The position numbers were made by a program, and so were the translations under genes. A stretch of DNA of 64,000 bases, taken from Blattabacterium sp. (Cryptocercus punctulatus) str. Cpu (GTDB taxonomy: Bacteria; Bacteroidota; Bacteroidia; Flavobacteriales; Blattabacteriaceae). A model generated the notes under the pieces. That model was not told the DNA's origin. It made no database searches and was given only the letters and a program-made list of their open reading frames with translations. Location: contig NC_016621.1 in NCBI RefSeq assembly GCF_000236405.1, positions 409,001-473,000 on the forward strand, written 5' to 3'. Below are positions 1-64,000 of the stretch, one piece after another. Position 1 is the stretch's first letter; each line of letters opens with the position of its first letter.

Positions 1-521
1 AAATAATCGCTACAAGTTATCCATTTTTGGTTAGAGAATTTTTCGAAAAGAAATATATAAAAGCAGAAATTCACGAAATTTCTGGAGCTGTAGAAATTGC
101 CCCTGGAATAGGATTAGCCGATTGTATTTGTGATTTGGTAAGTAGTGGATCTACACTTTTTATGAATGGATTAAAAGAAGTAGAAACAATTCTTCAATCT
201 GAAGCTGTTTTAGCATCTAATCTTCATTTAGGAGAACCACAAAATATCATAATGAAAAAATTATTATTTCGGATTCGATCTGTAAAAAAAGCTAAAAATC
301 ATAAATATATTCTTTTAAACGTCTCTAATGAACATTTAGAAAAAATAATATCTCATCTTCCAGGAATTAAAAGTCTAGTTATTTTTCCATTAGAAAATTC
401 AAAATGCAGTTCTGTACATTTTGTAGTAAATGAAAATAATTTTTGGAGAATTATAGAAAATTTAAAAGCACTTGGAGCACAAGATATATTAGTACTTCCA
501 ATAGAAAAAATTATACTTTAA
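1..521 (+). CDS. hisG: ATP phosphoribosyltransferase, 3' part only (window edge)
   Basis: First enzyme of histidine synthesis, joining PRPP and ATP. The gene is cut by the window edge. The frame is open from base 3 and reads IATSYPFLVREFF, the conserved HisG segment, so the TTG at 27 is not the true start. Visible are the end of the periplasmic-binding-like catalytic domain (GAVEIAPGIGLADCICDLVSSG, split as GAVEIAPGIG and ADCICDLVSSG, about residues 20-42 of the visible part) and the C-terminal ACT-like regulatory domain typical of the long HisG form, from about residue 95 to the end. The long form usually binds histidine for feedback inhibition, so regulation is probably allosteric (inference). 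hisD follows 19 bp downstream on the same strand. Confidence 0.93.
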   Translation, partial: IIATSYPFLVREFFEKKYIKAEIHEISGAVEIAPGIGLADCICDLVSSGSTLFMNGLKEVETILQSEAVLASNLHLGEPQNIIMKKLLFRIRSVKKAKNHKYILLNVSNEHLEKIISHLPGIKSLVIFPLENSKCSSVHFVVNENNFWRIIENLKALGAQDILVLPIEKIIL

Positions 522-540
522 TATATTAAAATATAATAAT

Positions 541-1833
541 ATGAATATTCAAGTTTATATGCAACCTTCATTCAATACGTGGAAATATATTATAAAAAGA
601 CCTATAAAAAATATTTCCATATTAACTGATTCAGTTACTCCTATTATAAATAATGTAAAAAAATATGGAGATTTAGCTTTAAAAACCTATACAAAAAAAT
701 ATGATAATTTTAATCTTAAATATATTCAAGTAACGGAAGAAGATATTAATAAAGCAAATATAAAAATTTCAAATTGTTTAAAAAAATCTATTGAAATAGC
801 ATATAAAAACATCAAATTTTTTCATCAAAAACAAATACATGAAGAATCTAAAATTGAGGTACTACCAGGAATTATTTGTTGGAGAAAATCAGTTCCTATA
901 GAAAAAGTAGGTTTTTATATACCTGGAGGATCCGCTCCTTTATTATCTACTGTATTAATGTTAGGAATTCCAGGTAAGTTAGCAGGATGTGAAAATATCA
1001 TTTTATGTTCACCTCCAAATAAAAATGGAGAAATCCATCCATCTATTTTATACACAGCTAAATATATAGGTATTAAACAAATATATAAAATAGGAGGAGC
1101 TCAAGCAATAGCTGCCATGGCATATGGTACAGAAAGTATACCATCAGTTTATAAAATATTTGGACCAGGTAATTCTTATGTAACAATAGCTAAACAAATT
1201 GTATCTCAAAACGGAATTGTTTCTATTGATATACCTGCAGGTCCTTCAGAAATTGTTATATTAGCCGATAATACAGCTAATCCAGAATATGTAGCTTCCG
1301 ATTTACTTTCTCAATCAGAACATGATATAGAAAGTTATATTATTTTAGTTACTATAAATGAATCTTGGTGGATAGAAAAAGTAAAAAGTGAATTAAAAAA
1401 ACAATTAATTAATCTATCCTATAGAAAAAATATTATGAAAAAGGCTTTTGAAAAAAGCAAAATCATTGTTTTTGATTCTTTGGAAGAAGGGATCAACTTG
1501 ATTAATGAAATTGCTCCAGAACATCTTATTATTAATTGTAATAATGCTATTTATTGGAGTAATAAAATAAAAAATGCTGGTTCAATATTCTTAGGAAATT
1601 ATTCTCCAATTAGTATTGGGGATTATGCTACTGGTCCTAATCATGTACTTCCTACATATGGTTATGCTAAATCTTATAGTGGAGTATCTGTAGATAGTTT
1701 TATTAAAAAAATAACTTTTCAAAAAATTTCCAAAAAAGGATTACGAAATTTATCAAAATGTGTTGATGTATTGTCTTCTGAAGAAGGATTAATAGCACAT
1801 AAAAAATCCATTAATATTAGATTAAAAAAATGA
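541..1833 (+). CDS. hisD: Histidinol dehydrogenase
   Basis: Catalyses the last two oxidations, L-histidinol to L-histidine, with NAD and zinc in the cytoplasm. The protein is 430 residues, normal for the family. Visible motifs are GFYIPGGSAPLLST (about 124-137), the NAD-site segment IFGPGNSYVT (about 207-216), SQSEHD with the Gln258 and His261 zinc ligands, APEHLI with the catalytic Glu-His pair, and GDYATGPNHVLPT with further zinc ligands. Its stop codon TGA overlaps the ATG of hisC (ATGA), so the two are probably translationally coupled. It lies second in the his operon. Confidence 0.97.
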   Translation: MNIQVYMQPSFNTWKYIIKRPIKNISILTDSVTPIINNVKKYGDLALKTYTKKYDNFNLKYIQVTEEDINKANIKISNCLKKSIEIAYKNIKFFHQKQIHEESKIEVLPGIICWRKSVPIEKVGFYIPGGSAPLLSTVLMLGIPGKLAGCENIILCSPPNKNGEIHPSILYTAKYIGIKQIYKIGGAQAIAAMAYGTESIPSVYKIFGPGNSYVTIAKQIVSQNGIVSIDIPAGPSEIVILADNTANPEYVASDLLSQSEHDIESYIILVTINESWWIEKVKSELKKQLINLSYRKNIMKKAFEKSKIIVFDSLEEGINLINEIAPEHLIINCNNAIYWSNKIKNAGSIFLGNYSPISIGDYATGPNHVLPTYGYAKSYSGVSVDSFIKKITFQKISKKGLRNLSKCVDVLSSEEGLIAHKKSINIRLKK

Positions 1834-2954
1834 ATATTGAATGTGAATACATGATGAATAAAAATGATTTTTCAAATTTTAATTTGAATTCTTTAATCAG
1901 AGATAATATTTTAAAAATAGATCCTTATTTATCTGCTAGAGAAGAATATTCTTATCAAGGAAAAAAAAATTCTATATTTCTAGATGCCAATGAAAATTCT
2001 TTCGGGGCTCCTTTATCTTTTTCTAATTCCTATAATAGATATCCGGATCCATTGCAAAAAGAATTAAAAAGAAAAATATCAGAAATAAAAAAAATTTCTT
2101 CATCTAAAATTTTTTTAGGAAATGGAAGTGATGAAATTATTGATTTAATTTATCGTATTTTTTCTCGTCCCAATACAGATAATGTAATTATTTTTCCTCC
2201 TACATATGGGATGTATGAAGTTAGTGGAAAAATTCATGGAGTAGATATTGTAAAAATTTTTTTAACGGAAGAAGAATATCAATTAAATTTGAAAAAAATA
2301 AAAAATTCAGTTAATCCATACAGTCGGATCATTTTTATTTGTTCTCCAAATAATCCTACTGGAAATGATATAAAAAAAGAAGATATTGAAAATATCATAA
2401 AAAAATTTCCCGGTATTGTTGTTTTAGATGAAGCCTATATTGATTTTTCAAAAAAAGAATCTTTTTCTCTAGAAATAGATAAATATCCTAATTTAATTAT
2501 TTTACAAACACTTTCTAAATCTTGGGGGCTAGCCGGATTAAGAATAGGAATTGCTATTTCTTCTGAAGAAATTATTCAATGGATGAATAAAGTGAAATTT
2601 CCCTATAACGTAAGTCAAATTTCTCAAAAAATAGCTATTCAAGCTCTTAATAATAAGGATTTATTTTTTTATCATTTAAAAAATATTCTTTCAGAAAGAA
2701 AATATATGGAAGACTCTTTAACAAAAATTCCTATTATAGATAAAGTATATCCTAGTTCTTCAAACTTTATACTAGTTAAAATTTCCTTTTCATCAAAAAA
2801 TCTTTATCAACATTTAGTTAATAAAAACATTATTGTTAGAGACCAGTCTAAAATTATTTTGTGTAATGAATGTTTAAGAATAACAGTAGGTACTCATGAA
2901 GAAAATGAGTATTTGATAGATCAAATGAAAAAATATTCCGAAAAATGTTCCTAA
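1830..2954 (+). CDS. hisC: Histidinol-phosphate aminotransferase
   Basis: A PLP-dependent fold type I aminotransferase that converts imidazole-acetol phosphate and glutamate to histidinol phosphate. The protein is 374 residues if it starts at the ATG that overlaps hisD by 4 bp; in-frame ATGs at 1851 and 1854 would give a more usual N-terminus. Motifs are LDANEN (about 51-56), the SPNNPTG loop (about 172-178), VVLDEAYIDF with the Asp that contacts the PLP ring, and TLSKSWGLAGLRIG with the Schiff-base Lys230. Third gene of the his operon. Confidence 0.95.
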   Translation: MNIECEYMMNKNDFSNFNLNSLIRDNILKIDPYLSAREEYSYQGKKNSIFLDANENSFGAPLSFSNSYNRYPDPLQKELKRKISEIKKISSSKIFLGNGSDEIIDLIYRIFSRPNTDNVIIFPPTYGMYEVSGKIHGVDIVKIFLTEEEYQLNLKKIKNSVNPYSRIIFICSPNNPTGNDIKKEDIENIIKKFPGIVVLDEAYIDFSKKESFSLEIDKYPNLIILQTLSKSWGLAGLRIGIAISSEEIIQWMNKVKFPYNVSQISQKIAIQALNNKDLFFYHLKNILSERKYMEDSLTKIPIIDKVYPSSSNFILVKISFSSKNLYQHLVNKNIIVRDQSKIILCNECLRITVGTHEENEYLIDQMKKYSEKCS

Positions 2955-2983
2955 GTATATAAGGAATAACATAAAAAAATACC

Positions 2984-4129
2984 ATGAAAAAAATATTGTT
3001 TATTGATAGAGATGGAACAATAATTCAAGAAAATCCTCCTAATTATCAAATTGATACTATCGAAAAGGTTAATTTTTTTCCAAGAGTTATATTTTTTTTA
3101 ACTAAAATAGTTAATGAATTGGATTATGATTTAGTTATGGTAACTAACCAAGATGGATTAGGTACTGAAAAATTTCCTGAAAAAAATTTTTGGCCTATCC
3201 ATAATCATATATTAAAGATATTAAAAACAGAAGGAATTCATTTTTTTTCTATTCATATAGATAGAACTATTCCAGAAGAATATTCTTCTACCAGAAAACC
3301 AGGAATAGGAATGCTTACTTCTTATTTTCATTCGGATTATGATCTTTCCAATTCTTTTGTTATTGGAGATAGAATAACGGATGTTTTATTAGCAAATAAT
3401 TTAGGATGTAAGTCCATATGGATCAATGAAAATAATCATTATGTATCCGAAAAAGAATTTTCCATAGAAAAAAAAATTTTAAAAAAAAAAATAGTTTTGA
3501 AAACTGATAATTGGAAAAATGTTTACGAATATTTAAAATATGTATCTAATAAAAAATTGATTAAACATCGAAGAAAAACATTAGAAACAGATGTAAAAAT
3601 CACTATTCAACTTTATGGAGAAGGAAAATCAGATATAAAAACAGGATTAGGTTTTTTTGATCATCTTTTAGAACAAATTTCTTTTCATAGTATGATAGAT
3701 ATGAATATTCACACCAACGGAGACTTAAATATAGATGAACATCACACTATAGAAGATACTGCAATTGCTTTAGGAGAAGTTTTTAATCAATCTATTATAG
3801 ATAAAAGAGGAATAGAACGTTATGGTTTTTTTTCTATTCCTATGGATGATTCTTTAGCTACAGTAATATTGGATCTTGGAGGTAGAAGTGAATTATCTTG
3901 GAAAACCAATTTTTTAAGTGAAAAGATTGGTCAAGTTCCTACAGAAATGTTTATCCATTTTTTTAAATCTTTTTCTTCTTCTGCAAAATGTAATATTCAT
4001 ATTTATGCTACAGGAAAAAATGATCATCATAAGATAGAATCTATTTTTAAAGCTTTCGCTAGAGCTATTAAAATGGCTATAAAAAAAAACAATATTAAAA
4101 AATTGCCTAGTTCTAAAGGCCTATTATAA
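2984..4129 (+). CDS. hisB: Bifunctional histidinol-phosphatase / imidazoleglycerol-phosphate dehydratase
   Basis: A fused enzyme for two histidine steps. The N-terminal HAD phosphatase (about 1-165) shows the nucleophile motif FIDRDGT with Asp8 and Asp10, VTNQDG, and VIGDRITD. The C-terminal IGPD domain (about 190-381) shows GLGFFDHLLEQISFHS, DEHHTIEDTAIALGE with manganese ligands, DLGGR, and a second HH cluster near KNDHHKIES. With this fusion the operon needs no separate phosphatase. The linker codons around 3481-3491 contain an uninterrupted run of 11 A, a potential slippage site. 29 bp separate it from hisC and 21 bp from hisH. Confidence 0.96.
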   Translation: MKKILFIDRDGTIIQENPPNYQIDTIEKVNFFPRVIFFLTKIVNELDYDLVMVTNQDGLGTEKFPEKNFWPIHNHILKILKTEGIHFFSIHIDRTIPEEYSSTRKPGIGMLTSYFHSDYDLSNSFVIGDRITDVLLANNLGCKSIWINENNHYVSEKEFSIEKKILKKKIVLKTDNWKNVYEYLKYVSNKKLIKHRRKTLETDVKITIQLYGEGKSDIKTGLGFFDHLLEQISFHSMIDMNIHTNGDLNIDEHHTIEDTAIALGEVFNQSIIDKRGIERYGFFSIPMDDSLATVILDLGGRSELSWKTNFLSEKIGQVPTEMFIHFFKSFSSSAKCNIHIYATGKNDHHKIESIFKAFARAIKMAIKKNNIKKLPSSKGLL

Positions 4130-4150
4130 AAATTTTTCAATAAAAAAATT

Positions 4151-4741
4151 ATGAAAATAATTATTATAAAATATCCTGCTGGAAATGTACAATCTGTACT
4201 TTTTTCTTTAGAAAGAATAGGAGTAGATGCTTTCGTAACGGACTCTATAGAGTCTATTAAAAATGCAGAAAAAGTAATTTTACCTGGTGTAGGAGAAGCT
4301 AATTTTGCTATGAAATATTTGAAAGAAAAGAAATTGGATATTATTTTATCTAAATTGGAACAACCAGTATTAGGAATATGTTTAGGAATGCAATTATTAT
4401 GTAAATATTCAGAAGAAAGTAGTACTAATTGTATAGGAATTTTTGATTTATTAATAAAAAAATTTCAATCAGAAAATAAAAATCATAAAATTCCTCAAAT
4501 TGGTTGGAATACTATTGATACACTAAAAGGCCCATTATTTGAAAATATTCCAGATGGAAGTTATCAATATTTTGTACATAGTTATTATGCTCCTTTAGGA
4601 AAATATACTATAGCTAAAACAGATTATATAGTTTCTTATAGTTCAGCACTACAAAAAAAAAATTTTTATGCTGTACAATTTCATCCAGAAAAATCTTCTT
4701 ATGTGGGACATAAAATATTAGAAAACTTTATAAGATTATAA
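4151..4741 (+). CDS. hisH: Imidazole glycerol phosphate synthase, glutaminase subunit
   Basis: Class I glutamine amidotransferase that supplies ammonia to HisF. The protein is 196 residues. The catalytic triad is visible: Cys77 in GICLGMQLL, and His178 and Glu180 in VQFHPEKSS. The oxyanion strand motif is ILPGVGE (about 43-49). The N-terminus reads IIKYPAGNVQSV, with AGN in place of the common GMGN, which I believe is usual in Bacteroidota. It partners with HisF encoded two genes downstream. Confidence 0.96.
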   Translation: MKIIIIKYPAGNVQSVLFSLERIGVDAFVTDSIESIKNAEKVILPGVGEANFAMKYLKEKKLDIILSKLEQPVLGICLGMQLLCKYSEESSTNCIGIFDLLIKKFQSENKNHKIPQIGWNTIDTLKGPLFENIPDGSYQYFVHSYYAPLGKYTIAKTDYIVSYSSALQKKNFYAVQFHPEKSSYVGHKILENFIRL

Positions 4742-4760
4742 AAAAAAATAAATTTTTATA

Positions 4761-5498
4761 ATGAATATTATTGCAGCTATAGATCTTATTGATGGAAAAT
4801 GTGTTCGTTTAACACAAGGAGACTATAAAAGAAAAAAAATTTATAATAAAGATCCATTAGATATGGCCTATTTATTAGAAGATCATGGAATATCTAGATT
4901 ACACTTAGTAGATTTAGATGGAGCAAAAAAAGGGAAAGTCATTCATTGGAATATTTTGGAAAAAATTGCAAAATATACACATCTAATCATTGATTTTGGA
5001 GGTGGAATTCATTCCGAAGAAGATGTACGTATTGTATTTGAGAATGGAGGGAATATGGTTACTATTGGAAGTATAGCTGTAAAAAATCCATTTCTTCTCA
5101 AAAAATGGATTCAAATTTATGGAAAAGATAAAATACTTCTTGGAGTGGATGTTAAGGATTATAAAATTGCTACTAATGGATGGACAAAATTTCATAAAAT
5201 TCCTTTTTGGGATTTTTTAGAAGAAAAAAATTTTCATGGAATAAAAAAATTTTTTTGTACGGATATATCTAAAGATGGAGGTCTTTCTGGACCATCTTTA
5301 TCCTTATATAAGAATATCATTCATAGGTTTCCAAATATTGAACTTATTGCAAGTGGAGGAATAAGAAATATGTCCGATATCAAAATATTGTATGATTTAG
5401 GTTGTCATGGAGTAATTATTGGAAAAGCTATATATGAAAATAAAATATCGTTATCGGAACTTAGAAATTGGGAAGATGGTGATAAAAAATTAAAATAA
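4761..5498 (+). CDS. hisA: Phosphoribosylformimino-5-aminoimidazole carboxamide ribotide isomerase
   Basis: A (beta/alpha)8 barrel that performs the Amadori rearrangement of ProFAR to PRFAR. 245 residues. The general acid and base are Asp8 in AAIDLIDGKCVRL and the Asp of LLGVDVKD (about 130). Phosphate-binding ends of the barrel are seen as DFGGGIHSEED (about 77-87) and ASGGIRNMSDI (about 198-208), followed by GVIIGKAIYE. The half-barrel duplication shared with HisF is evident. It sits between hisH and hisF, and only 3 bp separate it from hisF. Confidence 0.96.
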   Translation: MNIIAAIDLIDGKCVRLTQGDYKRKKIYNKDPLDMAYLLEDHGISRLHLVDLDGAKKGKVIHWNILEKIAKYTHLIIDFGGGIHSEEDVRIVFENGGNMVTIGSIAVKNPFLLKKWIQIYGKDKILLGVDVKDYKIATNGWTKFHKIPFWDFLEEKNFHGIKKFFCTDISKDGGLSGPSLSLYKNIIHRFPNIELIASGGIRNMSDIKILYDLGCHGVIIGKAIYENKISLSELRNWEDGDKKLK

Positions 5499-5501
5499 AC
5501 T

Positions 5502-6263
5502 ATGTTAGTTAAACGTATTATCCCATGTTTAGATATTAAAAATGGAAGGATTGTCAAAGGAGTTAATTTTAATAATTTAAAAGATGCTGGAGATCCAATA
5601 ATAATGAGTCATTGGTATACAAAACAAGGTGCAGATGAATTAATATTTTTAGATATCACAGCTACAAATGAAAAAAGAAAAACATTATTTTCTTTAGTGA
5701 AAGAAATTTCTCGTTATATTAATATTCCTTTTACTGTTGGAGGAGGTATTATGGAAGAAAAAGACGTAGAATTATTATTAAATGCAGGAGCAGATAAAAT
5801 ATCTATTAATACAGCTGCTTTTAAAAGTCCAAAAATTTTAGAAGTTCTTTCTAGAAGATTTGGTAGTCAATCTATTGTTTTAGCTATTGATACAAAATAC
5901 GATAAAAATGAATGGTGGGTATATTTAAATGGAGGCAGAATTTCAACTAGAAAAAAAACTTTAGATTGGGCTAAAGAAGGAGTAAATAGAGGGGCAGGAG
6001 AAATATTATTAACTTCAATAAATCATGATGGGATGAAAAATGGATTTGCTTTAGATATAACTAAAAAAATTTCAGATCTACTTTCTATACCTATTATTGC
6101 TTCAGGTGGAGCTGGTAAATTAGAAGATTTTTATCAAGTTTTTAAAAATGGGAATGCAGATGCAGCATTAGCTGCTAGTATTTTTCATTATAGAGAAATC
6201 GAAATTCCTAATTTAAAATATTATTTAAATTATCATAATATACCTGTGAGAACTAATAAATAA
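5502..6263 (+). CDS. hisF: Imidazole glycerol phosphate synthase, cyclase subunit
   Basis: The synthase half of the HisHF complex, using ammonia channelled through the barrel to make IGP and AICAR. 253 residues. Asp11 in IIPCLDIKNGRIVKGV and the Asp of LAIDTKYD (about 130) are the catalytic pair. Phosphate loops are FTVGGGI (about 79-85) and IIASGGAGKLEDF (about 200-212). AICAR released here feeds purine synthesis through PurH, which is also encoded in this window at 49228-50745. Confidence 0.97.
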   Translation: MLVKRIIPCLDIKNGRIVKGVNFNNLKDAGDPIIMSHWYTKQGADELIFLDITATNEKRKTLFSLVKEISRYINIPFTVGGGIMEEKDVELLLNAGADKISINTAAFKSPKILEVLSRRFGSQSIVLAIDTKYDKNEWWVYLNGGRISTRKKTLDWAKEGVNRGAGEILLTSINHDGMKNGFALDITKKISDLLSIPIIASGGAGKLEDFYQVFKNGNADAALAASIFHYREIEIPNLKYYLNYHNIPVRTNK

Positions 6264-6274
6264 ATTTCAACAAA

Positions 6275-6901
6275 ATGAAGTACATTAAAAAAAAAATAAA
6301 TTTTAAAAAAGGATTAATTCCCGTTATTGTTCAAGATTCAAAAACTAGTAAAGTTTTAATGCTTGGTTATATGAATCAAGAATCCTATAAAAAAAGTATT
6401 GAAGAAAAAAAAGTTATTTTTTATAGTAGATCTAAAAAAAGATTGTGGAAAAAAGGAGAAATTAGTCATAATTATCTTTTAATTAAAGATATATTAATTG
6501 ATTGTGATAAAGATACTTTATTGATTAAAGCAAATCCTACAGGTCCCATTTGCCATAATGGATCGGATACTTGTTGGAAAGAAATAAATAAAATGAATTT
6601 TTTATTTCATTTAGAAAATATAATCTCTAATAGAATAAATAAAAAATATAAAAATTCTTATATTTTTCAACTATTTCAAAAAGGAATTAATAAAATATCT
6701 CAAAAATTAGGGGAAGAAGCCATAGAAATGATTATTGAATCTAAAGATAATGATAAACATTTTTTTTTAAATGAATCTGCAGATTTATTATTTCATTATC
6801 TTATTCTTTTACATAAAAAAGGAATTTCCATACAAGAAATTATAAATATTTTAGAAGAAAGACATTTAAAAAATGAAAAAAAAGAATTAATAAATATTTA
6901 A
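6275..6901 (+). CDS. hisIE: Bifunctional phosphoribosyl-AMP cyclohydrolase / phosphoribosyl-ATP pyrophosphatase
   Basis: Fused HisI and HisE, which carry out the second and third steps of the pathway. The HisI domain (about 1-110) contains LMLGYMNQES, DCDKDTLLIKA and PTGPICHNGSDTCW, with the cysteines and aspartates that bind zinc and magnesium. The HisE domain (about 113-208) contains LGEEAIEMIIESK and NESADLLFHYLILL, an all-alpha MazG-like pyrophosphatase with its Glu/Asp cluster. It is the last gene of the his operon; a 195 bp gap follows. Confidence 0.96.
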   Translation: MKYIKKKINFKKGLIPVIVQDSKTSKVLMLGYMNQESYKKSIEEKKVIFYSRSKKRLWKKGEISHNYLLIKDILIDCDKDTLLIKANPTGPICHNGSDTCWKEINKMNFLFHLENIISNRINKKYKNSYIFQLFQKGINKISQKLGEEAIEMIIESKDNDKHFFLNESADLLFHYLILLHKKGISIQEIINILEERHLKNEKKELINI

Positions 6902-7096
6902 AATTTTTTATTTACTTAAATTTATTAAAAAAAATAGATAAATGCAACATCATAAGGAATCCCCTGTACTGTAAATAATGATCATTTTTTTATTGTAATT
7001 TTATTGATGATTTGATAAACTATTTAAAATAATTTTTTTTATTTTCCAAATCTTTTTAAAATACCAATTATAAATGAGTCTATAGGATAGAATATA
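6902..7096. other. 195 bp gap between hisIE and folD, no intact gene
   Basis: This gap separates the convergent hisIE and folD. It is longer than most gaps here and holds no ORF of useful size. On the minus strand near 6948-6995 a short stretch reads LFTVQGIPYDVAFI, which faintly resembles the N-terminal FYxLQGEG region of QueE, a gene I remember next to folD in free-living Flavobacteriia. Just downstream of folD another short minus-strand reading gives YPIDSFIIGILKRFGK before a stop. Neither is long enough to assign. It may be an erased gene. Confidence 0.35.
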
Positions 7097-7978
7097 TTAT
7101 TTTTTTTTGTTATTTAATGCGGCAGCTATTAAAATATTTTTTATAAGCATAATTCGGGTCATAGGACCAACTCCACCTGGGACAGGTGTAAGATAAGAAG
7201 CTTTTCCATAAACGCTATTAAAATCAACGTCTCCTTTTAAAATAAATTTTTTTTTATTTTTTACTTTATTAATGCCAACATCTATAATGATAGCTCCTTT
7301 TTTAATCATTTTTCCTGTTAAATAACCGGGAATTCCAACAGAAATTATAATTATATCTGCATTTTTCGTATAGTTTTCAATATTTTTAGTATAACTATGT
7401 GTCAGTGTTACAGTGCTATTTCCAAGATAATTTTTTCTACTCATCAAGATACTAATAGGTCTTCCTACAATACGACTTCTTCCAATTACTACAGTATTTT
7501 TACCAGAAATTTTTATTTTATATCTTTCTAAAAGAACTAATATTCCTAATGCAGTAGCGGGTAAAAAAGTATTCATATTCAAAGCCATTTTTCCAAAATT
7601 TTCGGGGTGAAATCCATCTACATCTTTTTTTGGATTAATTGCTAAAATGATATTATCCGTATTGATATGTTTTGGAATAGGTAATTGTATAATAAAACCA
7701 TCTATTAAAGAATTTTCATTCATTTTTTGAATTTCTTTTAATAATTCCAATTCGGAAATTTCTACAGTTAGATGTACTAAAGTTGATTGTATTCCAAGAT
7801 TTTTGCATTCTTTTATTTTACTATTGACATATATTAGACTGGAACTATTATTTCCTAATAAAATAATTCCAAGATGAGGAATTCGTTTTTTTTTATTTCG
7901 TATATTTTTATCTATTTCCTTAGAAATTTCTTTTCTTATTTCAATTGCTAAACGATTTCCATTTAATAATTGGGTCAT
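7097..7978 (-). CDS. folD: Methylenetetrahydrofolate dehydrogenase / cyclohydrolase
   Basis: Interconverts 5,10-methylene-THF and 10-formyl-THF, supplying formyl groups for PurN and PurH in this window. 293 residues, the usual length. Visible are the catalytic YVNSKIKECKNLGI helix (about 50-63), FIIQLPIPKHI, the Rossmann signature VVIGRSRIVGRPIS (about 163-176) and the C-terminal PVPGGVGPMT (about 265-274). The start overlaps the end of rsmA by 4 bp (ATGA), so they form a two-gene operon. Confidence 0.97.
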   Translation of the reverse strand: MTQLLNGNRLAIEIRKEISKEIDKNIRNKKKRIPHLGIILLGNNSSSLIYVNSKIKECKNLGIQSTLVHLTVEISELELLKEIQKMNENSLIDGFIIQLPIPKHINTDNIILAINPKKDVDGFHPENFGKMALNMNTFLPATALGILVLLERYKIKISGKNTVVIGRSRIVGRPISILMSRKNYLGNSTVTLTHSYTKNIENYTKNADIIIISVGIPGYLTGKMIKKGAIIIDVGINKVKNKKKFILKGDVDFNSVYGKASYLTPVPGGVGPMTRIMLIKNILIAAALNNKKK

Positions 7979-8745
7979 TTTCGAATTTCTATTTCTTTTG
8001 TTAATTGAAGGAATTCTTTTATAGATAATTGTTCAGCTCTTTTATTCAAAAATGGAATATCATAAAAATTTGGAATTTTTTTAAAATATTGGAGTGCATT
8101 TTTCAATATTTTTCTTCTTTGATTAAAAGCCATTTTTACGCATAAAAATAAAATATCCTTATTAAAAAGGATTTTTGATTTTTTTCTTTTTAAAGATATT
8201 ACGGCCGATTTTACATTTGGAATAGGATAAAATACATGTTTTTTTACCGAAAAAAGATATTCTACATCATAAAATGATTGTACTAAAACAGATAAAATTC
8301 CATATTTAACCATTCCTTTATGAGAAAGGATACGTTCTACAAATTCTTTTTGAAACATTCCAATACATTCTGGTATATATTGATTATATTTTAATATATG
8401 AAATAATATTTTAGAAGAAATTCCATAAGGAAAATTTCCAATTAATGCAAAATTATTAAGGTTAATTTCTTCTGGATTCCATTTTAAAAAATCTTGATGT
8501 ATAATTTTATTTTTAGAAATAGAAAATTTTTTTTTTAAAAAAAAGATGAGATTTTCATCAATTTCTATTAAAAATACTTTTTTACATAATAATAATAAAT
8601 AATGGGTTAATATTCCTAACCCTGGCCCTATTTCTACTACTGTATTATAATCTTGAAAAGATAGATTTTTTACAATTTTCTTAGCTATATTTTTATCTTT
8701 TAAAAAATATTGATCGAATTTTTTTTCAAAAAAAGATTCTTTCAT
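7975..8745 (-). CDS. rsmA: 16S rRNA (adenine-N6,N6) dimethyltransferase
   Basis: KsgA/RsmA methylates two adjacent adenines in the terminal hairpin of 16S rRNA during small-subunit maturation. 256 residues. The SAM site is VVEIGPGLGILTHYLL (about 37-52), the acidic ribose contact is LIEIDENL, and the catalytic motif is NFPYGISSKILF (family NLPY). The C-terminal helical rRNA-binding part ends in RAEQLSIKEFLQL. It is the first gene of the rsmA-folD operon and diverges from serS. Confidence 0.96.
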   Translation of the reverse strand: MKESFFEKKFDQYFLKDKNIAKKIVKNLSFQDYNTVVEIGPGLGILTHYLLLLCKKVFLIEIDENLIFFLKKKFSISKNKIIHQDFLKWNPEEINLNNFALIGNFPYGISSKILFHILKYNQYIPECIGMFQKEFVERILSHKGMVKYGILSVLVQSFYDVEYLFSVKKHVFYPIPNVKSAVISLKRKKSKILFNKDILFLCVKMAFNQRRKILKNALQYFKKIPNFYDIPFLNKRAEQLSIKEFLQLTKEIEIRK

Positions 8746-8749
8746 TATG

Positions 8750-8757
8750 CAAAAATA
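8750..8757 (-). promoter_or_regulatory. Candidate -7 promoter box for rsmA
   Basis: The minus strand reads TATTTTTG here, a match to the Bacteroidota -7 consensus TAnnTTTG. It lies only 4 bases upstream of the rsmA ATG, so if used the transcript would be leaderless or nearly so. No clear upstream TTTG box was found. This is a weak motif call in AT-rich DNA. Confidence 0.25.
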
Positions 8758-8779
8758 TAAAAAAGAAATATAATAATAT

Positions 8780-8787
8780 TATTTTTG
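8780..8787 (+). promoter_or_regulatory. Candidate -7 promoter box for serS
   Basis: TATTTTTG matches the Bacteroidota sigma factor -7 consensus TAnnTTTG. It is about 65 bases upstream of the serS start, in the divergent rsmA/serS gap. The surrounding DNA is nearly pure A/T, so chance matches are likely. Confidence 0.3.
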
Positions 8788-8852
8788 TATATTTAATAAT
8801 AATATATATTTTATATAATTAAAATTGTAAATACAATTTTTTTAATTTTTAT

Positions 8853-10118
8853 ATGCTTCAACCAACTTTTATACGTAATAATAGGAAAAAAGTTTTATTA
8901 GGATTAAAAAAAAGAAACTTTCAGAAAGTTTATTTGATAGATGAAATATTAACTTTAGATAAAAAAAAAGAATTAAAAACTGTTCTGAACAAAATTTCAA
9001 AAGAAGAAAATATAATATCCAAAAATATAAGTCATCTTATTCTGAATATGGATAAAGGTATAAAAATAAATTCTTTAAAAGAAAAATCCCTTTTTTTAAA
9101 AAAAAAAAAAGATTTTAATATTCAATTAAAAAATATTATTCAATGTTTAGAAGAAAAACTAAATCAAATACCTAATATACCCAATGAAAAAGTAAAAAAA
9201 AATGCCGATAAAGATGATATTCTTTTTCAAGAAGGTCCTATTTATTCAACAATAATGGAAGGAGCCCTTACTCATTGGGAATTATCTAAAAAATTTCATT
9301 TATTCGACTTATTATTAGGTACGAAAATATGTGGATCTGGTTTTTCAGTTTATATTGGAAAGGGGGCTAAATTACAAAGAAGTTTGATTCAATATTTTTT
9401 AGATCAGAATATCCGTGCTTCATATACAGAATACAGTTTTCCATATCTTATAAATGAAAAGTCAGGATATTCAACAGGACAAATTCCGGATAAAGAAGGT
9501 CAAATGTATTTAATAGAAAAAGATAATTTTTATCTTATCCCAACTGGCGAAATTCCTCTTATGAATTGTTATAGAGATAATATACTTACATATAAAGACT
9601 TACCAATAAAAGCTACTACTTATACTTCTTGCTTTAGAAGGGAAGCGGGATCTTATGGTTCTAAAGTTAGAGGATTAAATAGATTACATCAATTTGAAAA
9701 AGTGGAAATTATTCAAATTACTTCTCATGAAACTTCCTATTATTATTTAGAGGAAATGATTTTACATGTTAGAAACATTCTAAAATCTTTAGAATTACCG
9801 TTTCGAATACTTCGTTTAATTGGTAAAGATCTCGGTTATTCATCTTCTATAACTTATGATTTTGAAGTATATTCTATGGCACAAAAAAAATGGTTAGAAG
9901 TAAGTTCAATTTCAAATTGCACTAATTTTCAATCTAATAGATTAAATCTTCGATATAAAACTATTACAGGAAAAATGGAGTTTTGTCATACACTTAATGG
10001 AAGCTCATTAGCTTTACCACGAATTATTGCCGCTTTATTAGAAAATAATCAAACTGTAAATCAAATTAATATTCCTAAAGTTTTAATTCCTTATACAGGA
10101 TTTGATAATATTAAATAA
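8853..10118 (+). CDS. serS: Seryl-tRNA synthetase
   Basis: Class II synthetase charging tRNA-Ser. 421 residues, a normal length. The N-terminal coiled-coil arm that holds the tRNA long variable arm spans about 30-105. The catalytic core shows motif 2 (TTYTSCFRREAGSYG, about 249-263), TGEIPL, and motif 3 (NGSSLALPRIIAALLENNQ, about 386-404). Bases 9091-9110 are T7 followed by A13 inside the coiled-coil codons (LFLKKKKD), the longest A run I noticed in a gene here and a possible slippage site. The decayed metF remnant follows. Confidence 0.97.
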   Translation: MLQPTFIRNNRKKVLLGLKKRNFQKVYLIDEILTLDKKKELKTVLNKISKEENIISKNISHLILNMDKGIKINSLKEKSLFLKKKKDFNIQLKNIIQCLEEKLNQIPNIPNEKVKKNADKDDILFQEGPIYSTIMEGALTHWELSKKFHLFDLLLGTKICGSGFSVYIGKGAKLQRSLIQYFLDQNIRASYTEYSFPYLINEKSGYSTGQIPDKEGQMYLIEKDNFYLIPTGEIPLMNCYRDNILTYKDLPIKATTYTSCFRREAGSYGSKVRGLNRLHQFEKVEIIQITSHETSYYYLEEMILHVRNILKSLELPFRILRLIGKDLGYSSSITYDFEVYSMAQKKWLEVSSISNCTNFQSNRLNLRYKTITGKMEFCHTLNGSSLALPRIIAALLENNQTVNQINIPKVLIPYTGFDNIK

Positions 10119-10141
10119 AAAATATTTTTTCTAAAATTTAA

Positions 10142-10358
10142 TTAAATTGTCTTCCTTCTCGTTTTCATTTAAATATTCCTAATGAATTAGTAAAATAAAT
10201 TGAAAAATCAAAAGATAAAAAATTGATTTTTAATATTGGAATTGAATGATATATAAAACAATATAAAGAGTTAAAAAATTATTGAGTAAAATTCATTCAT
10301 TATTATACTATGGATAAACCCGAAAATATTTATTAAGATAGTTCAAGCTATTTATTAA
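10142..10358 (+). pseudogene. metF: Remnant of methylenetetrahydrofolate reductase, C-terminal end
   Basis: Only the last 70 or so codons are recognisable. The frame from 10142 reads LNCLPSRFHLNIPNELVK, then TAA (10196), IEKSKDKKLIFNIGIE, TGA (10247), YIKQYKELKNY, TGA (10283), VKFIHYYTMDKPENIY. A one-base insertion (extra T about 10334) then leads to KIVQAIY and a terminal TAA at 10356. This follows the C-terminus of bacterial MetF, whose hallmark is the HFYTM/L strand, and the expected pattern SLPKRFH...GVEW...YTM. The stops look like single-base changes, for example TGG to TGA at the conserved GIEW. The N-terminal three quarters are gone. TGG encodes Trp elsewhere, so recoding is not the explanation. 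Confidence 0.85.
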
Positions 10359-10363
10359 AAAAA

Positions 10364-11344
10364 TTAAACAAGATACAGTGTCTCTTTTATGGAGTTAATT
10401 ACTTTTTCTTCATTTGGAAACCAATTCTTTATCAAATGGGAAGAATAAGGTGCTGGTGTATCTAGTAAAGTTATTCTATTAATAGGAGCATCAAGGTAAT
10501 CAAATCCATATTTTTGTATAATATATGAAACTTCAGAAGCTATTGAAGCAAAAGGCCATGATTCCTCTAAAATAACTAAACGATTGGTTTTTTTTACAGA
10601 AAAAAGTATAGATTCATAATCTAATGGACGAATACTTCGAATATCTATTACTTCTACACTAATATTTTCTTTTTCTAATTTTTCTGCTATATTTAAAGCC
10701 AATTTCATAATTTTTCCAAAAGAAACTAAACTTATATCAGTTCCTACTTTTTTTATATCTGCCTTTCCAATAGGTAGTAGGTATTCTTCTTCTGGAATAA
10801 TCATAGTATCACCATACATTTGTTCAGATTCCATAAAAATTACGGGGTTATTATCTCTAATAGAAGATTTTAAAAGTCCTTTAGCATCATATGGATTACA
10901 TGGAATTACTACTTTTAAACCCGGACAACTTGCATACCAACTTTCAAAAGATTGAGAATGGGTAGCTCCTAATTGTCCAGCAGATCCAGTAGGTCCCCTA
11001 AAAACAATAGGAATATTCCATTGTCCACCACTCATATAACGTATTTTTGCAGCATTATTAATAATTTGATCCATTGCTACCAAAGAAAAATTAAATGTCA
11101 TAAATTCAATAATTGGGCGACAACCATTCATTGCTGATCCTACTCCTATACCAGAAAATCCTAATTCGGATATTGGAGTATCAATGACTCGTTTTGGCCC
11201 AAATTCTTCTAACATACCTTTAGAAGCTTTGTAAGCTCCATTATATTTAGCAACTTCTTCACCCATTAGATATACGGAGTTATCTCTTCTCATTTCTTCA
11301 CTCATAGCTTCCGCTATGACTTCACGAAAAGTAATTTTTTTCAT
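10364..11344 (-). CDS. pdhB: Pyruvate dehydrogenase E1 component, beta subunit
   Basis: The beta half of the heterotetrameric E1 that decarboxylates pyruvate with thiamine diphosphate. I place the start at the ATG at 11344 (MKKITFREVIAEAMSEEM), giving 326 residues. The frame extends to 11368, but those eight residues are not family-like. Visible are the pyrimidine-binding domain with MGEEVAKYNGAYKAS (about 29-43) and DTPISELGFSGIGVGSAM, then the transketolase C-terminal domain with VSFGKIMKLAL and ILEESWPF. The partner pdhA is not in the window. A strong terminator precedes it, so it has its own promoter. Confidence 0.94.
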   Translation of the reverse strand: MKKITFREVIAEAMSEEMRRDNSVYLMGEEVAKYNGAYKASKGMLEEFGPKRVIDTPISELGFSGIGVGSAMNGCRPIIEFMTFNFSLVAMDQIINNAAKIRYMSGGQWNIPIVFRGPTGSAGQLGATHSQSFESWYASCPGLKVVIPCNPYDAKGLLKSSIRDNNPVIFMESEQMYGDTMIIPEEEYLLPIGKADIKKVGTDISLVSFGKIMKLALNIAEKLEKENISVEVIDIRSIRPLDYESILFSVKKTNRLVILEESWPFASIASEVSYIIQKYGFDYLDAPINRITLLDTPAPYSSHLIKNWFPNEEKVINSIKETLYLV

Positions 11345-11407
11345 AATATTTTTTATTAATGGATTCAAAATTTAGTAAAAAGTAAAAATTCCATATAAAA
11401 AAGAATA

Positions 11408-11440
11408 ACGGAAAAGGGATAAAATTTATTCCTTTTCCGT
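11408..11440 (-). terminator. Rho-independent terminator of the coiled-coil lipoprotein gene
   Basis: A perfect 10-bp stem ACGGAAAAGG / CCTTTTCCGT, extended by a G-U pair and several A-T pairs, encloses a small AT loop. On the minus strand the stem is followed within a few bases by TTCTTTTTTAT. It begins 13 bp beyond the stop of the lipoprotein gene and lies upstream of pdhB, separating the two transcripts. It is the best hairpin I saw in the window. Confidence 0.8.
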
Positions 11441-11453
11441 TTTGAATAATTAA

Positions 11454-12080
11454 TTAATGATTAGCTGGTTTATTTTTCTTTTGTAAATTTTCCTGCATTT
11501 TATGAAGAGCGAGTTGTTCATTTTTAGAATCTGTTAGATTTTTATTTATTTCATTCAAAAATAAACTTTTATCTTTAAGAATTTTTAATTTTACTTTTTC
11601 ATATTCTTTATATTCTTCAAAATCTTTTTTAGCTTGTAATTGCTCTTCTGAACCGTAAGGTTTAGATCTCATTACCGCTCTTCTTCTCTTTGTTTCATTT
11701 AAAATTTGTTTCTGATTATTTATCATATCATAATATTGATTTTGATGAAAATTATTTTTTTTTTCTAATTCTTTAATTTTTACTTCTAGATCTTTTATTC
11801 TTTTAGATAATTCTTCAGGTTTTATATCAGCAGGTATTTTAAAATTAGGGATTTCCTCCATAAAAAAAGGATAATTCTGAGGAATAATATTTTCTTCAGG
11901 ATTAGAATTTACAAGAGTTGGATTTTGTTGTGGGGGTGGTATATTATTGTTGGATTCTTGAGGTTTTGTATTATTTACAGGATCATTAGAATAAGTTATT
12001 TCATCATCATTACAGGATACAATAAAAACTCCTAACGATAAAAAAATTGTTGGAATTAAAAATTTCATAGAAGTATTCAT
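11454..12080 (-). CDS. Putative coiled-coil lipoprotein, unknown function
   Basis: I do not recognise a family. The 208-residue product starts with a type II signal peptide: charged MNTSMKF, the hydrophobic run LIPTIFLSLGVFIV, and a lipobox-like IVSC with the lipidation Cys at about 23. A Pro/Asn/Gln-rich low-complexity stretch (about 30-75) follows, then a long charged helix (about 85-200) with heptad-like spacing (ELSKRIKDLEVKIKELEKK), probably coiled coil. It should sit on a membrane facing the periplasm. A second ATG at 12068 gives a shorter signal peptide. It has its own terminator and diverges from the DUF151 gene. Confidence 0.75.
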   Translation of the reverse strand: MNTSMKFLIPTIFLSLGVFIVSCNDDEITYSNDPVNNTKPQESNNNIPPPQQNPTLVNSNPEENIIPQNYPFFMEEIPNFKIPADIKPEELSKRIKDLEVKIKELEKKNNFHQNQYYDMINNQKQILNETKRRRAVMRSKPYGSEEQLQAKKDFEEYKEYEKVKLKILKDKSLFLNEINKNLTDSKNEQLALHKMQENLQKKNKPANH

Positions 12081-12204
12081 AATAAAAATTTTTAGTTTAT
12101 AATTTTTAAATATATAAAAAAAATATTACAGATGAATACTATTCTTTTTTTTTAAAATTATATGATGTTTTATCCTTATATATATAAAAAGACATAAAAT
12201 TTAG

Positions 12205-12212
12205 TATATTTG
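12205..12212 (+). promoter_or_regulatory. Candidate -7 promoter box for the DUF151 gene
   Basis: TATATTTG fits TAnnTTTG and lies 38 bases before the ATG at 12251. No clean TTTG is present at the -33 position. The 170 bp divergent gap between the lipoprotein gene and this gene holds nothing else I can recognise. Confidence 0.35.
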
Positions 12213-12250
12213 ATGAGAATAGTAAGATTTATTTATATATATTTTTTCCT

Positions 12251-12871
12251 ATGGAACAACTAATAAGATTAGCTATACGTGGAATATCCTTAAGTCAAAT
12301 ACAATCTGGAATATATGTTTTATTACTGGAAGAAGAATCTGGAAAAATAAAACTTCCTATTATTATAGAAAGTTTACAAGCTCAATCTATCGCTTCTGCT
12401 ATAGGTAAAAGAGATATATCTAAATTATTTACACATGATTTATTTTTAACTTTTGCAAAAGTATTTCATATTAGATTAAAATCTATTGTGATATATAAAT
12501 TAGTAAATGGAATATTTTTTTCTTATATTCTATTTGAAAAAGAAAATAAAGAACATAAAATAGATTCAAAAACATCGGATGCAGTTGCTTTAGCAGTAAG
12601 ATTTCAATCTCCTATTTATACTACAAAAGAAATTTTTGATAAAGCTGGAATTTATTTTGAAAATGGATTTCCTGAAAATGATAATTTTGAAGGTGAATTA
12701 GAAAATAAAAATACTTCCTCTTTTTATTTTGATAAAGAAAATAAAAGTAAAAAAGAATTAGAAAAAATGACCGAAAGAGATCTTAATGCTTTATTGAATA
12801 ATGCAGTAGTAAATGAATGTTATGAACTTGCGGCAAAAATCAAGAAAGAATTAGATCATAGAAGAGAATAA
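12251..12871 (+). CDS. Bifunctional nuclease family (DUF151) protein with UVR tail
   Basis: The N-terminal DUF151/BFN domain (about 1-135) is recognisable from LPIIIESLQAQSIASAI and the SDAVALAVRF segment. Plant and bacterial relatives have been described as RNase/DNase enzymes. The C-terminus (about 165-206, LEKMTERDLNALLNNAVV and YELAAKIKKELDHRR) resembles the UVR motif of UvrB/UvrC that mediates protein contacts. This BFN-UVR pairing is common in Bacteroidota. Its biological role is not established. It converges on folA with a single base between the stop codons. Confidence 0.85.
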   Translation: MEQLIRLAIRGISLSQIQSGIYVLLLEEESGKIKLPIIIESLQAQSIASAIGKRDISKLFTHDLFLTFAKVFHIRLKSIVIYKLVNGIFFSYILFEKENKEHKIDSKTSDAVALAVRFQSPIYTTKEIFDKAGIYFENGFPENDNFEGELENKNTSSFYFDKENKSKKELEKMTERDLNALLNNAVVNECYELAAKIKKELDHRRE

Positions 12872-12872
12872 T

Positions 12873-13373
12873 CTATTCCCCTTTTTTTTCGTATCGAACA
12901 AAACTATAATCGTATAAATGATTTTGATCTTTTTCATAAAAAAATTCATATTTTTTTTCCCATTTTTTAAAATTTATTTTGGGAAATTTTGCATCACCGT
13001 AAAATTTTTTATGAATGATGGTTAATTCTAGAATTTTTGCTTTATTTATAGTAGAAGTATATATTTTTTCTCCTCCTATAACAAATATTTTTTTATAATT
13101 TAAATCATATACTTCTTTTAAAGAAGAAAAAATTTTAAAAATTCCGTTATAAGAATATGATAATTTTATTTTATTTTTTTTTGTTAATATGATATTTTTT
13201 CTACCTGGTAGTGGTTTACCAATTGATTCAAAAGTTTTTCTACCCATAAGAACAATTTCTCCAATAGTCATATTTTTAAATCTTTTTAAATCATTAGGAA
13301 GATGCCACATTAATTTATTATTTTTTCCTATAAATCCATTTTTAGAAATCGCAGAGATCAGTACAATTTTCAT
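12873..13373 (-). CDS. folA: Dihydrofolate reductase
   Basis: Reduces dihydrofolate to tetrahydrofolate with NADPH. 166 residues. The sequence shows ISAISKNGFIGKNNKLMWHLPNDLKRF, with the Met20-type loop, WHLPNDL carrying the catalytic Asp (about 27), MGRKTFESIGKPLPGRKNIIL (split as MGRKTFESIG and KPLPGRKNIIL, about 43-63) that binds NADPH, and IFVIGGEKIYT (about 95-105). It supplies THF to FolD and the purine formyltransferases. It is divergent from valS with 25 bp between starts. Confidence 0.96.
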   Translation of the reverse strand: MKIVLISAISKNGFIGKNNKLMWHLPNDLKRFKNMTIGEIVLMGRKTFESIGKPLPGRKNIILTKKNKIKLSYSYNGIFKIFSSLKEVYDLNYKKIFVIGGEKIYTSTINKAKILELTIIHKKFYGDAKFPKINFKKWEKKYEFFYEKDQNHLYDYSFVRYEKKGE

Positions 13374-13398
13374 TAAAAATTAATTTTTTTTATATTTT

Positions 13399-16044
13399 AT
13401 GGATATTCCAATTAAATATGATCCAAAATCTGTAGAAGAAAAAATATATCATCATTGGATAAATAATGATTACTTTTTTTCCTATCCAGATAATAGAAAA
13501 TCTTATACTATTATAATGCCTCCTCCAAATATTACTGGAATTCTTCACATAGGGCACATTTTGAATAATACTATACAAGATATATTAATTAGATATGCTA
13601 GAATGAAAGGGTATAATCCATGTTGGATACCAGGTACCGATCATGCTTCTATTGCCACCGAAGCAAAGATCGTTTATCAATTAAAAAAAAAAGGGTTATC
13701 CAAATTTATTATAGGAAGAGATAAATTTTTATCCTATGTTGTAAAATGGTCTGAAAAACATAGGAATATTATTTTTAATCAATTAAAAAAATTGGGGTGT
13801 TCTTGTGATTGGAACCGGGGGCAATTTACAATGAGTAAAAAATTATCTGAATCTATCACAAAAATTTTTATAGATTTATATGAAAAAGGATATATATACA
13901 GAGGGTATCATGTAGTTAATTGGGATCCAAAAGCTAGAACGACTATTTCTGACGAAGAAGTTGTATATAAAGAAAGGATAGGAACTCTTTATTATATAAA
14001 ATATCAAATCAAAGGAGAAGAAAATTTTATTACTATTGCAACAAGTCGTCCGGAAACGATATTTGGAGATACAGCAGTTTGTTTTCATCCAGATGATGTA
14101 CGTTATTATCATTTAAAGGGTAAGTATGTAATTATACCAATAATAAATAGAGTTATTCCCATTATTCAAGATTCATACGTAGATCCAAATTTTGGTACAG
14201 GATGTTTAAAAATAACTCCAGCTCATGATATTAATGATAAAAATATTGCGGATAAATACCATTTAGATATAATTAATATTTTTAATGAGGATGCAACTTT
14301 AAATGAAAATGGACTTCACTATCAAGGAATGGATCGTTTTGAAGTAAAAAAAAAGATAATTAAAGAGTTAGATAAATTAGGAGTTATAGTAAATATAGAA
14401 AAATTTAATCAAAAAATAGGAATTTCAGAAAGAACTAAATCTGTAGTAGAACAAAAATTATCTCTTCAATGGTTTTTAAAAATGAAAAAAATATCGCATC
14501 CTGCTATAGAAGCAGTTAAAAATGGGAAAATTAAATTTTATCCAAATAGATTTAAAAAAATTTATTTTCAATGGATGTATAAAATTCATGATTGGAATAT
14601 ATCGAGACAATTATGGTGGGGACACCGTATTCCTGTTTATTATTATGGTTCATCTCCAAATGATTTTGTGGTTGCAGAAAATTTGGAATCAGCTTTAAAA
14701 AAAGCGAAAATTAAGAGTCATAATTACGATTTAAACTATGATAATATTTGGCAAGATTCAGATGTTTTAGATACTTGGTTTTCTTCTTGGATATTACCTA
14801 TATCTGTATTTGATGGAATTTTTAATCCTAATAATCATGAAATATCTTATTATTATCCTACTGAAAATTTGATAACAGGTTCGGATATATTATTTTTTTG
14901 GGTTGCTCGTATGATTATAGCAGGATACTTTTTTAAAAAAAATAAACCATTCAAAAATGTTTATTTTACTGGAATTTTGAGAGATTCAAAAAATAAAAAA
15001 ATATCTAAATCATTAAATAATTCTCCCAATCCTATAGATTTAATTGAAAAATATGGAGCAGATGCTGTTCGTATGGGGATTATGCTTAGAGCTAGTGCCG
15101 GAAAAGACTTTCATTTTGAGGAAAATTTTTGTTTACAAGGAAGAAATTTTTCTAATAAAATATGGAATGCTTTTCGTTTGATAAAAAGTTGGGAAATAAA
15201 AGAAAATCATCATAGATATGATGATTTTCCTAAAGTATCTAATATGGCAATCGTATGGTTTGAAAATCGTTTTTATTATGTATTAGAAATTTTTGAGATT
15301 TATTTCCATAAATATAAATTTGATGAATCGTTAATGATTTTATATAAATTATTTTGGGATGATTTTTGTTCATTATTTCTTGAAATTATTAAACCAATTT
15401 CTGGAAATTTTATATCAAAAACTGTGTATTTGAATACTGTTAAATGGTTTGAAAATATTTTAAAATTGTTACATCCATATATGCCTTTTATTTCAGAAAA
15501 AATTTGGAGTATTCTTAAAAGTAGAACGAAAAAAGAAGCTTTAATTATTTCTTCTTGGCCTAAAAAAAAATCATATAATTGGAATTTATTAGTTTCTTTT
15601 GAAAGAGCTATTAAAATTGTATCTAAAATACGTAATATAAGAAATAAGATACATATTCCTCATAAGACAAGTTTAATTTTATTTTCTGTAAAAAAGAAAG
15701 AAGAATATCATCCAGTGATATTAAAATTAGCAAATTTATCTAACATTATTACAATCTTAAAAAAACCTAAACAAGGACAATTTTTTTCTTTTTTTATTGA
15801 AACGGATAGATACTTTTTATCTTTAGATAAAAAGTATCATTTAGATAAAAATGATTCATTTAATATTGAAAAAAAAATTCAGTATTTTAAGAATTTTTTA
15901 TCTATAATTCGTAAAAATTTATCAAACGATAAATATGTAAAATCGGTTCCACAATACCTACTATTAAAGGAAAAAAAAAAAGAAAGTGATACTTTGAAAA
16001 AAATAGTTTATCTCAAAGAAATTTTAAAAAAAATGAATAATTAA
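13399..16044 (+). CDS. valS: Valyl-tRNA synthetase
   Basis: Class I synthetase charging tRNA-Val, with post-transfer editing. 881 residues, full length. The HIGH motif is in PPPNITGILHIGHILNN (about 41-57) and KMSKS appears as KKISKSLNNS (about 533-542). The CP1 editing insertion (about 190-350) is present, including TSRPETIFGDTAV and GTGCLKITPAHD. The anticodon domain follows, then a short C-terminal coiled-coil arm rich in Lys. Bases 13683-13692 carry a run of 10 A. It ends one base before the convergent TPM gene. Confidence 0.97.
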   Translation: MDIPIKYDPKSVEEKIYHHWINNDYFFSYPDNRKSYTIIMPPPNITGILHIGHILNNTIQDILIRYARMKGYNPCWIPGTDHASIATEAKIVYQLKKKGLSKFIIGRDKFLSYVVKWSEKHRNIIFNQLKKLGCSCDWNRGQFTMSKKLSESITKIFIDLYEKGYIYRGYHVVNWDPKARTTISDEEVVYKERIGTLYYIKYQIKGEENFITIATSRPETIFGDTAVCFHPDDVRYYHLKGKYVIIPIINRVIPIIQDSYVDPNFGTGCLKITPAHDINDKNIADKYHLDIINIFNEDATLNENGLHYQGMDRFEVKKKIIKELDKLGVIVNIEKFNQKIGISERTKSVVEQKLSLQWFLKMKKISHPAIEAVKNGKIKFYPNRFKKIYFQWMYKIHDWNISRQLWWGHRIPVYYYGSSPNDFVVAENLESALKKAKIKSHNYDLNYDNIWQDSDVLDTWFSSWILPISVFDGIFNPNNHEISYYYPTENLITGSDILFFWVARMIIAGYFFKKNKPFKNVYFTGILRDSKNKKISKSLNNSPNPIDLIEKYGADAVRMGIMLRASAGKDFHFEENFCLQGRNFSNKIWNAFRLIKSWEIKENHHRYDDFPKVSNMAIVWFENRFYYVLEIFEIYFHKYKFDESLMILYKLFWDDFCSLFLEIIKPISGNFISKTVYLNTVKWFENILKLLHPYMPFISEKIWSILKSRTKKEALIISSWPKKKSYNWNLLVSFERAIKIVSKIRNIRNKIHIPHKTSLILFSVKKKEEYHPVILKLANLSNIITILKKPKQGQFFSFFIETDRYFLSLDKKYHLDKNDSFNIEKKIQYFKNFLSIIRKNLSNDKYVKSVPQYLLLKEKKKESDTLKKIVYLKEILKKMNN

Positions 16045-16045
16045 A

Positions 16046-16804
16046 TTACCAGTTTCCACTAGATCCTCCACCTCCAAAGGTTCCTCCTTCTCCAAATCCA
16101 TCAAAATTATCTTCATGGTTGTTGTTATGATCGTGTTGATTATTTATAGATCTATTTTTGAATAGAATATTGGTTAAAAATAATGTATTTAATAATGAAG
16201 GTTCTATACTTTTTTTTTGAAATAAAAAAAACATAATAAAAAAAGATACTAATAGGAATAAAAAATTTCCATAAAGAATTTTTATTATGTTTTTTTTTAT
16301 ATTCATATTTATTTTTTTAAAAATTTTAAATATTTCTTTAATACCGATATCTATAGCCTTATAATAAAGATGATTTTTTAAAAAAGGTTTGATTTTTTTT
16401 ATTATATTTTGAGTGGAAAAATCTGTAAGATATGGCTCTATTCCATATCCATTTTGGATGGATATTTTTTTATCGTTTATAGATAATAAAATAATAATTC
16501 CATTATTTTTATCTTTTTTTCCGATATTCCATTTTTCTCCCCATTTGGAAGCTAAAAAATTAGAATCTTCCCCATGGATATCTTTAACGATAGGAATTAA
16601 AATTTCTGTTGAGGTAATTTTTGAATATTGAATAAGTTTTTTATTTAATTTTTCTATTTGGATATGAGATAGTACTCCAGCATAATCATTAACAGGATAT
16701 ATTTTTTTTGGAGGGTCAGGTATATTGAATTGTCCTTGTACGATATTTGTGAAAAATAGTAAAATAGATAATGAGTTAAAAACTTTTTTTATGAAATTTT
16801 TCAT
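16046..16804 (-). CDS. TPM-domain (YgcG-like) exported membrane protein
   Basis: The start is chosen at the ATG at 16804, because the upstream extension depends on a TTG. The product is 252 residues with an N-terminal signal peptide (IKKVFNSLSILLFFTNIVQG), a TPM/Psb32-type domain (about 30-165; VNDYAGVLSHIQIEKLN, GIIILLSINDKKISIQNGYG), a transmembrane helix (about 177-198, FLFLLVSFFIMFFLF) and a Gly/Ser tail ending GGGGSSGNW, the YgcG hallmark. TPM proteins often neighbour LemA, as here (25 bp apart). The biochemical role is unclear. Confidence 0.85.
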   Translation of the reverse strand: MKNFIKKVFNSLSILLFFTNIVQGQFNIPDPPKKIYPVNDYAGVLSHIQIEKLNKKLIQYSKITSTEILIPIVKDIHGEDSNFLASKWGEKWNIGKKDKNNGIIILLSINDKKISIQNGYGIEPYLTDFSTQNIIKKIKPFLKNHLYYKAIDIGIKEIFKIFKKINMNIKKNIIKILYGNFLFLLVSFFIMFFLFQKKSIEPSLLNTLFLTNILFKNRSINNQHDHNNNHEDNFDGFGEGGTFGGGGSSGNW

Positions 16805-16829
16805 TCCTAATTTTTTCAAATTAACCCTA

Positions 16830-17435
16830 TCATGAATTATAAAAATCTACAATAGGTGCTTTTTCCGATCCTATTTTAGATTTAAAATATCCTTTTTCTC
16901 TAAATTGAGAAAATAAATTTGAGATTATAATTTTTGGAAATTTATTTCTGTAAGTATTAAAATTATTTACTTTATCGTTAAATTTATTTCTTTCTACATT
17001 AATACGATTTTCTGTTCCTTCCAATTGATTTTGTAATTCAGAAAAATTTTGTATTGATTTTAAATTAGGATAATTTTCTACAATTAATAGTAATCTATTG
17101 ATAGAGTTATTTAACTCTTCTTGTGATTGTTGAAATCTACTTACTTGATTTTGATTTAAATTATCTGGATTTATATTTATGGAGGTTGCTTTTGATCTTG
17201 ATTCTATTACTTGATTCAAGGTATTTTTTTCAAAATTAGAAGCCCCTTTAACTATATTTACTAAATTGGGTATTAAATCGGATCTTCGTTGATAAGAATT
17301 TTCTACTTGACTCCATTGTTTTTTTATATTTTCGTTTAGTTGAACTAATTGATTATATGTTCCAGTAATCCAAAAAATGATTAAAAATATCACTATAAAA
17401 ATAGTAGAAATATAAATTAAAAACCCTTTTTTCAT
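16830..17435 (-). CDS. lemA: LemA family membrane protein
   Basis: I place the start at the ATG at 17435, because the frame further upstream opens only with a TTG. This gives 201 residues. One N-terminal transmembrane helix (about 3-24, FLIYISTIFIVIFLIIFW) precedes the LemA helical domain: YNQLVQLNENIKKQWSQVE (about 27-45), RSDLIPNLVNIVKG (about 49-62) and RLLLIVENYPNLKS. It ends in IVDFYNS, near the family's usual end. LemA and TPM/YgcG form a conserved pair of uncertain envelope function. Confidence 0.9.
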   Translation of the reverse strand: MKKGFLIYISTIFIVIFLIIFWITGTYNQLVQLNENIKKQWSQVENSYQRRSDLIPNLVNIVKGASNFEKNTLNQVIESRSKATSININPDNLNQNQVSRFQQSQEELNNSINRLLLIVENYPNLKSIQNFSELQNQLEGTENRINVERNKFNDKVNNFNTYRNKFPKIIISNLFSQFREKGYFKSKIGSEKAPIVDFYNS

Positions 17436-17523
17436 AATAGTAAGTATTTTGATTATAAAATACAAATTTTTTGTAATGTTTAATTCTTATATTTTTTTTA
17501 AATCAAATATTTTAAAAATATTC

Positions 17524-17949
17524 TTAAAAGAATATTTCTATATCAGAAAAATAAAATCGACATTCTCTAAAAGCATTCTTATCGCTATCGGATCCATGAA
17601 TAGCATTTTTTTCTAAAGAACTTGCATATAATTTACGTATAGTTCCTACTTTGGCTTTTATTGGATTTTTATTTCCTATTAAATTTCTAAAATTTTTTAC
17701 TGCATTTTCCTTTTCTAGGATAATCAATACTATTGGTCCAGAAGACATGAATTTCACTAACGATTCGAAAAATAAATTTTTTTTATGTTCATAATAAAAT
17801 TTTTTAGCTAATTTTTTGGAAATTTCCGTCATTTTAATTGCTCTTATAAAAAATCCAGCATTAATAATATGAAATAAAATAGGTCCTATATATCCTTTTT
17901 TAACAGCATCAGGTTTTATAATAGCTAATGTAATTTTTCCTATTATCAT
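17524..17949 (-). CDS. ndk: Nucleoside diphosphate kinase
   Basis: Moves the gamma phosphate between nucleotides through a phosphohistidine. 141 residues. The N-terminus TLAIIKPDAVKKGYIG is typical and the active-site segment is NAIHGSDSDKNAFRE (about 117-131) with His120. It completes nucleotide triphosphate formation downstream of the purine genes in this window. The 111 bp between it and the next gene is featureless AT-rich DNA. Confidence 0.97.
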   Translation of the reverse strand: MIIGKITLAIIKPDAVKKGYIGPILFHIINAGFFIRAIKMTEISKKLAKKFYYEHKKNLFFESLVKFMSSGPIVLIILEKENAVKNFRNLIGNKNPIKAKVGTIRKLYASSLEKNAIHGSDSDKNAFRECRFYFSDIEIFF

Positions 17950-18060
17950 ATTTTTATATGAAAAATTATCATATTTGTATTTTTTTTAATTTAAAAAATA
18001 ATTCTAAAATTAGAAATAAATAAAGTAAAAATTACTGTATTTTAAAAAAAATTAGTATTC

Positions 18061-20505
18061 ATGATCATGAATAAAAAAAAAAAGAACAATAAATTTAACT
18101 TTAAAAGTTTTGGAGTTTCCTCTTTTTATTTGTTTAAGAAAATGATTTTAAATGATTATAAATTAGCAAAAATAAGTCGTGAAATAAGTATTTTAGGACG
18201 TAAAGAAGTTTTAAATGGTAGAGCTAAATTTGGAATATTTGGAGATGGAAAAGAAATTCCTCAAATAGCTATGGCTAAAATTTTTAAAAATGGAGATTTT
18301 AGATCTGGATATTATAGAGATCAAACTTTTATGATTGCCATTGGAGTTTTAAATGTAAGAAGTTTTTTTTCTCAGTTATATGCACATTCTGATTTAGAGG
18401 AAGAACCGGTATCTTCTGGTAGAATGATGACATCTCATTTTGGTACACGTCTACTCAATTATGATGGTAATTGGAAAAATTTAATGAACAAAAAAAATTC
18501 TAGTGCAGATATTTCTTCTACTGCTTCTCAAATGCCAAGATTATTAGGGTTAGCTCAAGCTTCCAAAATTTATAAAAATTTAAAAAATTTAAAAAAAACA
18601 CATAAAATATTTTCTCATAATGGAAATGAAGTAGCTTTTGGAACTATTGGAAACGCAAGTATTTCTGAAGGATTATTTTGGGAAACTGTGAATGCATCTT
18701 CAGTATTACAAATACCAATCATTATTTCTATTTGGGATGATGAATATGGAATATCTGTTACTAATAGGTATCAATTCTCAAAAAAAAATATTAGTGATAT
18801 TTTATATGGATTTCAAAGAAATAAAAAAGAAAATGGAATAGAAATTATTCGTGTAAATGGATCCAATTATATAGATCTTACAAAGACTTATATAAAAGCA
18901 GATAAAATAGCACGTTATGAACATGTTCCTGTAATAATACATGTTACTAATTTAACTCAGCCACAAGGACATTCTACTTCTTCATCACATGAAAGATATA
19001 AATCCAAAGAACGTTTAGAATGGGAAAAAAAAAATGATGGAATAAAAAAATTTAGAGATTGGATTTTAAATTTTAAGATTGAAAATGAACCAGGAGTATT
19101 TCAGAATATTGCAGATATTCATTTTTTAGATAAAATAGATATAGAAGCAAAAAAATATGTTCATTCTGAACAAAAAAAGGCTTGGGAATCTTTTCAAAAA
19201 CCTATTGAAAGAATAAAAAATGAAGCTATAACTATTTTAGAAAAGTTGCAAAATACATTTCCTTGTAAAAAATGGATAAAAAATCATATCAAAGAATTAC
19301 ATATAAATAAACATTTATATACTAAAAAATTCATATTTTGTATTGTTCGAAGATCTTTATATTTACTTTCTGAAGAAGAATTTTATAAAAAAAATTTCCT
19401 GATAAAATGGTTAAAAGAAAAATTTAATAAAGAAAAAGAAAATTATTCTTCAAATTTATATAGCATTTCTAAAAAATCATCAATAAAAATTACCGAAATT
19501 AAACCAATTTATTCTGATTATGAAGTAGATGGAAGAATAATTTTAAGAGATAATTTTGATAAATTATTAGAACTATATCCTGATCTTTTAATTTTTGGAG
19601 AAGATGTTGGTAAAATTGGAGATGTCAATCAAGGATTAGAAGGACTTCAAAATAAATATGGAGAAATACGTATTTTTGATACTGGAATACGAGAATCTAC
19701 AATCCTTGGACAAGGAATAGGTCTTGCAATGCGAGGACTTCGTCCCATAGTTGAAATTCAATATATAGATTATATTCTTTATGCTTTGCAAATCATGAGT
19801 GATGATTTAGCAACTTTGCAATATAGAACAAAAGGTGGACAAAAAGCCCCCGTTATTATTAGAACTAGGGGGCATCGTTTAGAAGGGATCTGGCATTCTG
19901 GATCTCCTATGGGAGGAATTATTAATTATTTAAGAGGTATTTTGATACTTGTTCCCAGAAATATGGTAAAAGCAGCCGGTTTTTATAATACTTTGTTATA
20001 TGGGGACGATCCTGCTTTAGTAATTGAGTGTCTAAATGGTTATAGAATCAAGGAAAAATTACCAAAAAATTTAGGTTATTTTAGAATTCCAATTGGAATA
20101 GTAGAAGTTACTAGGATAGGAAAAGATATCACTATAGTTACTTATGGTTCTACATGGAGAATTGTTAATGAAGCATCAAATGAATTATCTAAAATTAATA
20201 TAGAAACTGAAGTAATTGATATTCAATCTTTATTACCTTTTGATCTTCGAAAAGATATTGAAAAAAGTTTAAAAAAAACAAATCGATTATTAATTATTGA
20301 CGAGGATGTTCCAGGAGGGGCCTCTGCTTATATTTTACAAAAAATATTAGAAGAACAAAAGGGGTACTATTATTTAGATTGTCCACCTATTACAATTACG
20401 GCTAAAGAACATCGTCCACCTTATGGATCAGATGGAGATTATTTTTCTAAACCATCTATTGAAGATATTGTAGAAAAAGTATTGAAAATAATGCATAATA
20501 ATTAG
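18061..20505 (+). CDS. Fused 2-oxoacid dehydrogenase E1 alpha/beta (branched-chain or 2-oxoisovalerate type)
   Basis: One 814-residue chain carries both E1 halves. The alpha part (about 30-370) contains GRAKFGIFGDGKEIPQ, YYRDQTFM and a thiamine-diphosphate segment GTIGNASISEGLFWE...WDDEYGIS. The beta part (about 480-814) contains FGEDVGKIGDVNQGLEGL, DTGIRESTILGQGIGLAMRG and IDEDVPGGASAYI. GNA and DDEYGI replace the usual GDG and NNGYAI, a form I associate with flavobacterial fused E1. The substrate is uncertain: branched-chain 2-oxoacids are likely, since ilvE follows, but pyruvate is possible. Codons 5-8 are a run of 11 A (18073-18083). Confidence 0.85.
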   Translation: MIMNKKKKNNKFNFKSFGVSSFYLFKKMILNDYKLAKISREISILGRKEVLNGRAKFGIFGDGKEIPQIAMAKIFKNGDFRSGYYRDQTFMIAIGVLNVRSFFSQLYAHSDLEEEPVSSGRMMTSHFGTRLLNYDGNWKNLMNKKNSSADISSTASQMPRLLGLAQASKIYKNLKNLKKTHKIFSHNGNEVAFGTIGNASISEGLFWETVNASSVLQIPIIISIWDDEYGISVTNRYQFSKKNISDILYGFQRNKKENGIEIIRVNGSNYIDLTKTYIKADKIARYEHVPVIIHVTNLTQPQGHSTSSSHERYKSKERLEWEKKNDGIKKFRDWILNFKIENEPGVFQNIADIHFLDKIDIEAKKYVHSEQKKAWESFQKPIERIKNEAITILEKLQNTFPCKKWIKNHIKELHINKHLYTKKFIFCIVRRSLYLLSEEEFYKKNFLIKWLKEKFNKEKENYSSNLYSISKKSSIKITEIKPIYSDYEVDGRIILRDNFDKLLELYPDLLIFGEDVGKIGDVNQGLEGLQNKYGEIRIFDTGIRESTILGQGIGLAMRGLRPIVEIQYIDYILYALQIMSDDLATLQYRTKGGQKAPVIIRTRGHRLEGIWHSGSPMGGIINYLRGILILVPRNMVKAAGFYNTLLYGDDPALVIECLNGYRIKEKLPKNLGYFRIPIGIVEVTRIGKDITIVTYGSTWRIVNEASNELSKINIETEVIDIQSLLPFDLRKDIEKSLKKTNRLLIIDEDVPGGASAYILQKILEEQKGYYYLDCPPITITAKEHRPPYGSDGDYFSKPSIEDIVEKVLKIMHNN

Positions 20506-20539
20506 TTAATAAATAGATAAGTAGTAGTAATAAAATTAT

Positions 20540-20547
20540 TATCTTTG
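20540..20547 (+). promoter_or_regulatory. Candidate -7 promoter box for ilvE
   Basis: TATCTTTG fits the TAnnTTTG consensus and lies 42 bases before the ATG at 20590, inside the 84 bp gap after the fused E1 gene. It also argues against translation starting at the TTG at 20545, which lies within the box. No good -33 box was seen. Confidence 0.35.
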
Positions 20548-20589
20548 AATTATCAAAAAGATTCAGTGTTATTTTTATCATTATTATAT

Positions 20590-21657
20590 ATGAAAATAAA
20601 AATAAAAAGAAACTTGCATTCAAGAATTAAAAAAATGGATTTCGAAAATATTTCTTTTGGAAATCACTATTCGGATCATATGTATTATTCAGAATTTCGA
20701 AATGGAAATTGGATAAATTCTATTATTAAACCATTTGGAAATATTATGTTTTCTCCTGGATCTCTTGTTTTTCATTACGGTCAATCTGTTTTCGAGGGGA
20801 TGAAAGCTTATAAAGATAAACATGAAGAAGTATTTTTATTCCGTCCAAAAGAAAATTTTAAAAGAATGAATCGATCTGCTATACGTTTGGAAATGACGAC
20901 AATTCCAGAATATATTTTTATGAATGGATTAAAAAGTTTAATAAATATAGATAGAGATTGGGTTCCAAAAAAGTATGGACAATCTTTATATATTCGTCCT
21001 ATTTTAATTGCAATAGATAAATGTTTGTCGGCAAAGCCCTCTAAGGATTATCTATTTATGATTATATCTACACCAGCAGATTATTATTATAAAAAACCTT
21101 TAAAAATAAAAATAGAAGAAAAATATAGTCGTTCTGCATCTGGAGGGGTTGGGTTTACTAAAGCTTCTGGTAATTATGCCTCTTCATTTTATCCTACTAG
21201 ATTAGCTAAAGAAGAGGGATTTGATCAGATATTATGGACAGATTCTTCTACTCATACATTGATTGAAGAATCTGGAACTATGAATGTATTTTTTTGGTTA
21301 AAAAATAAACTTATTACTCCATTATCTAATGAGAATATATTAAGTGGAATAACCTGTAAAAGTATTCTTTCTTTAGCTAAAGAAGAAGGATTAGAGATAG
21401 AAGAACGAAAATTAAGGGTTTCAGAAATTATAGATGGATTGAAAAATAAGATCTTAAAAGAAGCTTTTGGTTGTGGTACGGCCGTAGTTGTCACTTATTT
21501 TGAAATAATTAGTTATAAAGGTAAAAATTTTTTTTTACCTGATATTTTAGATAAAGAAAGGATATCAATTCGATTAAGAAAAAGATTATTAGATATACAA
21601 CATAATTTATCGGTAGATCCTTTTGGATGGAGGTTAAAATTAAAAAGAATTTTGTAA
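20590..21657 (+). CDS. ilvE: Branched-chain amino acid aminotransferase
   Basis: A PLP fold type IV enzyme that makes Val, Leu and Ile from their 2-oxoacids. Start at the ATG at 20590 (MKIKIKRNLHSR), giving 355 residues; the longer frame relies on a TTG. Visible are SLVFHYGQSVFEGMKAYK (about 57-74), YIRPILIA, the PLP lysine segment GVGFTKASGNYASS (about 186-199), and EESGTMNVFFW (about 220-230) with the phosphate-cup residues. It belongs to the large fused subgroup related to mammalian BCAT. argS starts 5 bp later. Confidence 0.95.
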   Translation: MKIKIKRNLHSRIKKMDFENISFGNHYSDHMYYSEFRNGNWINSIIKPFGNIMFSPGSLVFHYGQSVFEGMKAYKDKHEEVFLFRPKENFKRMNRSAIRLEMTTIPEYIFMNGLKSLINIDRDWVPKKYGQSLYIRPILIAIDKCLSAKPSKDYLFMIISTPADYYYKKPLKIKIEEKYSRSASGGVGFTKASGNYASSFYPTRLAKEEGFDQILWTDSSTHTLIEESGTMNVFFWLKNKLITPLSNENILSGITCKSILSLAKEEGLEIEERKLRVSEIIDGLKNKILKEAFGCGTAVVVTYFEIISYKGKNFFLPDILDKERISIRLRKRLLDIQHNLSVDPFGWRLKLKRIL

Positions 21658-21662
21658 GATCT

Positions 21663-23423
21663 ATGAATAAAAAATTTCAATCCATAGAACATATAACAAA
21701 ACAATCTTTATCTATTTTATATAGATTGGAACCTTGTCCAAGTTTGAATTTTCAATATACTAAGAAAGAATATATAGGAGATATTACTTTGATTTTATTT
21801 CCTTTATCTGAAAAATTAAAAAAACCTGTAGAAAAAATTGGAAAAGATATTGGAAATTATGTAAATAGTCAATTAGGAGATATGATCACTTTTTCTATTA
21901 TAGGTGGTTTTTTAAATTTTATTTTTAAGGATAGTTATTATCTTCATATTCTTAAACAAATGTTGAATAAAAATTTTTATAATTTAAAATTACCATCTGA
22001 AAATATAATAGTGGAATACTCTTCTCCTAACGCAAATAAACCTCTTCATTTAGGTCATATTAGAAATAGCCTTATTGGACATTCTATATCCAAAATTCTG
22101 AAAATTGTGGGACATAAAATAACTAAAATTCAAATGATTAATGATAGAGGAATACATATATGTAAATCTATGATTGCTTGGAAAAAATTAGGTAAAGGAG
22201 AAACCCCTAATAGTTCCAAAATGAAAGGTGATCACTTTGTCGGTAAATATTATAATCTATTTGATAAAATTTATCATAAGGAAATTCACGATTATTCCAA
22301 AAAAAATAAAGATTACAATGATAAAAATATTCCTATTCTAAAACAGGCAAGAATTTTATTAAAAAAATGGGAATCTGGACATCATGAAACTATAAATATT
22401 TGGAAAAAAATGAACAAATGGGTTTATGAAGGATTTAAAGAAACTTATAAAAAGTTGGGAATCAATTTTGATAAAATAGAATATGAAAGTCATGTTTATA
22501 AATTTGGAAAAAATATTGTAAAAAATGGTCTAAAAAAAGGTCTATTTTTTAAAAAAAAAGATGGATCTATTTGGGTAAATTTGGAAAAAGAAGGATTTGA
22601 TCAAAAACTTTTATTACGATCAGATGAAACTTCTGTTTATATAACCCAAGATATAGGAACTGCTGTAGAACGTTTTAAAAAATATTGTATAGATAGGTTA
22701 ATTTATATTGTAGGAAAAGAACAAGATTATCATTTTCAAGTACTTTTTAGTATATTAAAACGTTTAGGATATATATGGGTAAAAAAATTATCTCATCTTT
22801 CTTATGGAATGGTAGATTTATCAAGTGGTAAAATGAAATCTAGAATGGGGAATATTATAGATGCTGATAGTTTGATATTAGAAATGTATTCCATTGTAAA
22901 AAAAATTTTTTTTAAAAATTTTTCCAATATGGAAAAAGAAAAATATTCTGAAGTAATAGGATTAGGAGCTATAAAATATTACTTTCTTCAAGTAGATCCT
23001 AGAAAAAGGATTCTTTTTCATCCAGAAAAATCTATAGATTTTAAGGGTAAAACTGGAACATATATTCAATACACTTATTCTAGAATTCGTTCATTAGAAC
23101 GAAATTTTTTAAATTTATGTTCCTTAACTAATAAGGATTGGTCAAATATCAAATTTGATCTTTATGAAAAAAAAATGATTAAAATTCTTCAAAAATATCC
23201 ATTAATATTAAAAAAATCAGCAATGTATTTGAATCCTTCTTTAGTAGCAAATTATGTTTATGAAGTTTCTAAAAATTTTAACAATCTCTATCAAAATAAA
23301 AGATTAATAGATCCTTTAAAGATTATTCATAGTAATATTAGAATGAATATTATTCATGTTACAGGAAATATTTTAAAATCAGGAATGAGTTTATTAGGAA
23401 TCAAAATGCTTGATCGTATGTAA
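21663..23423 (+). CDS. argS: Arginyl-tRNA synthetase
   Basis: Class I synthetase charging tRNA-Arg. The frame opens at 21627 inside ilvE, but the ATG at 21663 (MNKKFQSIEHI) avoids a 31-bp overlap and gives a normal N-terminus, 586 residues. The N-terminal additional domain (about 1-105) is followed by the HIGH-like segment SSPNANKPLHLGHIRNS (about 119-135), SYGMVDLSSGKMKSRMGN in place of KMSKS (about 380-397), and the helical DALR anticodon domain near the C-terminus (SLVANYVYEVSKNFNNLYQ). Confidence 0.95.
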   Translation: MNKKFQSIEHITKQSLSILYRLEPCPSLNFQYTKKEYIGDITLILFPLSEKLKKPVEKIGKDIGNYVNSQLGDMITFSIIGGFLNFIFKDSYYLHILKQMLNKNFYNLKLPSENIIVEYSSPNANKPLHLGHIRNSLIGHSISKILKIVGHKITKIQMINDRGIHICKSMIAWKKLGKGETPNSSKMKGDHFVGKYYNLFDKIYHKEIHDYSKKNKDYNDKNIPILKQARILLKKWESGHHETINIWKKMNKWVYEGFKETYKKLGINFDKIEYESHVYKFGKNIVKNGLKKGLFFKKKDGSIWVNLEKEGFDQKLLLRSDETSVYITQDIGTAVERFKKYCIDRLIYIVGKEQDYHFQVLFSILKRLGYIWVKKLSHLSYGMVDLSSGKMKSRMGNIIDADSLILEMYSIVKKIFFKNFSNMEKEKYSEVIGLGAIKYYFLQVDPRKRILFHPEKSIDFKGKTGTYIQYTYSRIRSLERNFLNLCSLTNKDWSNIKFDLYEKKMIKILQKYPLILKKSAMYLNPSLVANYVYEVSKNFNNLYQNKRLIDPLKIIHSNIRMNIIHVTGNILKSGMSLLGIKMLDRM

Positions 23424-23438
23424 TAAATAAACACACTT

Positions 23439-24776
23439 ATGTTTGAATATTTACAAAAAAAATTAGATAAAGCTCTTCATATTTTCAAAGGAAATAGTAG
23501 AATAAACGAAATCAATATAGCAGAAACACTAAAAGATATTCGTAAAGCTCTTATTGATGCAGATGTTAATTATAAGATAGCTAAAATATTTGTTCAAAAA
23601 GTTAAAGAAAAATCTATTGGTAAAAAAGTACTCTCTTCTTTAAATCCAAAACAATTAATTATAAAAATAATATATGATGAATTAGTTTCCTTAATGGGTA
23701 AAAAAAATATAGAAATAAATATTTCTAATAATCCTACTATTATATTAATTTGTGGATTACAAGGTAGTGGAAAAACTTCTTTTTCTTCTAAACTTTCTTT
23801 TTTTTTAAAAAAAAAAAAGAAAAACCCTTTATTAGTAGCAGCCGATATTCATCGTCCTGCAGCTATAGATCAATTAAAAATTATAGCAGAAAAAAATAAT
23901 CTTCCCGTATTTTTCTTAAAAAAAAGTAAAAATATAATAGAAATTTTTGACAAGTCTCTTATTTATGCTTCTGAAAAAAAATGCAATGTCATTATTATTG
24001 ATACTGCAGGGAGATTAGCAATTGATAAAATTATGATGGATGAAATTCAAAAAATTTATCAATATTCTAAACCAGATGAAACTTTATTCGTTGTAGATTC
24101 AATGACTGGACAAGATGCTATAAATACTGTTCAAAGTTTTTCCAAATTTTTGAATATTGATGGAATAGTCATGACTAAATTAGACGGGGATAGTAGAGGT
24201 GGAGCAGCTATTACTATGTCTAGTGTCATTGGAAAACCTATTAAATTTATTAGTAATGGAGAAAAAATAGAAAATCTAGAAATTTTTTATCCAGAAAGAA
24301 TAGCTAATAGAATTTTAGGAATGGGAGATATAGTTTCTTTGGTAGAAAAAATTCAGGAACAATTTGATGAGGAAAAAACTAAAAAAATTTATAAAAAAAT
24401 ATCAAAAAATCGTTTTGATTTTGAAGATTTATTAGAGCATATTCAACAAGTAAAAAAAATAGGAAGTATTAAAAATATTGTTTCCATGATTCCTGGTATG
24501 GAAAAAATTATTGATAATAAAAATAAAAAAAAATATTCTTTCAAAGAAATAGAATCTATTATTTTATCCATGACTCCTTATGAAAGGAATCATCCCAAAA
24601 TACTTACTGATATAAAAAGAAAAAAAAGAATATCAAATGGATCTGGGATTTCATTAAAAAATATAGATCTTTTATTAAAACAATTTTCTAACATAAGTAA
24701 AATAATGAAAACTATTAAGGATAATTCAGGGAAAGATATTATAAAAAATTTTTTATCAAAAATTATTAATAAATAA
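23439..24776 (+). CDS. ffh: Signal recognition particle GTPase
   Basis: SRP54 homologue that binds 4.5S RNA and signal sequences and delivers ribosomes to FtsY. 445 residues. The N domain (about 1-95) precedes the G domain with GLQGSGKTSFSSKL (about 105-118), the DIHRPAAIDQL helix, DTAGRLAIDK and TKLDGDSRGGAA. The M domain (about 300-445) contains GSIKNIVSMIPG and SGISLKNIDLLLKQF. Bases 23798-23818 are T9A12 within the P-loop-following codons, a strong homopolymer junction. No SRP RNA was recognised nearby. Confidence 0.96.
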   Translation: MFEYLQKKLDKALHIFKGNSRINEINIAETLKDIRKALIDADVNYKIAKIFVQKVKEKSIGKKVLSSLNPKQLIIKIIYDELVSLMGKKNIEINISNNPTIILICGLQGSGKTSFSSKLSFFLKKKKKNPLLVAADIHRPAAIDQLKIIAEKNNLPVFFLKKSKNIIEIFDKSLIYASEKKCNVIIIDTAGRLAIDKIMMDEIQKIYQYSKPDETLFVVDSMTGQDAINTVQSFSKFLNIDGIVMTKLDGDSRGGAAITMSSVIGKPIKFISNGEKIENLEIFYPERIANRILGMGDIVSLVEKIQEQFDEEKTKKIYKKISKNRFDFEDLLEHIQQVKKIGSIKNIVSMIPGMEKIIDNKNKKKYSFKEIESIILSMTPYERNHPKILTDIKRKKRISNGSGISLKNIDLLLKQFSNISKIMKTIKDNSGKDIIKNFLSKIINK

Positions 24777-24914
24777 AATATAATGTAAAAAGTTATTGGA
24801 TTAACTTTAATAAAAGTTTTCTTTTATTGAAAATATTTTTAATTTTGTTCGTTATATGTTTAAATATCCCAATAGGGGTATTTTATTTTGAATAATATGA
24901 ATGAGTAAATCATA

Positions 24915-26513
24915 ATGAAAGGTTTTTTAAATAGAGATAGATTTTTAAGAATTTTAGAAAATATAAATATTTGGGATATTATTATTGTTGGAGGAGGAGC
25001 AACAGGATTAGGAATAGCATTAGATTCAGCTTCTAGAGGATTTAAAACTTTACTTTTAGAACAAAATGATTTTTCTAAAGGAACTTCTAGTCGTAGTACG
25101 AAATTGATACACGGTGGAATAAGATATTTAGCTCAAGGAAATATAAAATTAGTTTATGAAGCTTTGCAAGAGAGGGGGTATTTGTTAAAAAATGCTCCTC
25201 ATTTAGTGAAAAAAAAACGATTTATTATTCCTATTTTTAATTGGAAAATGGGGATTTTGTATTGGACTGGTTTAAAAATTTATGAATGGTTATCTGGATC
25301 CTTGAGTTTTGGAAATTCTCAATTTTTATCTAAAAATGAAATACTAAAAATGTTTCCTGAAATTAGATCAAATAATTTAAAAGGAGGGATTTTATATTAT
25401 GATGGACAATTTGATGATGCTCGTTTAGCTATTGATTTAGCACAAACTTGTGTTCAACAAGGTGGAGTATTATTAAATTATTTTAAAGTGAAAAATCTTA
25501 TTAAAAAAATAGAAAATAAAATAATTGGAGTAATAGCTTATGATCTTGAAACTAAAAAAAAATATTCTATTTATTCAAAAATAGTGATTAATGCAACTGG
25601 AGTTTTTTCCGATACTATTTTAAAAATGGATGATTCCACATCTACTATTTTGATAAAGCCTAGTCAAGGAACGCATATTGTATTAAAAAAATCTTTTTTT
25701 AGTAGTTCAGATGCTATAGTAATTCCAAAAACTTCGGATGGAAGAATTCTATTTAGTATACCATGGTATGATCATGTTTTAGTAGGAACTACAGATACAT
25801 TTTTGGAAAAAAGTGTTCTTGAACCCAAACCTTTAGAAAAAGAAATAGATTTTATTTTACAAACTTTTAATCAATATTTTTTATATAATCCGAATAAAAA
25901 AGACATTTTAAGTGCTTTTTCTGGATTACGTCCTCTTTTCGTACCTCCTAATTTATCTTATTCTTCTACTAAAGACATTTCTAGATCTCATAAATTAATG
26001 ATGAGTCCTTCAGGTTTAATAACTATTATAGGAGGGAAATGGACTACATATAGAAAAATGGCAGAAGAAACCGTAAATAAAGCTATTGAAATTGGAAAAT
26101 TAAAGAAAGTTTCTTCTATAACCAAAAATCTTAAGATTTTTGGTTATAGAACTGATTTTTATTCATGTAAAAATTATAATAATTGGGGGGATAAATATGG
26201 AGAAGAAGAAATTCATATTCAAAAATTAATTGAGGAAAATCCTTTATGGGGAGATCCATTAATTTATCAATATCCTTATCATTGTACAAAAGCAGAAGTT
26301 ATATGGATGGTACGTTATGAAATGGCTAGAACAATTGAAGATGTTTTAGCAAGAAGATTTCGTTTATTATTTTTAAATGCTAAAATAGCAATAGATATAG
26401 CACCAATAATAGCATCATTAATGGCAAAAGAACTTTATCGAGATAAAGAATGGGAAGAATCTCAGATAGCTTCTTTTAAAGAATTAGCCATGCAATATTA
26501 TTATCCATTTTGA
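24915..26513 (+). CDS. glpD: Aerobic glycerol-3-phosphate dehydrogenase
   Basis: FAD enzyme oxidising glycerol-3-phosphate to dihydroxyacetone phosphate and passing electrons to quinone at the inner membrane. 532 residues. The FAD dinucleotide fold is [19 protein letters not shown] (about 18-36), followed by [17 protein letters not shown] (about 56-72), and the C-terminal conserved part holds [20 protein letters not shown] (about 451-470). It opens a three-gene glycerol cassette with glpK and glpF. The 138 bp upstream is AT-rich without a clear consensus promoter. Confidence 0.95.
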
Positions 26514-26553
26514 TTTTTTAAGGAGAAAATTTTTTGTAATTATTTATATGTTT

Positions 26554-28044
26554 ATGAAAAAATATGTTCTATCGTTAGATCAAGGAACTACGAGTTCTAG
26601 AGCTATTATTTTTGATCAAATTGGAAATATTATTTCCGTAGCTCAAAGAGAGTTTACACAAATTTATCCTTATCCTGGATGGGTGGAACATAATGCAGAA
26701 GAAATCTGGTCTACACAAGCTTCAGTTGCTTTAGAAGCAATTTTAAAAGCAAATTTAGAAGGAGAAAATATTATTTCGATAGGAATCACTAATCAAAGAG
26801 AAACTACTGTAGTATGGGATAAAAAAACGGGGGAACCAATTTTTAATGCTATTGTTTGGCAAGATAGACGAACATCTAATTATTGTGATAAAATCAAGTG
26901 TGATGGATTAACTGAAATGATTAGAAAAAAAACTGGTCTTATTATAGATCCCTATTTTTCTGCTACTAAAATAAAATGGATATTAGAAAATATTCCAGGA
27001 GCTAAAAAAAGAGCTCATTCTGGATATTTAGCTTTTGGTACTATAGATTCATGGTTAATATGGAATTTAACTGGGAAAAAAATTCACGTTACGGATGTGA
27101 CTAATGCATCTCGTACTATGCTTTTCAACATTCATACTCTTAGTTGGGATCAAGATTTAATAAATTTATTTGATATTCCAAAAACAATGCTTCCAGAAGT
27201 AAAATCATCTAGTGAAATTTTTGGTTATACAACTGGACATATACTTTCTCATAAGATTCCTATATCTGGAATTGCTGGAGATCAACAGTCAGCTCTTTTT
27301 GGTCAAATGTGTACAAAAATTGGAATGGTAAAAAATACTTATGGGACTGGTTGTTTTATGTTAATGAATGTAGGAGAAAATCCTGTTTTTTCTCAAAATA
27401 ATTTAATAACTACTATTGCTTGGAAAATTAAAGATAAAGTTCAATATGCTTTAGAAGGTAGTGTTTTTATTGCAGGAGCCGTTGTACAATGGCTTAGGGA
27501 TGGATTAGGGTTACTTTTATCTTCAAGTGAAGCAGAAATCCTTGCTTCTTCAGTAGAAGATACAGAAGGAATGTATATGGTCCCCGCTTTTTCTGGATTA
27601 GGGGCACCTTATTGGGATCAAAGAGCTAGAGGGACTATTGTTGGAATTACTAGGGGGACTTCTTCTGCACATTTTGTTCGTGCAGCTTTAGAAAGTATTG
27701 CTTTTCAAAATATGGATGTACTAAAAGCAATGGAAGCAGATTCTGGGATTTCTATTAAAGAAATTCGTGTAGATGGAGGTGCTACAGTAAATAAATTATT
27801 AATGCAATTTCAATCTGATATTTTAAATGTAAAAGTTGTTAAATCTAAAATTTCTGAACTTACAGCAGCAGGAGCAGCTTATTTAGCTGGATTAGCTGTA
27901 AATTATTGGAATAGTCTTGAAGAAATTCAAGATAATTGGAAAATGGACCAGATTTTTGAACCGAAAAGGATGTCCAGTCGTTTGGAAAGAATTCAAGGTT
28001 GGAAAAAAGCGATAAAAACAACCCGTACTTGGTCTAGTAAGTAA
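26554..28044 (+). CDS. glpK: Glycerol kinase
   Basis: Phosphorylates glycerol with ATP, trapping it in the cell. From the ATG at 26554 it is 496 residues; an ATG two codons earlier (26548) is possible. The FGGY/actin fold shows [16 protein letters not shown] (about 5-20), VWQDRRTS (about 101-108), [26 protein letters not shown] (about 240-252) and [18 protein letters not shown] (about 408-425). Its product is the substrate of GlpD and its substrate enters through GlpF, the flanking genes. Confidence 0.96.
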
Positions 28045-28070
28045 ATTTTTTTTATAAAAATGAAAATAAA

Positions 28071-28787
28071 ATGACAAAAATATATGCCGAGATTATAGGA
28101 ACTATGATTTTAGTATTTTTAGGAAATGGAGTAGTAGCTAACGTACTTTTGTCAAAAACAAAAGGAAATGGGGCAGGATGGTTAACTATTACTGTAGGAT
28201 GGGCTTTAGCAGTTTTTATAGGTATTTTAGTATCTTATCCTTATAGTGGAGGACATTTAAATCCATCTGTAACAATAGGGTTTGCCATAACTGGTAAGTT
28301 AAATTGGAATCTTGTCCCTTTTTATATTTTTGCTCAATTTATTGGAGCAATGTTAGGTGCTTTATTAGTATGGATTTTCTATAAAGATCATTTTTTAGAA
28401 ACTAAGAAAGAACAAGATAAATTATCTGTTTTCAGTACAGGCCCTACTATAAAAAATTTTTTTTCTAACTTTTTAAGCGAAGTATTGGCTACATTTATTT
28501 TTATGTTGGTGAATTGTTACCTTACAAAAAAATATCCTATTGTAGGATTAGGGATTTTAGGGGCTTTTTTATCTTCTTTAGTTGTTTTGGGAATTGGATT
28601 ATCTTTAGGTGGAACTACGGGTTGTGCAATTAATCCAGCTCGTGATTTAGGTCCAAGGATTATATATTCTATAATTCCAATTCCTGGAAAAGGTAAAAGT
28701 AACTGGGATTATGCATTTGTTCCTGTTTTAGGACCAATTGTAGGTAGTTCAGGAGCTGCTGCATTATATTTATTGTTATTCTCATAA
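28071..28787 (+). CDS. glpF: Glycerol uptake facilitator (aquaglyceroporin)
   Basis: MIP-family channel with six transmembrane helices and two half-helix repeats, 238 residues. The first pore signature reads GGHLNPSVTIG (about 65-75), NPS where the family usually has NPA, and the second reads GCAINPARDLGPR (about 185-197), canonical. The Asp of the second loop (NPARD) is the usual glycerol-channel marker against a pure water channel. It lies in the same direction after glpK, 26 bp away, forming a glycerol uptake and oxidation cassette. Confidence 0.93.
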   Translation: MTKIYAEIIGTMILVFLGNGVVANVLLSKTKGNGAGWLTITVGWALAVFIGILVSYPYSGGHLNPSVTIGFAITGKLNWNLVPFYIFAQFIGAMLGALLVWIFYKDHFLETKKEQDKLSVFSTGPTIKNFFSNFLSEVLATFIFMLVNCYLTKKYPIVGLGILGAFLSSLVVLGIGLSLGGTTGCAINPARDLGPRIIYSIIPIPGKGKSNWDYAFVPVLGPIVGSSGAAALYLLLFS

Positions 28788-28822
28788 TAAAAAAACTTGT
28801 AACTTTTTTTATTAATTAAGTG

Positions 28823-28828
28823 TATAAT
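28823..28828 (+). promoter_or_regulatory. Weak candidate -10 element before thrS
   Basis: TATAAT occurs 53 bases upstream of the thrS ATG, with TTGTAA about 20 bases before it, a spacing longer than ideal for a sigma-70 promoter. Bacteroidota normally use a different consensus, so this is tentative. Confidence 0.2.
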
Positions 28829-28881
28829 ATATATTAATGGATAATAAATATTCGATCCTTTTTTTTTAATAAGATTCCAAT

Positions 28882-30084
28882 ATGGATCACATAAAAATAG
28901 GAAAAAAATTGAAATTTTTTATTTTTTCTGATAGAGTTGGATCAGGATTACCATTATGGTTGCCTAGAGGCACAATTTTAAGAAAAAATTTAGAAAATTT
29001 TTTAACAGATATTCAAAAAAAATCTGGATATGAGATGATTATTACTCCACATATTGGACATAAAAAATTATATGTTATAAGTGGACATTGGAATAAATAT
29101 GGAAAAGATAGTTTTAAACCTATTCAAACTCCTCATTCAGAAGAAGAATTTCTTTTAAAACCAATGAATTGTCCTCATCATTGTGAAATTTATCGTTCAC
29201 AGGAATGGTCCTATCGCGATCTTCCTAAACGTTTTGCAGAATTTGGTACCGTATATCGTTATGAGCAAAGTGGTGAACTTCATGGACTTACAAGAGTAAG
29301 AGGATTTACTCAAGATGATGCACATATTTTTTGTACTTATGATCAGTTATTGGAAGAATTTAAAAAAGTAATAAATTTATTTTTTCATGTATTTCGTCGT
29401 TTAGGTTTTTTAGAATATACAGTTAGAGTATCACTTAGAGATCCCAAAAAAATAAATAATTATATTGGATCTGAAAAAAATTGGAAAAAAGCTGAGAAAG
29501 CTATACTTTTAGCGGTAAAAGAAGAAAAAATAGAATCTACGATTCATTATGGAGAAGCTGCTTTTTATGGTCCTAAACTGGATTTTCTTATTAAAGATTC
29601 TTTGGGAAGAAATTGGCAATTAGGAACTATTCAAGTAGATTATAATTTACCTGAAAGGTTTGATTTATATTATAGAGGTAAAAATAATGAAAAGCACCGT
29701 CCAGTAATGATACACAGAGCTCCATTTGGTTCTTTAGAACGTATTATAGCTATTTTGATAGAACATACAAAGGGGAACCTTCCTTTATGGATGGTACCTA
29801 ATCAAGTGGTAATACTTCCTATAAGTGATAAATATATAGTTTATGCAAAAAAAATTTTAAATTTGATGTTAAATTATAATATTCGTGTTTTTATTGATAA
29901 AAGAAACGAGAAAATTGATAAAAAAATCAGAGATTCGGAAGAAAATAAAATTCCTTATATGATTATTTTGGGGGAAAAAGAAGTAATTACTCAAACTATT
30001 TCATTACGAAAACATGGATTAGGTCATATAGGAATATTATCTATTTCCAACGGAATAAACACTATTTTTAAAGAAATTAATTAA
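28882..30084 (+). CDS. thrS: Threonyl-tRNA synthetase lacking TGS and editing domains
   Basis: Class II synthetase for tRNA-Thr, here only 400 residues against about 640 in typical bacterial ThrRS. The sequence begins at the junction before the catalytic core (DHIKIGKKLKFFIFSDRVGSG, split as DHIKIGKKL and FSDRVGSG), so the N-terminal TGS and the N2 editing domain (HxxxH) are absent. Only 94 bp separate it from glpF, leaving no room for them. The core is intact: zinc ligands Cys97 (MNCPHHCEIY), His148 (TQDDAHIFC) and His278 (VMIHRAPFGSLER), and the anticodon domain (about 300-400). It heads the conserved thrS-infC-rpmI-rplT operon. Confidence 0.93.
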   Translation: MDHIKIGKKLKFFIFSDRVGSGLPLWLPRGTILRKNLENFLTDIQKKSGYEMIITPHIGHKKLYVISGHWNKYGKDSFKPIQTPHSEEEFLLKPMNCPHHCEIYRSQEWSYRDLPKRFAEFGTVYRYEQSGELHGLTRVRGFTQDDAHIFCTYDQLLEEFKKVINLFFHVFRRLGFLEYTVRVSLRDPKKINNYIGSEKNWKKAEKAILLAVKEEKIESTIHYGEAAFYGPKLDFLIKDSLGRNWQLGTIQVDYNLPERFDLYYRGKNNEKHRPVMIHRAPFGSLERIIAILIEHTKGNLPLWMVPNQVVILPISDKYIVYAKKILNLMLNYNIRVFIDKRNEKIDKKIRDSEENKIPYMIILGEKEVITQTISLRKHGLGHIGILSISNGINTIFKEIN

Positions 30085-30150
30085 ATTTATAAAACTATTA
30101 TTATAAAAAAAAATTTTCAAGGGGGAATAAAAAAAGAGAATATATCGTTC

Positions 30151-30670
30151 ATTTATAAAAAAAAGGAGGAACATCGTATTAATAATCATATAAATTCTAA
30201 TCAAGTTCGTTTAGTTGGTGATTCTATCAAAAATGGAATTTTTATCCATTCAAGATGCAATTCAATTATCTATAGATAAAGGATTAGATTTGGTGGAGAT
30301 AAACCCAAAAGTTGATCCTCCAATATGTAAAATATTGGATTATAAAAAATTCCTATATGAACAAAAGAAAAAAAAGAAGCAATTTAAAGCAAAACAAATT
30401 AAGGTAAATACTAAAGAAATCCGATTTGGACCACAAATCGGAGATCATGATGGAAAAGTTAAAATAAAAAGTGCTGAAAAATTTTTAATGAGGGGGGATA
30501 AAGTAAAAGTTTTTGTTTTTTTCAAAGGGCGTTCTATAGTATATAAAGACCAAGGAAAAATTAAATTGCTAAAATTTGCAGAAGAAATTGAAGAATATGG
30601 AAAAGTTGAACAAATGCCAGTTATGGAAGGAAAAAGAATGTACATGATATTAGCCCCAAAAAAAATTTAG
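30151..30670 (+). CDS. infC: Translation initiation factor IF-3, with a +1 frameshift and no ordinary start codon
   Basis: IF-3 sits between thrS and rpmI as expected. The coding sequence is split over two frames. One frame reads [16 protein letters not shown] and [13 protein letters not shown] from about 30154 and then hits TAA at 30277. The other reads [20 protein letters not shown] onward to [14 protein letters not shown]. Removing one T from the T5 run at 30239-30243 joins them as KNGILSIQDA, matching the family. No ATG, GTG or TTG occurs in the first frame after the thrS stop; candidates are ATT at 30151 or ATT at 30178, the latter 8 bases after AGGAGG. An ATG at 30233 could give an N-truncated product. 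Start is approximate. Confidence 0.8.
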
Positions 30671-30671
30671 T

Positions 30672-30860
30672 ATGCCAAAATTAAAAACAAAATCCGGAAC
30701 TAAAAAAAGATTTAAAAAAACCGCTAATGGATATATAAAAAAAAAACATGCATTTAAAAATCATCTTTTAACGAAAAAATCAAAAAAAAGAAAACGGAAA
30801 CTTTCTACATTTTCTCTATTAAAAAAGTCTGATCAAAAGAATATAAAAAAACAATTCTAA
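30672..30860 (+). CDS. rpmI: 50S ribosomal protein L35
   Basis: Small basic ribosomal protein, 62 residues, beginning [20 protein letters not shown], which is the family signature, and very rich in Lys and Arg. It follows infC by one base and precedes rplT by 13 bp, the classic order of this operon. In other bacteria L20 or IF-3 can repress this operon; no such leader structure is evident here. Confidence 0.96.
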
Positions 30861-30873
30861 ATTATAGAAAAGC

Positions 30874-31221
30874 ATGCCAAGATCTACAAATTCTGTTTAC
30901 TCAAGACGAAAAAGAAAAAAAATACTTAAATTAGCGAAAGGATTTTATGGAGCTAGAAGTAAGGTTTATACAATTGCTAAAAATGCGGTAGAAAAATCTT
31001 TTAGTTATGCTTTTTTAGGAAGAAAAAAAAAGAAAAAATATTTTAGATCTCTTTGGATTCAACGTATTAATGCTGGATCACGTAAATATGGAATTTCTTA
31101 CTCCAAGTTTATGAAAAAAATATCTGATAAAAGTATTAAAATTAATAGAAAATTTCTTTCAGATTTTTCTATGAATCATCCGGATATTTTCAAAAAAATA
31201 GTGGATGATATTACCTTATAA
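30874..31221 (+). CDS. rplT: 50S ribosomal protein L20
   Basis: rRNA-binding protein needed early in large-subunit assembly, 115 residues. The start MPRSTNSVYSRRKRKKILKL and the GFYGARSK (about 23-30), WIQRINAGSRKYGISYSKF (about 66-84) segments are family hallmarks. It is the last gene of the thrS operon. Its last six bases overlap the end of the convergent def gene. Confidence 0.97.
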   Translation: MPRSTNSVYSRRKRKKILKLAKGFYGARSKVYTIAKNAVEKSFSYAFLGRKKKKKYFRSLWIQRINAGSRKYGISYSKFMKKISDKSIKINRKFLSDFSMNHPDIFKKIVDDITL

Positions 31222-31755
31222 CAGAGAGTTTTTTTTCTCAAAAAAAATTATCAATTTTTTTTTTATTAATTTTTTTTTCATAGAAGAAAAATAATCTATA
31301 AAAAGTTTACCTTCAATATGATCATATTCATGTTGGATAACTCTTGAACAAATTCCTTTTAAAGTCTTTTTTTTTTTATTCCAGTTATTATCGTAATATT
31401 CTATTAATATATGAGATTTTCTTTTTACATATTCCATGATTCCAGGAAAGCTTAGACATCCTTCATTGAATTCATATTCTTCTCCATATATTTTCAATAT
31501 TCTAGCGTTAATAAAAACTTCTTGATAATTATTTTTTCCATTTTTTGATAGGTAAGGCGTTTTTACTATAAATAATCGGATATTTTTACCAATTTGAGGT
31601 GCTGCTAATCCTATTCCTTTTACTTTATGTAAAGTTTCAAACATATCTTTGATCAATTGATTAATTCGACTATCTTGGTAATAGATATTCATATCTATAT
31701 CGATACATTTTTTTCTTAAAATTGGATTTCCATAAAGTATTATAGGTAAGATCAT
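31216..31755 (-). CDS. def: Peptide deformylase
   Basis: Removes the formyl group from nascent proteins, using a metal ion. 179 residues. All three motifs are present: GIGLAAPQIG (about 47-56), EGCLSFPG with the metal-binding Cys (about 98-105), and QHEYDHIEGKLFID with the HExxH metal site (about 140-153). It overlaps rplT at its 3' end and lies 3 bp after ruvX, in the same operon. Confidence 0.97.
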   Translation of the reverse strand: MILPIILYGNPILRKKCIDIDMNIYYQDSRINQLIKDMFETLHKVKGIGLAAPQIGKNIRLFIVKTPYLSKNGKNNYQEVFINARILKIYGEEYEFNEGCLSFPGIMEYVKRKSHILIEYYDNNWNKKKKTLKGICSRVIQHEYDHIEGKLFIDYFSSMKKKLIKKKLIIFFEKKNSLL

Positions 31756-31758
31756 AGA

Positions 31759-32172
31759 TTAATTTTTTTTCTTTTTTTTTGAAAGATAAGATTGTAAAAT
31801 TAGGGTAGCACTAATTTTATTTAAAATATTTTTTTTCTTTTTTTTTATCCCTAGTTCGATCATAGTGTAAAAAGCAATTTTAGATGTAAAACGTTCATCT
31901 AATCTATCTATTAATATTTTAGGATATTTTTTATGAAATTTAAAAATAAATTTTTGAATATATTTTTCTATTAAAAAATTTTTATTTTTTAATGTTTTAG
32001 GTAACCCTATAACAATTTTTTCTATTTTTTCGGTAACTATAAAAATATCCAAAAAATCCATTAATTTTTTAGTTGGAATAGATTTTAATCCAAAGGAAAA
32101 TACTTGTGAAATATCTGATATAGACAAACCAGTTATCCTTTTTCCGTAATCTATCCCCAAAATTTTTTTCAT
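31759..32172 (-). CDS. ruvX: YqgF/RuvX family nuclease (pre-16S rRNA processing or Holliday junction resolvase)
   Basis: RNase H-fold protein of 137 residues. The acidic residues are in ILGIDYGKRITGLSISD (Asp7, about 4-20), IVIGLPKTLKN (about 53-63) and DRLDERFTS (about 88-96). Family members process the 5' end of 16S rRNA and have been proposed as Holliday junction resolvases; I cannot tell which from sequence. It is paired with def on the minus strand. Confidence 0.93.
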   Translation of the reverse strand: MKKILGIDYGKRITGLSISDISQVFSFGLKSIPTKKLMDFLDIFIVTEKIEKIVIGLPKTLKNKNFLIEKYIQKFIFKFHKKYPKILIDRLDERFTSKIAFYTMIELGIKKKKKNILNKISATLILQSYLSKKKKKN

Positions 32173-32230
32173 TATTATAACAAATATATTTATATTATAT
32201 ATATTTTTGTCTTTGTTTGTATCAATTTTT

Positions 32231-33058
32231 ATGAAAGTAAATCAACTAAAATTAGAAATAGAAAATTACTGGGATAAAAAAAAAGAAATATGGTCTACAA
32301 ATGATAGTATAAGAAAAATCGTGATTCATGTTATTGATTATGTAGAACAAGGATCAATAAGAGTTTCGGAGTTTATAAATGGAAAATGGCAAGTCAATGA
32401 ATGGATAAAAAAAGCTATAATTATGTATTTTTCTATAAAAAAAATGAAGACTATAGAATTGGGACCATTCGAATTTTATGATAAAATACCGATAAAAAAT
32501 AAATTTAAAGAGAAAGGAATTCGCGTAGTCCCTCATGCTATAGTACGTTATGGGTCTTATATTTCTCCTGGAGTTATCCTGATGCCTTCTTATGTAAATA
32601 TAGGATCTTATATAGGAAAAGAAACAATGATAGATACATGGGCAACTATAGGAAGCTGTGCTCAAATTGGAAAAAGAGTCCATATAAGTGGAGGAGTTGG
32701 AATAGGAGGGGTTTTAGAACCCATCCAAAATAATCCTGTAATTATTGAAGATGATGTTTTTATTGGATCTAGGTGTATTTTAGTAGAAGGAGTACTTATA
32801 GAAAAAGAATCCGTATTAGGAGCAAATGTTGTTATAACTTCCTCTACTAAAATTTTGGATGTAACAAATCAAAAACCTATAGAAATGAAAGGTATAATTC
32901 CAAAATATTCTGTAGTAATACCTGGATCCTATCCTAAAAAATTTCCTTCAGGAATATATCATATTCCATGTGCAATGATTATAGGAAAAAGAAAAGAAAG
33001 TACTAATAAAAAAATATCTTTAAATGAAGTGTTGAGAACGCATCATCTTATTTTGTAA
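32231..33058 (+). CDS. dapD: 2,3,4,5-tetrahydropyridine-2,6-dicarboxylate N-succinyltransferase
   Basis: Succinyl-CoA-dependent step of the lysine and meso-diaminopimelate pathway, needed for both lysine supply and peptidoglycan. Start at the ATG at 32231 (MKVNQLKLEIENYW), 275 residues; the longer frame uses a TTG. The middle and C-terminal parts form a left-handed beta helix of hexapeptide repeats, seen as SPGVILMPSYVNIGSYIGKET (split as SPGVILMPSY and VNIGSYIGKET) and GSCAQIGKRVHISGGVGIGG (about 144-163). Confidence 0.96.
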   Translation: MKVNQLKLEIENYWDKKKEIWSTNDSIRKIVIHVIDYVEQGSIRVSEFINGKWQVNEWIKKAIIMYFSIKKMKTIELGPFEFYDKIPIKNKFKEKGIRVVPHAIVRYGSYISPGVILMPSYVNIGSYIGKETMIDTWATIGSCAQIGKRVHISGGVGIGGVLEPIQNNPVIIEDDVFIGSRCILVEGVLIEKESVLGANVVITSSTKILDVTNQKPIEMKGIIPKYSVVIPGSYPKKFPSGIYHIPCAMIIGKRKESTNKKISLNEVLRTHHLIL

Positions 33059-33073
33059 TTTTTTTTACTTATC

Positions 33074-33661
33074 ATGTATTTTTATAAAGAAGAAATAGAA
33101 AAAAGTGTAAAAATATTGAAAAGAGGAAAATGTTTACTATACCCAACAGATACTGTATGGGGATTGGGATGTGATGCTTTTAATTTAAATTCTATAGAAA
33201 AAATATATAAAATAAAGAATAGAAATATTTCTAAATCTATGATTATTTTAGTAGAAAATATAGATCGTTTATACGAATTAATAGAGTATATTCCTAATTT
33301 AGTTAAGAAAATTATTCAGGATAATTTTATAAAAAAAGAGAAACCTATTACTATAGTATATAAAAAACCTCGTAAAATAGTTTCTAATTTATTGATCAAT
33401 AGTCAAGATAACACTTTAGCTATTAGATTAACTAACGATCCATTTTGTTCTCATTTAATTAAAACATTAGATAGACCTATTATATCTACTTCTGCAAATT
33501 TATCAGGATTTCCAACTCCTAAATCCTTTTCTGAAATTAGTTATTCTATATTAAGTAAAATAGATTATTCTGTTAATTTTCGTAGAAGAGAAAAAGCCCG
33601 CTATAATAGTTCTTCTATACTAAAAATTATTTCAAATAAAATTAAAATATTACGTATGTAA
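33074..33661 (+). CDS. tsaC: L-threonylcarbamoyladenylate synthase (Sua5/YciO/YrdC)
   Basis: Makes threonylcarbamoyl-AMP for t6A37 modification of ANN-decoding tRNAs. 195 residues. The N-terminal KRGKCLLYPTDTVWGLGCDA (about 15-34) is the signature, followed by RNISKSMIILV (about 49-59) and the STSANLSGFPTP segment (about 137-148). It lacks the extra C-terminal Sua5 domain and is of the short form. It leads a group of three genes in the same direction (cca, nrnA-like). Confidence 0.93.
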   Translation: MYFYKEEIEKSVKILKRGKCLLYPTDTVWGLGCDAFNLNSIEKIYKIKNRNISKSMIILVENIDRLYELIEYIPNLVKKIIQDNFIKKEKPITIVYKKPRKIVSNLLINSQDNTLAIRLTNDPFCSHLIKTLDRPIISTSANLSGFPTPKSFSEISYSILSKIDYSVNFRRREKARYNSSSILKIISNKIKILRM

Positions 33662-33666
33662 TTTAC

Positions 33667-35094
33667 ATGAATTTAGTTTCTGCTATTCATAGGGATATAT
33701 TTCGTATTATTAGTAATTCTGCTAAAAAAATACAACAAGATTGTTATGTAGTTGGAGGTTATGTTAGGGATTTTTTACTTGATAAAAATCTTTCTCAAGA
33801 TTTAGATATTTTAACAATAGGAGAAGGAATTAAATTAGCTAAAGAAGTTGCTAAACATATAAAACCAACTCCTAGAATAAATATATTTAAACGTTTTGGA
33901 ACTGCTATGTTAGAATTTGATAATCAAAAAATAGAATTTGTTAGTTCTAGAAAAGAATCGTATCATTTCTATAGTAGAAATCCAATTATTGATTTTGGAA
34001 CATTGCAAGATGATCAAAATAGAAGAGATTTTACAATTAATGCTTTAGCGATTAGTTTAAATAAAAATAATTATGGAAAATTATTTGATCCATTTGGTGG
34101 GGTATTAGATTTGAGAAAAAAAATTTTAAGGAATCCATTAAATTCAGATATTACTTATTCTGATGATCCATTACGAATGATGAGAGCTATACGATTTGCA
34201 ACTCAACTTCAATTTATCATAGATAAATCTTCATTTAAATCTATTCAGAAAAATAAAAATAGAATCAGTATTGTTTCTATAGAAAGAATTACAGAAGAAT
34301 TTAATAAGATACTTCTATCTAACAGGCCTTCTATAGGATTATTTTTATTATCTAAATCTGGATTATTATCAATAATATTACCGGAATTAGTTTTATTACA
34401 AGGAATAGAAGAAAAAAATGGATATAAACACAAAGATAATTTTTATCATACTTTACAAGTAGTGGATAATATTAGTCAAGAAAAAAATAATTCTATATGG
34501 TTAAGATGGGTAGCTTTGCTTCACGATATAGGAAAACCTTATACGAAAAAATTTTTTCCAAAAACTGGTTGGTCTTTTCATGCACATGAGTTAGTAGGAT
34601 CTAAAATGAGTTCAAATATATTTAAACGTTTAAAGCTCCCAAAAGGAAAATATATAAAATACGTAAAAAAAATAATCCAGAATAGCTATAGACCTGTTTC
34701 TTTAATAGAACATAATTCTAGTGATTCAGCTATACGTAGATTATTATTTGATATGGGAGAATATATGGAAGATTTAATAAAACTATGTATAGCGGATATT
34801 ACTACAAAAAATATAGAAAAAAAAAATAAATATAAAAAAAATTTTTTTCTTTTAATGGAAAGAATGAAAAAATTGGAAGAGAAAGATCGTATCCAAAAAT
34901 GGAAACCTCCTATATCCGGAAATGATATTATGAATGCTTTTCATATTAATCCATGTAAAGAAATAGGAATAATAAAAAATTTTATTAAAGAGTCTATTTT
35001 AGATGGAAAAATATCTAATGAATTTTCTACAGCTTATTTTCTTATGTTAAAAAAAGGAAAAGAATTAGGATTGAAAAAAATAATTAAAAATTAA
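33667..35094 (+). CDS. cca: CCA tRNA nucleotidyltransferase / poly(A) polymerase family with HD domain
   Basis: Adds or repairs the 3' CCA of tRNA. 475 residues. The head is typical: YVVGGYVRDFLLD (about 27-39), DLDILTIG with the metal Asp pair (about 44-51), RRDFTINALAI (about 119-129) and DDPLRMMRAIRFATQL (about 160-175). The C-terminal half has an HD phosphohydrolase domain (WVALLHDIGKP). The distinction between CCA-adding and poly(A) polymerase activity is not safe from sequence alone, but a CCA enzyme is essential where tRNA genes lack CCA. Confidence 0.92.
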   Translation: MNLVSAIHRDIFRIISNSAKKIQQDCYVVGGYVRDFLLDKNLSQDLDILTIGEGIKLAKEVAKHIKPTPRINIFKRFGTAMLEFDNQKIEFVSSRKESYHFYSRNPIIDFGTLQDDQNRRDFTINALAISLNKNNYGKLFDPFGGVLDLRKKILRNPLNSDITYSDDPLRMMRAIRFATQLQFIIDKSSFKSIQKNKNRISIVSIERITEEFNKILLSNRPSIGLFLLSKSGLLSIILPELVLLQGIEEKNGYKHKDNFYHTLQVVDNISQEKNNSIWLRWVALLHDIGKPYTKKFFPKTGWSFHAHELVGSKMSSNIFKRLKLPKGKYIKYVKKIIQNSYRPVSLIEHNSSDSAIRRLLFDMGEYMEDLIKLCIADITTKNIEKKNKYKKNFFLLMERMKKLEEKDRIQKWKPPISGNDIMNAFHINPCKEIGIIKNFIKESILDGKISNEFSTAYFLMLKKGKELGLKKIIKN

Positions 35095-35097
35095 TAT

Positions 35098-36105
35098 ATG
35101 TTTTTTTATAGCATTAATGGAAAAGAAAAAAAAAAAATTGTATTATTACCACACAATAATCCCGATGGAGATGCTTTAGGTTCTTCTTTAGCTCTATTAT
35201 TTTATTTAAGAAAACTTAAACATGATGTATATTTAATATCTCCTACAGAATATTCCGAATCTTTTAGATGGCTTCCTGGAAGTAAGGATATTATTATTTT
35301 TTCTGAAAAAACTCAATCTTTGATAAAAAAAAAAATTATAGATTCCGATTATATTTTTTTTATAGATTTCAATAATTTATCAAGAATAGAAATTTTTAAA
35401 AAATTACTTTCATTATCTAAAGCAAAAAAAATATTAATCGATCATCATCCTTCTCCTTTTTATTTTGATTTTATGTTTTCAGATACAACGGTAGCAGCTA
35501 CTAGTATTTTAGTATTTAGATTTATATCTAAAATGAATAATTTAGATAAAATAGATAAAAAAATAGCTACCTGTTTATACGTAGGGTTAATGACAGATAC
35601 TGGAAATTTTCGTTTTCCTTCCGTAACATCGGAAACCCATTTTATTGCTGGGAAATTGATAGAAAATGGAATAAACGTGGAAAATATATATAATCATTTA
35701 CACGAAAAATATAACGAAAATAGGTTGAAAATTTTGTCTAAAGCTTTGGAAAAATTGAAAGTAATAGAAAAATATCGTACAGTTTATACCAGTATTAATG
35801 CTTATGATATAGATTTATATTCTTATAAAAAAGGGGATACAGAAGGTATTATTTCCTATGGATTAGGAATAAAAAATATTGTGTTTTCAGTATTCTTTTT
35901 TGAAGAAAAAGAACAATCTCCAATTAGAATTTCTTTTCGTTCAAGAGGAAATTTTGATGTAAATCTTTTTTCTAGAAAACATTTTGGAGGAGGGGGGCAT
36001 AAAAATGCAGCTGGTGGAGTATTAGAAAAAAGTTTATCCGAAACGATTGAATATTTTTTAAAAATTATTCCTAATTATCATAAACATCTTATTTTTTCCA
36101 TTTAA
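35098..36105 (+). CDS. nrnA: DHH/DHHA1 phosphoesterase, NrnA-like oligoribonuclease / pAp phosphatase
   Basis: The DHH domain shows HNNPDGDALGSSLA (about 19-32), FFIDFNN, the DHHPSP motif (about 117-122) and GLMTDTGNFRFPS (about 161-173). The DHHA1 substrate domain ends in FGGGGHKNAAGG (about 297-308). Relatives degrade short RNAs and dephosphorylate pAp. 335 residues. The first codons contain a run of 12 A (35126-35137). Its last 17 bases overlap the convergent redoxin gene. Confidence 0.9.
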   Translation: MFFYSINGKEKKKIVLLPHNNPDGDALGSSLALLFYLRKLKHDVYLISPTEYSESFRWLPGSKDIIIFSEKTQSLIKKKIIDSDYIFFIDFNNLSRIEIFKKLLSLSKAKKILIDHHPSPFYFDFMFSDTTVAATSILVFRFISKMNNLDKIDKKIATCLYVGLMTDTGNFRFPSVTSETHFIAGKLIENGINVENIYNHLHEKYNENRLKILSKALEKLKVIEKYRTVYTSINAYDIDLYSYKKGDTEGIISYGLGIKNIVFSVFFFEEKEQSPIRISFRSRGNFDVNLFSRKHFGGGGHKNAAGGVLEKSLSETIEYFLKIIPNYHKHLIFSI

Positions 36106-36655
36106 TATTACATCCATAACTTGGTTTTTTTATGGGGGATATTTTTTTTTCACCATCATACTCTAAAAGAAAATTTAATATGTTTCTAACATCGTATCCT
36201 GTAACTGGAATTCCATTGTTTGGTCTAGAATCATCTAATTGTCCATGATAATATAAATCTCCTATACCATTAAATATAAAAAATTCAGGAGTACATTGAG
36301 CCCCATAATATTTAGCTACTTCTTGTTTTTCATCAAAAAAATAAGGAAATATATAACCTAATTTATGAGATATTTTTTTCATATTTTCAGGAGAATCTTC
36401 TGGATATTTTTCGATATCATTGGAATTTATAGCTAAAAAGGAAATTTCTTTAGGAATATAATCATTAGTTAAACGTACTAATTCTGGATTGATATGTTTA
36501 ACATACGGACAGTGATTACAAATAAACATAATCACAGTTGCTTTATTAGAAAAAAAATCTTGAATATATTTTTTTTCCCCTGATAAAGATTCTAATAATT
36601 TAAAATTTTTTATTTTTATTTTTTTAATTTCATTGGAAGAATAGGTAATTACCAT
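36089..36655 (-). CDS. Thioredoxin-fold (AhpC/TSA, redoxin) protein
   Basis: 188 residues with a thioredoxin-like fold. The active-site segment VIMFICNHCPYVKHINPEL (about 41-59) holds a CNHC dithiol motif, a third Cys lies in YYGAQCTPEFFIF (about 115-127) with the cis-Pro-like TPE, and GQLDDSRPNN (about 137-146) is conserved in this Bacteroidota subgroup. No signal peptide is visible, so it is probably cytoplasmic. The precise substrate is unknown; it may be a peroxiredoxin-like or thiol-disulfide reductase. Confidence 0.85.
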   Translation of the reverse strand: MVITYSSNEIKKIKIKNFKLLESLSGEKKYIQDFFSNKATVIMFICNHCPYVKHINPELVRLTNDYIPKEISFLAINSNDIEKYPEDSPENMKKISHKLGYIFPYFFDEKQEVAKYYGAQCTPEFFIFNGIGDLYYHGQLDDSRPNNGIPVTGYDVRNILNFLLEYDGEKKISPIKKPSYGCNIKWKK

Positions 36656-36687
36656 AATTATTTTTTTAACAATTTTATAAAATTAGT

Positions 36688-37485
36688 TTATTTTTTCTGT
36701 TTTTTTGAAAAAAAATAAAATATTTTTTTTTTTTCTTCTTCAGCTAATTCCTCGTCTATTAATATTCTTCCACTATTTTCATCTATTAAAAGTTTATTAC
36801 GTTGTATTAGTTCGTAGTATTTTTGTGGAGTAATAGCAAGATAAGATCCTAACGGGGCCCCTCTTTGTACAGGAGAAACGGCTACTCCATTTTTAACTCT
36901 ATTTCTTATTTTTTTATAAATTTTTAATAAATTATTATCGATTTTTTTAGAAAAATCTATAGATCTTTCTAGTAATAATTTTTCTTCTTTTTTATTTTCT
37001 GAAAAAATTTTATTTAATTCTTTTTTTTTATGAAAAATATGTTCTTTTTTATTTAAAAAAAGATTTTCTTTTTTTTTAAAAATTTCTTCATTTTTATGAA
37101 TATTTAAATTCATTTGTTGAATTCTTTTTTTATATAATTTAATTTCTAGTTTTTGATAATCAATTTCTTTTTCTAGAAAATATAATTCTTTATTATTTCT
37201 TATATTTTCTTTCTGTTTTTCATATTTTTTTATCAAATTTTCTGAATATTTAATTTCTTTGTTTTTTTGATTGATATCCTCTTTTATAGAAAGAATTTCC
37301 TCATTAATATTTTTTAATTTTTTTTTCATTTTTTCAAGTTCTTCTTCCAAAGAATTGATTTCTATAGGAATATTTTTACGAAAATTTTCTATTTCATCTA
37401 TACGAGAATCTATCAGTTGAAGATTATATAAAATTCTTAATTTATCTATTATTGTAATAGCTACTTTTATTTTATTATTTTCCAT
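36688..37485 (-). CDS. CdsZ-like coiled-coil protein with a cysteine-free zinc-ribbon remnant
   Basis: 265 residues: a long antiparallel coiled coil (about 10-190, rich in Lys and Glu), then the RNRVKNGVAVSPVQRGA segment and a C-terminal small domain. In the general family this domain is a C4 zinc ribbon (pattern GxCxxCF...VCxxCGRIL). Here the corresponding positions read GAPLGSYLAI and LIDENSGRILID, with Pro211, Ser214, Asp235 and Ser238 in place of the cysteines. The rest of the domain is well kept. Its role is unknown; the neighbouring Nif3-like gene 8 bp upstream is a conserved partner in many genomes. Confidence 0.8.
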   Translation of the reverse strand: MENNKIKVAITIIDKLRILYNLQLIDSRIDEIENFRKNIPIEINSLEEELEKMKKKLKNINEEILSIKEDINQKNKEIKYSENLIKKYEKQKENIRNNKELYFLEKEIDYQKLEIKLYKKRIQQMNLNIHKNEEIFKKKENLFLNKKEHIFHKKKELNKIFSENKKEEKLLLERSIDFSKKIDNNLLKIYKKIRNRVKNGVAVSPVQRGAPLGSYLAITPQKYYELIQRNKLLIDENSGRILIDEELAEEEKKKIFYFFSKKQKK

Positions 37486-37493
37486 AATATTTT

Positions 37494-38597
37494 TTAATAA
37501 AAATATTTAACTGGATTAGTATGAATTTCTGATTCATAAACAGGTATATGAGTAAATTTTTTATCTAAAAAAAATTTAAGAAGATTTTTATTAAATTTTT
37601 CAGATTCATAATGTCCTATATCTACAATCAATATTTTTTTTTCAGATTTGAAAAAATCATGATATTTAAAATCAGAAGATATAAAAACATGGGCTTTTTC
37701 TTGTATAGCTTTTTCAATACCAAAACTTCCAGAACCTGCAATCATAGCTATTTTTTTAATTTTTTTTCCTATGAATATAGAATGTCTAATACACAATAAA
37801 TTCATTCTATTCCTTAAATAAAGAAGAAAATCATATTCATTCATTTCTTCTATCAGAAATCCTATTATTCCTATTCCAATATAGGGATTAATATTTTCAA
37901 TATTATAAATTTCATATGGAACTTCTTCATAAGGATGACTTTTAAAAAGTGCTTCTTTAATTAAATTCAATTTATGGGATGAAAAAACTACATTAATACA
38001 AGTTTCTTTTTCTATATGAAAATGTCCTTTTTTTCCAAAAAAAGGTTTTGATTTTTCGTTTCCCATAAAGCTTCCAAAACCATCAAAATTATAACTACAA
38101 CGACTGTAATTAGATATTTTTCCAGCTCCTGCATTAAATAAAGCATTTCTAACTTTATCAGAATAAGAAATTGGAACATAAGTTGTTAATTTTTTTATAG
38201 TCCCCTTTTTAGGAAATAAAGATTTTTCTCTGTTTAACTGTAAAAGTTTGGATATGTAAGAATGAGTTCCTTCCCAGCTTACATCCAGATTAGTATGAAT
38301 TACATAAATAGATATATCATTTTTTAATGCAGAAATTACGACTCTTTCTGAAAAAGTATTTCCAGTTAAACTTTTTATTGATTTAAAAAGAACCGGATGA
38401 AATGATATAATAAGATTACAATTTTTATGTATAGACTCTGAAAATACCTCCTCAGTAAGATCTAAAGTTATCAATATTTTTTTTACTTTTTGAAAATAAG
38501 ATCCCACTATAAGTCCTATATTATCATAGGATTCTGCATATTCCCTAGGAGCTAAATTTTCTAACTCTTCAGCGATATCTCTTACTAAGACTTCCAT
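37494..38597 (-). CDS. Nif3-like dinuclear metal centre hexameric protein
   Basis: 367 residues with the two halves of the NIF3/DUF34 family separated by an inserted PII/CutA-like domain (about 130-235, beginning KLTTYVPISYSDKVRNALF). Metal-binding segments are LIISFHPVLFKSIKSL (about 63-78), YVIHTNLDVS (about 97-106), and the C-terminal VDIGHYESE (about 325-333). The family forms hexameric rings with two metals per subunit; the old label GTP cyclohydrolase type 2 is poorly supported. It precedes the CdsZ-like gene in one operon and diverges from lipA. Confidence 0.9.
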   Translation of the reverse strand: MEVLVRDIAEELENLAPREYAESYDNIGLIVGSYFQKVKKILITLDLTEEVFSESIHKNCNLIISFHPVLFKSIKSLTGNTFSERVVISALKNDISIYVIHTNLDVSWEGTHSYISKLLQLNREKSLFPKKGTIKKLTTYVPISYSDKVRNALFNAGAGKISNYSRCSYNFDGFGSFMGNEKSKPFFGKKGHFHIEKETCINVVFSSHKLNLIKEALFKSHPYEEVPYEIYNIENINPYIGIGIIGFLIEEMNEYDFLLYLRNRMNLLCIRHSIFIGKKIKKIAMIAGSGSFGIEKAIQEKAHVFISSDFKYHDFFKSEKKILIVDIGHYESEKFNKNLLKFFLDKKFTHIPVYESEIHTNPVKYFY

Positions 38598-38672
38598 TAA
38601 AAAAAATATAAAATAAAAAGTATGACAAATTTATAAAAAAAATTGATTTTATTATATTTAGTAGATAGATAA

Positions 38673-38697
38673 AATAGAATCTAGATCAAATTCTATT
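38673..38697. repeat. Short inverted repeat in the Nif3-like/lipA divergent gap
   Basis: AATAGAAT and ATTCTATT are separated by nine bases (ctagatcaa). The 164 bp gap between the divergent genes holds no gene. The dyad could be an operator-like site or simply a chance palindrome in AT-rich DNA. Confidence 0.3.
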
Positions 38698-38761
38698 ATA
38701 TTAATTTTAGTTTAAAATAAAAATATTAATTTTTATTTACTAAAAAATAAAAAAAAATATC

Positions 38762-39616
38762 ATGAATTTAATTCAAAAAAAACCTAATTGGATAAAAGTG
38801 AAATTTCCAATTGGAAAAAATTATAAAAATTTACAAAAATTAGTTTCTTTACACAAACTAAATACAATTTGTCAGAGTGGTAGTTGTCCTAATATAGGAG
38901 AATGTTGGGAAAAAGGAGTTGCCACTTTTATGATATTAGGTAACGTTTGTACAAGATCTTGTAGATTTTGTGGTGTCAAAACAGGACGTCCTGAAAATAT
39001 AGATTGGAAAGAACCAGAAAAAGTGGCTAAATCAATTAAAATATTGAAAATTAAACATGCTGTGATCACTTCTGTGAATAGAGATGATTTAAAAGATATG
39101 GGTGCTGCTATATGGATAGAAACCATAAAAATTACTAGAAAACTAAATCCAGGTATAACAATCGAAACATTGATTCCGGATTTTAAAGGGGAACAAAAAA
39201 TTATAGATCAAATAATAGATCTTAATCCAGAAGTTATTTCTCATAATGTAGAGACTATTTCTAGGTTAACAAAAAAAATACGTATTCAAGCAAAATACGA
39301 TCGTAGTCTTAAAGTTCTACAATATATTAAGGAAAAAAATAAAAATATTCGTACAAAAACGGGGATTATGTTAGGATTAGGAGAAAAAAAAGAAGAAATA
39401 TTAGTAACGATGAAAGATATAAAAAACTCTCAAGTAGATATTTTAACTATAGGACAATATTTACAACCTTCTTTAAAACACTTTTCCGTACGTTTTTTTG
39501 TTTTACCGGAAGAATTTAAAGAATTGAAAAAAATTGGATTAAAAATAGGATTTAAATATGTAGAAAGTGGACCTTTGGTTCGCTCTTCTTATCATGCAGA
39601 AAAACATGTAAAATAA
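38762..39616 (+). CDS. lipA: Lipoyl synthase
   Basis: Radical SAM enzyme that inserts two sulfurs into the octanoyl group on E2 and GcvH proteins, needed for the 2-oxoacid dehydrogenases encoded in this window. 284 residues. The auxiliary cluster cysteines lie in CQSGSCPNIGECWEKG (about 37-52) and the radical SAM cluster is CTRSCRFCGVKTG (CxxxCxxC, about 64-76). The C-terminal RSSYHAEK (about 275-282) carries the Ser ligand of the auxiliary cluster. Confidence 0.97.
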   Translation: MNLIQKKPNWIKVKFPIGKNYKNLQKLVSLHKLNTICQSGSCPNIGECWEKGVATFMILGNVCTRSCRFCGVKTGRPENIDWKEPEKVAKSIKILKIKHAVITSVNRDDLKDMGAAIWIETIKITRKLNPGITIETLIPDFKGEQKIIDQIIDLNPEVISHNVETISRLTKKIRIQAKYDRSLKVLQYIKEKNKNIRTKTGIMLGLGEKKEEILVTMKDIKNSQVDILTIGQYLQPSLKHFSVRFFVLPEEFKELKKIGLKIGFKYVESGPLVRSSYHAEKHVK

Positions 39617-39633
39617 AAAAAATAAAATATTTT

Positions 39634-42228
39634 TTAATAATTTTTTTTTTCTATTCCAAAAGAATATTGAAATATTTTATCATTCCATAATTTTTTTTCA
39701 TAGAGAAAATTTTTTAGATAAAAAGATACAGATTGATCCTTTCCATATCTAGAAAAAATAATAAGTTGTTCCATAGGACGAGTAGTAGCTACATATAATA
39801 AATTTAGATTATCAATCCTTATTTTAGATAGATATTCTTCATAAATATTTATGAAAAAATGATCATTTATATATTTAAAATAAGGTTCTATTTCTATATA
39901 GATAGAATCCAACCCATGATATAAATTAGGACATACATCTATCCATATTCCTTCCTTTTTTTTTTTTGAAAAAGCATTCCAATCTGTAAAAGGGAGAATT
40001 ACTACAGGAAATTGCAATCCTTTAGATTTGTGAATAGTCATAATACGAAGAGCATCTGTATTATCAGAAATAATGATACTTTCTTTTTCTTTTTTGGATT
40101 CCCAATATTCTAAAAAATCTACAATAGAATTTCCTACAATTTTTATAGAACGATGAACAAAGTCTAAAAAAGAATAGATAGATTCCGTATTATATTGATT
40201 TAATAATCCAAATCCATCAATGACCTGTTCTACTATATTGTAGATAGATTTATTATATATATTTTTTAAATCTAATATTTTATTTGTAATAAAAATTTTT
40301 TTTAAAAAAAGATCGAATGGTAAAAAAATAGATTCTACTAGAAAGTCATGATCTCTTTTTTTGGTATAAATTAACTTATTTTTTAATAATAATAAAATTA
40401 AAGTAGCTCTTTTTTGATAACAATGTGGTTTTAAAAGTATATAAAAAAAATGTATAATGATTTCTATTTCCAAATGATTTTTTACAAGAAGAGATACGGA
40501 AGTATTTACAATAAATCCATCTTCTAAAAGTTTTTCAGATAAAAAATTTCCATCTTCGTTATTTCTAACTAATATAGCTATATCTGATAATTTATATTTC
40601 TGTTTTAACAATTTTTTTATTTTTTTTTTTATTTTACAGTAAAGTTCATTTCTGTAATTTTTTTGTTCTATAATAAAATTTAATTCTACATATCCTCCAG
40701 GTTTTTTAAATTCTTTTTGTTTGGATTCCTTATATATTTTTTTATAAAGAGTAGAATTAAAAATTTTAGATACTGATTGATAAAGTGAATTATTAAATTT
40801 TACAATTTCTTCATAACTACGAAAATTAGTACCTATAGTGATTATTTTTTTGTGATAAGATTTAGATGAAGAAGAAATTAAATGAAGAAAAAGATTATAA
40901 TCTACACCTCTCCAACGATATATAGATTGTTTAGGATCTCCTACAATCATAGCTGATCCATTTTCTGATAAAGCATTTTCAATTAGAATTCGAATATTAT
41001 ACCATTGTAAAAATGAAGTATCCTGAAATTCATCTAGAAAATAATGTTTATATTGTACCCCCATTTTTTCATAAATTAGGGGGATGGGATCTTGAATAAT
41101 TCTTTCATGAAGTATTTTATTTAATTCTGCGTTTAAAAAAATTTTTTTTTCTTCTTTTAAAAATAAAAATTCTTTTTCAATTTCCTGTATTATAGATAAA
41201 TAATGAAAATTTTTTAAAAAAAGTTTATCTAAAATATAGGAGAAAATATATTTTTTATATATAAATTTTGTTTCTTGATATAAAGAAAGTATTTTTTTTT
41301 TATTCCTTTCTATCAATATTTTTTGATCCATATTTATAGTAGAATTTTTACTACTATACAATACTTTTTTTTGAATAGATTTTTCAATACGTTGATGAAA
41401 AGGATTTAATATTATGTTTTTTACACGGAATTTTTGAAAAAGTTTTGGAAAATCTGAATAATAGAATGAATGTTTTTTAATAGATGTTTTTTTTAAAAAT
41501 TCAAAAAATTTTTCTCCTTGTTTTTTACATTTTTTTTCAAATTTTTTCGTTCTTTTTAACAATTTTTTTTTTAGTATTATCCAATCATCAAAAGATTGAA
41601 ATCTAATTTTTTTCATATAAAAAAAACTATTTTCCTCTACTATAAGACTAGCTATTTTAAATAGTTCTTTTCTGATATCCCAATTTTTTCCTTTTTTTAA
41701 TCTTTCCAAAGAAAATTGGATCAAAATATGAGACCATTTTTCTGAACTTTTTAATCTATTATATAAATTATCTATAACTTCCCATAAAAATTTATGGGTA
41801 TCCATTTCTATATATATATTTTTATTAGAAAAAAAAGATCGAATGATACGATAAGTAAATTTATCAATAGTACTTATAGATAAAGAAGAAAAATCGGATA
41901 AAATTTCAGATAATATTTTTTTAGCGCGTTCAGATAGTTGCCTTTTTGTTAATTTTAAATCTTTTATAATAGAATTGTACAAAGAATGATATTCCTTACT
42001 AATTTTTTGATTAGAAAATTCTTTTATACATTGTAATATCCTTTTTTTTATTTCTTCAGTAGCTTTATTTGTAAAAGTTAAAGCTAAAATCCGCTTGAAT
42101 TCGTCACAATGAGGACTTTTAAAAAGAATAAAAAGGTAATTTTTTACCAAAAAAAAAGTTTTTCCAGAGCCTGCTGAAGCGTTGTATATTTTTAATGTAG
42201 CTGGAATCAATATAATAAATTTTATCAA
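39634..42228 (-). CDS. RecB/AddA-like UvrD-family helicase without a nuclease domain
   Basis: Superfamily 1A helicase of 864 residues, as expected for the subunit of a RecBCD/AddAB double-strand-break repair enzyme. Motifs: YNASAGSGKTFFLV (motif I, Lys23), LALTFTNKATEEIKKRI (Ia), DEFQDTSFLQW (II), GDPKQSIYRWRGVDY (III), MTIHKSKGLQFPVVILPF (V), LNLLYVATTRPMEQLII (VI). The chain ends about 45 residues after motif VI, with no PD-(D/E)XK nuclease block; B. subtilis AddA and E. coli RecB run to about 1200. The only possible start is TTG at 42228. No recC, recD or addB neighbour is present. Confidence 0.87.
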   Translation of the reverse strand: MIKFIILIPATLKIYNASAGSGKTFFLVKNYLFILFKSPHCDEFKRILALTFTNKATEEIKKRILQCIKEFSNQKISKEYHSLYNSIIKDLKLTKRQLSERAKKILSEILSDFSSLSISTIDKFTYRIIRSFFSNKNIYIEMDTHKFLWEVIDNLYNRLKSSEKWSHILIQFSLERLKKGKNWDIRKELFKIASLIVEENSFFYMKKIRFQSFDDWIILKKKLLKRTKKFEKKCKKQGEKFFEFLKKTSIKKHSFYYSDFPKLFQKFRVKNIILNPFHQRIEKSIQKKVLYSSKNSTINMDQKILIERNKKKILSLYQETKFIYKKYIFSYILDKLFLKNFHYLSIIQEIEKEFLFLKEEKKIFLNAELNKILHERIIQDPIPLIYEKMGVQYKHYFLDEFQDTSFLQWYNIRILIENALSENGSAMIVGDPKQSIYRWRGVDYNLFLHLISSSSKSYHKKIITIGTNFRSYEEIVKFNNSLYQSVSKIFNSTLYKKIYKESKQKEFKKPGGYVELNFIIEQKNYRNELYCKIKKKIKKLLKQKYKLSDIAILVRNNEDGNFLSEKLLEDGFIVNTSVSLLVKNHLEIEIIIHFFYILLKPHCYQKRATLILLLLKNKLIYTKKRDHDFLVESIFLPFDLFLKKIFITNKILDLKNIYNKSIYNIVEQVIDGFGLLNQYNTESIYSFLDFVHRSIKIVGNSIVDFLEYWESKKEKESIIISDNTDALRIMTIHKSKGLQFPVVILPFTDWNAFSKKKKEGIWIDVCPNLYHGLDSIYIEIEPYFKYINDHFFINIYEEYLSKIRIDNLNLLYVATTRPMEQLIIFSRYGKDQSVSFYLKNFLYEKKLWNDKIFQYSFGIEKKNY

Positions 42229-42269
42229 TAATTCTTTTAAAGATAAAACGAAATAAAAAAAAAATTAAA

Positions 42270-44453
42270 ATGATAAAAAAAATTTGGGAAAAAAAAAATT
42301 TAATTAAAATATTATTTATCGTTTATTTTTTCAGATTTTTTTTTGTATCGTGTAAAATTATAAAAAAAATACCAAAAGAAAAATATTTACTTAAAACAAA
42401 TAAAAAAAATATAAATTTTTTATTTTTAAAAAAAATAATTCCAAAAAATAAATCTATAAAAAGTATTTATTGTAATTTTTTTTATTTTAAAAACGTAGAA
42501 AAACCTATAAAAATCGAATTCCCTTATTTTAAAAAAAATTATGTAAAAAATGTTAATTCAAAAGGATTTTTTGAGGATAATATAAATTTTTATATTCTTA
42601 AAAAGAAGAAAAAAAAAAGAAAAATAACTTATAATATTCATACTAGTGGAAGACCTTATTTTATCAATGAAATTATTTACAATTTTCAAGAAAAAGAGTT
42701 AAAGGATATTTATATAAATAATATTAATTCTAGTTTAATTAAAAAAAAAGAACAATACAGTGAAAAAAACATAATATTTGAAATAGAAAGGATGAAAAAA
42801 ATGTATGAAAATTATGGTTATTATAATTTTCAGGTATCCGATATTAAGTTTCATGTAAATTTTATAGAAAATCAAAAAATAAATTTATATATGGAAGTAA
42901 AAAATTTCCATAATCATAAAAAATATTTCTTCAATAAAATTGTGATAAGAATCAATAATGAAAATAAAAATTTTTTTATTTACAATGGATATCAATTTTT
43001 TGTTCCTACCGATAAAAAATTTAATCCAAAAATTATCACGGATGTTTTCACTATTTTTCCTGGATCTTTGTATAATAAAAATGAGGTTTTAAAGACTCAA
43101 AAAAATATTTATTCTTTGCATAATTTTGATATTAATCAATTTAAACTAGAAGAAGAAAAAAAAAACAATTTAAATTCAAAAATTGCCTTTTTAAATGCTG
43201 AAATTTTTTTGAAAACTATAAAAAGTAATGAATTAAAATTTTATTTAGTAAATTCTATATCCAAAAAAATGGATATAAAAATCAATCCAAAAATAACTTT
43301 ACTAAGTAGAAATATACTACAACAAAATGGTGCAAATTTTATGTTTTCTATAAAAGGAAGTTTAAATTATTCTCCAAAAGAAATTTTTAACCTATCTAAA
43401 ATTTCCTTGAAAGGAAATTTTATCTATCCAGGATTTTTATCACCTTTTATATCATCTATGATTCCTAAATATTACTTATATAGAACTCATACTTCTATTA
43501 TTTTTCAAAAAAAGAATAAAAAAAATATAGATATAAAAAAATACATATTTTCCAATTTTATTAATTATGAATGGAAGGTAACTCCTTATAGAAAACATAA
43601 AATAAAAATGATCATTTTTAAAGTTATCAAAAAAATGATTAATTATAAAAATGGTAAAAAAACAAATAATGATCATTTTGATTCAAAAAATCCTATACAA
43701 AAGACAAAAATTAATAGGATAAAGGATAATTTTATCAATTCTATTATTTATAATTATGATATGAATCAATTTTTGGATTATAGTAAAAAAAATCCTATTG
43801 CATTACGTGGAAATATAGATATTTCTGGAAATATTTTATATTATTTATTTCAAAAAATTTTTTTTCCTTATAAAAATAAGTTATTGAATAATATTTTTTT
43901 GGTTAAATACAATTTAGATTTCAAAAAATATTTTTTTTTATCTAAAAATTATTTTCTAATATCAAGGTTATTTCTTGAAAAAAATTTTAATTATGAAAAA
44001 ATTCCAAAAAATTATTTTTCAGGAATATCTAAATTTTGTAAAAAGGGTATAGAATCGAATAGTATTCATCTAAATATAGATAAAAATTCATCATTTAATA
44101 AAATTTTATTAGTAAACGAATATAGAAATCAAATACTTTCTAATTTATTTTCAGTTATTTTTTTTTACTTAGAAAATAGAGAACTGTTAAACAAAGAAAA
44201 TAATAATTCAAAAAAAATAGAAAAGTTGATATGGAACCCTTTTTATAAAGAATTTTTATTAGAAGGAGGAATAGGAATTCGATATGATCTTAAATTTTTT
44301 GTTTTTTTTGTAGATCTTGTATATAAATTTTATGATTCATCTCAAAAGGGATGGATCATAAATTATATAAAATTAAAAAAACCAGGGATCAATTTTGGAA
44401 TTGACCCCCCCTTTTTAGAAAAAAATTCTTTACATTTTTTAATTCTTAATTAA
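42270..44453 (+). CDS. TamL-like outer-membrane lipoprotein (BamA/TamA family)
   Basis: 727 residues with little exact sequence conservation but the expected plan. There is a lipoprotein-type N-terminus with a hydrophobic run ending FFVSC, followed by KIIKKIPKEKYLLKTNK, which is the Bacteroidota TamL pattern (VPxGExLLxxN). POTRA-like segments follow (about 100-300), and a C-terminal beta-barrel ends in GGIGIRYDLKFFVFFVDL and INYIKLKKPGINFGIDPPF. TamL is thought to work with TamB in outer-membrane assembly. Lys/Asn/Ile richness reflects AT bias. It is 14 bp upstream of fba. Confidence 0.75.
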   Translation: MIKKIWEKKNLIKILFIVYFFRFFFVSCKIIKKIPKEKYLLKTNKKNINFLFLKKIIPKNKSIKSIYCNFFYFKNVEKPIKIEFPYFKKNYVKNVNSKGFFEDNINFYILKKKKKKRKITYNIHTSGRPYFINEIIYNFQEKELKDIYINNINSSLIKKKEQYSEKNIIFEIERMKKMYENYGYYNFQVSDIKFHVNFIENQKINLYMEVKNFHNHKKYFFNKIVIRINNENKNFFIYNGYQFFVPTDKKFNPKIITDVFTIFPGSLYNKNEVLKTQKNIYSLHNFDINQFKLEEEKKNNLNSKIAFLNAEIFLKTIKSNELKFYLVNSISKKMDIKINPKITLLSRNILQQNGANFMFSIKGSLNYSPKEIFNLSKISLKGNFIYPGFLSPFISSMIPKYYLYRTHTSIIFQKKNKKNIDIKKYIFSNFINYEWKVTPYRKHKIKMIIFKVIKKMINYKNGKKTNNDHFDSKNPIQKTKINRIKDNFINSIIYNYDMNQFLDYSKKNPIALRGNIDISGNILYYLFQKIFFPYKNKLLNNIFLVKYNLDFKKYFFLSKNYFLISRLFLEKNFNYEKIPKNYFSGISKFCKKGIESNSIHLNIDKNSSFNKILLVNEYRNQILSNLFSVIFFYLENRELLNKENNNSKKIEKLIWNPFYKEFLLEGGIGIRYDLKFFVFFVDLVYKFYDSSQKGWIINYIKLKKPGINFGIDPPFLEKNSLHFLILN

Positions 44454-44467
44454 ATAAAAAAAAACAC

Positions 44468-45535
44468 ATGTCTAAAAAATTTCCTTCTGGGGTTATTACC
44501 GGGAGTATTATCCAAGAAATATTTGAATATGCTAGGGAAAAAGTATTTTCCATACCTGCTGTAAATGTTATTGGATCTAATACTATGAATGCTGCAATGG
44601 AAACTGCTGCAGAGGTTAATTCCCCCATAATTATTCAAATATCTAATGGTGGAGCTGTTTTCAACGCAGGAAAAGGATTAAGTAATCACGAACAAAAAGC
44701 AGCTATCCAAGGGTCTATAGCTTGTGCAAAACATATCCATGAACTAGCTAAATTTTATAAATCTACTGTAATTCTTCATACAGATCATTGTTCTAAACAA
44801 TCTCTATCATGGATAGATGGATTGATGATTGCTAATGAAAAACATTATAAACGTTTTGGTAAAACGTTATTTAGTTCTCACATGTTAGATCTTTCTCAAG
44901 AATCTTTAGAAGAAAATATTAGTACTTGTGAAAGATACTTTGAAAGAATGAATAAAATTAAAATGACCATTGAAATAGAACTTGGAGTTACGGGAGGTGA
45001 AGAAGATGGTGTAGATAATTCTAATATAGAAAACAATAAACTTTATACTCAACCAAAAGAAGTCTCGTATGCTTATGAAAGATTAATCAAAATAAGCAAA
45101 AAATTTATTATAGCGGCTTCATTTGGAAATGTACACGGAGTATATAAATCTGGTAATATTATTCTACGTCCGGTAATTTTAAAAGAATCTCAAAAGTACA
45201 TACAAAAAAAATTTTATACCAAAAAAAAAACCAGTTTTTTTGTTTTTCATGGAGGATCTGGTTCTTCTATCAAAGAAATTCAAGAATCTATTAGTTATGG
45301 AGTTGTTAAAATGAATGTGGATACAGATTTACAATATGCTTTTACCTGTGGAATAAGAGATTATATGAATAAAAATAAGGAATATCTGAATAAACAAATC
45401 GGAAATCCAGAAGGTAAATATCTTCCAAATAAAAACTATTATGATCCTAGAATATGGCTTAGAAAAGGAGAACAATCATTCAAAGAATTATTAAAAAAAT
45501 ATTTTGAATTAATGAATAATATTAACACTTTATAA
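44468..45535 (+). CDS. fbaA: Fructose-bisphosphate aldolase, class II
   Basis: Zinc-dependent aldolase linking fructose-1,6-bisphosphate to DHAP and GAP. 355 residues, the class IIA length. The zinc and catalytic segment is [13 protein letters not shown] (about 102-114), the second zinc region [12 protein letters not shown] (about 174-185), and [20 protein letters not shown] (split across about 260-279) is the phosphate loop. DHAP from GlpD can enter here. It lies 14 bp after the TamL-like gene and 4 bp before accD. Confidence 0.96.
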
Positions 45536-45539
45536 AACT

Positions 45540-46379
45540 ATGGCATGGTTTTTAAGAAAAAAAAAGAATATTATTACCCCTATAGAAGATAGAAAAGATT
45601 TACCTAAAGGGCTTTGGTACAGAACTCCAAATGGAAAAATTATAGATACGGATGAACTAAAAAAAAATGCATATGTGAGTCTAGAAGATGGATATCATGT
45701 AAGAATTCATAGCAAAGAATATTTTGATATTCTTTTTGATAATGGAAAATTTTCAGAAAAAAATATTAAAATGATTAGTAAAGATCCTATAAAATGGATG
45801 GATAGAAAAAAATATACAGATAGAATTGAGGAAGCAAGAAAAAAAACAAATTTATATGATGCTATTAGAACAGGAGTTGGAAAAATAAATGGGATGGATA
45901 TAATTATTTCTTGTATGGATTTTTCTTTTATAGGAGGATCTATGGGATCTGTAGTAGGAGAAAAAATATCTAGAGCTATAAAACATTGTATTGAAAAAAG
46001 ATTTCCATATGTATTGATATCTAAATCTGGAGGGGCAAGAATCATGGAATCTTCTTTTTCTTTAATGCAAATGGCTAAAACAATAGCTAGATTAACTCAG
46101 TTACGTGATTCAAGAATTCCTTATATATCCATTCTTACAGATCCAACTACAGGAGGGGTTACAGCATCTTATGCATTACTTGGAGATATAAATATAGCCG
46201 AACCAGGTGCTTTAATTGGATTTGCTGGACCTAGAGTAATTAGAGAAACTATTGGAAAAAATCTTCCAGATGGATTTCAAACTTCAGAATTTCTTCTAGA
46301 ACATGGATTTATAGATTTCATTTCTTCTAGAATTGATTTAAAAAAAAATATATCCAATCTTGTTTCTATGATGATGTAA
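45540..46379 (+). CDS. accD: Acetyl-CoA carboxylase, carboxyltransferase beta subunit
   Basis: Transfers the carboxyl group from biotin to acetyl-CoA, first step of fatty acid synthesis. 279 residues. The carboxyltransferase core shows [17 protein letters not shown] (about 122-138), [20 protein letters not shown] (about 161-180), [13 protein letters not shown] (about 199-211) and [15 protein letters not shown] (about 222-236). The N-terminal zinc finger of E. coli AccD (CxxC...CxxC) is replaced by [15 protein letters not shown] and [12 protein letters not shown], with no cysteine, which I recall as usual in Flavobacteriia. Partner accA is not in the window. Confidence 0.95.
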
Positions 46380-46385
46380 AAAAAA

Positions 46386-47939
46386 TTATTCCCATTCTAT
46401 AGTTGCTGGAGGTTTAGAAGTAATATCGTATACTAAACGATTAATTCCATTAACTTCATTAATTATTCTACTCGAAACTTTTTCTAAAAAATTATAAGGT
46501 AAATGTGAAAAAGTAGCAGTCATAAAATCTTCCGTATTTGTAACACGTAATACAGAGACATATTCATAGGTTCGTTTATCACCCATTACTCCTACGGATT
46601 TTATAGGTAATAATACTATAAAAGCTTGACTTACAAATTTATATAAATTATAATTTTTTAATTCTTGCAAAAGAATCATTTCCGCTTCTTTAAGAATAGA
46701 AATTTTTTTCTTATTTACTTCTCCAATAATCCGAATGCTTAATCCAGGACCTGGAAATGGATGTTGGTATAAAATTTCTTTTGGAATTCCTAAATATTTT
46801 CCTATTTTTCGTACTTCATCTTTAAATAATTCTTTTAATGGTTCCAAAAGTTTCAATTTCATTAAATTAGGTAATCCTCCTACATTATGATGAGATTTAA
46901 TAAAAAAAGTATTTTTTAATAATTTGGATGAAGAATATGTAGAAGATTCAATGACATCTGAATATATAGTTCCCTGCGCTAAAAATTCTACATTTTTAAT
47001 TTTTTTTGATTCTTCTTGAAAAATAGAAACAAATTCTTTCCCGATAATTTTTCTTTTCATTTCAGGATCAATAATTCCAATTAAACTAGATAAAAATCGT
47101 TTTTTAGCATCTATTATTTTAATAAATAAATTCATTTTTTTACAAAAAAAAGATATTTTTTCTTTTTCTTCTTTTATAAGAAAACCAGTATCAACGAAAA
47201 TGCAATGTAAGGATGAACCAATAGCTTTTTTAATGATATAAGCGGCTACAAAAGAATCTACACCTCCTGAAAATCCTAATATTACTTTTTTAGTATCTAC
47301 AAGTTTTCTTATTTTTTCTACATTTTTTTGTACAAAATGGTTTAGTTTCCAGTTTGGGTAACACTTACAAATATGAAGTATAAAATTTTTCATGATCGAA
47401 ACTCCAAATTCGGTATGATTCACTTCTGGATGAAATTGTACGGCATAAATATCTTTATTTTTATGAATTAAAGCTGCAATAGCACAAGAAGAAGTATGTC
47501 CAATCACTTTTAATTCTTTTGGAATCTTTTTTATTTCATCAAAATGACTCATCCAAACAATAGATTTTTTAGGAATTCCGTGGAATAAATCATTTTTACA
47601 ATGATCTATCATAAAAATAGATTTTCCATATTCTTTATACTTTGATCTTTCTATTTTTCCTCCAAAAAGAAAAGAAATAAGTTGCATTCCATAACAAATT
47701 CCAAGTATCGGAATATTCAATTGAAATATATTTTTAGATATTAATGGAGGATTTTCGTCATAAACAGAAAAAGGACTTCCAGATAAAACAATCCCTTTTG
47801 GTTTTTTGGATAAAATATTATGAATAGAAATATCATAAGGATATAAATGGGCATATACTCCTATATCTCGAATTCTTCGTGCAATTATCTTGCTATATTG
47901 GGAACCAAAATCTAATACCAAAATAGAGTCTTTTTTCAT
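46386..47939 (-). CDS. guaA: GMP synthase (glutamine-hydrolysing)
   Basis: Aminates XMP to GMP. 517 residues in a single chain. The glutaminase domain (about 1-190) has the nucleophile Cys82 in LGICYGMQLI and His/Glu in VQFHPEVNHT (about 170-179). The ATP pyrophosphatase domain has the PP-loop GFSGGVDSFVAA (about 222-233), and the C-terminal dimerisation domain ends in ITSKPPATIEWE, the standard end. It terminates the minus-strand purine block, only 6 bp from the stop of convergent accD. guaB, which makes XMP, is not in the window. Confidence 0.97.
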   Translation of the reverse strand: MKKDSILVLDFGSQYSKIIARRIRDIGVYAHLYPYDISIHNILSKKPKGIVLSGSPFSVYDENPPLISKNIFQLNIPILGICYGMQLISFLFGGKIERSKYKEYGKSIFMIDHCKNDLFHGIPKKSIVWMSHFDEIKKIPKELKVIGHTSSCAIAALIHKNKDIYAVQFHPEVNHTEFGVSIMKNFILHICKCYPNWKLNHFVQKNVEKIRKLVDTKKVILGFSGGVDSFVAAYIIKKAIGSSLHCIFVDTGFLIKEEKEKISFFCKKMNLFIKIIDAKKRFLSSLIGIIDPEMKRKIIGKEFVSIFQEESKKIKNVEFLAQGTIYSDVIESSTYSSSKLLKNTFFIKSHHNVGGLPNLMKLKLLEPLKELFKDEVRKIGKYLGIPKEILYQHPFPGPGLSIRIIGEVNKKKISILKEAEMILLQELKNYNLYKFVSQAFIVLLPIKSVGVMGDKRTYEYVSVLRVTNTEDFMTATFSHLPYNFLEKVSSRIINEVNGINRLVYDITSKPPATIEWE

Positions 47940-47980
47940 TATAATTTTTTTTGTATCATTGGAATTTTTTTAAAAAAAAA

Positions 47981-49216
47981 CTATAATCCAATATCTTTTC
48001 TAAAATACAAGTTTTCAAAATGAATTTTTTTTACCTTATTATAAGCTATTTTTCTAGCGGAATCTCCTGTACTCCCAATTCCTACGATATTTAAAACTCG
48101 TCCATGTGATGTCATCCATTTTTCTTTTTCTTTTTTAGCCCCAGCAATATAAAAAGGTTCTTTTAAAGAATTTAATCCATTTATAATTTTTCCACTTTCA
48201 TATTGTTCCGGATAGCCTTTTGAAGATAGTACGATACAACAAGAACATAATTTTTTCCAAGAAATAGATATTTCTTTTTGAAGAAATACCGACTGGATTA
48301 TATGAAAAAAATTACTTTCCATTAATGGCAATAAAGTTTGAGTTTCAGGATCTCCCATACGAGTATTATACTCTAATAAGTATACACTATTTGAAGTGAT
48401 CATTAATCCGAAATAAATAAATCCGAAAAAAGTTAATTTTTCTAAAAAAAGTCCTTTTAAAGTTGGTTCCAATATATTTTTTTGAAAATCTATCCAAACT
48501 TCATCGTTCATATAGGGATTAGGTGCTATCGTACCCATTCCTCCTGTATTTCTACCAGTTTCTTTTTCTCCAATTTTTTTGTAATCTTTAGCGGATAAAA
48601 AAGGAATAATATCTTTCCCATTAAATATGGATATAATAGAGGATTCATGACCTTTCAAAAATTCTTCTATGATAACTTTATTTCCAGATTTTCCAAATTT
48701 TTTATCTATCATAATAGAAGTTAAAGCCTGCTTTGCTTCGTTTTTATTTCTCACCAACATTACTCCTTTCCCTCCTGCTATACCACTTGTTTTTATAGCT
48801 ACAGAATAATTTTTTTTTTCTAAAAAAGCTACAGCTTTTTGATAAGAAGAAAAAACTTCGTATTTAGGAGTCCGTACTCCATATTTTTTCATAAATGATT
48901 TAGAAAAAACACGATCACCTTCTAATCTAGCAGCAAGGTAATGTGGACCCATAATTTTTAGTCCAAAATTTTTAAATACGTCTACAATTCCATCCAATAG
49001 AAAAGTTTCTGAACCAACAATAGTTATATCTATTGCATTTTTTTTAGCATATAAACATAAATCTAATGTTGTATAAGTATTTTTAATATTTTTTCCTATT
49101 TCATCGGTTCCTCCATTACCAGGATAAAAATAAAGATCTATAGTAGGAAAATCTTTTAAAAATTTTTTTCCCATAGCATGTTCACGCCCTCCATTTCCGA
49201 GAATTAAAACTTTCAT
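47981..49216 (-). CDS. purD: Phosphoribosylamine-glycine ligase (GAR synthetase)
   Basis: Second step of purine synthesis, an ATP-grasp ligase. 411 residues. Motifs: VLILGNGGREHAMGKKF (about 3-19), the ATP-grasp loop SGIAGGKGVMLVRN (about 144-157), and EYNTRMGDPETQTLLPLM (about 280-297), which carries the metal ligands. It is followed by guaA after 41 bp and preceded by purH at 11 bp, consistent with co-transcription. Confidence 0.97.
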   Translation of the reverse strand: MKVLILGNGGREHAMGKKFLKDFPTIDLYFYPGNGGTDEIGKNIKNTYTTLDLCLYAKKNAIDITIVGSETFLLDGIVDVFKNFGLKIMGPHYLAARLEGDRVFSKSFMKKYGVRTPKYEVFSSYQKAVAFLEKKNYSVAIKTSGIAGGKGVMLVRNKNEAKQALTSIMIDKKFGKSGNKVIIEEFLKGHESSIISIFNGKDIIPFLSAKDYKKIGEKETGRNTGGMGTIAPNPYMNDEVWIDFQKNILEPTLKGLFLEKLTFFGFIYFGLMITSNSVYLLEYNTRMGDPETQTLLPLMESNFFHIIQSVFLQKEISISWKKLCSCCIVLSSKGYPEQYESGKIINGLNSLKEPFYIAGAKKEKEKWMTSHGRVLNIVGIGSTGDSARKIAYNKVKKIHFENLYFRKDIGL

Positions 49217-49227
49217 AATATTTTTTT

Positions 49228-50745
49228 TTAATGTTTAAAATGTCTTTTTCCCGTAAAAGCCATAGCTATTCCATGTTCATCACAAGCTTTTATAGATTCT
49301 TTATCACGAATAGATCCTCCGGGTTGAATAATTGCTCTTATTTTACCGGATATCGCAGCTTCATCTACTATATCCCGAAAAGGGAAAAAAGCATCCGAAA
49401 CAAGGACTAAATCTTCTTTGCTTTTTTCTAAAGCTCTTTCTATAGCTTGACGAGCTGCCCAAATTCTATTGGTTTGACCTCCCGAAATTCCTAAAGTTTG
49501 TGTACCTTGAGCTACAACAATAGCATTTGATTTTACATATTTTACTACTTTTTGAGCAAAAAATAAAGATCTTATTTCTTGATCAGAAAATTTTTTTTTG
49601 GTTACTATTTGATAATCATAAGATAAAGGAGGATCTACTTGTTGTACCAACATTCCTCCATCTATTTTTACATATTCCAATTTATCAGAAATAGGATTTT
49701 TTATACTAATGATTCTTATATTTTTTTTTTGTTTTAAAATACTCAATCCATTTTTTTCATAACTAGGAGATAAAATAACTTCTAAAAATAGACTATTCAT
49801 TTTATTCGCTAATTCTTTTGTTATTGGAACATTTACTGCAATAATTCCTCCAAAATAAGAAATAGAATCCGCATAATAAGTTTTTTTAAATGCATCTAGA
49901 ACATTTTTGCCTAAGGCAACACTACATGGTGTTGCATGTTTCACAGTACAACAAGCTGGTTCAGAAAATTGCGATACTACTTTCCAAGCTATATCCATAT
50001 CTCTTAAATTATTAAAAGAAAGATTTTTACCATGTAATTGATGAAAATGACACATTGCTCCATTATGAATAGTACTAATATAATAAGCTGCTTCCTGATG
50101 AGGATTTTCCCCATAACGAAGATTCATTTTTTTTTCATAAGAAAAATGTAAATAAGTAGGAAAATTTTCTTCCATTAAAAAATATTGAGAAATTGCAGAA
50201 TCATAAGCAGAAGTAAGATTAAATACTTTTCCTGCTAATTTTTTTCTCAACTTTAATGAAGTATTCCCATAGTTTTCAATTTCATTTTTTACTAATATAT
50301 AATCTTTTTTATCTGTAATAGGGGTTACATGAAAAAAATTTTTAGCTGCTGCTCGCAACATAGATAGTCCTCCTATATCAATAAATTCAATTATAGAATT
50401 AATTGATTTTTTATGGAATTTATCAAAAAATGGGTAAAAATTTACCAATACAATATCAATAGGATTAATTCCGTGAAAATGAATACTTTTCATATGTTTA
50501 TCAATAGACCGATTAGCAAGAATACCCCCATAAATAGATGGATGAATAGTTTTTATTCTTCCATCTAAAATTTCAGGAAAAGAAATGATATTTTCTATTT
50601 TTAGAACATTAGATATTCCATTTTTTTTTAAGTATTGATAAGTACCACAAGTAGAAATAATTTGATATTCTTTTTTATCTAAAAAATAGACAAAATCAAA
50701 TAATTCTTCATTTTTTTCATAAACACTAATCAAAGCTCTTTTCAT
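49228..50745 (-). CDS. purH: AICAR transformylase / IMP cyclohydrolase
   Basis: Last two steps to IMP. 505 residues. The N-terminal MGS-like cyclohydrolase domain (about 1-195) begins ALISVYEKNEELFDFVYFL and includes GRIKTIHPSIYGGILA (about 62-77). The C-terminal transformylase uses 10-formyl-THF and shows LRYGENPHQEAAYY (about 208-221) and CTVKHATPCSVAL (about 262-274) with the Lys-His catalytic pair. It takes AICAR from the HisHF reaction as well as from de novo synthesis. Confidence 0.97.
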   Translation of the reverse strand: MKRALISVYEKNEELFDFVYFLDKKEYQIISTCGTYQYLKKNGISNVLKIENIISFPEILDGRIKTIHPSIYGGILANRSIDKHMKSIHFHGINPIDIVLVNFYPFFDKFHKKSINSIIEFIDIGGLSMLRAAAKNFFHVTPITDKKDYILVKNEIENYGNTSLKLRKKLAGKVFNLTSAYDSAISQYFLMEENFPTYLHFSYEKKMNLRYGENPHQEAAYYISTIHNGAMCHFHQLHGKNLSFNNLRDMDIAWKVVSQFSEPACCTVKHATPCSVALGKNVLDAFKKTYYADSISYFGGIIAVNVPITKELANKMNSLFLEVILSPSYEKNGLSILKQKKNIRIISIKNPISDKLEYVKIDGGMLVQQVDPPLSYDYQIVTKKKFSDQEIRSLFFAQKVVKYVKSNAIVVAQGTQTLGISGGQTNRIWAARQAIERALEKSKEDLVLVSDAFFPFRDIVDEAAISGKIRAIIQPGGSIRDKESIKACDEHGIAMAFTGKRHFKH

Positions 50746-50805
50746 ATATATAATAATTAAAGAATTCGAAATTTTTATGGATATAAAAAAAAATAATATA
50801 ATAGG

Positions 50806-51369
50806 TCAAATATTGTTTAAATATTGAATGAGTATTTCTTTTTCTATGATAGATATTTTTTTAGATAACGATATTGGAGTTTCTTTTGAAAAAATATTAC
50901 ATGATTTTTTTAAAATTATATTTCCTGAATCAATATTTTTAGTTACATAATGAACTGTAGCACCTGATATTTTTTCTTTATTATTAATCACTTTTTGATG
51001 TACTCTCATTCCATACATACCTTTTCCTCCATATTTAGGTAAAAGAGATGGATGAATATTTATGATTTTTCCATCCCATTTATCACAAAATTCCGAATCA
51101 AGTATTGAAAGAAAACCACAAAGTACTATAATATCTGGGCTTTTTTTTATAAAAATATTATCTATCTCTTTAGATAAAAGTATTTTTTTAGTCTTTTTTA
51201 AAGAAAAAGTTGTAATATTTTCTTTCGATGCATATTGAATAGCTTTACAAGATCTATCAGAAATAACTGTATCTATCTTAACTTTAGAAAGTTTTCCATT
51301 AGAAATAGATTCTAGAATATGCTGCATATTTGTCCCTTTTCCAGAGACCAAAATAGATATTTTTTTCAT
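50806..51369 (-). CDS. purN: Phosphoribosylglycinamide formyltransferase
   Basis: 10-formyl-THF-dependent GAR formylation, third purine step. 187 residues. The phosphate loop is VSGKGTNMQHILE (about 8-20), the catalytic segment INIHPSLLPKYGGKGMYG (about 101-118) with Asn, His, and SGATVHYVTKNIDSGNII (about 135-152) with the catalytic Asp. The formyl donor is made by FolD, also in the window. A 60 bp gap separates it from purH. Confidence 0.96.
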   Translation of the reverse strand: MKKISILVSGKGTNMQHILESISNGKLSKVKIDTVISDRSCKAIQYASKENITTFSLKKTKKILLSKEIDNIFIKKSPDIIVLCGFLSILDSEFCDKWDGKIINIHPSLLPKYGGKGMYGMRVHQKVINNKEKISGATVHYVTKNIDSGNIILKKSCNIFSKETPISLSKKISIIEKEILIQYLNNI

Positions 51370-51379
51370 AAAAATATTT

Positions 51380-52366
51380 TTATTTCAAAAATACTTTTTT
51401 ATCTCCTTTAACTATATTTCCAAATACAAAAGGATTTTCTCCTAAAAAACGTAATCTATCAAAAATTGGACCTTGATCTTTAATAGAAACTATTATAATC
51501 ATTCCAACTCCCATATTAAAAGTATGCCACATTTTTTGATCGGATAAAAAACCTTTTTCCTGAATATGATTAAAAATAGGTAGAATAGGAATTTTTTTTT
51601 TATCTACTATAGCTAATAAATTTTCTGGAAGAACACGAAATAAATTATCGTATATCCCCCCTCCAGTAACATGAACTAATCCGTGAATTACAAACTCTTT
51701 TAATAAAATCTGAATAGTAGAATAATAAATTCTAGTTGGAATTAAAAGAGTCTCATAAAATGGTTTTTTTTGGAATTTTTTCATCAATAAATCTTCTGTA
51801 TAAAAAATATTTCGAATTAAAGAAAAACCATTGCTATGTACACCTGAAGATGGTATTCCAATTAAAATATCTCCTTCTTTAATTGTTTTTTTTCCATCTA
51901 TAACCTTTTTTTTCTCTACAATACCTACACAAAATCCTGCTATATCATAATCTTTTTTTTTGTAAATACTTGGAATTTCAGCTATTTCTCCGCCAATAAG
52001 ACAGGTATTCGTTTTTTTACAAGAGGTTGCTATACCTTGTATAATTTTTTCTGCAATGTTAGAATCCAGTTTACCACAAGCTAAATAATCTAGAAAAAAT
52101 AATGGCTTTGCTCCATGACATAATATATCATTGGCACACATAGCAAAACAATCTTCTCCAATGACATCATATTTTTGGTAATTAATAGCTAAAAGAAGTT
52201 TAGTCCCAACACCATCAACACCAGATACCAAAACAGGTTCTTTATACTCAGAGGAAGGCATTTTATAAAGTGCTGCAAAATTATCTAATGAGCCAATTAC
52301 CTTATTGTTATAAGTTTTTTCTAAAATTGGACTAATTTTATATATGGTACGATTACTTTCTTTCAT
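51380..52366 (-). CDS. purM: Phosphoribosylformylglycinamidine cyclo-ligase (AIR synthetase)
   Basis: Fifth step, closing the imidazole ring with ATP. The start is the ATG at 52366; the longer frame uses a TTG. That gives 328 residues, with a slightly shortened N-terminus lacking the usual YKDAGVDI stretch. Key segments are PVLVSGVDGVGTKLLLA (about 46-62), CANDILCHGAKPLFFLDYLA (about 78-97), GGEIAEIP (about 129-136) and IPSSGVHSNGFSL (about 171-183). It belongs to the PurM/PurL ATP-binding superfamily and lies between purF and purN. Confidence 0.95.
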   Translation of the reverse strand: MKESNRTIYKISPILEKTYNNKVIGSLDNFAALYKMPSSEYKEPVLVSGVDGVGTKLLLAINYQKYDVIGEDCFAMCANDILCHGAKPLFFLDYLACGKLDSNIAEKIIQGIATSCKKTNTCLIGGEIAEIPSIYKKKDYDIAGFCVGIVEKKKVIDGKKTIKEGDILIGIPSSGVHSNGFSLIRNIFYTEDLLMKKFQKKPFYETLLIPTRIYYSTIQILLKEFVIHGLVHVTGGGIYDNLFRVLPENLLAIVDKKKIPILPIFNHIQEKGFLSDQKMWHTFNMGVGMIIIVSIKDQGPIFDRLRFLGENPFVFGNIVKGDKKVFLK

Positions 52367-52384
52367 TATTACTATAATATACAA

Positions 52385-53815
52385 TCATTTTTTTTTATGA
52401 ATAGGATAATTCCCAGTAAAACAACCGAAACAATAATTATTACTTCCAAGAATATCGATTAAATTAGCCATACTTAAAAATTCTAAACTATCTACATCTA
52501 AAAATTTAGCTATACTTTCCTTATCTATATTGAATGAAATTAGATCTTTTTTAGTAGGAGTATCTATACCTAAATAACATGGAGCTATAATAGGTGGAGA
52601 TGCACTTCTAAAATGAATTTCTTTTGCTCCTGATTTTCTTAAAATATAAACTAATCTACGACTCGTAGTCCCACGAACAATAGAATCATCAATAATTACA
52701 ATACGTTTTCCTCTAATTTCATTTAAAATAGAATTTAGTTTTAAATTCACCATTTTTTCACGCATTTCTTGTTTTGGTAAAATAAAAGATCTTCCAATAT
52801 ATTTATTTTTTACTAAAATTGGTTTGAAAGGGATTCCGGATGCTTTAGAATATCCAATAGCTGCTGGCACACCAGAATCTGGGACTCCAATAACGACATC
52901 TGCTACTACTGGATGTTGTTCATAAAGAACTTCTCCACTTTTTTCACGAACTGCATAAACGTTTATATTTTCAATGAAAGAATCAGGACGGGAAAAATAA
53001 ATATATTCAAAGGAACATATTCTTCGTTTTGTATCCCTTTTTTTTCTAAGAAGAGAAAATTGAATTGATTTTTTATCGACAATAGCTATTTCTCCTGGAA
53101 ATAAATCTCTTACATAATATCCCCCCACAGAATCTATTCCACAAGTTTCAGAACTAAATATATAAGTTTTTTCATTAAGCATACCATAACATAAAGGGCG
53201 AATTCCATTTGGATCTCTAAAAGCAGCAATTTTATTATCCATAAGAACTATTACAGAATAAGCTCCTTTAATATCAAAAGTTGTTTTTTGAATAGCTATT
53301 TTTAAATTATTCTCAGATTCTAATAAATATTTTTGTATTAAACGTAAAATTACTTCGGAATCTGAATCAGAGGATATAAATGTAATTCCTTTCGATTCTA
53401 AATTTTTCCGAATTGTTTTAGCATTTATTAAATTTCCATTATGGACAATAGAAATGATACTTTTACCATAGATATCTTCTCCAAAAAATGGTTGAATATT
53501 TTTTTGGCTTTGTCCTCCTTCTGTAGAATATCGTGTATGTCCAATAACAGCATTTCCATGATAACATTCAGAATTCGAAATTTTTTTAAAGGAATCTAAA
53601 ACAAGACCTTCACTTTTATGAGATAAAATAAATCCATCTCGTAAAACCGAAAAACCACATGCTTCTTGACCTCGGTGTTGTAAGGCAAATAAACCAAACT
53701 GAATGAGAGAAAATGTATCTATTTTATGAATAGAATAAATTCCAAAAACTCCGCATTCCTCATGAAATTTATCATAATAATTTTTTTTTTCTAGAATAGG
53801 AAATAATTGAGACAT
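52385..53815 (-). CDS. purF: Amidophosphoribosyltransferase
   Basis: Committed first step, PRPP plus glutamine to phosphoribosylamine. 476 residues. The mature N-terminal nucleophile is Cys21 in HEECGVFGIYS, so a 20-residue propeptide must be removed, as in B. subtilis PurF. The PRPP loop is RIVIIDDSIVRGTTSRR (about 356-372). Four cysteines in RRICSFEYIYFSRP, APCYLGIDTP and NYCFGCFTGNYP match the [4Fe-4S] ligands of the B. subtilis type. It is a likely control point through nucleotide feedback (family knowledge). Confidence 0.97.
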   Translation of the reverse strand: MSQLFPILEKKNYYDKFHEECGVFGIYSIHKIDTFSLIQFGLFALQHRGQEACGFSVLRDGFILSHKSEGLVLDSFKKISNSECYHGNAVIGHTRYSTEGGQSQKNIQPFFGEDIYGKSIISIVHNGNLINAKTIRKNLESKGITFISSDSDSEVILRLIQKYLLESENNLKIAIQKTTFDIKGAYSVIVLMDNKIAAFRDPNGIRPLCYGMLNEKTYIFSSETCGIDSVGGYYVRDLFPGEIAIVDKKSIQFSLLRKKRDTKRRICSFEYIYFSRPDSFIENINVYAVREKSGEVLYEQHPVVADVVIGVPDSGVPAAIGYSKASGIPFKPILVKNKYIGRSFILPKQEMREKMVNLKLNSILNEIRGKRIVIIDDSIVRGTTSRRLVYILRKSGAKEIHFRSASPPIIAPCYLGIDTPTKKDLISFNIDKESIAKFLDVDSLEFLSMANLIDILGSNNYCFGCFTGNYPIHKKK

Positions 53816-53862
53816 CCTCTTTTTTTTTTATGGAAAAAGAAAATATTTGTCCCTTAAATGGA

Positions 53863-54591
53863 TTAACCTGCATTTAGCCTTTTTAATATTTCCATATAAG
53901 TATCTATTACCTCTTCCTTATCATTAAATTTATTTCTAAATCTGTCTTTATCAAGTTTTTTCATTGTTTTTCTATCCCAAAGACGACATGTATCAGGACT
54001 AATTTCATCAGAAAGTAAAATTTGATTTTTTTTATTTTTTCCAAATTCTATTTTAAAATCTACCAATATAATATTTTTATCTAAAAAATATTTTTTCAGA
54101 ATATTGTTAATATTTGATACAATTCGATTAACTTTATTTAATTCTTCATAAGAAATTAGATTTAAGAATACAGCATGATGGTGGTTTAACCATGGGTCTT
54201 TTAATCCATCATTCTTGTAAAATATTTCAATAATTGGATTATCTATAGTAATTCCTTCATTTATATCTAAACGTCTAGACATACTTCCAGCAACAATATT
54301 TCGAACTACAAATTCTAATGGTATCATATCCAATTTATAACACAATTGTTCTCTATTATTTATCTTACGAATAAAATGATTCCTTACTCCATAATCTTTA
54401 AGGAATTTAAATATTAATGTTGTTATTTCATTATTTAAAATTCCTTTATCTTGTAATAATTCTTTTTTTAATCCATTTAAAGAAGTTATACTATCTTTAT
54501 AATGAATAATAATTTCATCTGGATTATCTGTAGAATAGATTTTTTTTGTTTTTCCTTCTAATAAATATTTTTTTTTAATCATACTGCTCAT
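53863..54591 (-). CDS. purC: SAICAR synthetase
   Basis: Joins CAIR and aspartate with ATP. Start at the ATG at 54591 (MSSMIKKKYLLEGKTKKIYS), 242 residues; a second ATG at 54582 also fits, while the longer frame needs a TTG overlapping purE. Motifs include LEGKTKKIYS, VVRNIVAGSMSRRL (about 90-103), LVDFKIEFGKNK (about 177-188) and LSDEISPDTCRLWD (about 194-207), with the residues that bind CAIR and ATP. It lies between purE and purF. Confidence 0.96.
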   Translation of the reverse strand: MSSMIKKKYLLEGKTKKIYSTDNPDEIIIHYKDSITSLNGLKKELLQDKGILNNEITTLIFKFLKDYGVRNHFIRKINNREQLCYKLDMIPLEFVVRNIVAGSMSRRLDINEGITIDNPIIEIFYKNDGLKDPWLNHHHAVFLNLISYEELNKVNRIVSNINNILKKYFLDKNIILVDFKIEFGKNKKNQILLSDEISPDTCRLWDRKTMKKLDKDRFRNKFNDKEEVIDTYMEILKRLNAG

Positions 54592-54596
54592 AATAA

Positions 54597-55079
54597 TCAA
54601 TATTTATCTATTTCAGTCACTAATTTTTCTTTTTGTTTCATTCGAAATTTTAATAATAATTTTTTTATTTCTTTATATTTTATAGCTAATATATGAACGG
54701 ATAATAGAGCCGCATTGTATGCATTATTGATCCCTACTGTAGCAACAGGAACATCTTTAGGCATTTGAACAATGGAAAGTAGAGCGTCAATTCCACCTAA
54801 TAATCCATTATTAGCATAAATAGGAACTCCTATAACGGGTATAATAGTTCTTGAAGCTATAATTCCAGGTAAATGAGCAGATAAACCAGCTCCTGCAATA
54901 ATAAGTTCCATACCTTCTAAAGATTCTATTTTTTTTATTGTTTTTGATAATATATCTGGTAAACGATGTGCCGATATAATATAAGTTTTATTCTTTATAT
55001 TAAATATATTTAGTATATTTTCAGATATTTTCATTGTTGGTTTATCCGATATACTTCCACAAAATATAGCTACTTTCAT
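54597..55079 (-). CDS. purE: Phosphoribosylaminoimidazole carboxylase catalytic subunit (N5-CAIR mutase)
   Basis: 160 residues with the PurE fold: VAIFCGSISDKPTMK (about 3-17), IISAHRLPD (about 34-42), AGAGLSAHLPGIIASRTIIP (about 62-81) and SIVQMPKDVPVATVGI (about 101-116). AHLPG and IVQMP favour the class I type, which in other bacteria uses N5-CAIR from PurK. No purK is found in this purine block, so either it is elsewhere, lost, or the protein uses bicarbonate-derived carboxylation directly; this cannot be decided here. Confidence 0.93.
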   Translation of the reverse strand: MKVAIFCGSISDKPTMKISENILNIFNIKNKTYIISAHRLPDILSKTIKKIESLEGMELIIAGAGLSAHLPGIIASRTIIPVIGVPIYANNGLLGGIDALLSIVQMPKDVPVATVGINNAYNAALLSVHILAIKYKEIKKLLLKFRMKQKEKLVTEIDKY

Positions 55080-55090
55080 ATAATTTTTTT

Positions 55091-58000
55091 TTATAAAAAA
55101 TATTGCACAGCATTTCTAAAAATAGAATGCTCTTTAATATCAGGTATATTTTTTAATAATCCATTATTATAACGCTCCGGATGAGTCATTCTTCCATAAA
55201 TTTTTCCATTATTACTTAATAATCCTTCTACTGATCCAATCGATCCATTGGGATTAAAAGGAAAATCCATAGTAGGATTTCCTTTTAAATCTACATATAA
55301 AGTGGCAATTTGATTTTTTTTTAATAAAATATTAATCATTTTTTCATTAGCATAAAACCTACCTTCACTATGAGATACAGGAATAGTATATACTTTATTT
55401 TTCATTCCTTTTAACCATGGAGATTGATCAGAAATAACTTTTATATGAACACATTGAGATATATGTTTCCCTATTTTATTATAGGTAAGTGTTGGAGATT
55501 TATGATTACGCAAATTGATTTTACCGTAAGGTAATAAACTAGATTTAATCAATGCCTGAAATCCATTACAGATACCTAAAATTAATCCATCATGATCAAT
55601 AAAATATTCAATAGAATCTTTGATATAGGGATTATGTAATATAGACGTTATAAATTTTGCAGAACCATCTGGTTCATCTCCCGCACTAAATCCTCCACAA
55701 AGCATAAATATTTGTACAGATTTGATATATTTTACCATTTTAGATATGGATTGAATAAGATCTTTATCGCTTAAATTTCTCAATACAAAAGTTTTTACTA
55801 TTGCTCCTTCTTTTTCAAAAGCATGAATTGATTCAAATTCACAATTTGTTCCAGGAAATATTGGAATAAATACATGTGGTCTTATTTTTTTAATTGATTT
55901 CCATTTTAATGGAATTTTTTTATGGAATTTTATACTTTTTCGTAGTATATTTTTTTTAGTATATTTTAGATCTCTATTATGTATAGAATATATAGGAGTT
56001 AAAGTTTTTATCCAATTTTCGATGGATTCATCTATATCAATAGAAATACCATTAAAATTTAAATTTTTAGATGAAACAACTTCTCCAATTAAAATGAAAT
56101 CTTCTGAAAGTGAAGATGAAGATTCTATAATTAATGAACCTATATTTGTTTCAAGTAAATGATTATTATATTGAATCACAACACCTAAACGATTTCCAAA
56201 AGACATTTTTGCAATAGCAATGGAAATCCCACCATCTTTTATAGTTTTCACAGAAACTATTTTACCGGAACAAATCCCTTCATAAACTTGATCATATACC
56301 TTTTTCAGAGAATCGAAATCTGGCATTTCATTTTTTAGTGGTTTATGATGATATAAGTATATTCTATTTCCTATTTTTTTAAATTCAGGTGATATAATAT
56401 TCCCACAGGAACCTATGCTAACTCCAAAAGCTATTAATGTTGGTGGAACGTGAATATTTTTATATGATCCAGACATGCTATCTTTTCCTCCAATAGAAGC
56501 TAATTCAAATGCCATTTGTGCATGATAAGCGCCTAATAAAGAAGCAAATGGTTTCCCCCAATTTTTGGATTTTTTTCCTAATTTTTGATAATATTCTTGA
56601 AAACTAAAATAAGTACTTTTATAATTGCCTCCCATAGAAACAATTTTAGAAACACACTCTACTATAGCATATGCCCCTCCATGAAGAGGACTCCAAGTAG
56701 ATATATTTGGATGATAGCCCCAAGATGCTAAACTTACTGTGGTTGTTTCTCCATTTAAAACAGGAATTTTTTGTACACTTCCTTCCGATGGAGTCATTTG
56801 ATACTTTCCTCCAAAAGGCATCAATATAGTTCCTCCACCTATAGTACTATCAAACATTTCTACTAAACTTTTTTGAGATGCAATATTTAATTTAGAAATA
56901 TTTTTTAAGAAATTTGTTTTATTGAAAGTAATTTTTTGGGATTTTTTAAAAGGAGAAATAGAAGTTGGAGAACTTACCTGAACAACTTTTTTTTTATTAG
57001 ATCCTCCTGTATTTAAAAAAGAACTTTTTAAGTTGAATATTTCTTTTTTTTTATGATAAAAAATTATACGTTCATTATCCGTAATCCTAGCTATAGGAAT
57101 GGATAGAATATTTTCTTTATGAGATAAATTAATAAATTTTTTTACATCATAGGGATTTAAAACCACTACCATACGTTCTTGAGATTCTGAAAGTGCTATT
57201 TCTATAGGATCTAAAGATGTATTTTTTATTGGTATTTTATCTAAATAAAGGATCGAACTATTACTCAATTCCCCTATAGCTACTGAAGCTCCTCCTGCAC
57301 CCAAATCATTGCATTTTTTAATCAAAGATATGGCTGATTTTTTTCGAAAAAATCTTTGTATTTGTCGTTCTATTATTGGATTTCCTTTTTGGACTTGAAT
57401 ATTGTAAGATGTATTTTTAAAATTATATTCATATTCCTTAGAAGACTCGGTTGCTCCTCCTATTCCATCTCTTCCTGTTAATCCACCAATTAACAAAATA
57501 ATATCTCCATTTTTTGGATTTTTTTGTTTTACGTAATCTACTGGAACGGCTCCAATAACCATTCCAACTTCCATCCTTTTAGCTTTATAACCCTTATGAT
57601 ATATTTCATGTATATGAGTAGTAGCAACTCCAACTTGATTTCCATAAGAACTATAACCATTAGCCGCTTCACGGCAGATTTTTCTTTGCTCTATTTTACC
57701 ATTCAATGTTTTTTTTTTAGTTGGATCATCCGCTCCACTTAATCGAATAGATTGATAAACAAATGCTCTACCAGATAATGGATCTCGAATTGCACCACCT
57801 ATACAAGTAGCAGCGCCTCCAAATGGATCAATTTCTGTAGGATGATTGTGGGTTTCGTTTTTAAATAAAAGATACCATTTTTCCTTTTTTTTTCCTATAA
57901 TATCTACGTCAATTCTCATTATACAAGAATTACGTTCATTAGAAAATACATAGTTTTTCAATTTTCCTTTTTTAGAAAGAATTTGAGAAGGAAGATTAGA

Positions 58001-58813
58001 TAAATCCATCAAATTTATAGGATCTTTTGATCTTCCTATTGAATCACGATCTTTTAAATATTTATTAAAAATATTATAATAGGTATCTTTCAATATTCCA
58101 TCAAAAGTGATATCTACCAATGTAGTCAAAAAAGTGCTATGACGACAATGATCAGACCAATAAGCATCTAAAATCCGTAATTCTTCTTCTTTAGGATCAC
58201 GCTTTTCTTCAAAAAAGTATTTTTGAATAAAGAGTAAATCCTTTATTCCTATAGAAAAATTCCATTTTTTATGAATTTTTTTTATTTCTTCAGGAGTAAA
58301 ATTAATAAATCCTTCTAGAATTTTCATTTTTTTTTTCTCTACACATTTTATATTAGAAAAATCTGGAGGAAGCATTTCTTTAAGATTTTTTTCCTTACAA
58401 ATATTTGGATTTATGCAATATTTTTTAATTTTAATAATATCATTCTTTTGATTATTCAATCCTATTAATTCAATTAATTTTCCGGTTTTTATAAAAACTG
58501 TAGATATAGGATCTATCACTTTTATACATTGCATAGCCGCTTCTGCACGTTGATCATATTTTCCTGGTAAATATTCTATAGAAAAATATGGATTTTTTAA
58601 ATGTAATTTTTTATGATAAATATCTGTTACAGGATCCACAAAAATTTTATATAAGCTATCTATAAAAACTTCTTGTTTTATTTGAAATATATCGTATATA
58701 TGATAAATAATCACTTTAGATAACGATATATCCATATCATTTAATTCTTGATATAAATTTCTAGAATAAAGATCGAAAAAATTTTTTTTTTGTATATAAA
58801 TCCTTAAATTCAT
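55091..58813 (-). CDS. purL: Phosphoribosylformylglycinamidine synthase, single chain
   Basis: Fourth purine step; large type PurL of 1240 residues with all domains. The N-terminal PurS-like part (about 1-150) is followed by the linker and the first catalytic half, AYWSDHCRHSTFL (about 218-230) and FKNETHNHPTEIDPFGGAAT (about 314-333). A second PurM-like half follows, and a C-terminal glutaminase (about 980-1240) holds the nucleophile Cys in LGICNGFQAL and His-Glu in MTHPERY. It lies 11 bp upstream of purE. No purS or purQ is needed. Confidence 0.97.
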   Translation of the reverse strand: MNLRIYIQKKNFFDLYSRNLYQELNDMDISLSKVIIYHIYDIFQIKQEVFIDSLYKIFVDPVTDIYHKKLHLKNPYFSIEYLPGKYDQRAEAAMQCIKVIDPISTVFIKTGKLIELIGLNNQKNDIIKIKKYCINPNICKEKNLKEMLPPDFSNIKCVEKKKMKILEGFINFTPEEIKKIHKKWNFSIGIKDLLFIQKYFFEEKRDPKEEELRILDAYWSDHCRHSTFLTTLVDITFDGILKDTYYNIFNKYLKDRDSIGRSKDPINLMDLSNLPSQILSKKGKLKNYVFSNERNSCIMRIDVDIIGKKKEKWYLLFKNETHNHPTEIDPFGGAATCIGGAIRDPLSGRAFVYQSIRLSGADDPTKKKTLNGKIEQRKICREAANGYSSYGNQVGVATTHIHEIYHKGYKAKRMEVGMVIGAVPVDYVKQKNPKNGDIILLIGGLTGRDGIGGATESSKEYEYNFKNTSYNIQVQKGNPIIERQIQRFFRKKSAISLIKKCNDLGAGGASVAIGELSNSSILYLDKIPIKNTSLDPIEIALSESQERMVVVLNPYDVKKFINLSHKENILSIPIARITDNERIIFYHKKKEIFNLKSSFLNTGGSNKKKVVQVSSPTSISPFKKSQKITFNKTNFLKNISKLNIASQKSLVEMFDSTIGGGTILMPFGGKYQMTPSEGSVQKIPVLNGETTTVSLASWGYHPNISTWSPLHGGAYAIVECVSKIVSMGGNYKSTYFSFQEYYQKLGKKSKNWGKPFASLLGAYHAQMAFELASIGGKDSMSGSYKNIHVPPTLIAFGVSIGSCGNIISPEFKKIGNRIYLYHHKPLKNEMPDFDSLKKVYDQVYEGICSGKIVSVKTIKDGGISIAIAKMSFGNRLGVVIQYNNHLLETNIGSLIIESSSSLSEDFILIGEVVSSKNLNFNGISIDIDESIENWIKTLTPIYSIHNRDLKYTKKNILRKSIKFHKKIPLKWKSIKKIRPHVFIPIFPGTNCEFESIHAFEKEGAIVKTFVLRNLSDKDLIQSISKMVKYIKSVQIFMLCGGFSAGDEPDGSAKFITSILHNPYIKDSIEYFIDHDGLILGICNGFQALIKSSLLPYGKINLRNHKSPTLTYNKIGKHISQCVHIKVISDQSPWLKGMKNKVYTIPVSHSEGRFYANEKMINILLKKNQIATLYVDLKGNPTMDFPFNPNGSIGSVEGLLSNNGKIYGRMTHPERYNNGLLKNIPDIKEHSIFRNAVQYFL

Positions 58814-58860
58814 TAGAATAGATAGAATTAGAATATTTATGATATAAAAATAGAATTTTT

Positions 58861-60288
58861 CTAAATTTTAAGATTACTATTTGAATTTATCAAATGATGA
58901 AATCGATCCAAAATAGGATTTACTTTTTTATCAATAAATTCTAAAGATTGATCTGAAGAAAAACCTATAAAATTTTTAGGATCCAGCATTTTATTTAATT
59001 CTTTTTCATTAATCGGTATTTTTTCATCGTTTAAAATACGTTTTATAAAATCATTTTTTTTACCTTCTAATTTCATTTTAGAATGAGTTTTCATAGAATG
59101 AATTCGGATTCTTTCATGGATTTTTTGTCTATCTGCTCCATTTTTTACGCTTTGGATAATAATAGATTCAGTAATTAAAAATGGAAGTTCTTGATAGATA
59201 TTTTTTTCTATCATTTTAGGATAAACCACAATATTTTCTAATATATTATTCCAAATCATTAAAATAGCATCTGTAGCTAAGAAAGATTGTGCAAGTACCA
59301 ATCTTCTATTTGCGGAATCATCTAAAGTACGTTCTAACCATTGAGTGGCAGCTACCATAGCTGAACTATTTGATAGCGAAATCACATATTTAGCTAAAGA
59401 GGCCATACGTTCACTAAGTATTGGATTTCGTTTATATGCCATAGCACTGGATCCAATTTGTTCTTTATTAAATGGTTCTTCCATTTCTTTTAAATTTTGT
59501 AATAAACGTAAATCATTACTAAATTTATGAGAAGATTGAGAAATATTGGATAATAAATTTAATATTTGTGCATCAACTTTTCTATCATAAGTTTGACCCG
59601 TAACAGAAAAAATTTTTTGAAATCCAAATTTTTTGGATAATTTTTTTTCTAGATATTTTACTTTTTTTAAATTTCCATTAAATAATTCTTTAAAACTAGC
59701 AGCTGTTCCTACAGTTCCTTTTACTCCTCTGAAACATAGATTTTGTAATCTAAATTCCAATTCTTCTATATCCATTAGGATACTTTGTATCCACAAAGAA
59801 GAACGTTTCCCAACAGTAGTTAACTGAGCAGGTTGATAATGTGTAAATGCCAAAGTGGGAGTATTATGATATTCTAAGGTAAAATTTCTAAAACGAAAAA
59901 GAACATTAATTAATTTATTAAGGATAATTTCTAATCCATCACGTAGGAGAATAAGATCCGTATTGTCTCCTAAAAAAGCACTTGTAGCACCTAAATGAAT
60001 AATTGGTTTAGCTATAGTCGCTTTTTCTCCAAATGCATATAAATGAGCTATTACATCATGATGAAATTTTTTTTCATAGAAAAAAACTCTATTCCAATCA
60101 ATATCATTTAAATGTTTTTTTAAATCATTAATTTGTTCTTCCTTAATATTTAAACCTAATTTTTTTTGACATTCTGCTAAATATAGCCAAAGTTTTCTCC
60201 AGGTAGTAAATTTTTTTTCGGGAGAAAAATTATACAACATTTCTTTACTACTGTATCGTTCTACTAAAGGATTTTTATATTCTTTCAC
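58861..60288 (-). CDS. purB: Adenylosuccinate lyase
   Basis: Splits SAICAR and adenylosuccinate, releasing fumarate at two points of purine synthesis. 475 residues. The fumarase/aspartase superfamily signature GSSAMAYKRNPILSERMA (about 280-297) is clear (Ala replaces the more usual Pro), with FTHYQPAQLTTVGKR (about 151-165) and HLGATSAFLGDNTDL (about 96-110). Lies between purA and purL in the minus-strand block. Confidence 0.96.
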   Translation of the reverse strand: MKEYKNPLVERYSSKEMLYNFSPEKKFTTWRKLWLYLAECQKKLGLNIKEEQINDLKKHLNDIDWNRVFFYEKKFHHDVIAHLYAFGEKATIAKPIIHLGATSAFLGDNTDLILLRDGLEIILNKLINVLFRFRNFTLEYHNTPTLAFTHYQPAQLTTVGKRSSLWIQSILMDIEELEFRLQNLCFRGVKGTVGTAASFKELFNGNLKKVKYLEKKLSKKFGFQKIFSVTGQTYDRKVDAQILNLLSNISQSSHKFSNDLRLLQNLKEMEEPFNKEQIGSSAMAYKRNPILSERMASLAKYVISLSNSSAMVAATQWLERTLDDSANRRLVLAQSFLATDAILMIWNNILENIVVYPKMIEKNIYQELPFLITESIIIQSVKNGADRQKIHERIRIHSMKTHSKMKLEGKKNDFIKRILNDEKIPINEKELNKMLDPKNFIGFSSDQSLEFIDKKVNPILDRFHHLINSNSNLKI

Positions 60289-60324
60289 AAAAGAATCATT
60301 TTTATATAAATGGAAATATTTTTT

Positions 60325-61629
60325 TTAAGAAAAAATTTTCAAAAAGGAAGATTTATTTTTGATAATATTTTGATTTCTTTCAGATCCTACAGAAATTAAT
60401 ACAATATCTAAATTTAAATAACTTTCTATAAAGTTAATATATTTCTTGCAATTTTTAGGCAAATCATCATATTCATGTATATGAGAAATATCTTTTTTCC
60501 AACCAGGAAAATCTATATAAATAGCTTCTACTTTTTTTTCTTCCAATTCTATATTGGATGGAAAATATTGTATTTTTTTTCCATTACTTTGATATTTTAC
60601 ACATACTTTAATTAATTCTAATTCACTTAAAACATCCAATTTTGTAATGATTAAATAATTAATTCCATTAATCATACAGGAATATTTTAGAGATAAAAGG
60701 TCTAACCATCCACATCTTCTGGACCGTTTTGTAGTTGAACCATATTCATTCCCTTTTTTACGTATTATATCGCTCATTTTATTCCTAATCTCTGTAGGAA
60801 AAGGGCCATATCCTACACGGGTACAGTAAGCTTTTGCTATTCCTATAAAATTTTTCAAAAAATTAGGAGGGATCCCAGTTCCTGTACATACACCACCTGT
60901 AGAAGGTGAAGAAGGAGTTACATATGGATAGGTACCATAATTTATATCTAATAACATAGCTTGAGCCCCTTCAAATAAAATTTTCTTTTTTTTATGAAAA
61001 GCATAATGAATTTCATGTACAGAATCAATAATACGAGGAGAAAGAATCTTAGCATATTCGATATATTCTTCATATATTGATTTAAAATAAATAGGATCTT
61101 TTTTATATACTTTTGTAATAATCTTATTTTTATAATCTACGTTATCCTTTAATTTTTTATAAAATACTTTTAGATTCAAAAAATCTAATAACCGGATTCC
61201 TATACGGGATATTTTATCTTCATAAGTAGGACCAATTCCACAATGTGTAGTTCCAATAGATCTAGAACCTAAAGCTTCTTCTTTATATTCATCTAGTAAA
61301 CGATGATAAGGCATAGTTAGATGTGCACGTTTTGCCAAAAAAACTCTAGAGGTATTGATTCCTATAGATTCTATTTCTTTAATTTCTTGAATCAAAGATT
61401 TAGGGTCAATAACCATTCCAGGTGCTATAATACATTTAACAGAAGGATTAACTACTCCAGATGGAATTAAATGAAGAATAAAATTACGATTATTAATATG
61501 AATAGAATGACCTGAATTATTTCCTCCTTGATAACGAATTACATAATCTGAATTTTTAGAAAGTAAATCTGTTATTTTACCTTTTCCCTCGTCACCCCAT
61601 TGGAGACCAACAATAACATTTGAAGGCAT
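60325..61629 (-). CDS. purA: Adenylosuccinate synthetase
   Basis: GTP-dependent first step from IMP to AMP. 434 residues. The N-terminal GTP and catalytic loop is VGLQWGDEGKGKITDLL (about 7-23) with the catalytic Asp13, followed by GGNNSGHSIHI (about 35-45) with His41, GTTHCGIGPTYEDKISR (about 127-143), and TKRSRRCGWLDLLSLKYS (about 299-316). Together with purB downstream it completes AMP synthesis. ruvB ends 65 bp upstream. Confidence 0.97.
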   Translation of the reverse strand: MPSNVIVGLQWGDEGKGKITDLLSKNSDYVIRYQGGNNSGHSIHINNRNFILHLIPSGVVNPSVKCIIAPGMVIDPKSLIQEIKEIESIGINTSRVFLAKRAHLTMPYHRLLDEYKEEALGSRSIGTTHCGIGPTYEDKISRIGIRLLDFLNLKVFYKKLKDNVDYKNKIITKVYKKDPIYFKSIYEEYIEYAKILSPRIIDSVHEIHYAFHKKKKILFEGAQAMLLDINYGTYPYVTPSSPSTGGVCTGTGIPPNFLKNFIGIAKAYCTRVGYGPFPTEIRNKMSDIIRKKGNEYGSTTKRSRRCGWLDLLSLKYSCMINGINYLIITKLDVLSELELIKVCVKYQSNGKKIQYFPSNIELEEKKVEAIYIDFPGWKKDISHIHEYDDLPKNCKKYINFIESYLNLDIVLISVGSERNQNIIKNKSSFLKIFS

Positions 61630-61693
61630 GATTTTTTACAATTTTATACTTTTTCTACAAAGTTAGTTTTTTATAAATAGATAATAAAAAATT

Positions 61694-62668
61694 CTAAAAT
61701 TTTTTATTATTGCAAATATTTCGTTTAAGATGTTGATAAGCTAATTTTGTGGCTATTCTACCTCTAGGTGTTCTTATTAAATATCCTTCTTGAATAAGAA
61801 AAGGTTCATAAACCTCTTCTATTGTATCTGAATTTTCATTCACAGATGTTGCTATAGTATTTATTCCAACAGGACCTCCTTTAAAGGAATCAATAATAGA
61901 TGTAAGAATTCTATTATCCATTTCATCTAATCCATGTTTATCTACATTAAGGGATTTTAATCCTAAATTACATATGTTACTATCTATAATTCCATTACCT
62001 TTTATTTGAGCAAAATCACGAATTCTACGAAGTAAAGAGTTAGCTATACGTGGAGTTCCACGACTTCTAGTTGCTATTTCATAAGAAGATTCTTTGGTGA
62101 TTGGAATGTTTAATATTTTTGCACTACGTTCTATAATTATTTTTAATAATTCTTTTTGATAATAAGTTAAACGTAAATTAATTCCAAATCTAGAACGCAT
62201 AGGTGCTGTTAATAATCCAGATCTTGTTGTTGATCCTATTAAAGTAAAAGGAGATAAATCAATTTGTACTGATCTTGCATTAGATCCTGAATCTATTATA
62301 ATATCAATTTTATAATTTTCCATAGCAGAATACAAATATTCTTCCACTATAGGAGATAGACGATGAATTTCGTCTATAAATAGAACATCGTTCAAATTTA
62401 AATGAATGAGGATACCCGCTAAATCTCCTGGTTTATCTAAAACGGATCCTGAAGTCACAGAGATATTAACGCCCAATTCATTAGCAACAATATGAGAAAG
62501 AGTCGTTTTTCCTAATCCTGGAGGACCATGAAAAAGAATATGATCTAAGGCTTCTTTTCTTTTTTTAGCAGCTTGAATAAAAATTGTTAAATTTTCTAAA
62601 ATATCACATTGCCCAACAAATTCTTGAATTTTTTTTGGATTTAAAGTTTCTTCTAAAATAGGTGACAC
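61694..62668 (-). CDS. ruvB: Holliday junction branch migration helicase RuvB
   Basis: AAA+ motor that drives branch migration with RuvA. 324 residues, slightly short at the N-terminus. Walker A is [15 protein letters not shown] (about 47-61), Walker B is [11 protein letters not shown] (about 95-105), sensor [14 protein letters not shown] (about 142-154), the arginine-finger region APMRSRFGI, and a winged-helix domain from about 240 ending [16 protein letters not shown]. ruvA and ruvC are not in the window. It precedes the purine genes in the same direction. Confidence 0.96.
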
Positions 62669-62686
62669 TATATATAATTTTTTTTT

Positions 62687-63484
62687 TCATAATAGAGTAT
62701 CCAAAAAAATAAATAATAATATAAAATTCCAGGATCTCAAAATATTTAAAATTGGATAATCTGTTAAATCAAATTTTATAGGAACAATAGAAACGTATCC
62801 ATTTTTTAATGCCCATTCATCCGTATCCGATTTTTTATCAAAATTAATAAAATCTCCAATTAGCCAATAATAAGTTCTTCCTTTTGGATTATAACGTTTA
62901 TCAAAACTTTCTTTCCATTTAGATTCTGCCTGCCTGCATATTTTCATTCCTTTTATTTTTTTTTTTGGAATATTGACATTAAGACTAATACCCCCTTTTG
63001 GTATAGGATTATAAAGAATTTTTTTTACAATTTTACATACATATTTTTTAGCTGGTTCAAAATCTGCATTCCAATCAAAATCCAAAAGAGAAAAACCAAC
63101 AGAAGGTATTCCCTCAATTCCAGCTTCTATTACTGCAGAAATTGTTCCAGAATACATAATATTTATGGAAGAATTAGATCCATGATTAATTCCAGAAACA
63201 CAAATATCAGGTTTTCTTGGAAGTATATTACTAATAGCTAATTTTACACAATCAACAGGAGTTCCTGAACATTCCCATTCTTTTTGACATCCATTGTCTA
63301 TTTGGACAGAATCACAATATAAAATAGTATCCATCGTTATAGCATGTCCTATTCCAGATTGAGGCTTATTTGGAGCAACAACATAAACTTCTCCTAAAGA
63401 ATTCATAACATTAACAAGAGCTCTAATACCTGGAGCTATAATTCCATCATCGTTTGTTACTAAAATAATTGGTTTATTTTTCAT
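62687..63484 (-). CDS. surE: 5'/3'-nucleotidase SurE
   Basis: Metal-dependent survival protein acting on nucleoside monophosphates. I start it at the ATG at 63484 (MKNKPIILVTNDDG), 265 residues; the longer frame would need the TTG at 63496. Motifs are LVTNDDGIIAPGI (about 8-20) with metal Asp residues, PNKPQSGIGHA (about 38-48), CSGTPVDCVKLA (about 72-83) and VSGINHGSNSS (about 95-105). The first codons lie inside a 108-bp tandem duplication shared with the divergent tsp start. Confidence 0.95.
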   Translation of the reverse strand: MKNKPIILVTNDDGIIAPGIRALVNVMNSLGEVYVVAPNKPQSGIGHAITMDTILYCDSVQIDNGCQKEWECSGTPVDCVKLAISNILPRKPDICVSGINHGSNSSINIMYSGTISAVIEAGIEGIPSVGFSLLDFDWNADFEPAKKYVCKIVKKILYNPIPKGGISLNVNIPKKKIKGMKICRQAESKWKESFDKRYNPKGRTYYWLIGDFINFDKKSDTDEWALKNGYVSIVPIKFDLTDYPILNILRSWNFILLFIFLDTLL

Positions 63485-63697
63485 TTTTTCATACAAGGAT
63501 ATAAATATTTGTAATTTTATTATTTATTAATCAGTATCAGAATGATTGTAGATTTTAAATTTAAAAATATAATAATTGGTTTTATTTTTCATTTTTTCAT
63601 ACAAGGATATAAATATTTGTAATTTTATTATTTATTAATCAGTATCAAAATGATTGTAGATTTTAAATTTAAAAATATAATAATTGGTTTTATTTTT
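63464..63697. repeat. Tandem duplication of the surE/tsp divergent control region
   Basis: Copy 1 is 63464-63570 (107 bp), copy 2 is 63571-63678 (108 bp), and a partial third copy of about 19 bp runs from 63679. The copies differ only by one T in a run and one base (G at 63540, A at 63648). Each unit covers the first codons of surE, the intergenic region and the first codons of tsp. Both junctions use the shared sequence AATAATTGGTTT(T)ATTTTT, present in surE (PII codons) and in tsp (IIIG codons), so microhomology or replication slippage is the likely origin. Confidence 0.9.
63542..63622 (+). other. Decoy start of tsp created by the duplication
   Basis: The first copy of the duplicated unit still carries the tsp start (MIVDFKFKNIIIGFIF), but it then runs into duplicated intergenic DNA and stops after 26 codons (HFFIQGYKYL, then TAA). 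The true tsp start is the second copy at 63650. The opposite strand carries a similar decoy of surE at 63592-63527 (MKNKTNYYIFKF, then a stop). Confidence 0.7.
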
Positions 63698-64000
63698 ACT
63701 TTTTTATTAAGTTTTTGTTCTCCAAAAGGAGAAGTAGAAAATCATAGTATTATACTAAAAAAAATATACAAAATACTTTATTTTTTACATCCTATTCCTA
63801 TTAAAATTAATAATGATTTTTCCAAAAAAGTATATAAAAAATATTTTGAAAATTTAGATTTTCAAAAACGTTTTTTTCTTAAAAAAGATCTAGAATATAT
63901 CTCTTACTATAGAGAAAAAATAGATGATTATTGGATAAATGGGGACCCCATATTTTTTAATATTACGATAAATCGTTTTTATCAAAGAATAAAAGAAGTG
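63650..64000 (+). CDS. Tail-specific (carboxy-terminal processing) protease, 5' part (window edge)
   Basis: The frame from the ATG at 63650 stays open to the window end, 117 codons. It starts with a hydrophobic signal and lipobox-like segment (NIIIGFIFTFLLSFCSP), then FLHPIPIKINNDFSKKVYKK, NLDFQKRFFLKKDLEYIS, YREKIDDYWINGDPIFFNI, which fits the N-terminal domain of Tsp/Prc (xxLDxxKxYFLxxDI). The PDZ and Ser/Lys protease domains would lie beyond the edge. Tsp degrades misfolded or tagged proteins in the periplasm. It diverges from surE. Confidence 0.8.
   Translation, partial: MIVDFKFKNIIIGFIFTFLLSFCSPKGEVENHSIILKKIYKILYFLHPIPIKINNDFSKKVYKKYFENLDFQKRFFLKKDLEYISYYREKIDDYWINGDPIFFNITINRFYQRIKEV

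Follow-up and report, generated by a model that had tools for sequence, protein, structure and literature searches.

A decayed metF between serS and pdhB in the Blattabacterium of Cryptocercus punctulatus

The short interval between serS and pdhB in Blattabacterium BCpu raises the question of whether it holds the decayed end of metF and, if so, what part the loss of this gene has played in the methionine supply of the cell. The window analysed here is a stretch of 64,000 nucleotides (G000:C2:409001-473000) from a two-contig genome that totals 609,561 bases, 605,745 of them in the longer contig; published figures for BCpu (NC_016621) are a total of 609,561, a chromosome of 605,745 bp and a plasmid of 3,816 bp (PMC6039017, Table 1). 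As a whole, the observations are best explained by a metF pseudogene in a methionine-reliant symbiont of Cryptocercus punctulatus, a reading to which we assign a probability of about 0.96. The features of the locus are as follows, G060 being the sister genome:

8853..10118, plus strand: serS, intact upstream neighbour
10118..10358, plus strand: metF pseudogene with no start codon, four internal stops and a +1 frameshift; 89% DNA identity to the intact metF of G060; PF02219, E 8.8e-6
10118..10133, plus strand: deletion junction, in which two imperfect 16-bp direct repeats are merged; in the sister they lie on either side of the 735 bp that are absent here
10139..10141, plus strand: in-frame TAA, CAA in the sister (codon 248)
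10196..10198, plus strand: in-frame TAA, GAA in the sister (codon 267)
10247..10249, plus strand: in-frame TGA, TGG in the sister (codon 284)
10283..10285, plus strand: in-frame TGA, GGA in the sister (codon 296)
10334, plus strand: one-base insertion of T, ambiguous by one position within TT; KIVQAIY-stop in the shifted frame
10364..11344, minus strand: pdhB, intact convergent neighbour, with its start at an internal ATG shared with relatives

The interval, bounded by the stop codons of serS (10116-10118) and pdhB (10364-10366), is filled by the metF remnant alone, which corresponds to codons 241-319 and the original stop codon (10356-10358) of a 319-codon gene. An earlier note, made from the letters alone, had recognised a decayed MetF C-terminus at 10142-10358; the identification and the end are borne out, but the start lies eight codons earlier than it had supposed, at ~10118. 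In a Pfam profile search, the remnant is the single MTHFR match in the genome (profile positions 222-279 of 287 in PF02219), and the matched region contains two TGA codons and one TAA. The match to TIGR00676 (E 5e-9) falls far under the equivalog cut-off, as expected of a fragment, and when the remnant, with an X for each stop, was compared with Pfam and NCBIfam, MTHFR families alone were matched, none other scoring better as the earlier note had allowed for. The tblastn comparison it had proposed, with the intact MetF of G060 as the query, gave 81% identity over codons 241-312 and 104 bits. The sequence is very AT-rich and of low complexity, so that the likeness to metF might be fortuitous, or might belong to a different family, but the top score among 100 shuffles was 16 bits, the position is syntenic with the intact metF of relatives and no family except MTHFR responds, leaving a chance resemblance with a negligible likelihood. 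The remnant is recognised by both MTHFR profiles; it is not a complete ORF, as the N-terminal part of the barrel is missing and the rest is interrupted, and it is thus an MTHFR-family pseudogene, a non-working member.

Relative to G060, exactly 735 bp are absent, including the metF start codon and the first 240 codons, in agreement with the earlier suggestion that the N-terminal three quarters had been deleted. The junction in the window reads AAAAATATTTTTTCTA, a hybrid of the two repeat copies of the sister, of which the left, AAAAATATTTTTTTTA, lies at the serS-metF junction and the right, AAACCTATTTCTTCTA, spans codons 241-246. The simplest reading is that one deletion of ~735 bp, probably by slippage or recombination between the imperfect 16-bp direct repeats, took the start and the first 240 codons, while the junction motif occurs a third time, without mismatch, at approximately codons 29-34 of the sister metF, which allows a two-step path. 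The extra T near KIVQAIY and three of the stops had been noticed before, the TAA at 10139 being a fourth that was overlooked. One-base insertions are common sequencing errors, and an intact metF misread through a fault of sequencing or assembly might be suspected, but a 735-bp deletion, four independent stops, changes that are neutral with respect to codon position and the parallel wreck of metE (see below) cannot all be errors, and with a genome completeness of 99.97% such a misreading is extremely unlikely.

A 319-aa metF is intact between serS and pdhB in each of the five relatives inspected at the locus (G060, G012, G035, G030 and G066), and the gene is intact in 47 of the 49 Blattabacterium genomes compared, a check on related strains that the earlier note had proposed. 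The changes on the branch leading to the window, polarised with G012 as the outgroup, G060 as the nearest relative compared and metF counted from codon 246, fall on codon positions 1, 2 and 3 as 10, 3 and 7 (of 75 each) in the remnant, and as 14, 5 and 38 (of 747 each) in serS and pdhB together. Thus, 8.7% of positions 1 and 2 have changed in the remnant (13/150) versus 1.3% (19/1494) in its neighbours (Fisher p ~1e-6), and the total rate in the remnant, 20/225, is at or above the third-position rate of serS and pdhB, 38/747 (p 0.05). This excess, and a rate that matches or surpasses third positions, argue that the remnant has been unconstrained, evolving in a near-neutral manner, over most of the branch that began when its lineage parted from that of G060, although so short a remnant gives an imprecise age. 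The earlier impression of a fairly recent inactivation is therefore only weakly right. The metE wreck has the same codon-position pattern (61, 63 and 32 changes), which indicates that both genes were released early on the branch and not lately. Sixteen of the 20 changes in the remnant are from G/C to A/T, and what remains of metF is gathering mostly such changes, and stops, and yields no product.

Disruption, an intact counterpart at the same locus in relatives and freedom from coding constraint, the marks of a pseudogene, are all found here. As the sole sequence between two convergent genes, the remnant could be imagined to keep a non-coding role, for instance as a spacer or terminator for serS and pdhB; the substitution rate, however, betrays no constraint, and the inspected relatives do without a spacer, their metF abutting both genes, making such a role very unlikely. 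Elsewhere in the genome, metE has decayed too.

G000:C2 ~109,940-111,680 (L123:1441-3178): metE pseudogene outside the window, nearly full length, with deletions, several frameshifts and no fewer than 13 stops

The alignment shows 13 or more stops in the metE wreck, together with many indels and with deletions that reach 234 bp, while the adjoining genes are intact, and metE itself is intact in the nearest relatives, G060, G012 and G035. A profile search across the 49 Blattabacterium genomes found no member of the S-methyl_trans families (MetH, BHMT, MmuM). Of the 49 genomes, 43 carry an intact metB/metC-type gene (PF01053). The gene lies in pieces with two stops in G064 (G064:C1:84826-85460), which keeps metE and metF, and is absent from BCpu, G060, G012, G035 and G025, where there are weak matches only; such matches occur genus-wide and are read as probable cross-matches to other PLP enzymes. 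MetX_acetyl (TIGR01392) has only weak partial matches throughout the genus and is uninformative for the methionine loss of BCpu. A search for AdoHcyase as an internal source of homocysteine ruled this candidate out, with no match in 49 genomes. No second metF, intact or otherwise, is present in the genome, and metK is intact in all 49 genomes.

With metE broken, the metB/metC-type gene absent and MetH, BHMT and MmuM all without a match, the whole branch is lost, leaving MetF nothing to feed, and the loss of metF is part of a whole-pathway loss, neither its cause nor its bottleneck. The same absences, together with the intact metK, indicate that methionine must come from outside the cell, presumably by import, although no MetQ-type lipoprotein that might serve as the importer was found in the genus; the imported methionine would be converted to SAM by MetK. 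The earlier proposal that loss of MetF stops methionine synthesis thus holds for the need of an outside supply, but not for metF as the point of failure. With reliance on outside methionine and loss of the homocysteine-making step, selection on metE and metF would have lapsed, and metF is likely to have been the last, not the first, link lost. FolD is kept at 7097-7978 in the window, and other folate steps are therefore retained. A separate observation is that serine hydroxymethyltransferase (PF00464) has no match in the whole genome, FolD being present.

The second genome with a decayed metF, the 511-kb Blattabacterium G025, has no MTHFR and no metE profile match.

L121:3280-4158 (G025): decayed metF between serS and pdhB, in an 879-bp gap; nearly full length, ~66% DNA identity over 739 bp

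The serS of G025 is only 68% identical to that of the window, and the closer relatives of the window keep metF intact, so that the two losses are independent, that of G025 apparently being the older event. Among the six genomes in which the metB-type gene is lost or broken, two have lost metE and metF, versus none of the 43 in which it is intact (p ~0.013 by hand, a value that assumes independent genomes, which these are not). It is thus conceivable, though somewhat doubtful, that losses follow a fixed order, the metB/metC-type step going first and metE and metF together afterwards, separately in BCpu and G025. Under such an order, strains that keep metE and metF (G060, G012 and G035) would use homocysteine from the host.

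When the window was compared automatically with the 70.5 kb of G060 that are syntenic with it, no further gene loss emerged away from the window edges. A UvrD-like ORF (39634-42228, minus strand) was considered as a second decayed gene and rejected, as it runs collinear with its counterpart in the sister from end to end and only lacks the ATG present there. That start reads ATT or is of ATA type, with an upstream TTG available and the frame otherwise intact; the gene may use a rare start codon, or its start may have been altered.

The remnant alters nothing known of the BCpu strain; it illustrates cleanly how a pathway erodes step by step in a nutritional symbiont, and the strains without homocysteine synthesis but with metE and metF suggest, testably, that homocysteine is supplied by the host. 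Compared with the metF of other Blattabacterium (TIGR00676/PF02219), the copy in BCpu shares the serS-pdhB locus and, over the remnant, is 89% identical in its DNA to that of the nearest relative, whereas theirs is an intact gene of 319 codons and that of BCpu is reduced to 79 codons. In the case of G025, the same gene is pseudogenised in the same place and metE is likewise unmatched, but there the decayed copy is nearly full length and far more diverged (~66%). Several essential amino-acid pathways have been lost in the C. punctulatus and Mastotermes strains (PMC9603385). By its genome size BCpu is the same strain, and the decay of metF belongs to that published loss of amino-acid pathways in BCpu and BMda. 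Neef et al. in 2011 are said to have placed methionine among the pathways completely lost in BCpu, and they, and Kinjo et al. in 2018, reportedly described the loss of amino-acid genes by whole pathways in BCpu and BMda; PMC9603385 cites both papers. The metF remnant is thus an ordinary pseudogene of a pathway known to be eroding.
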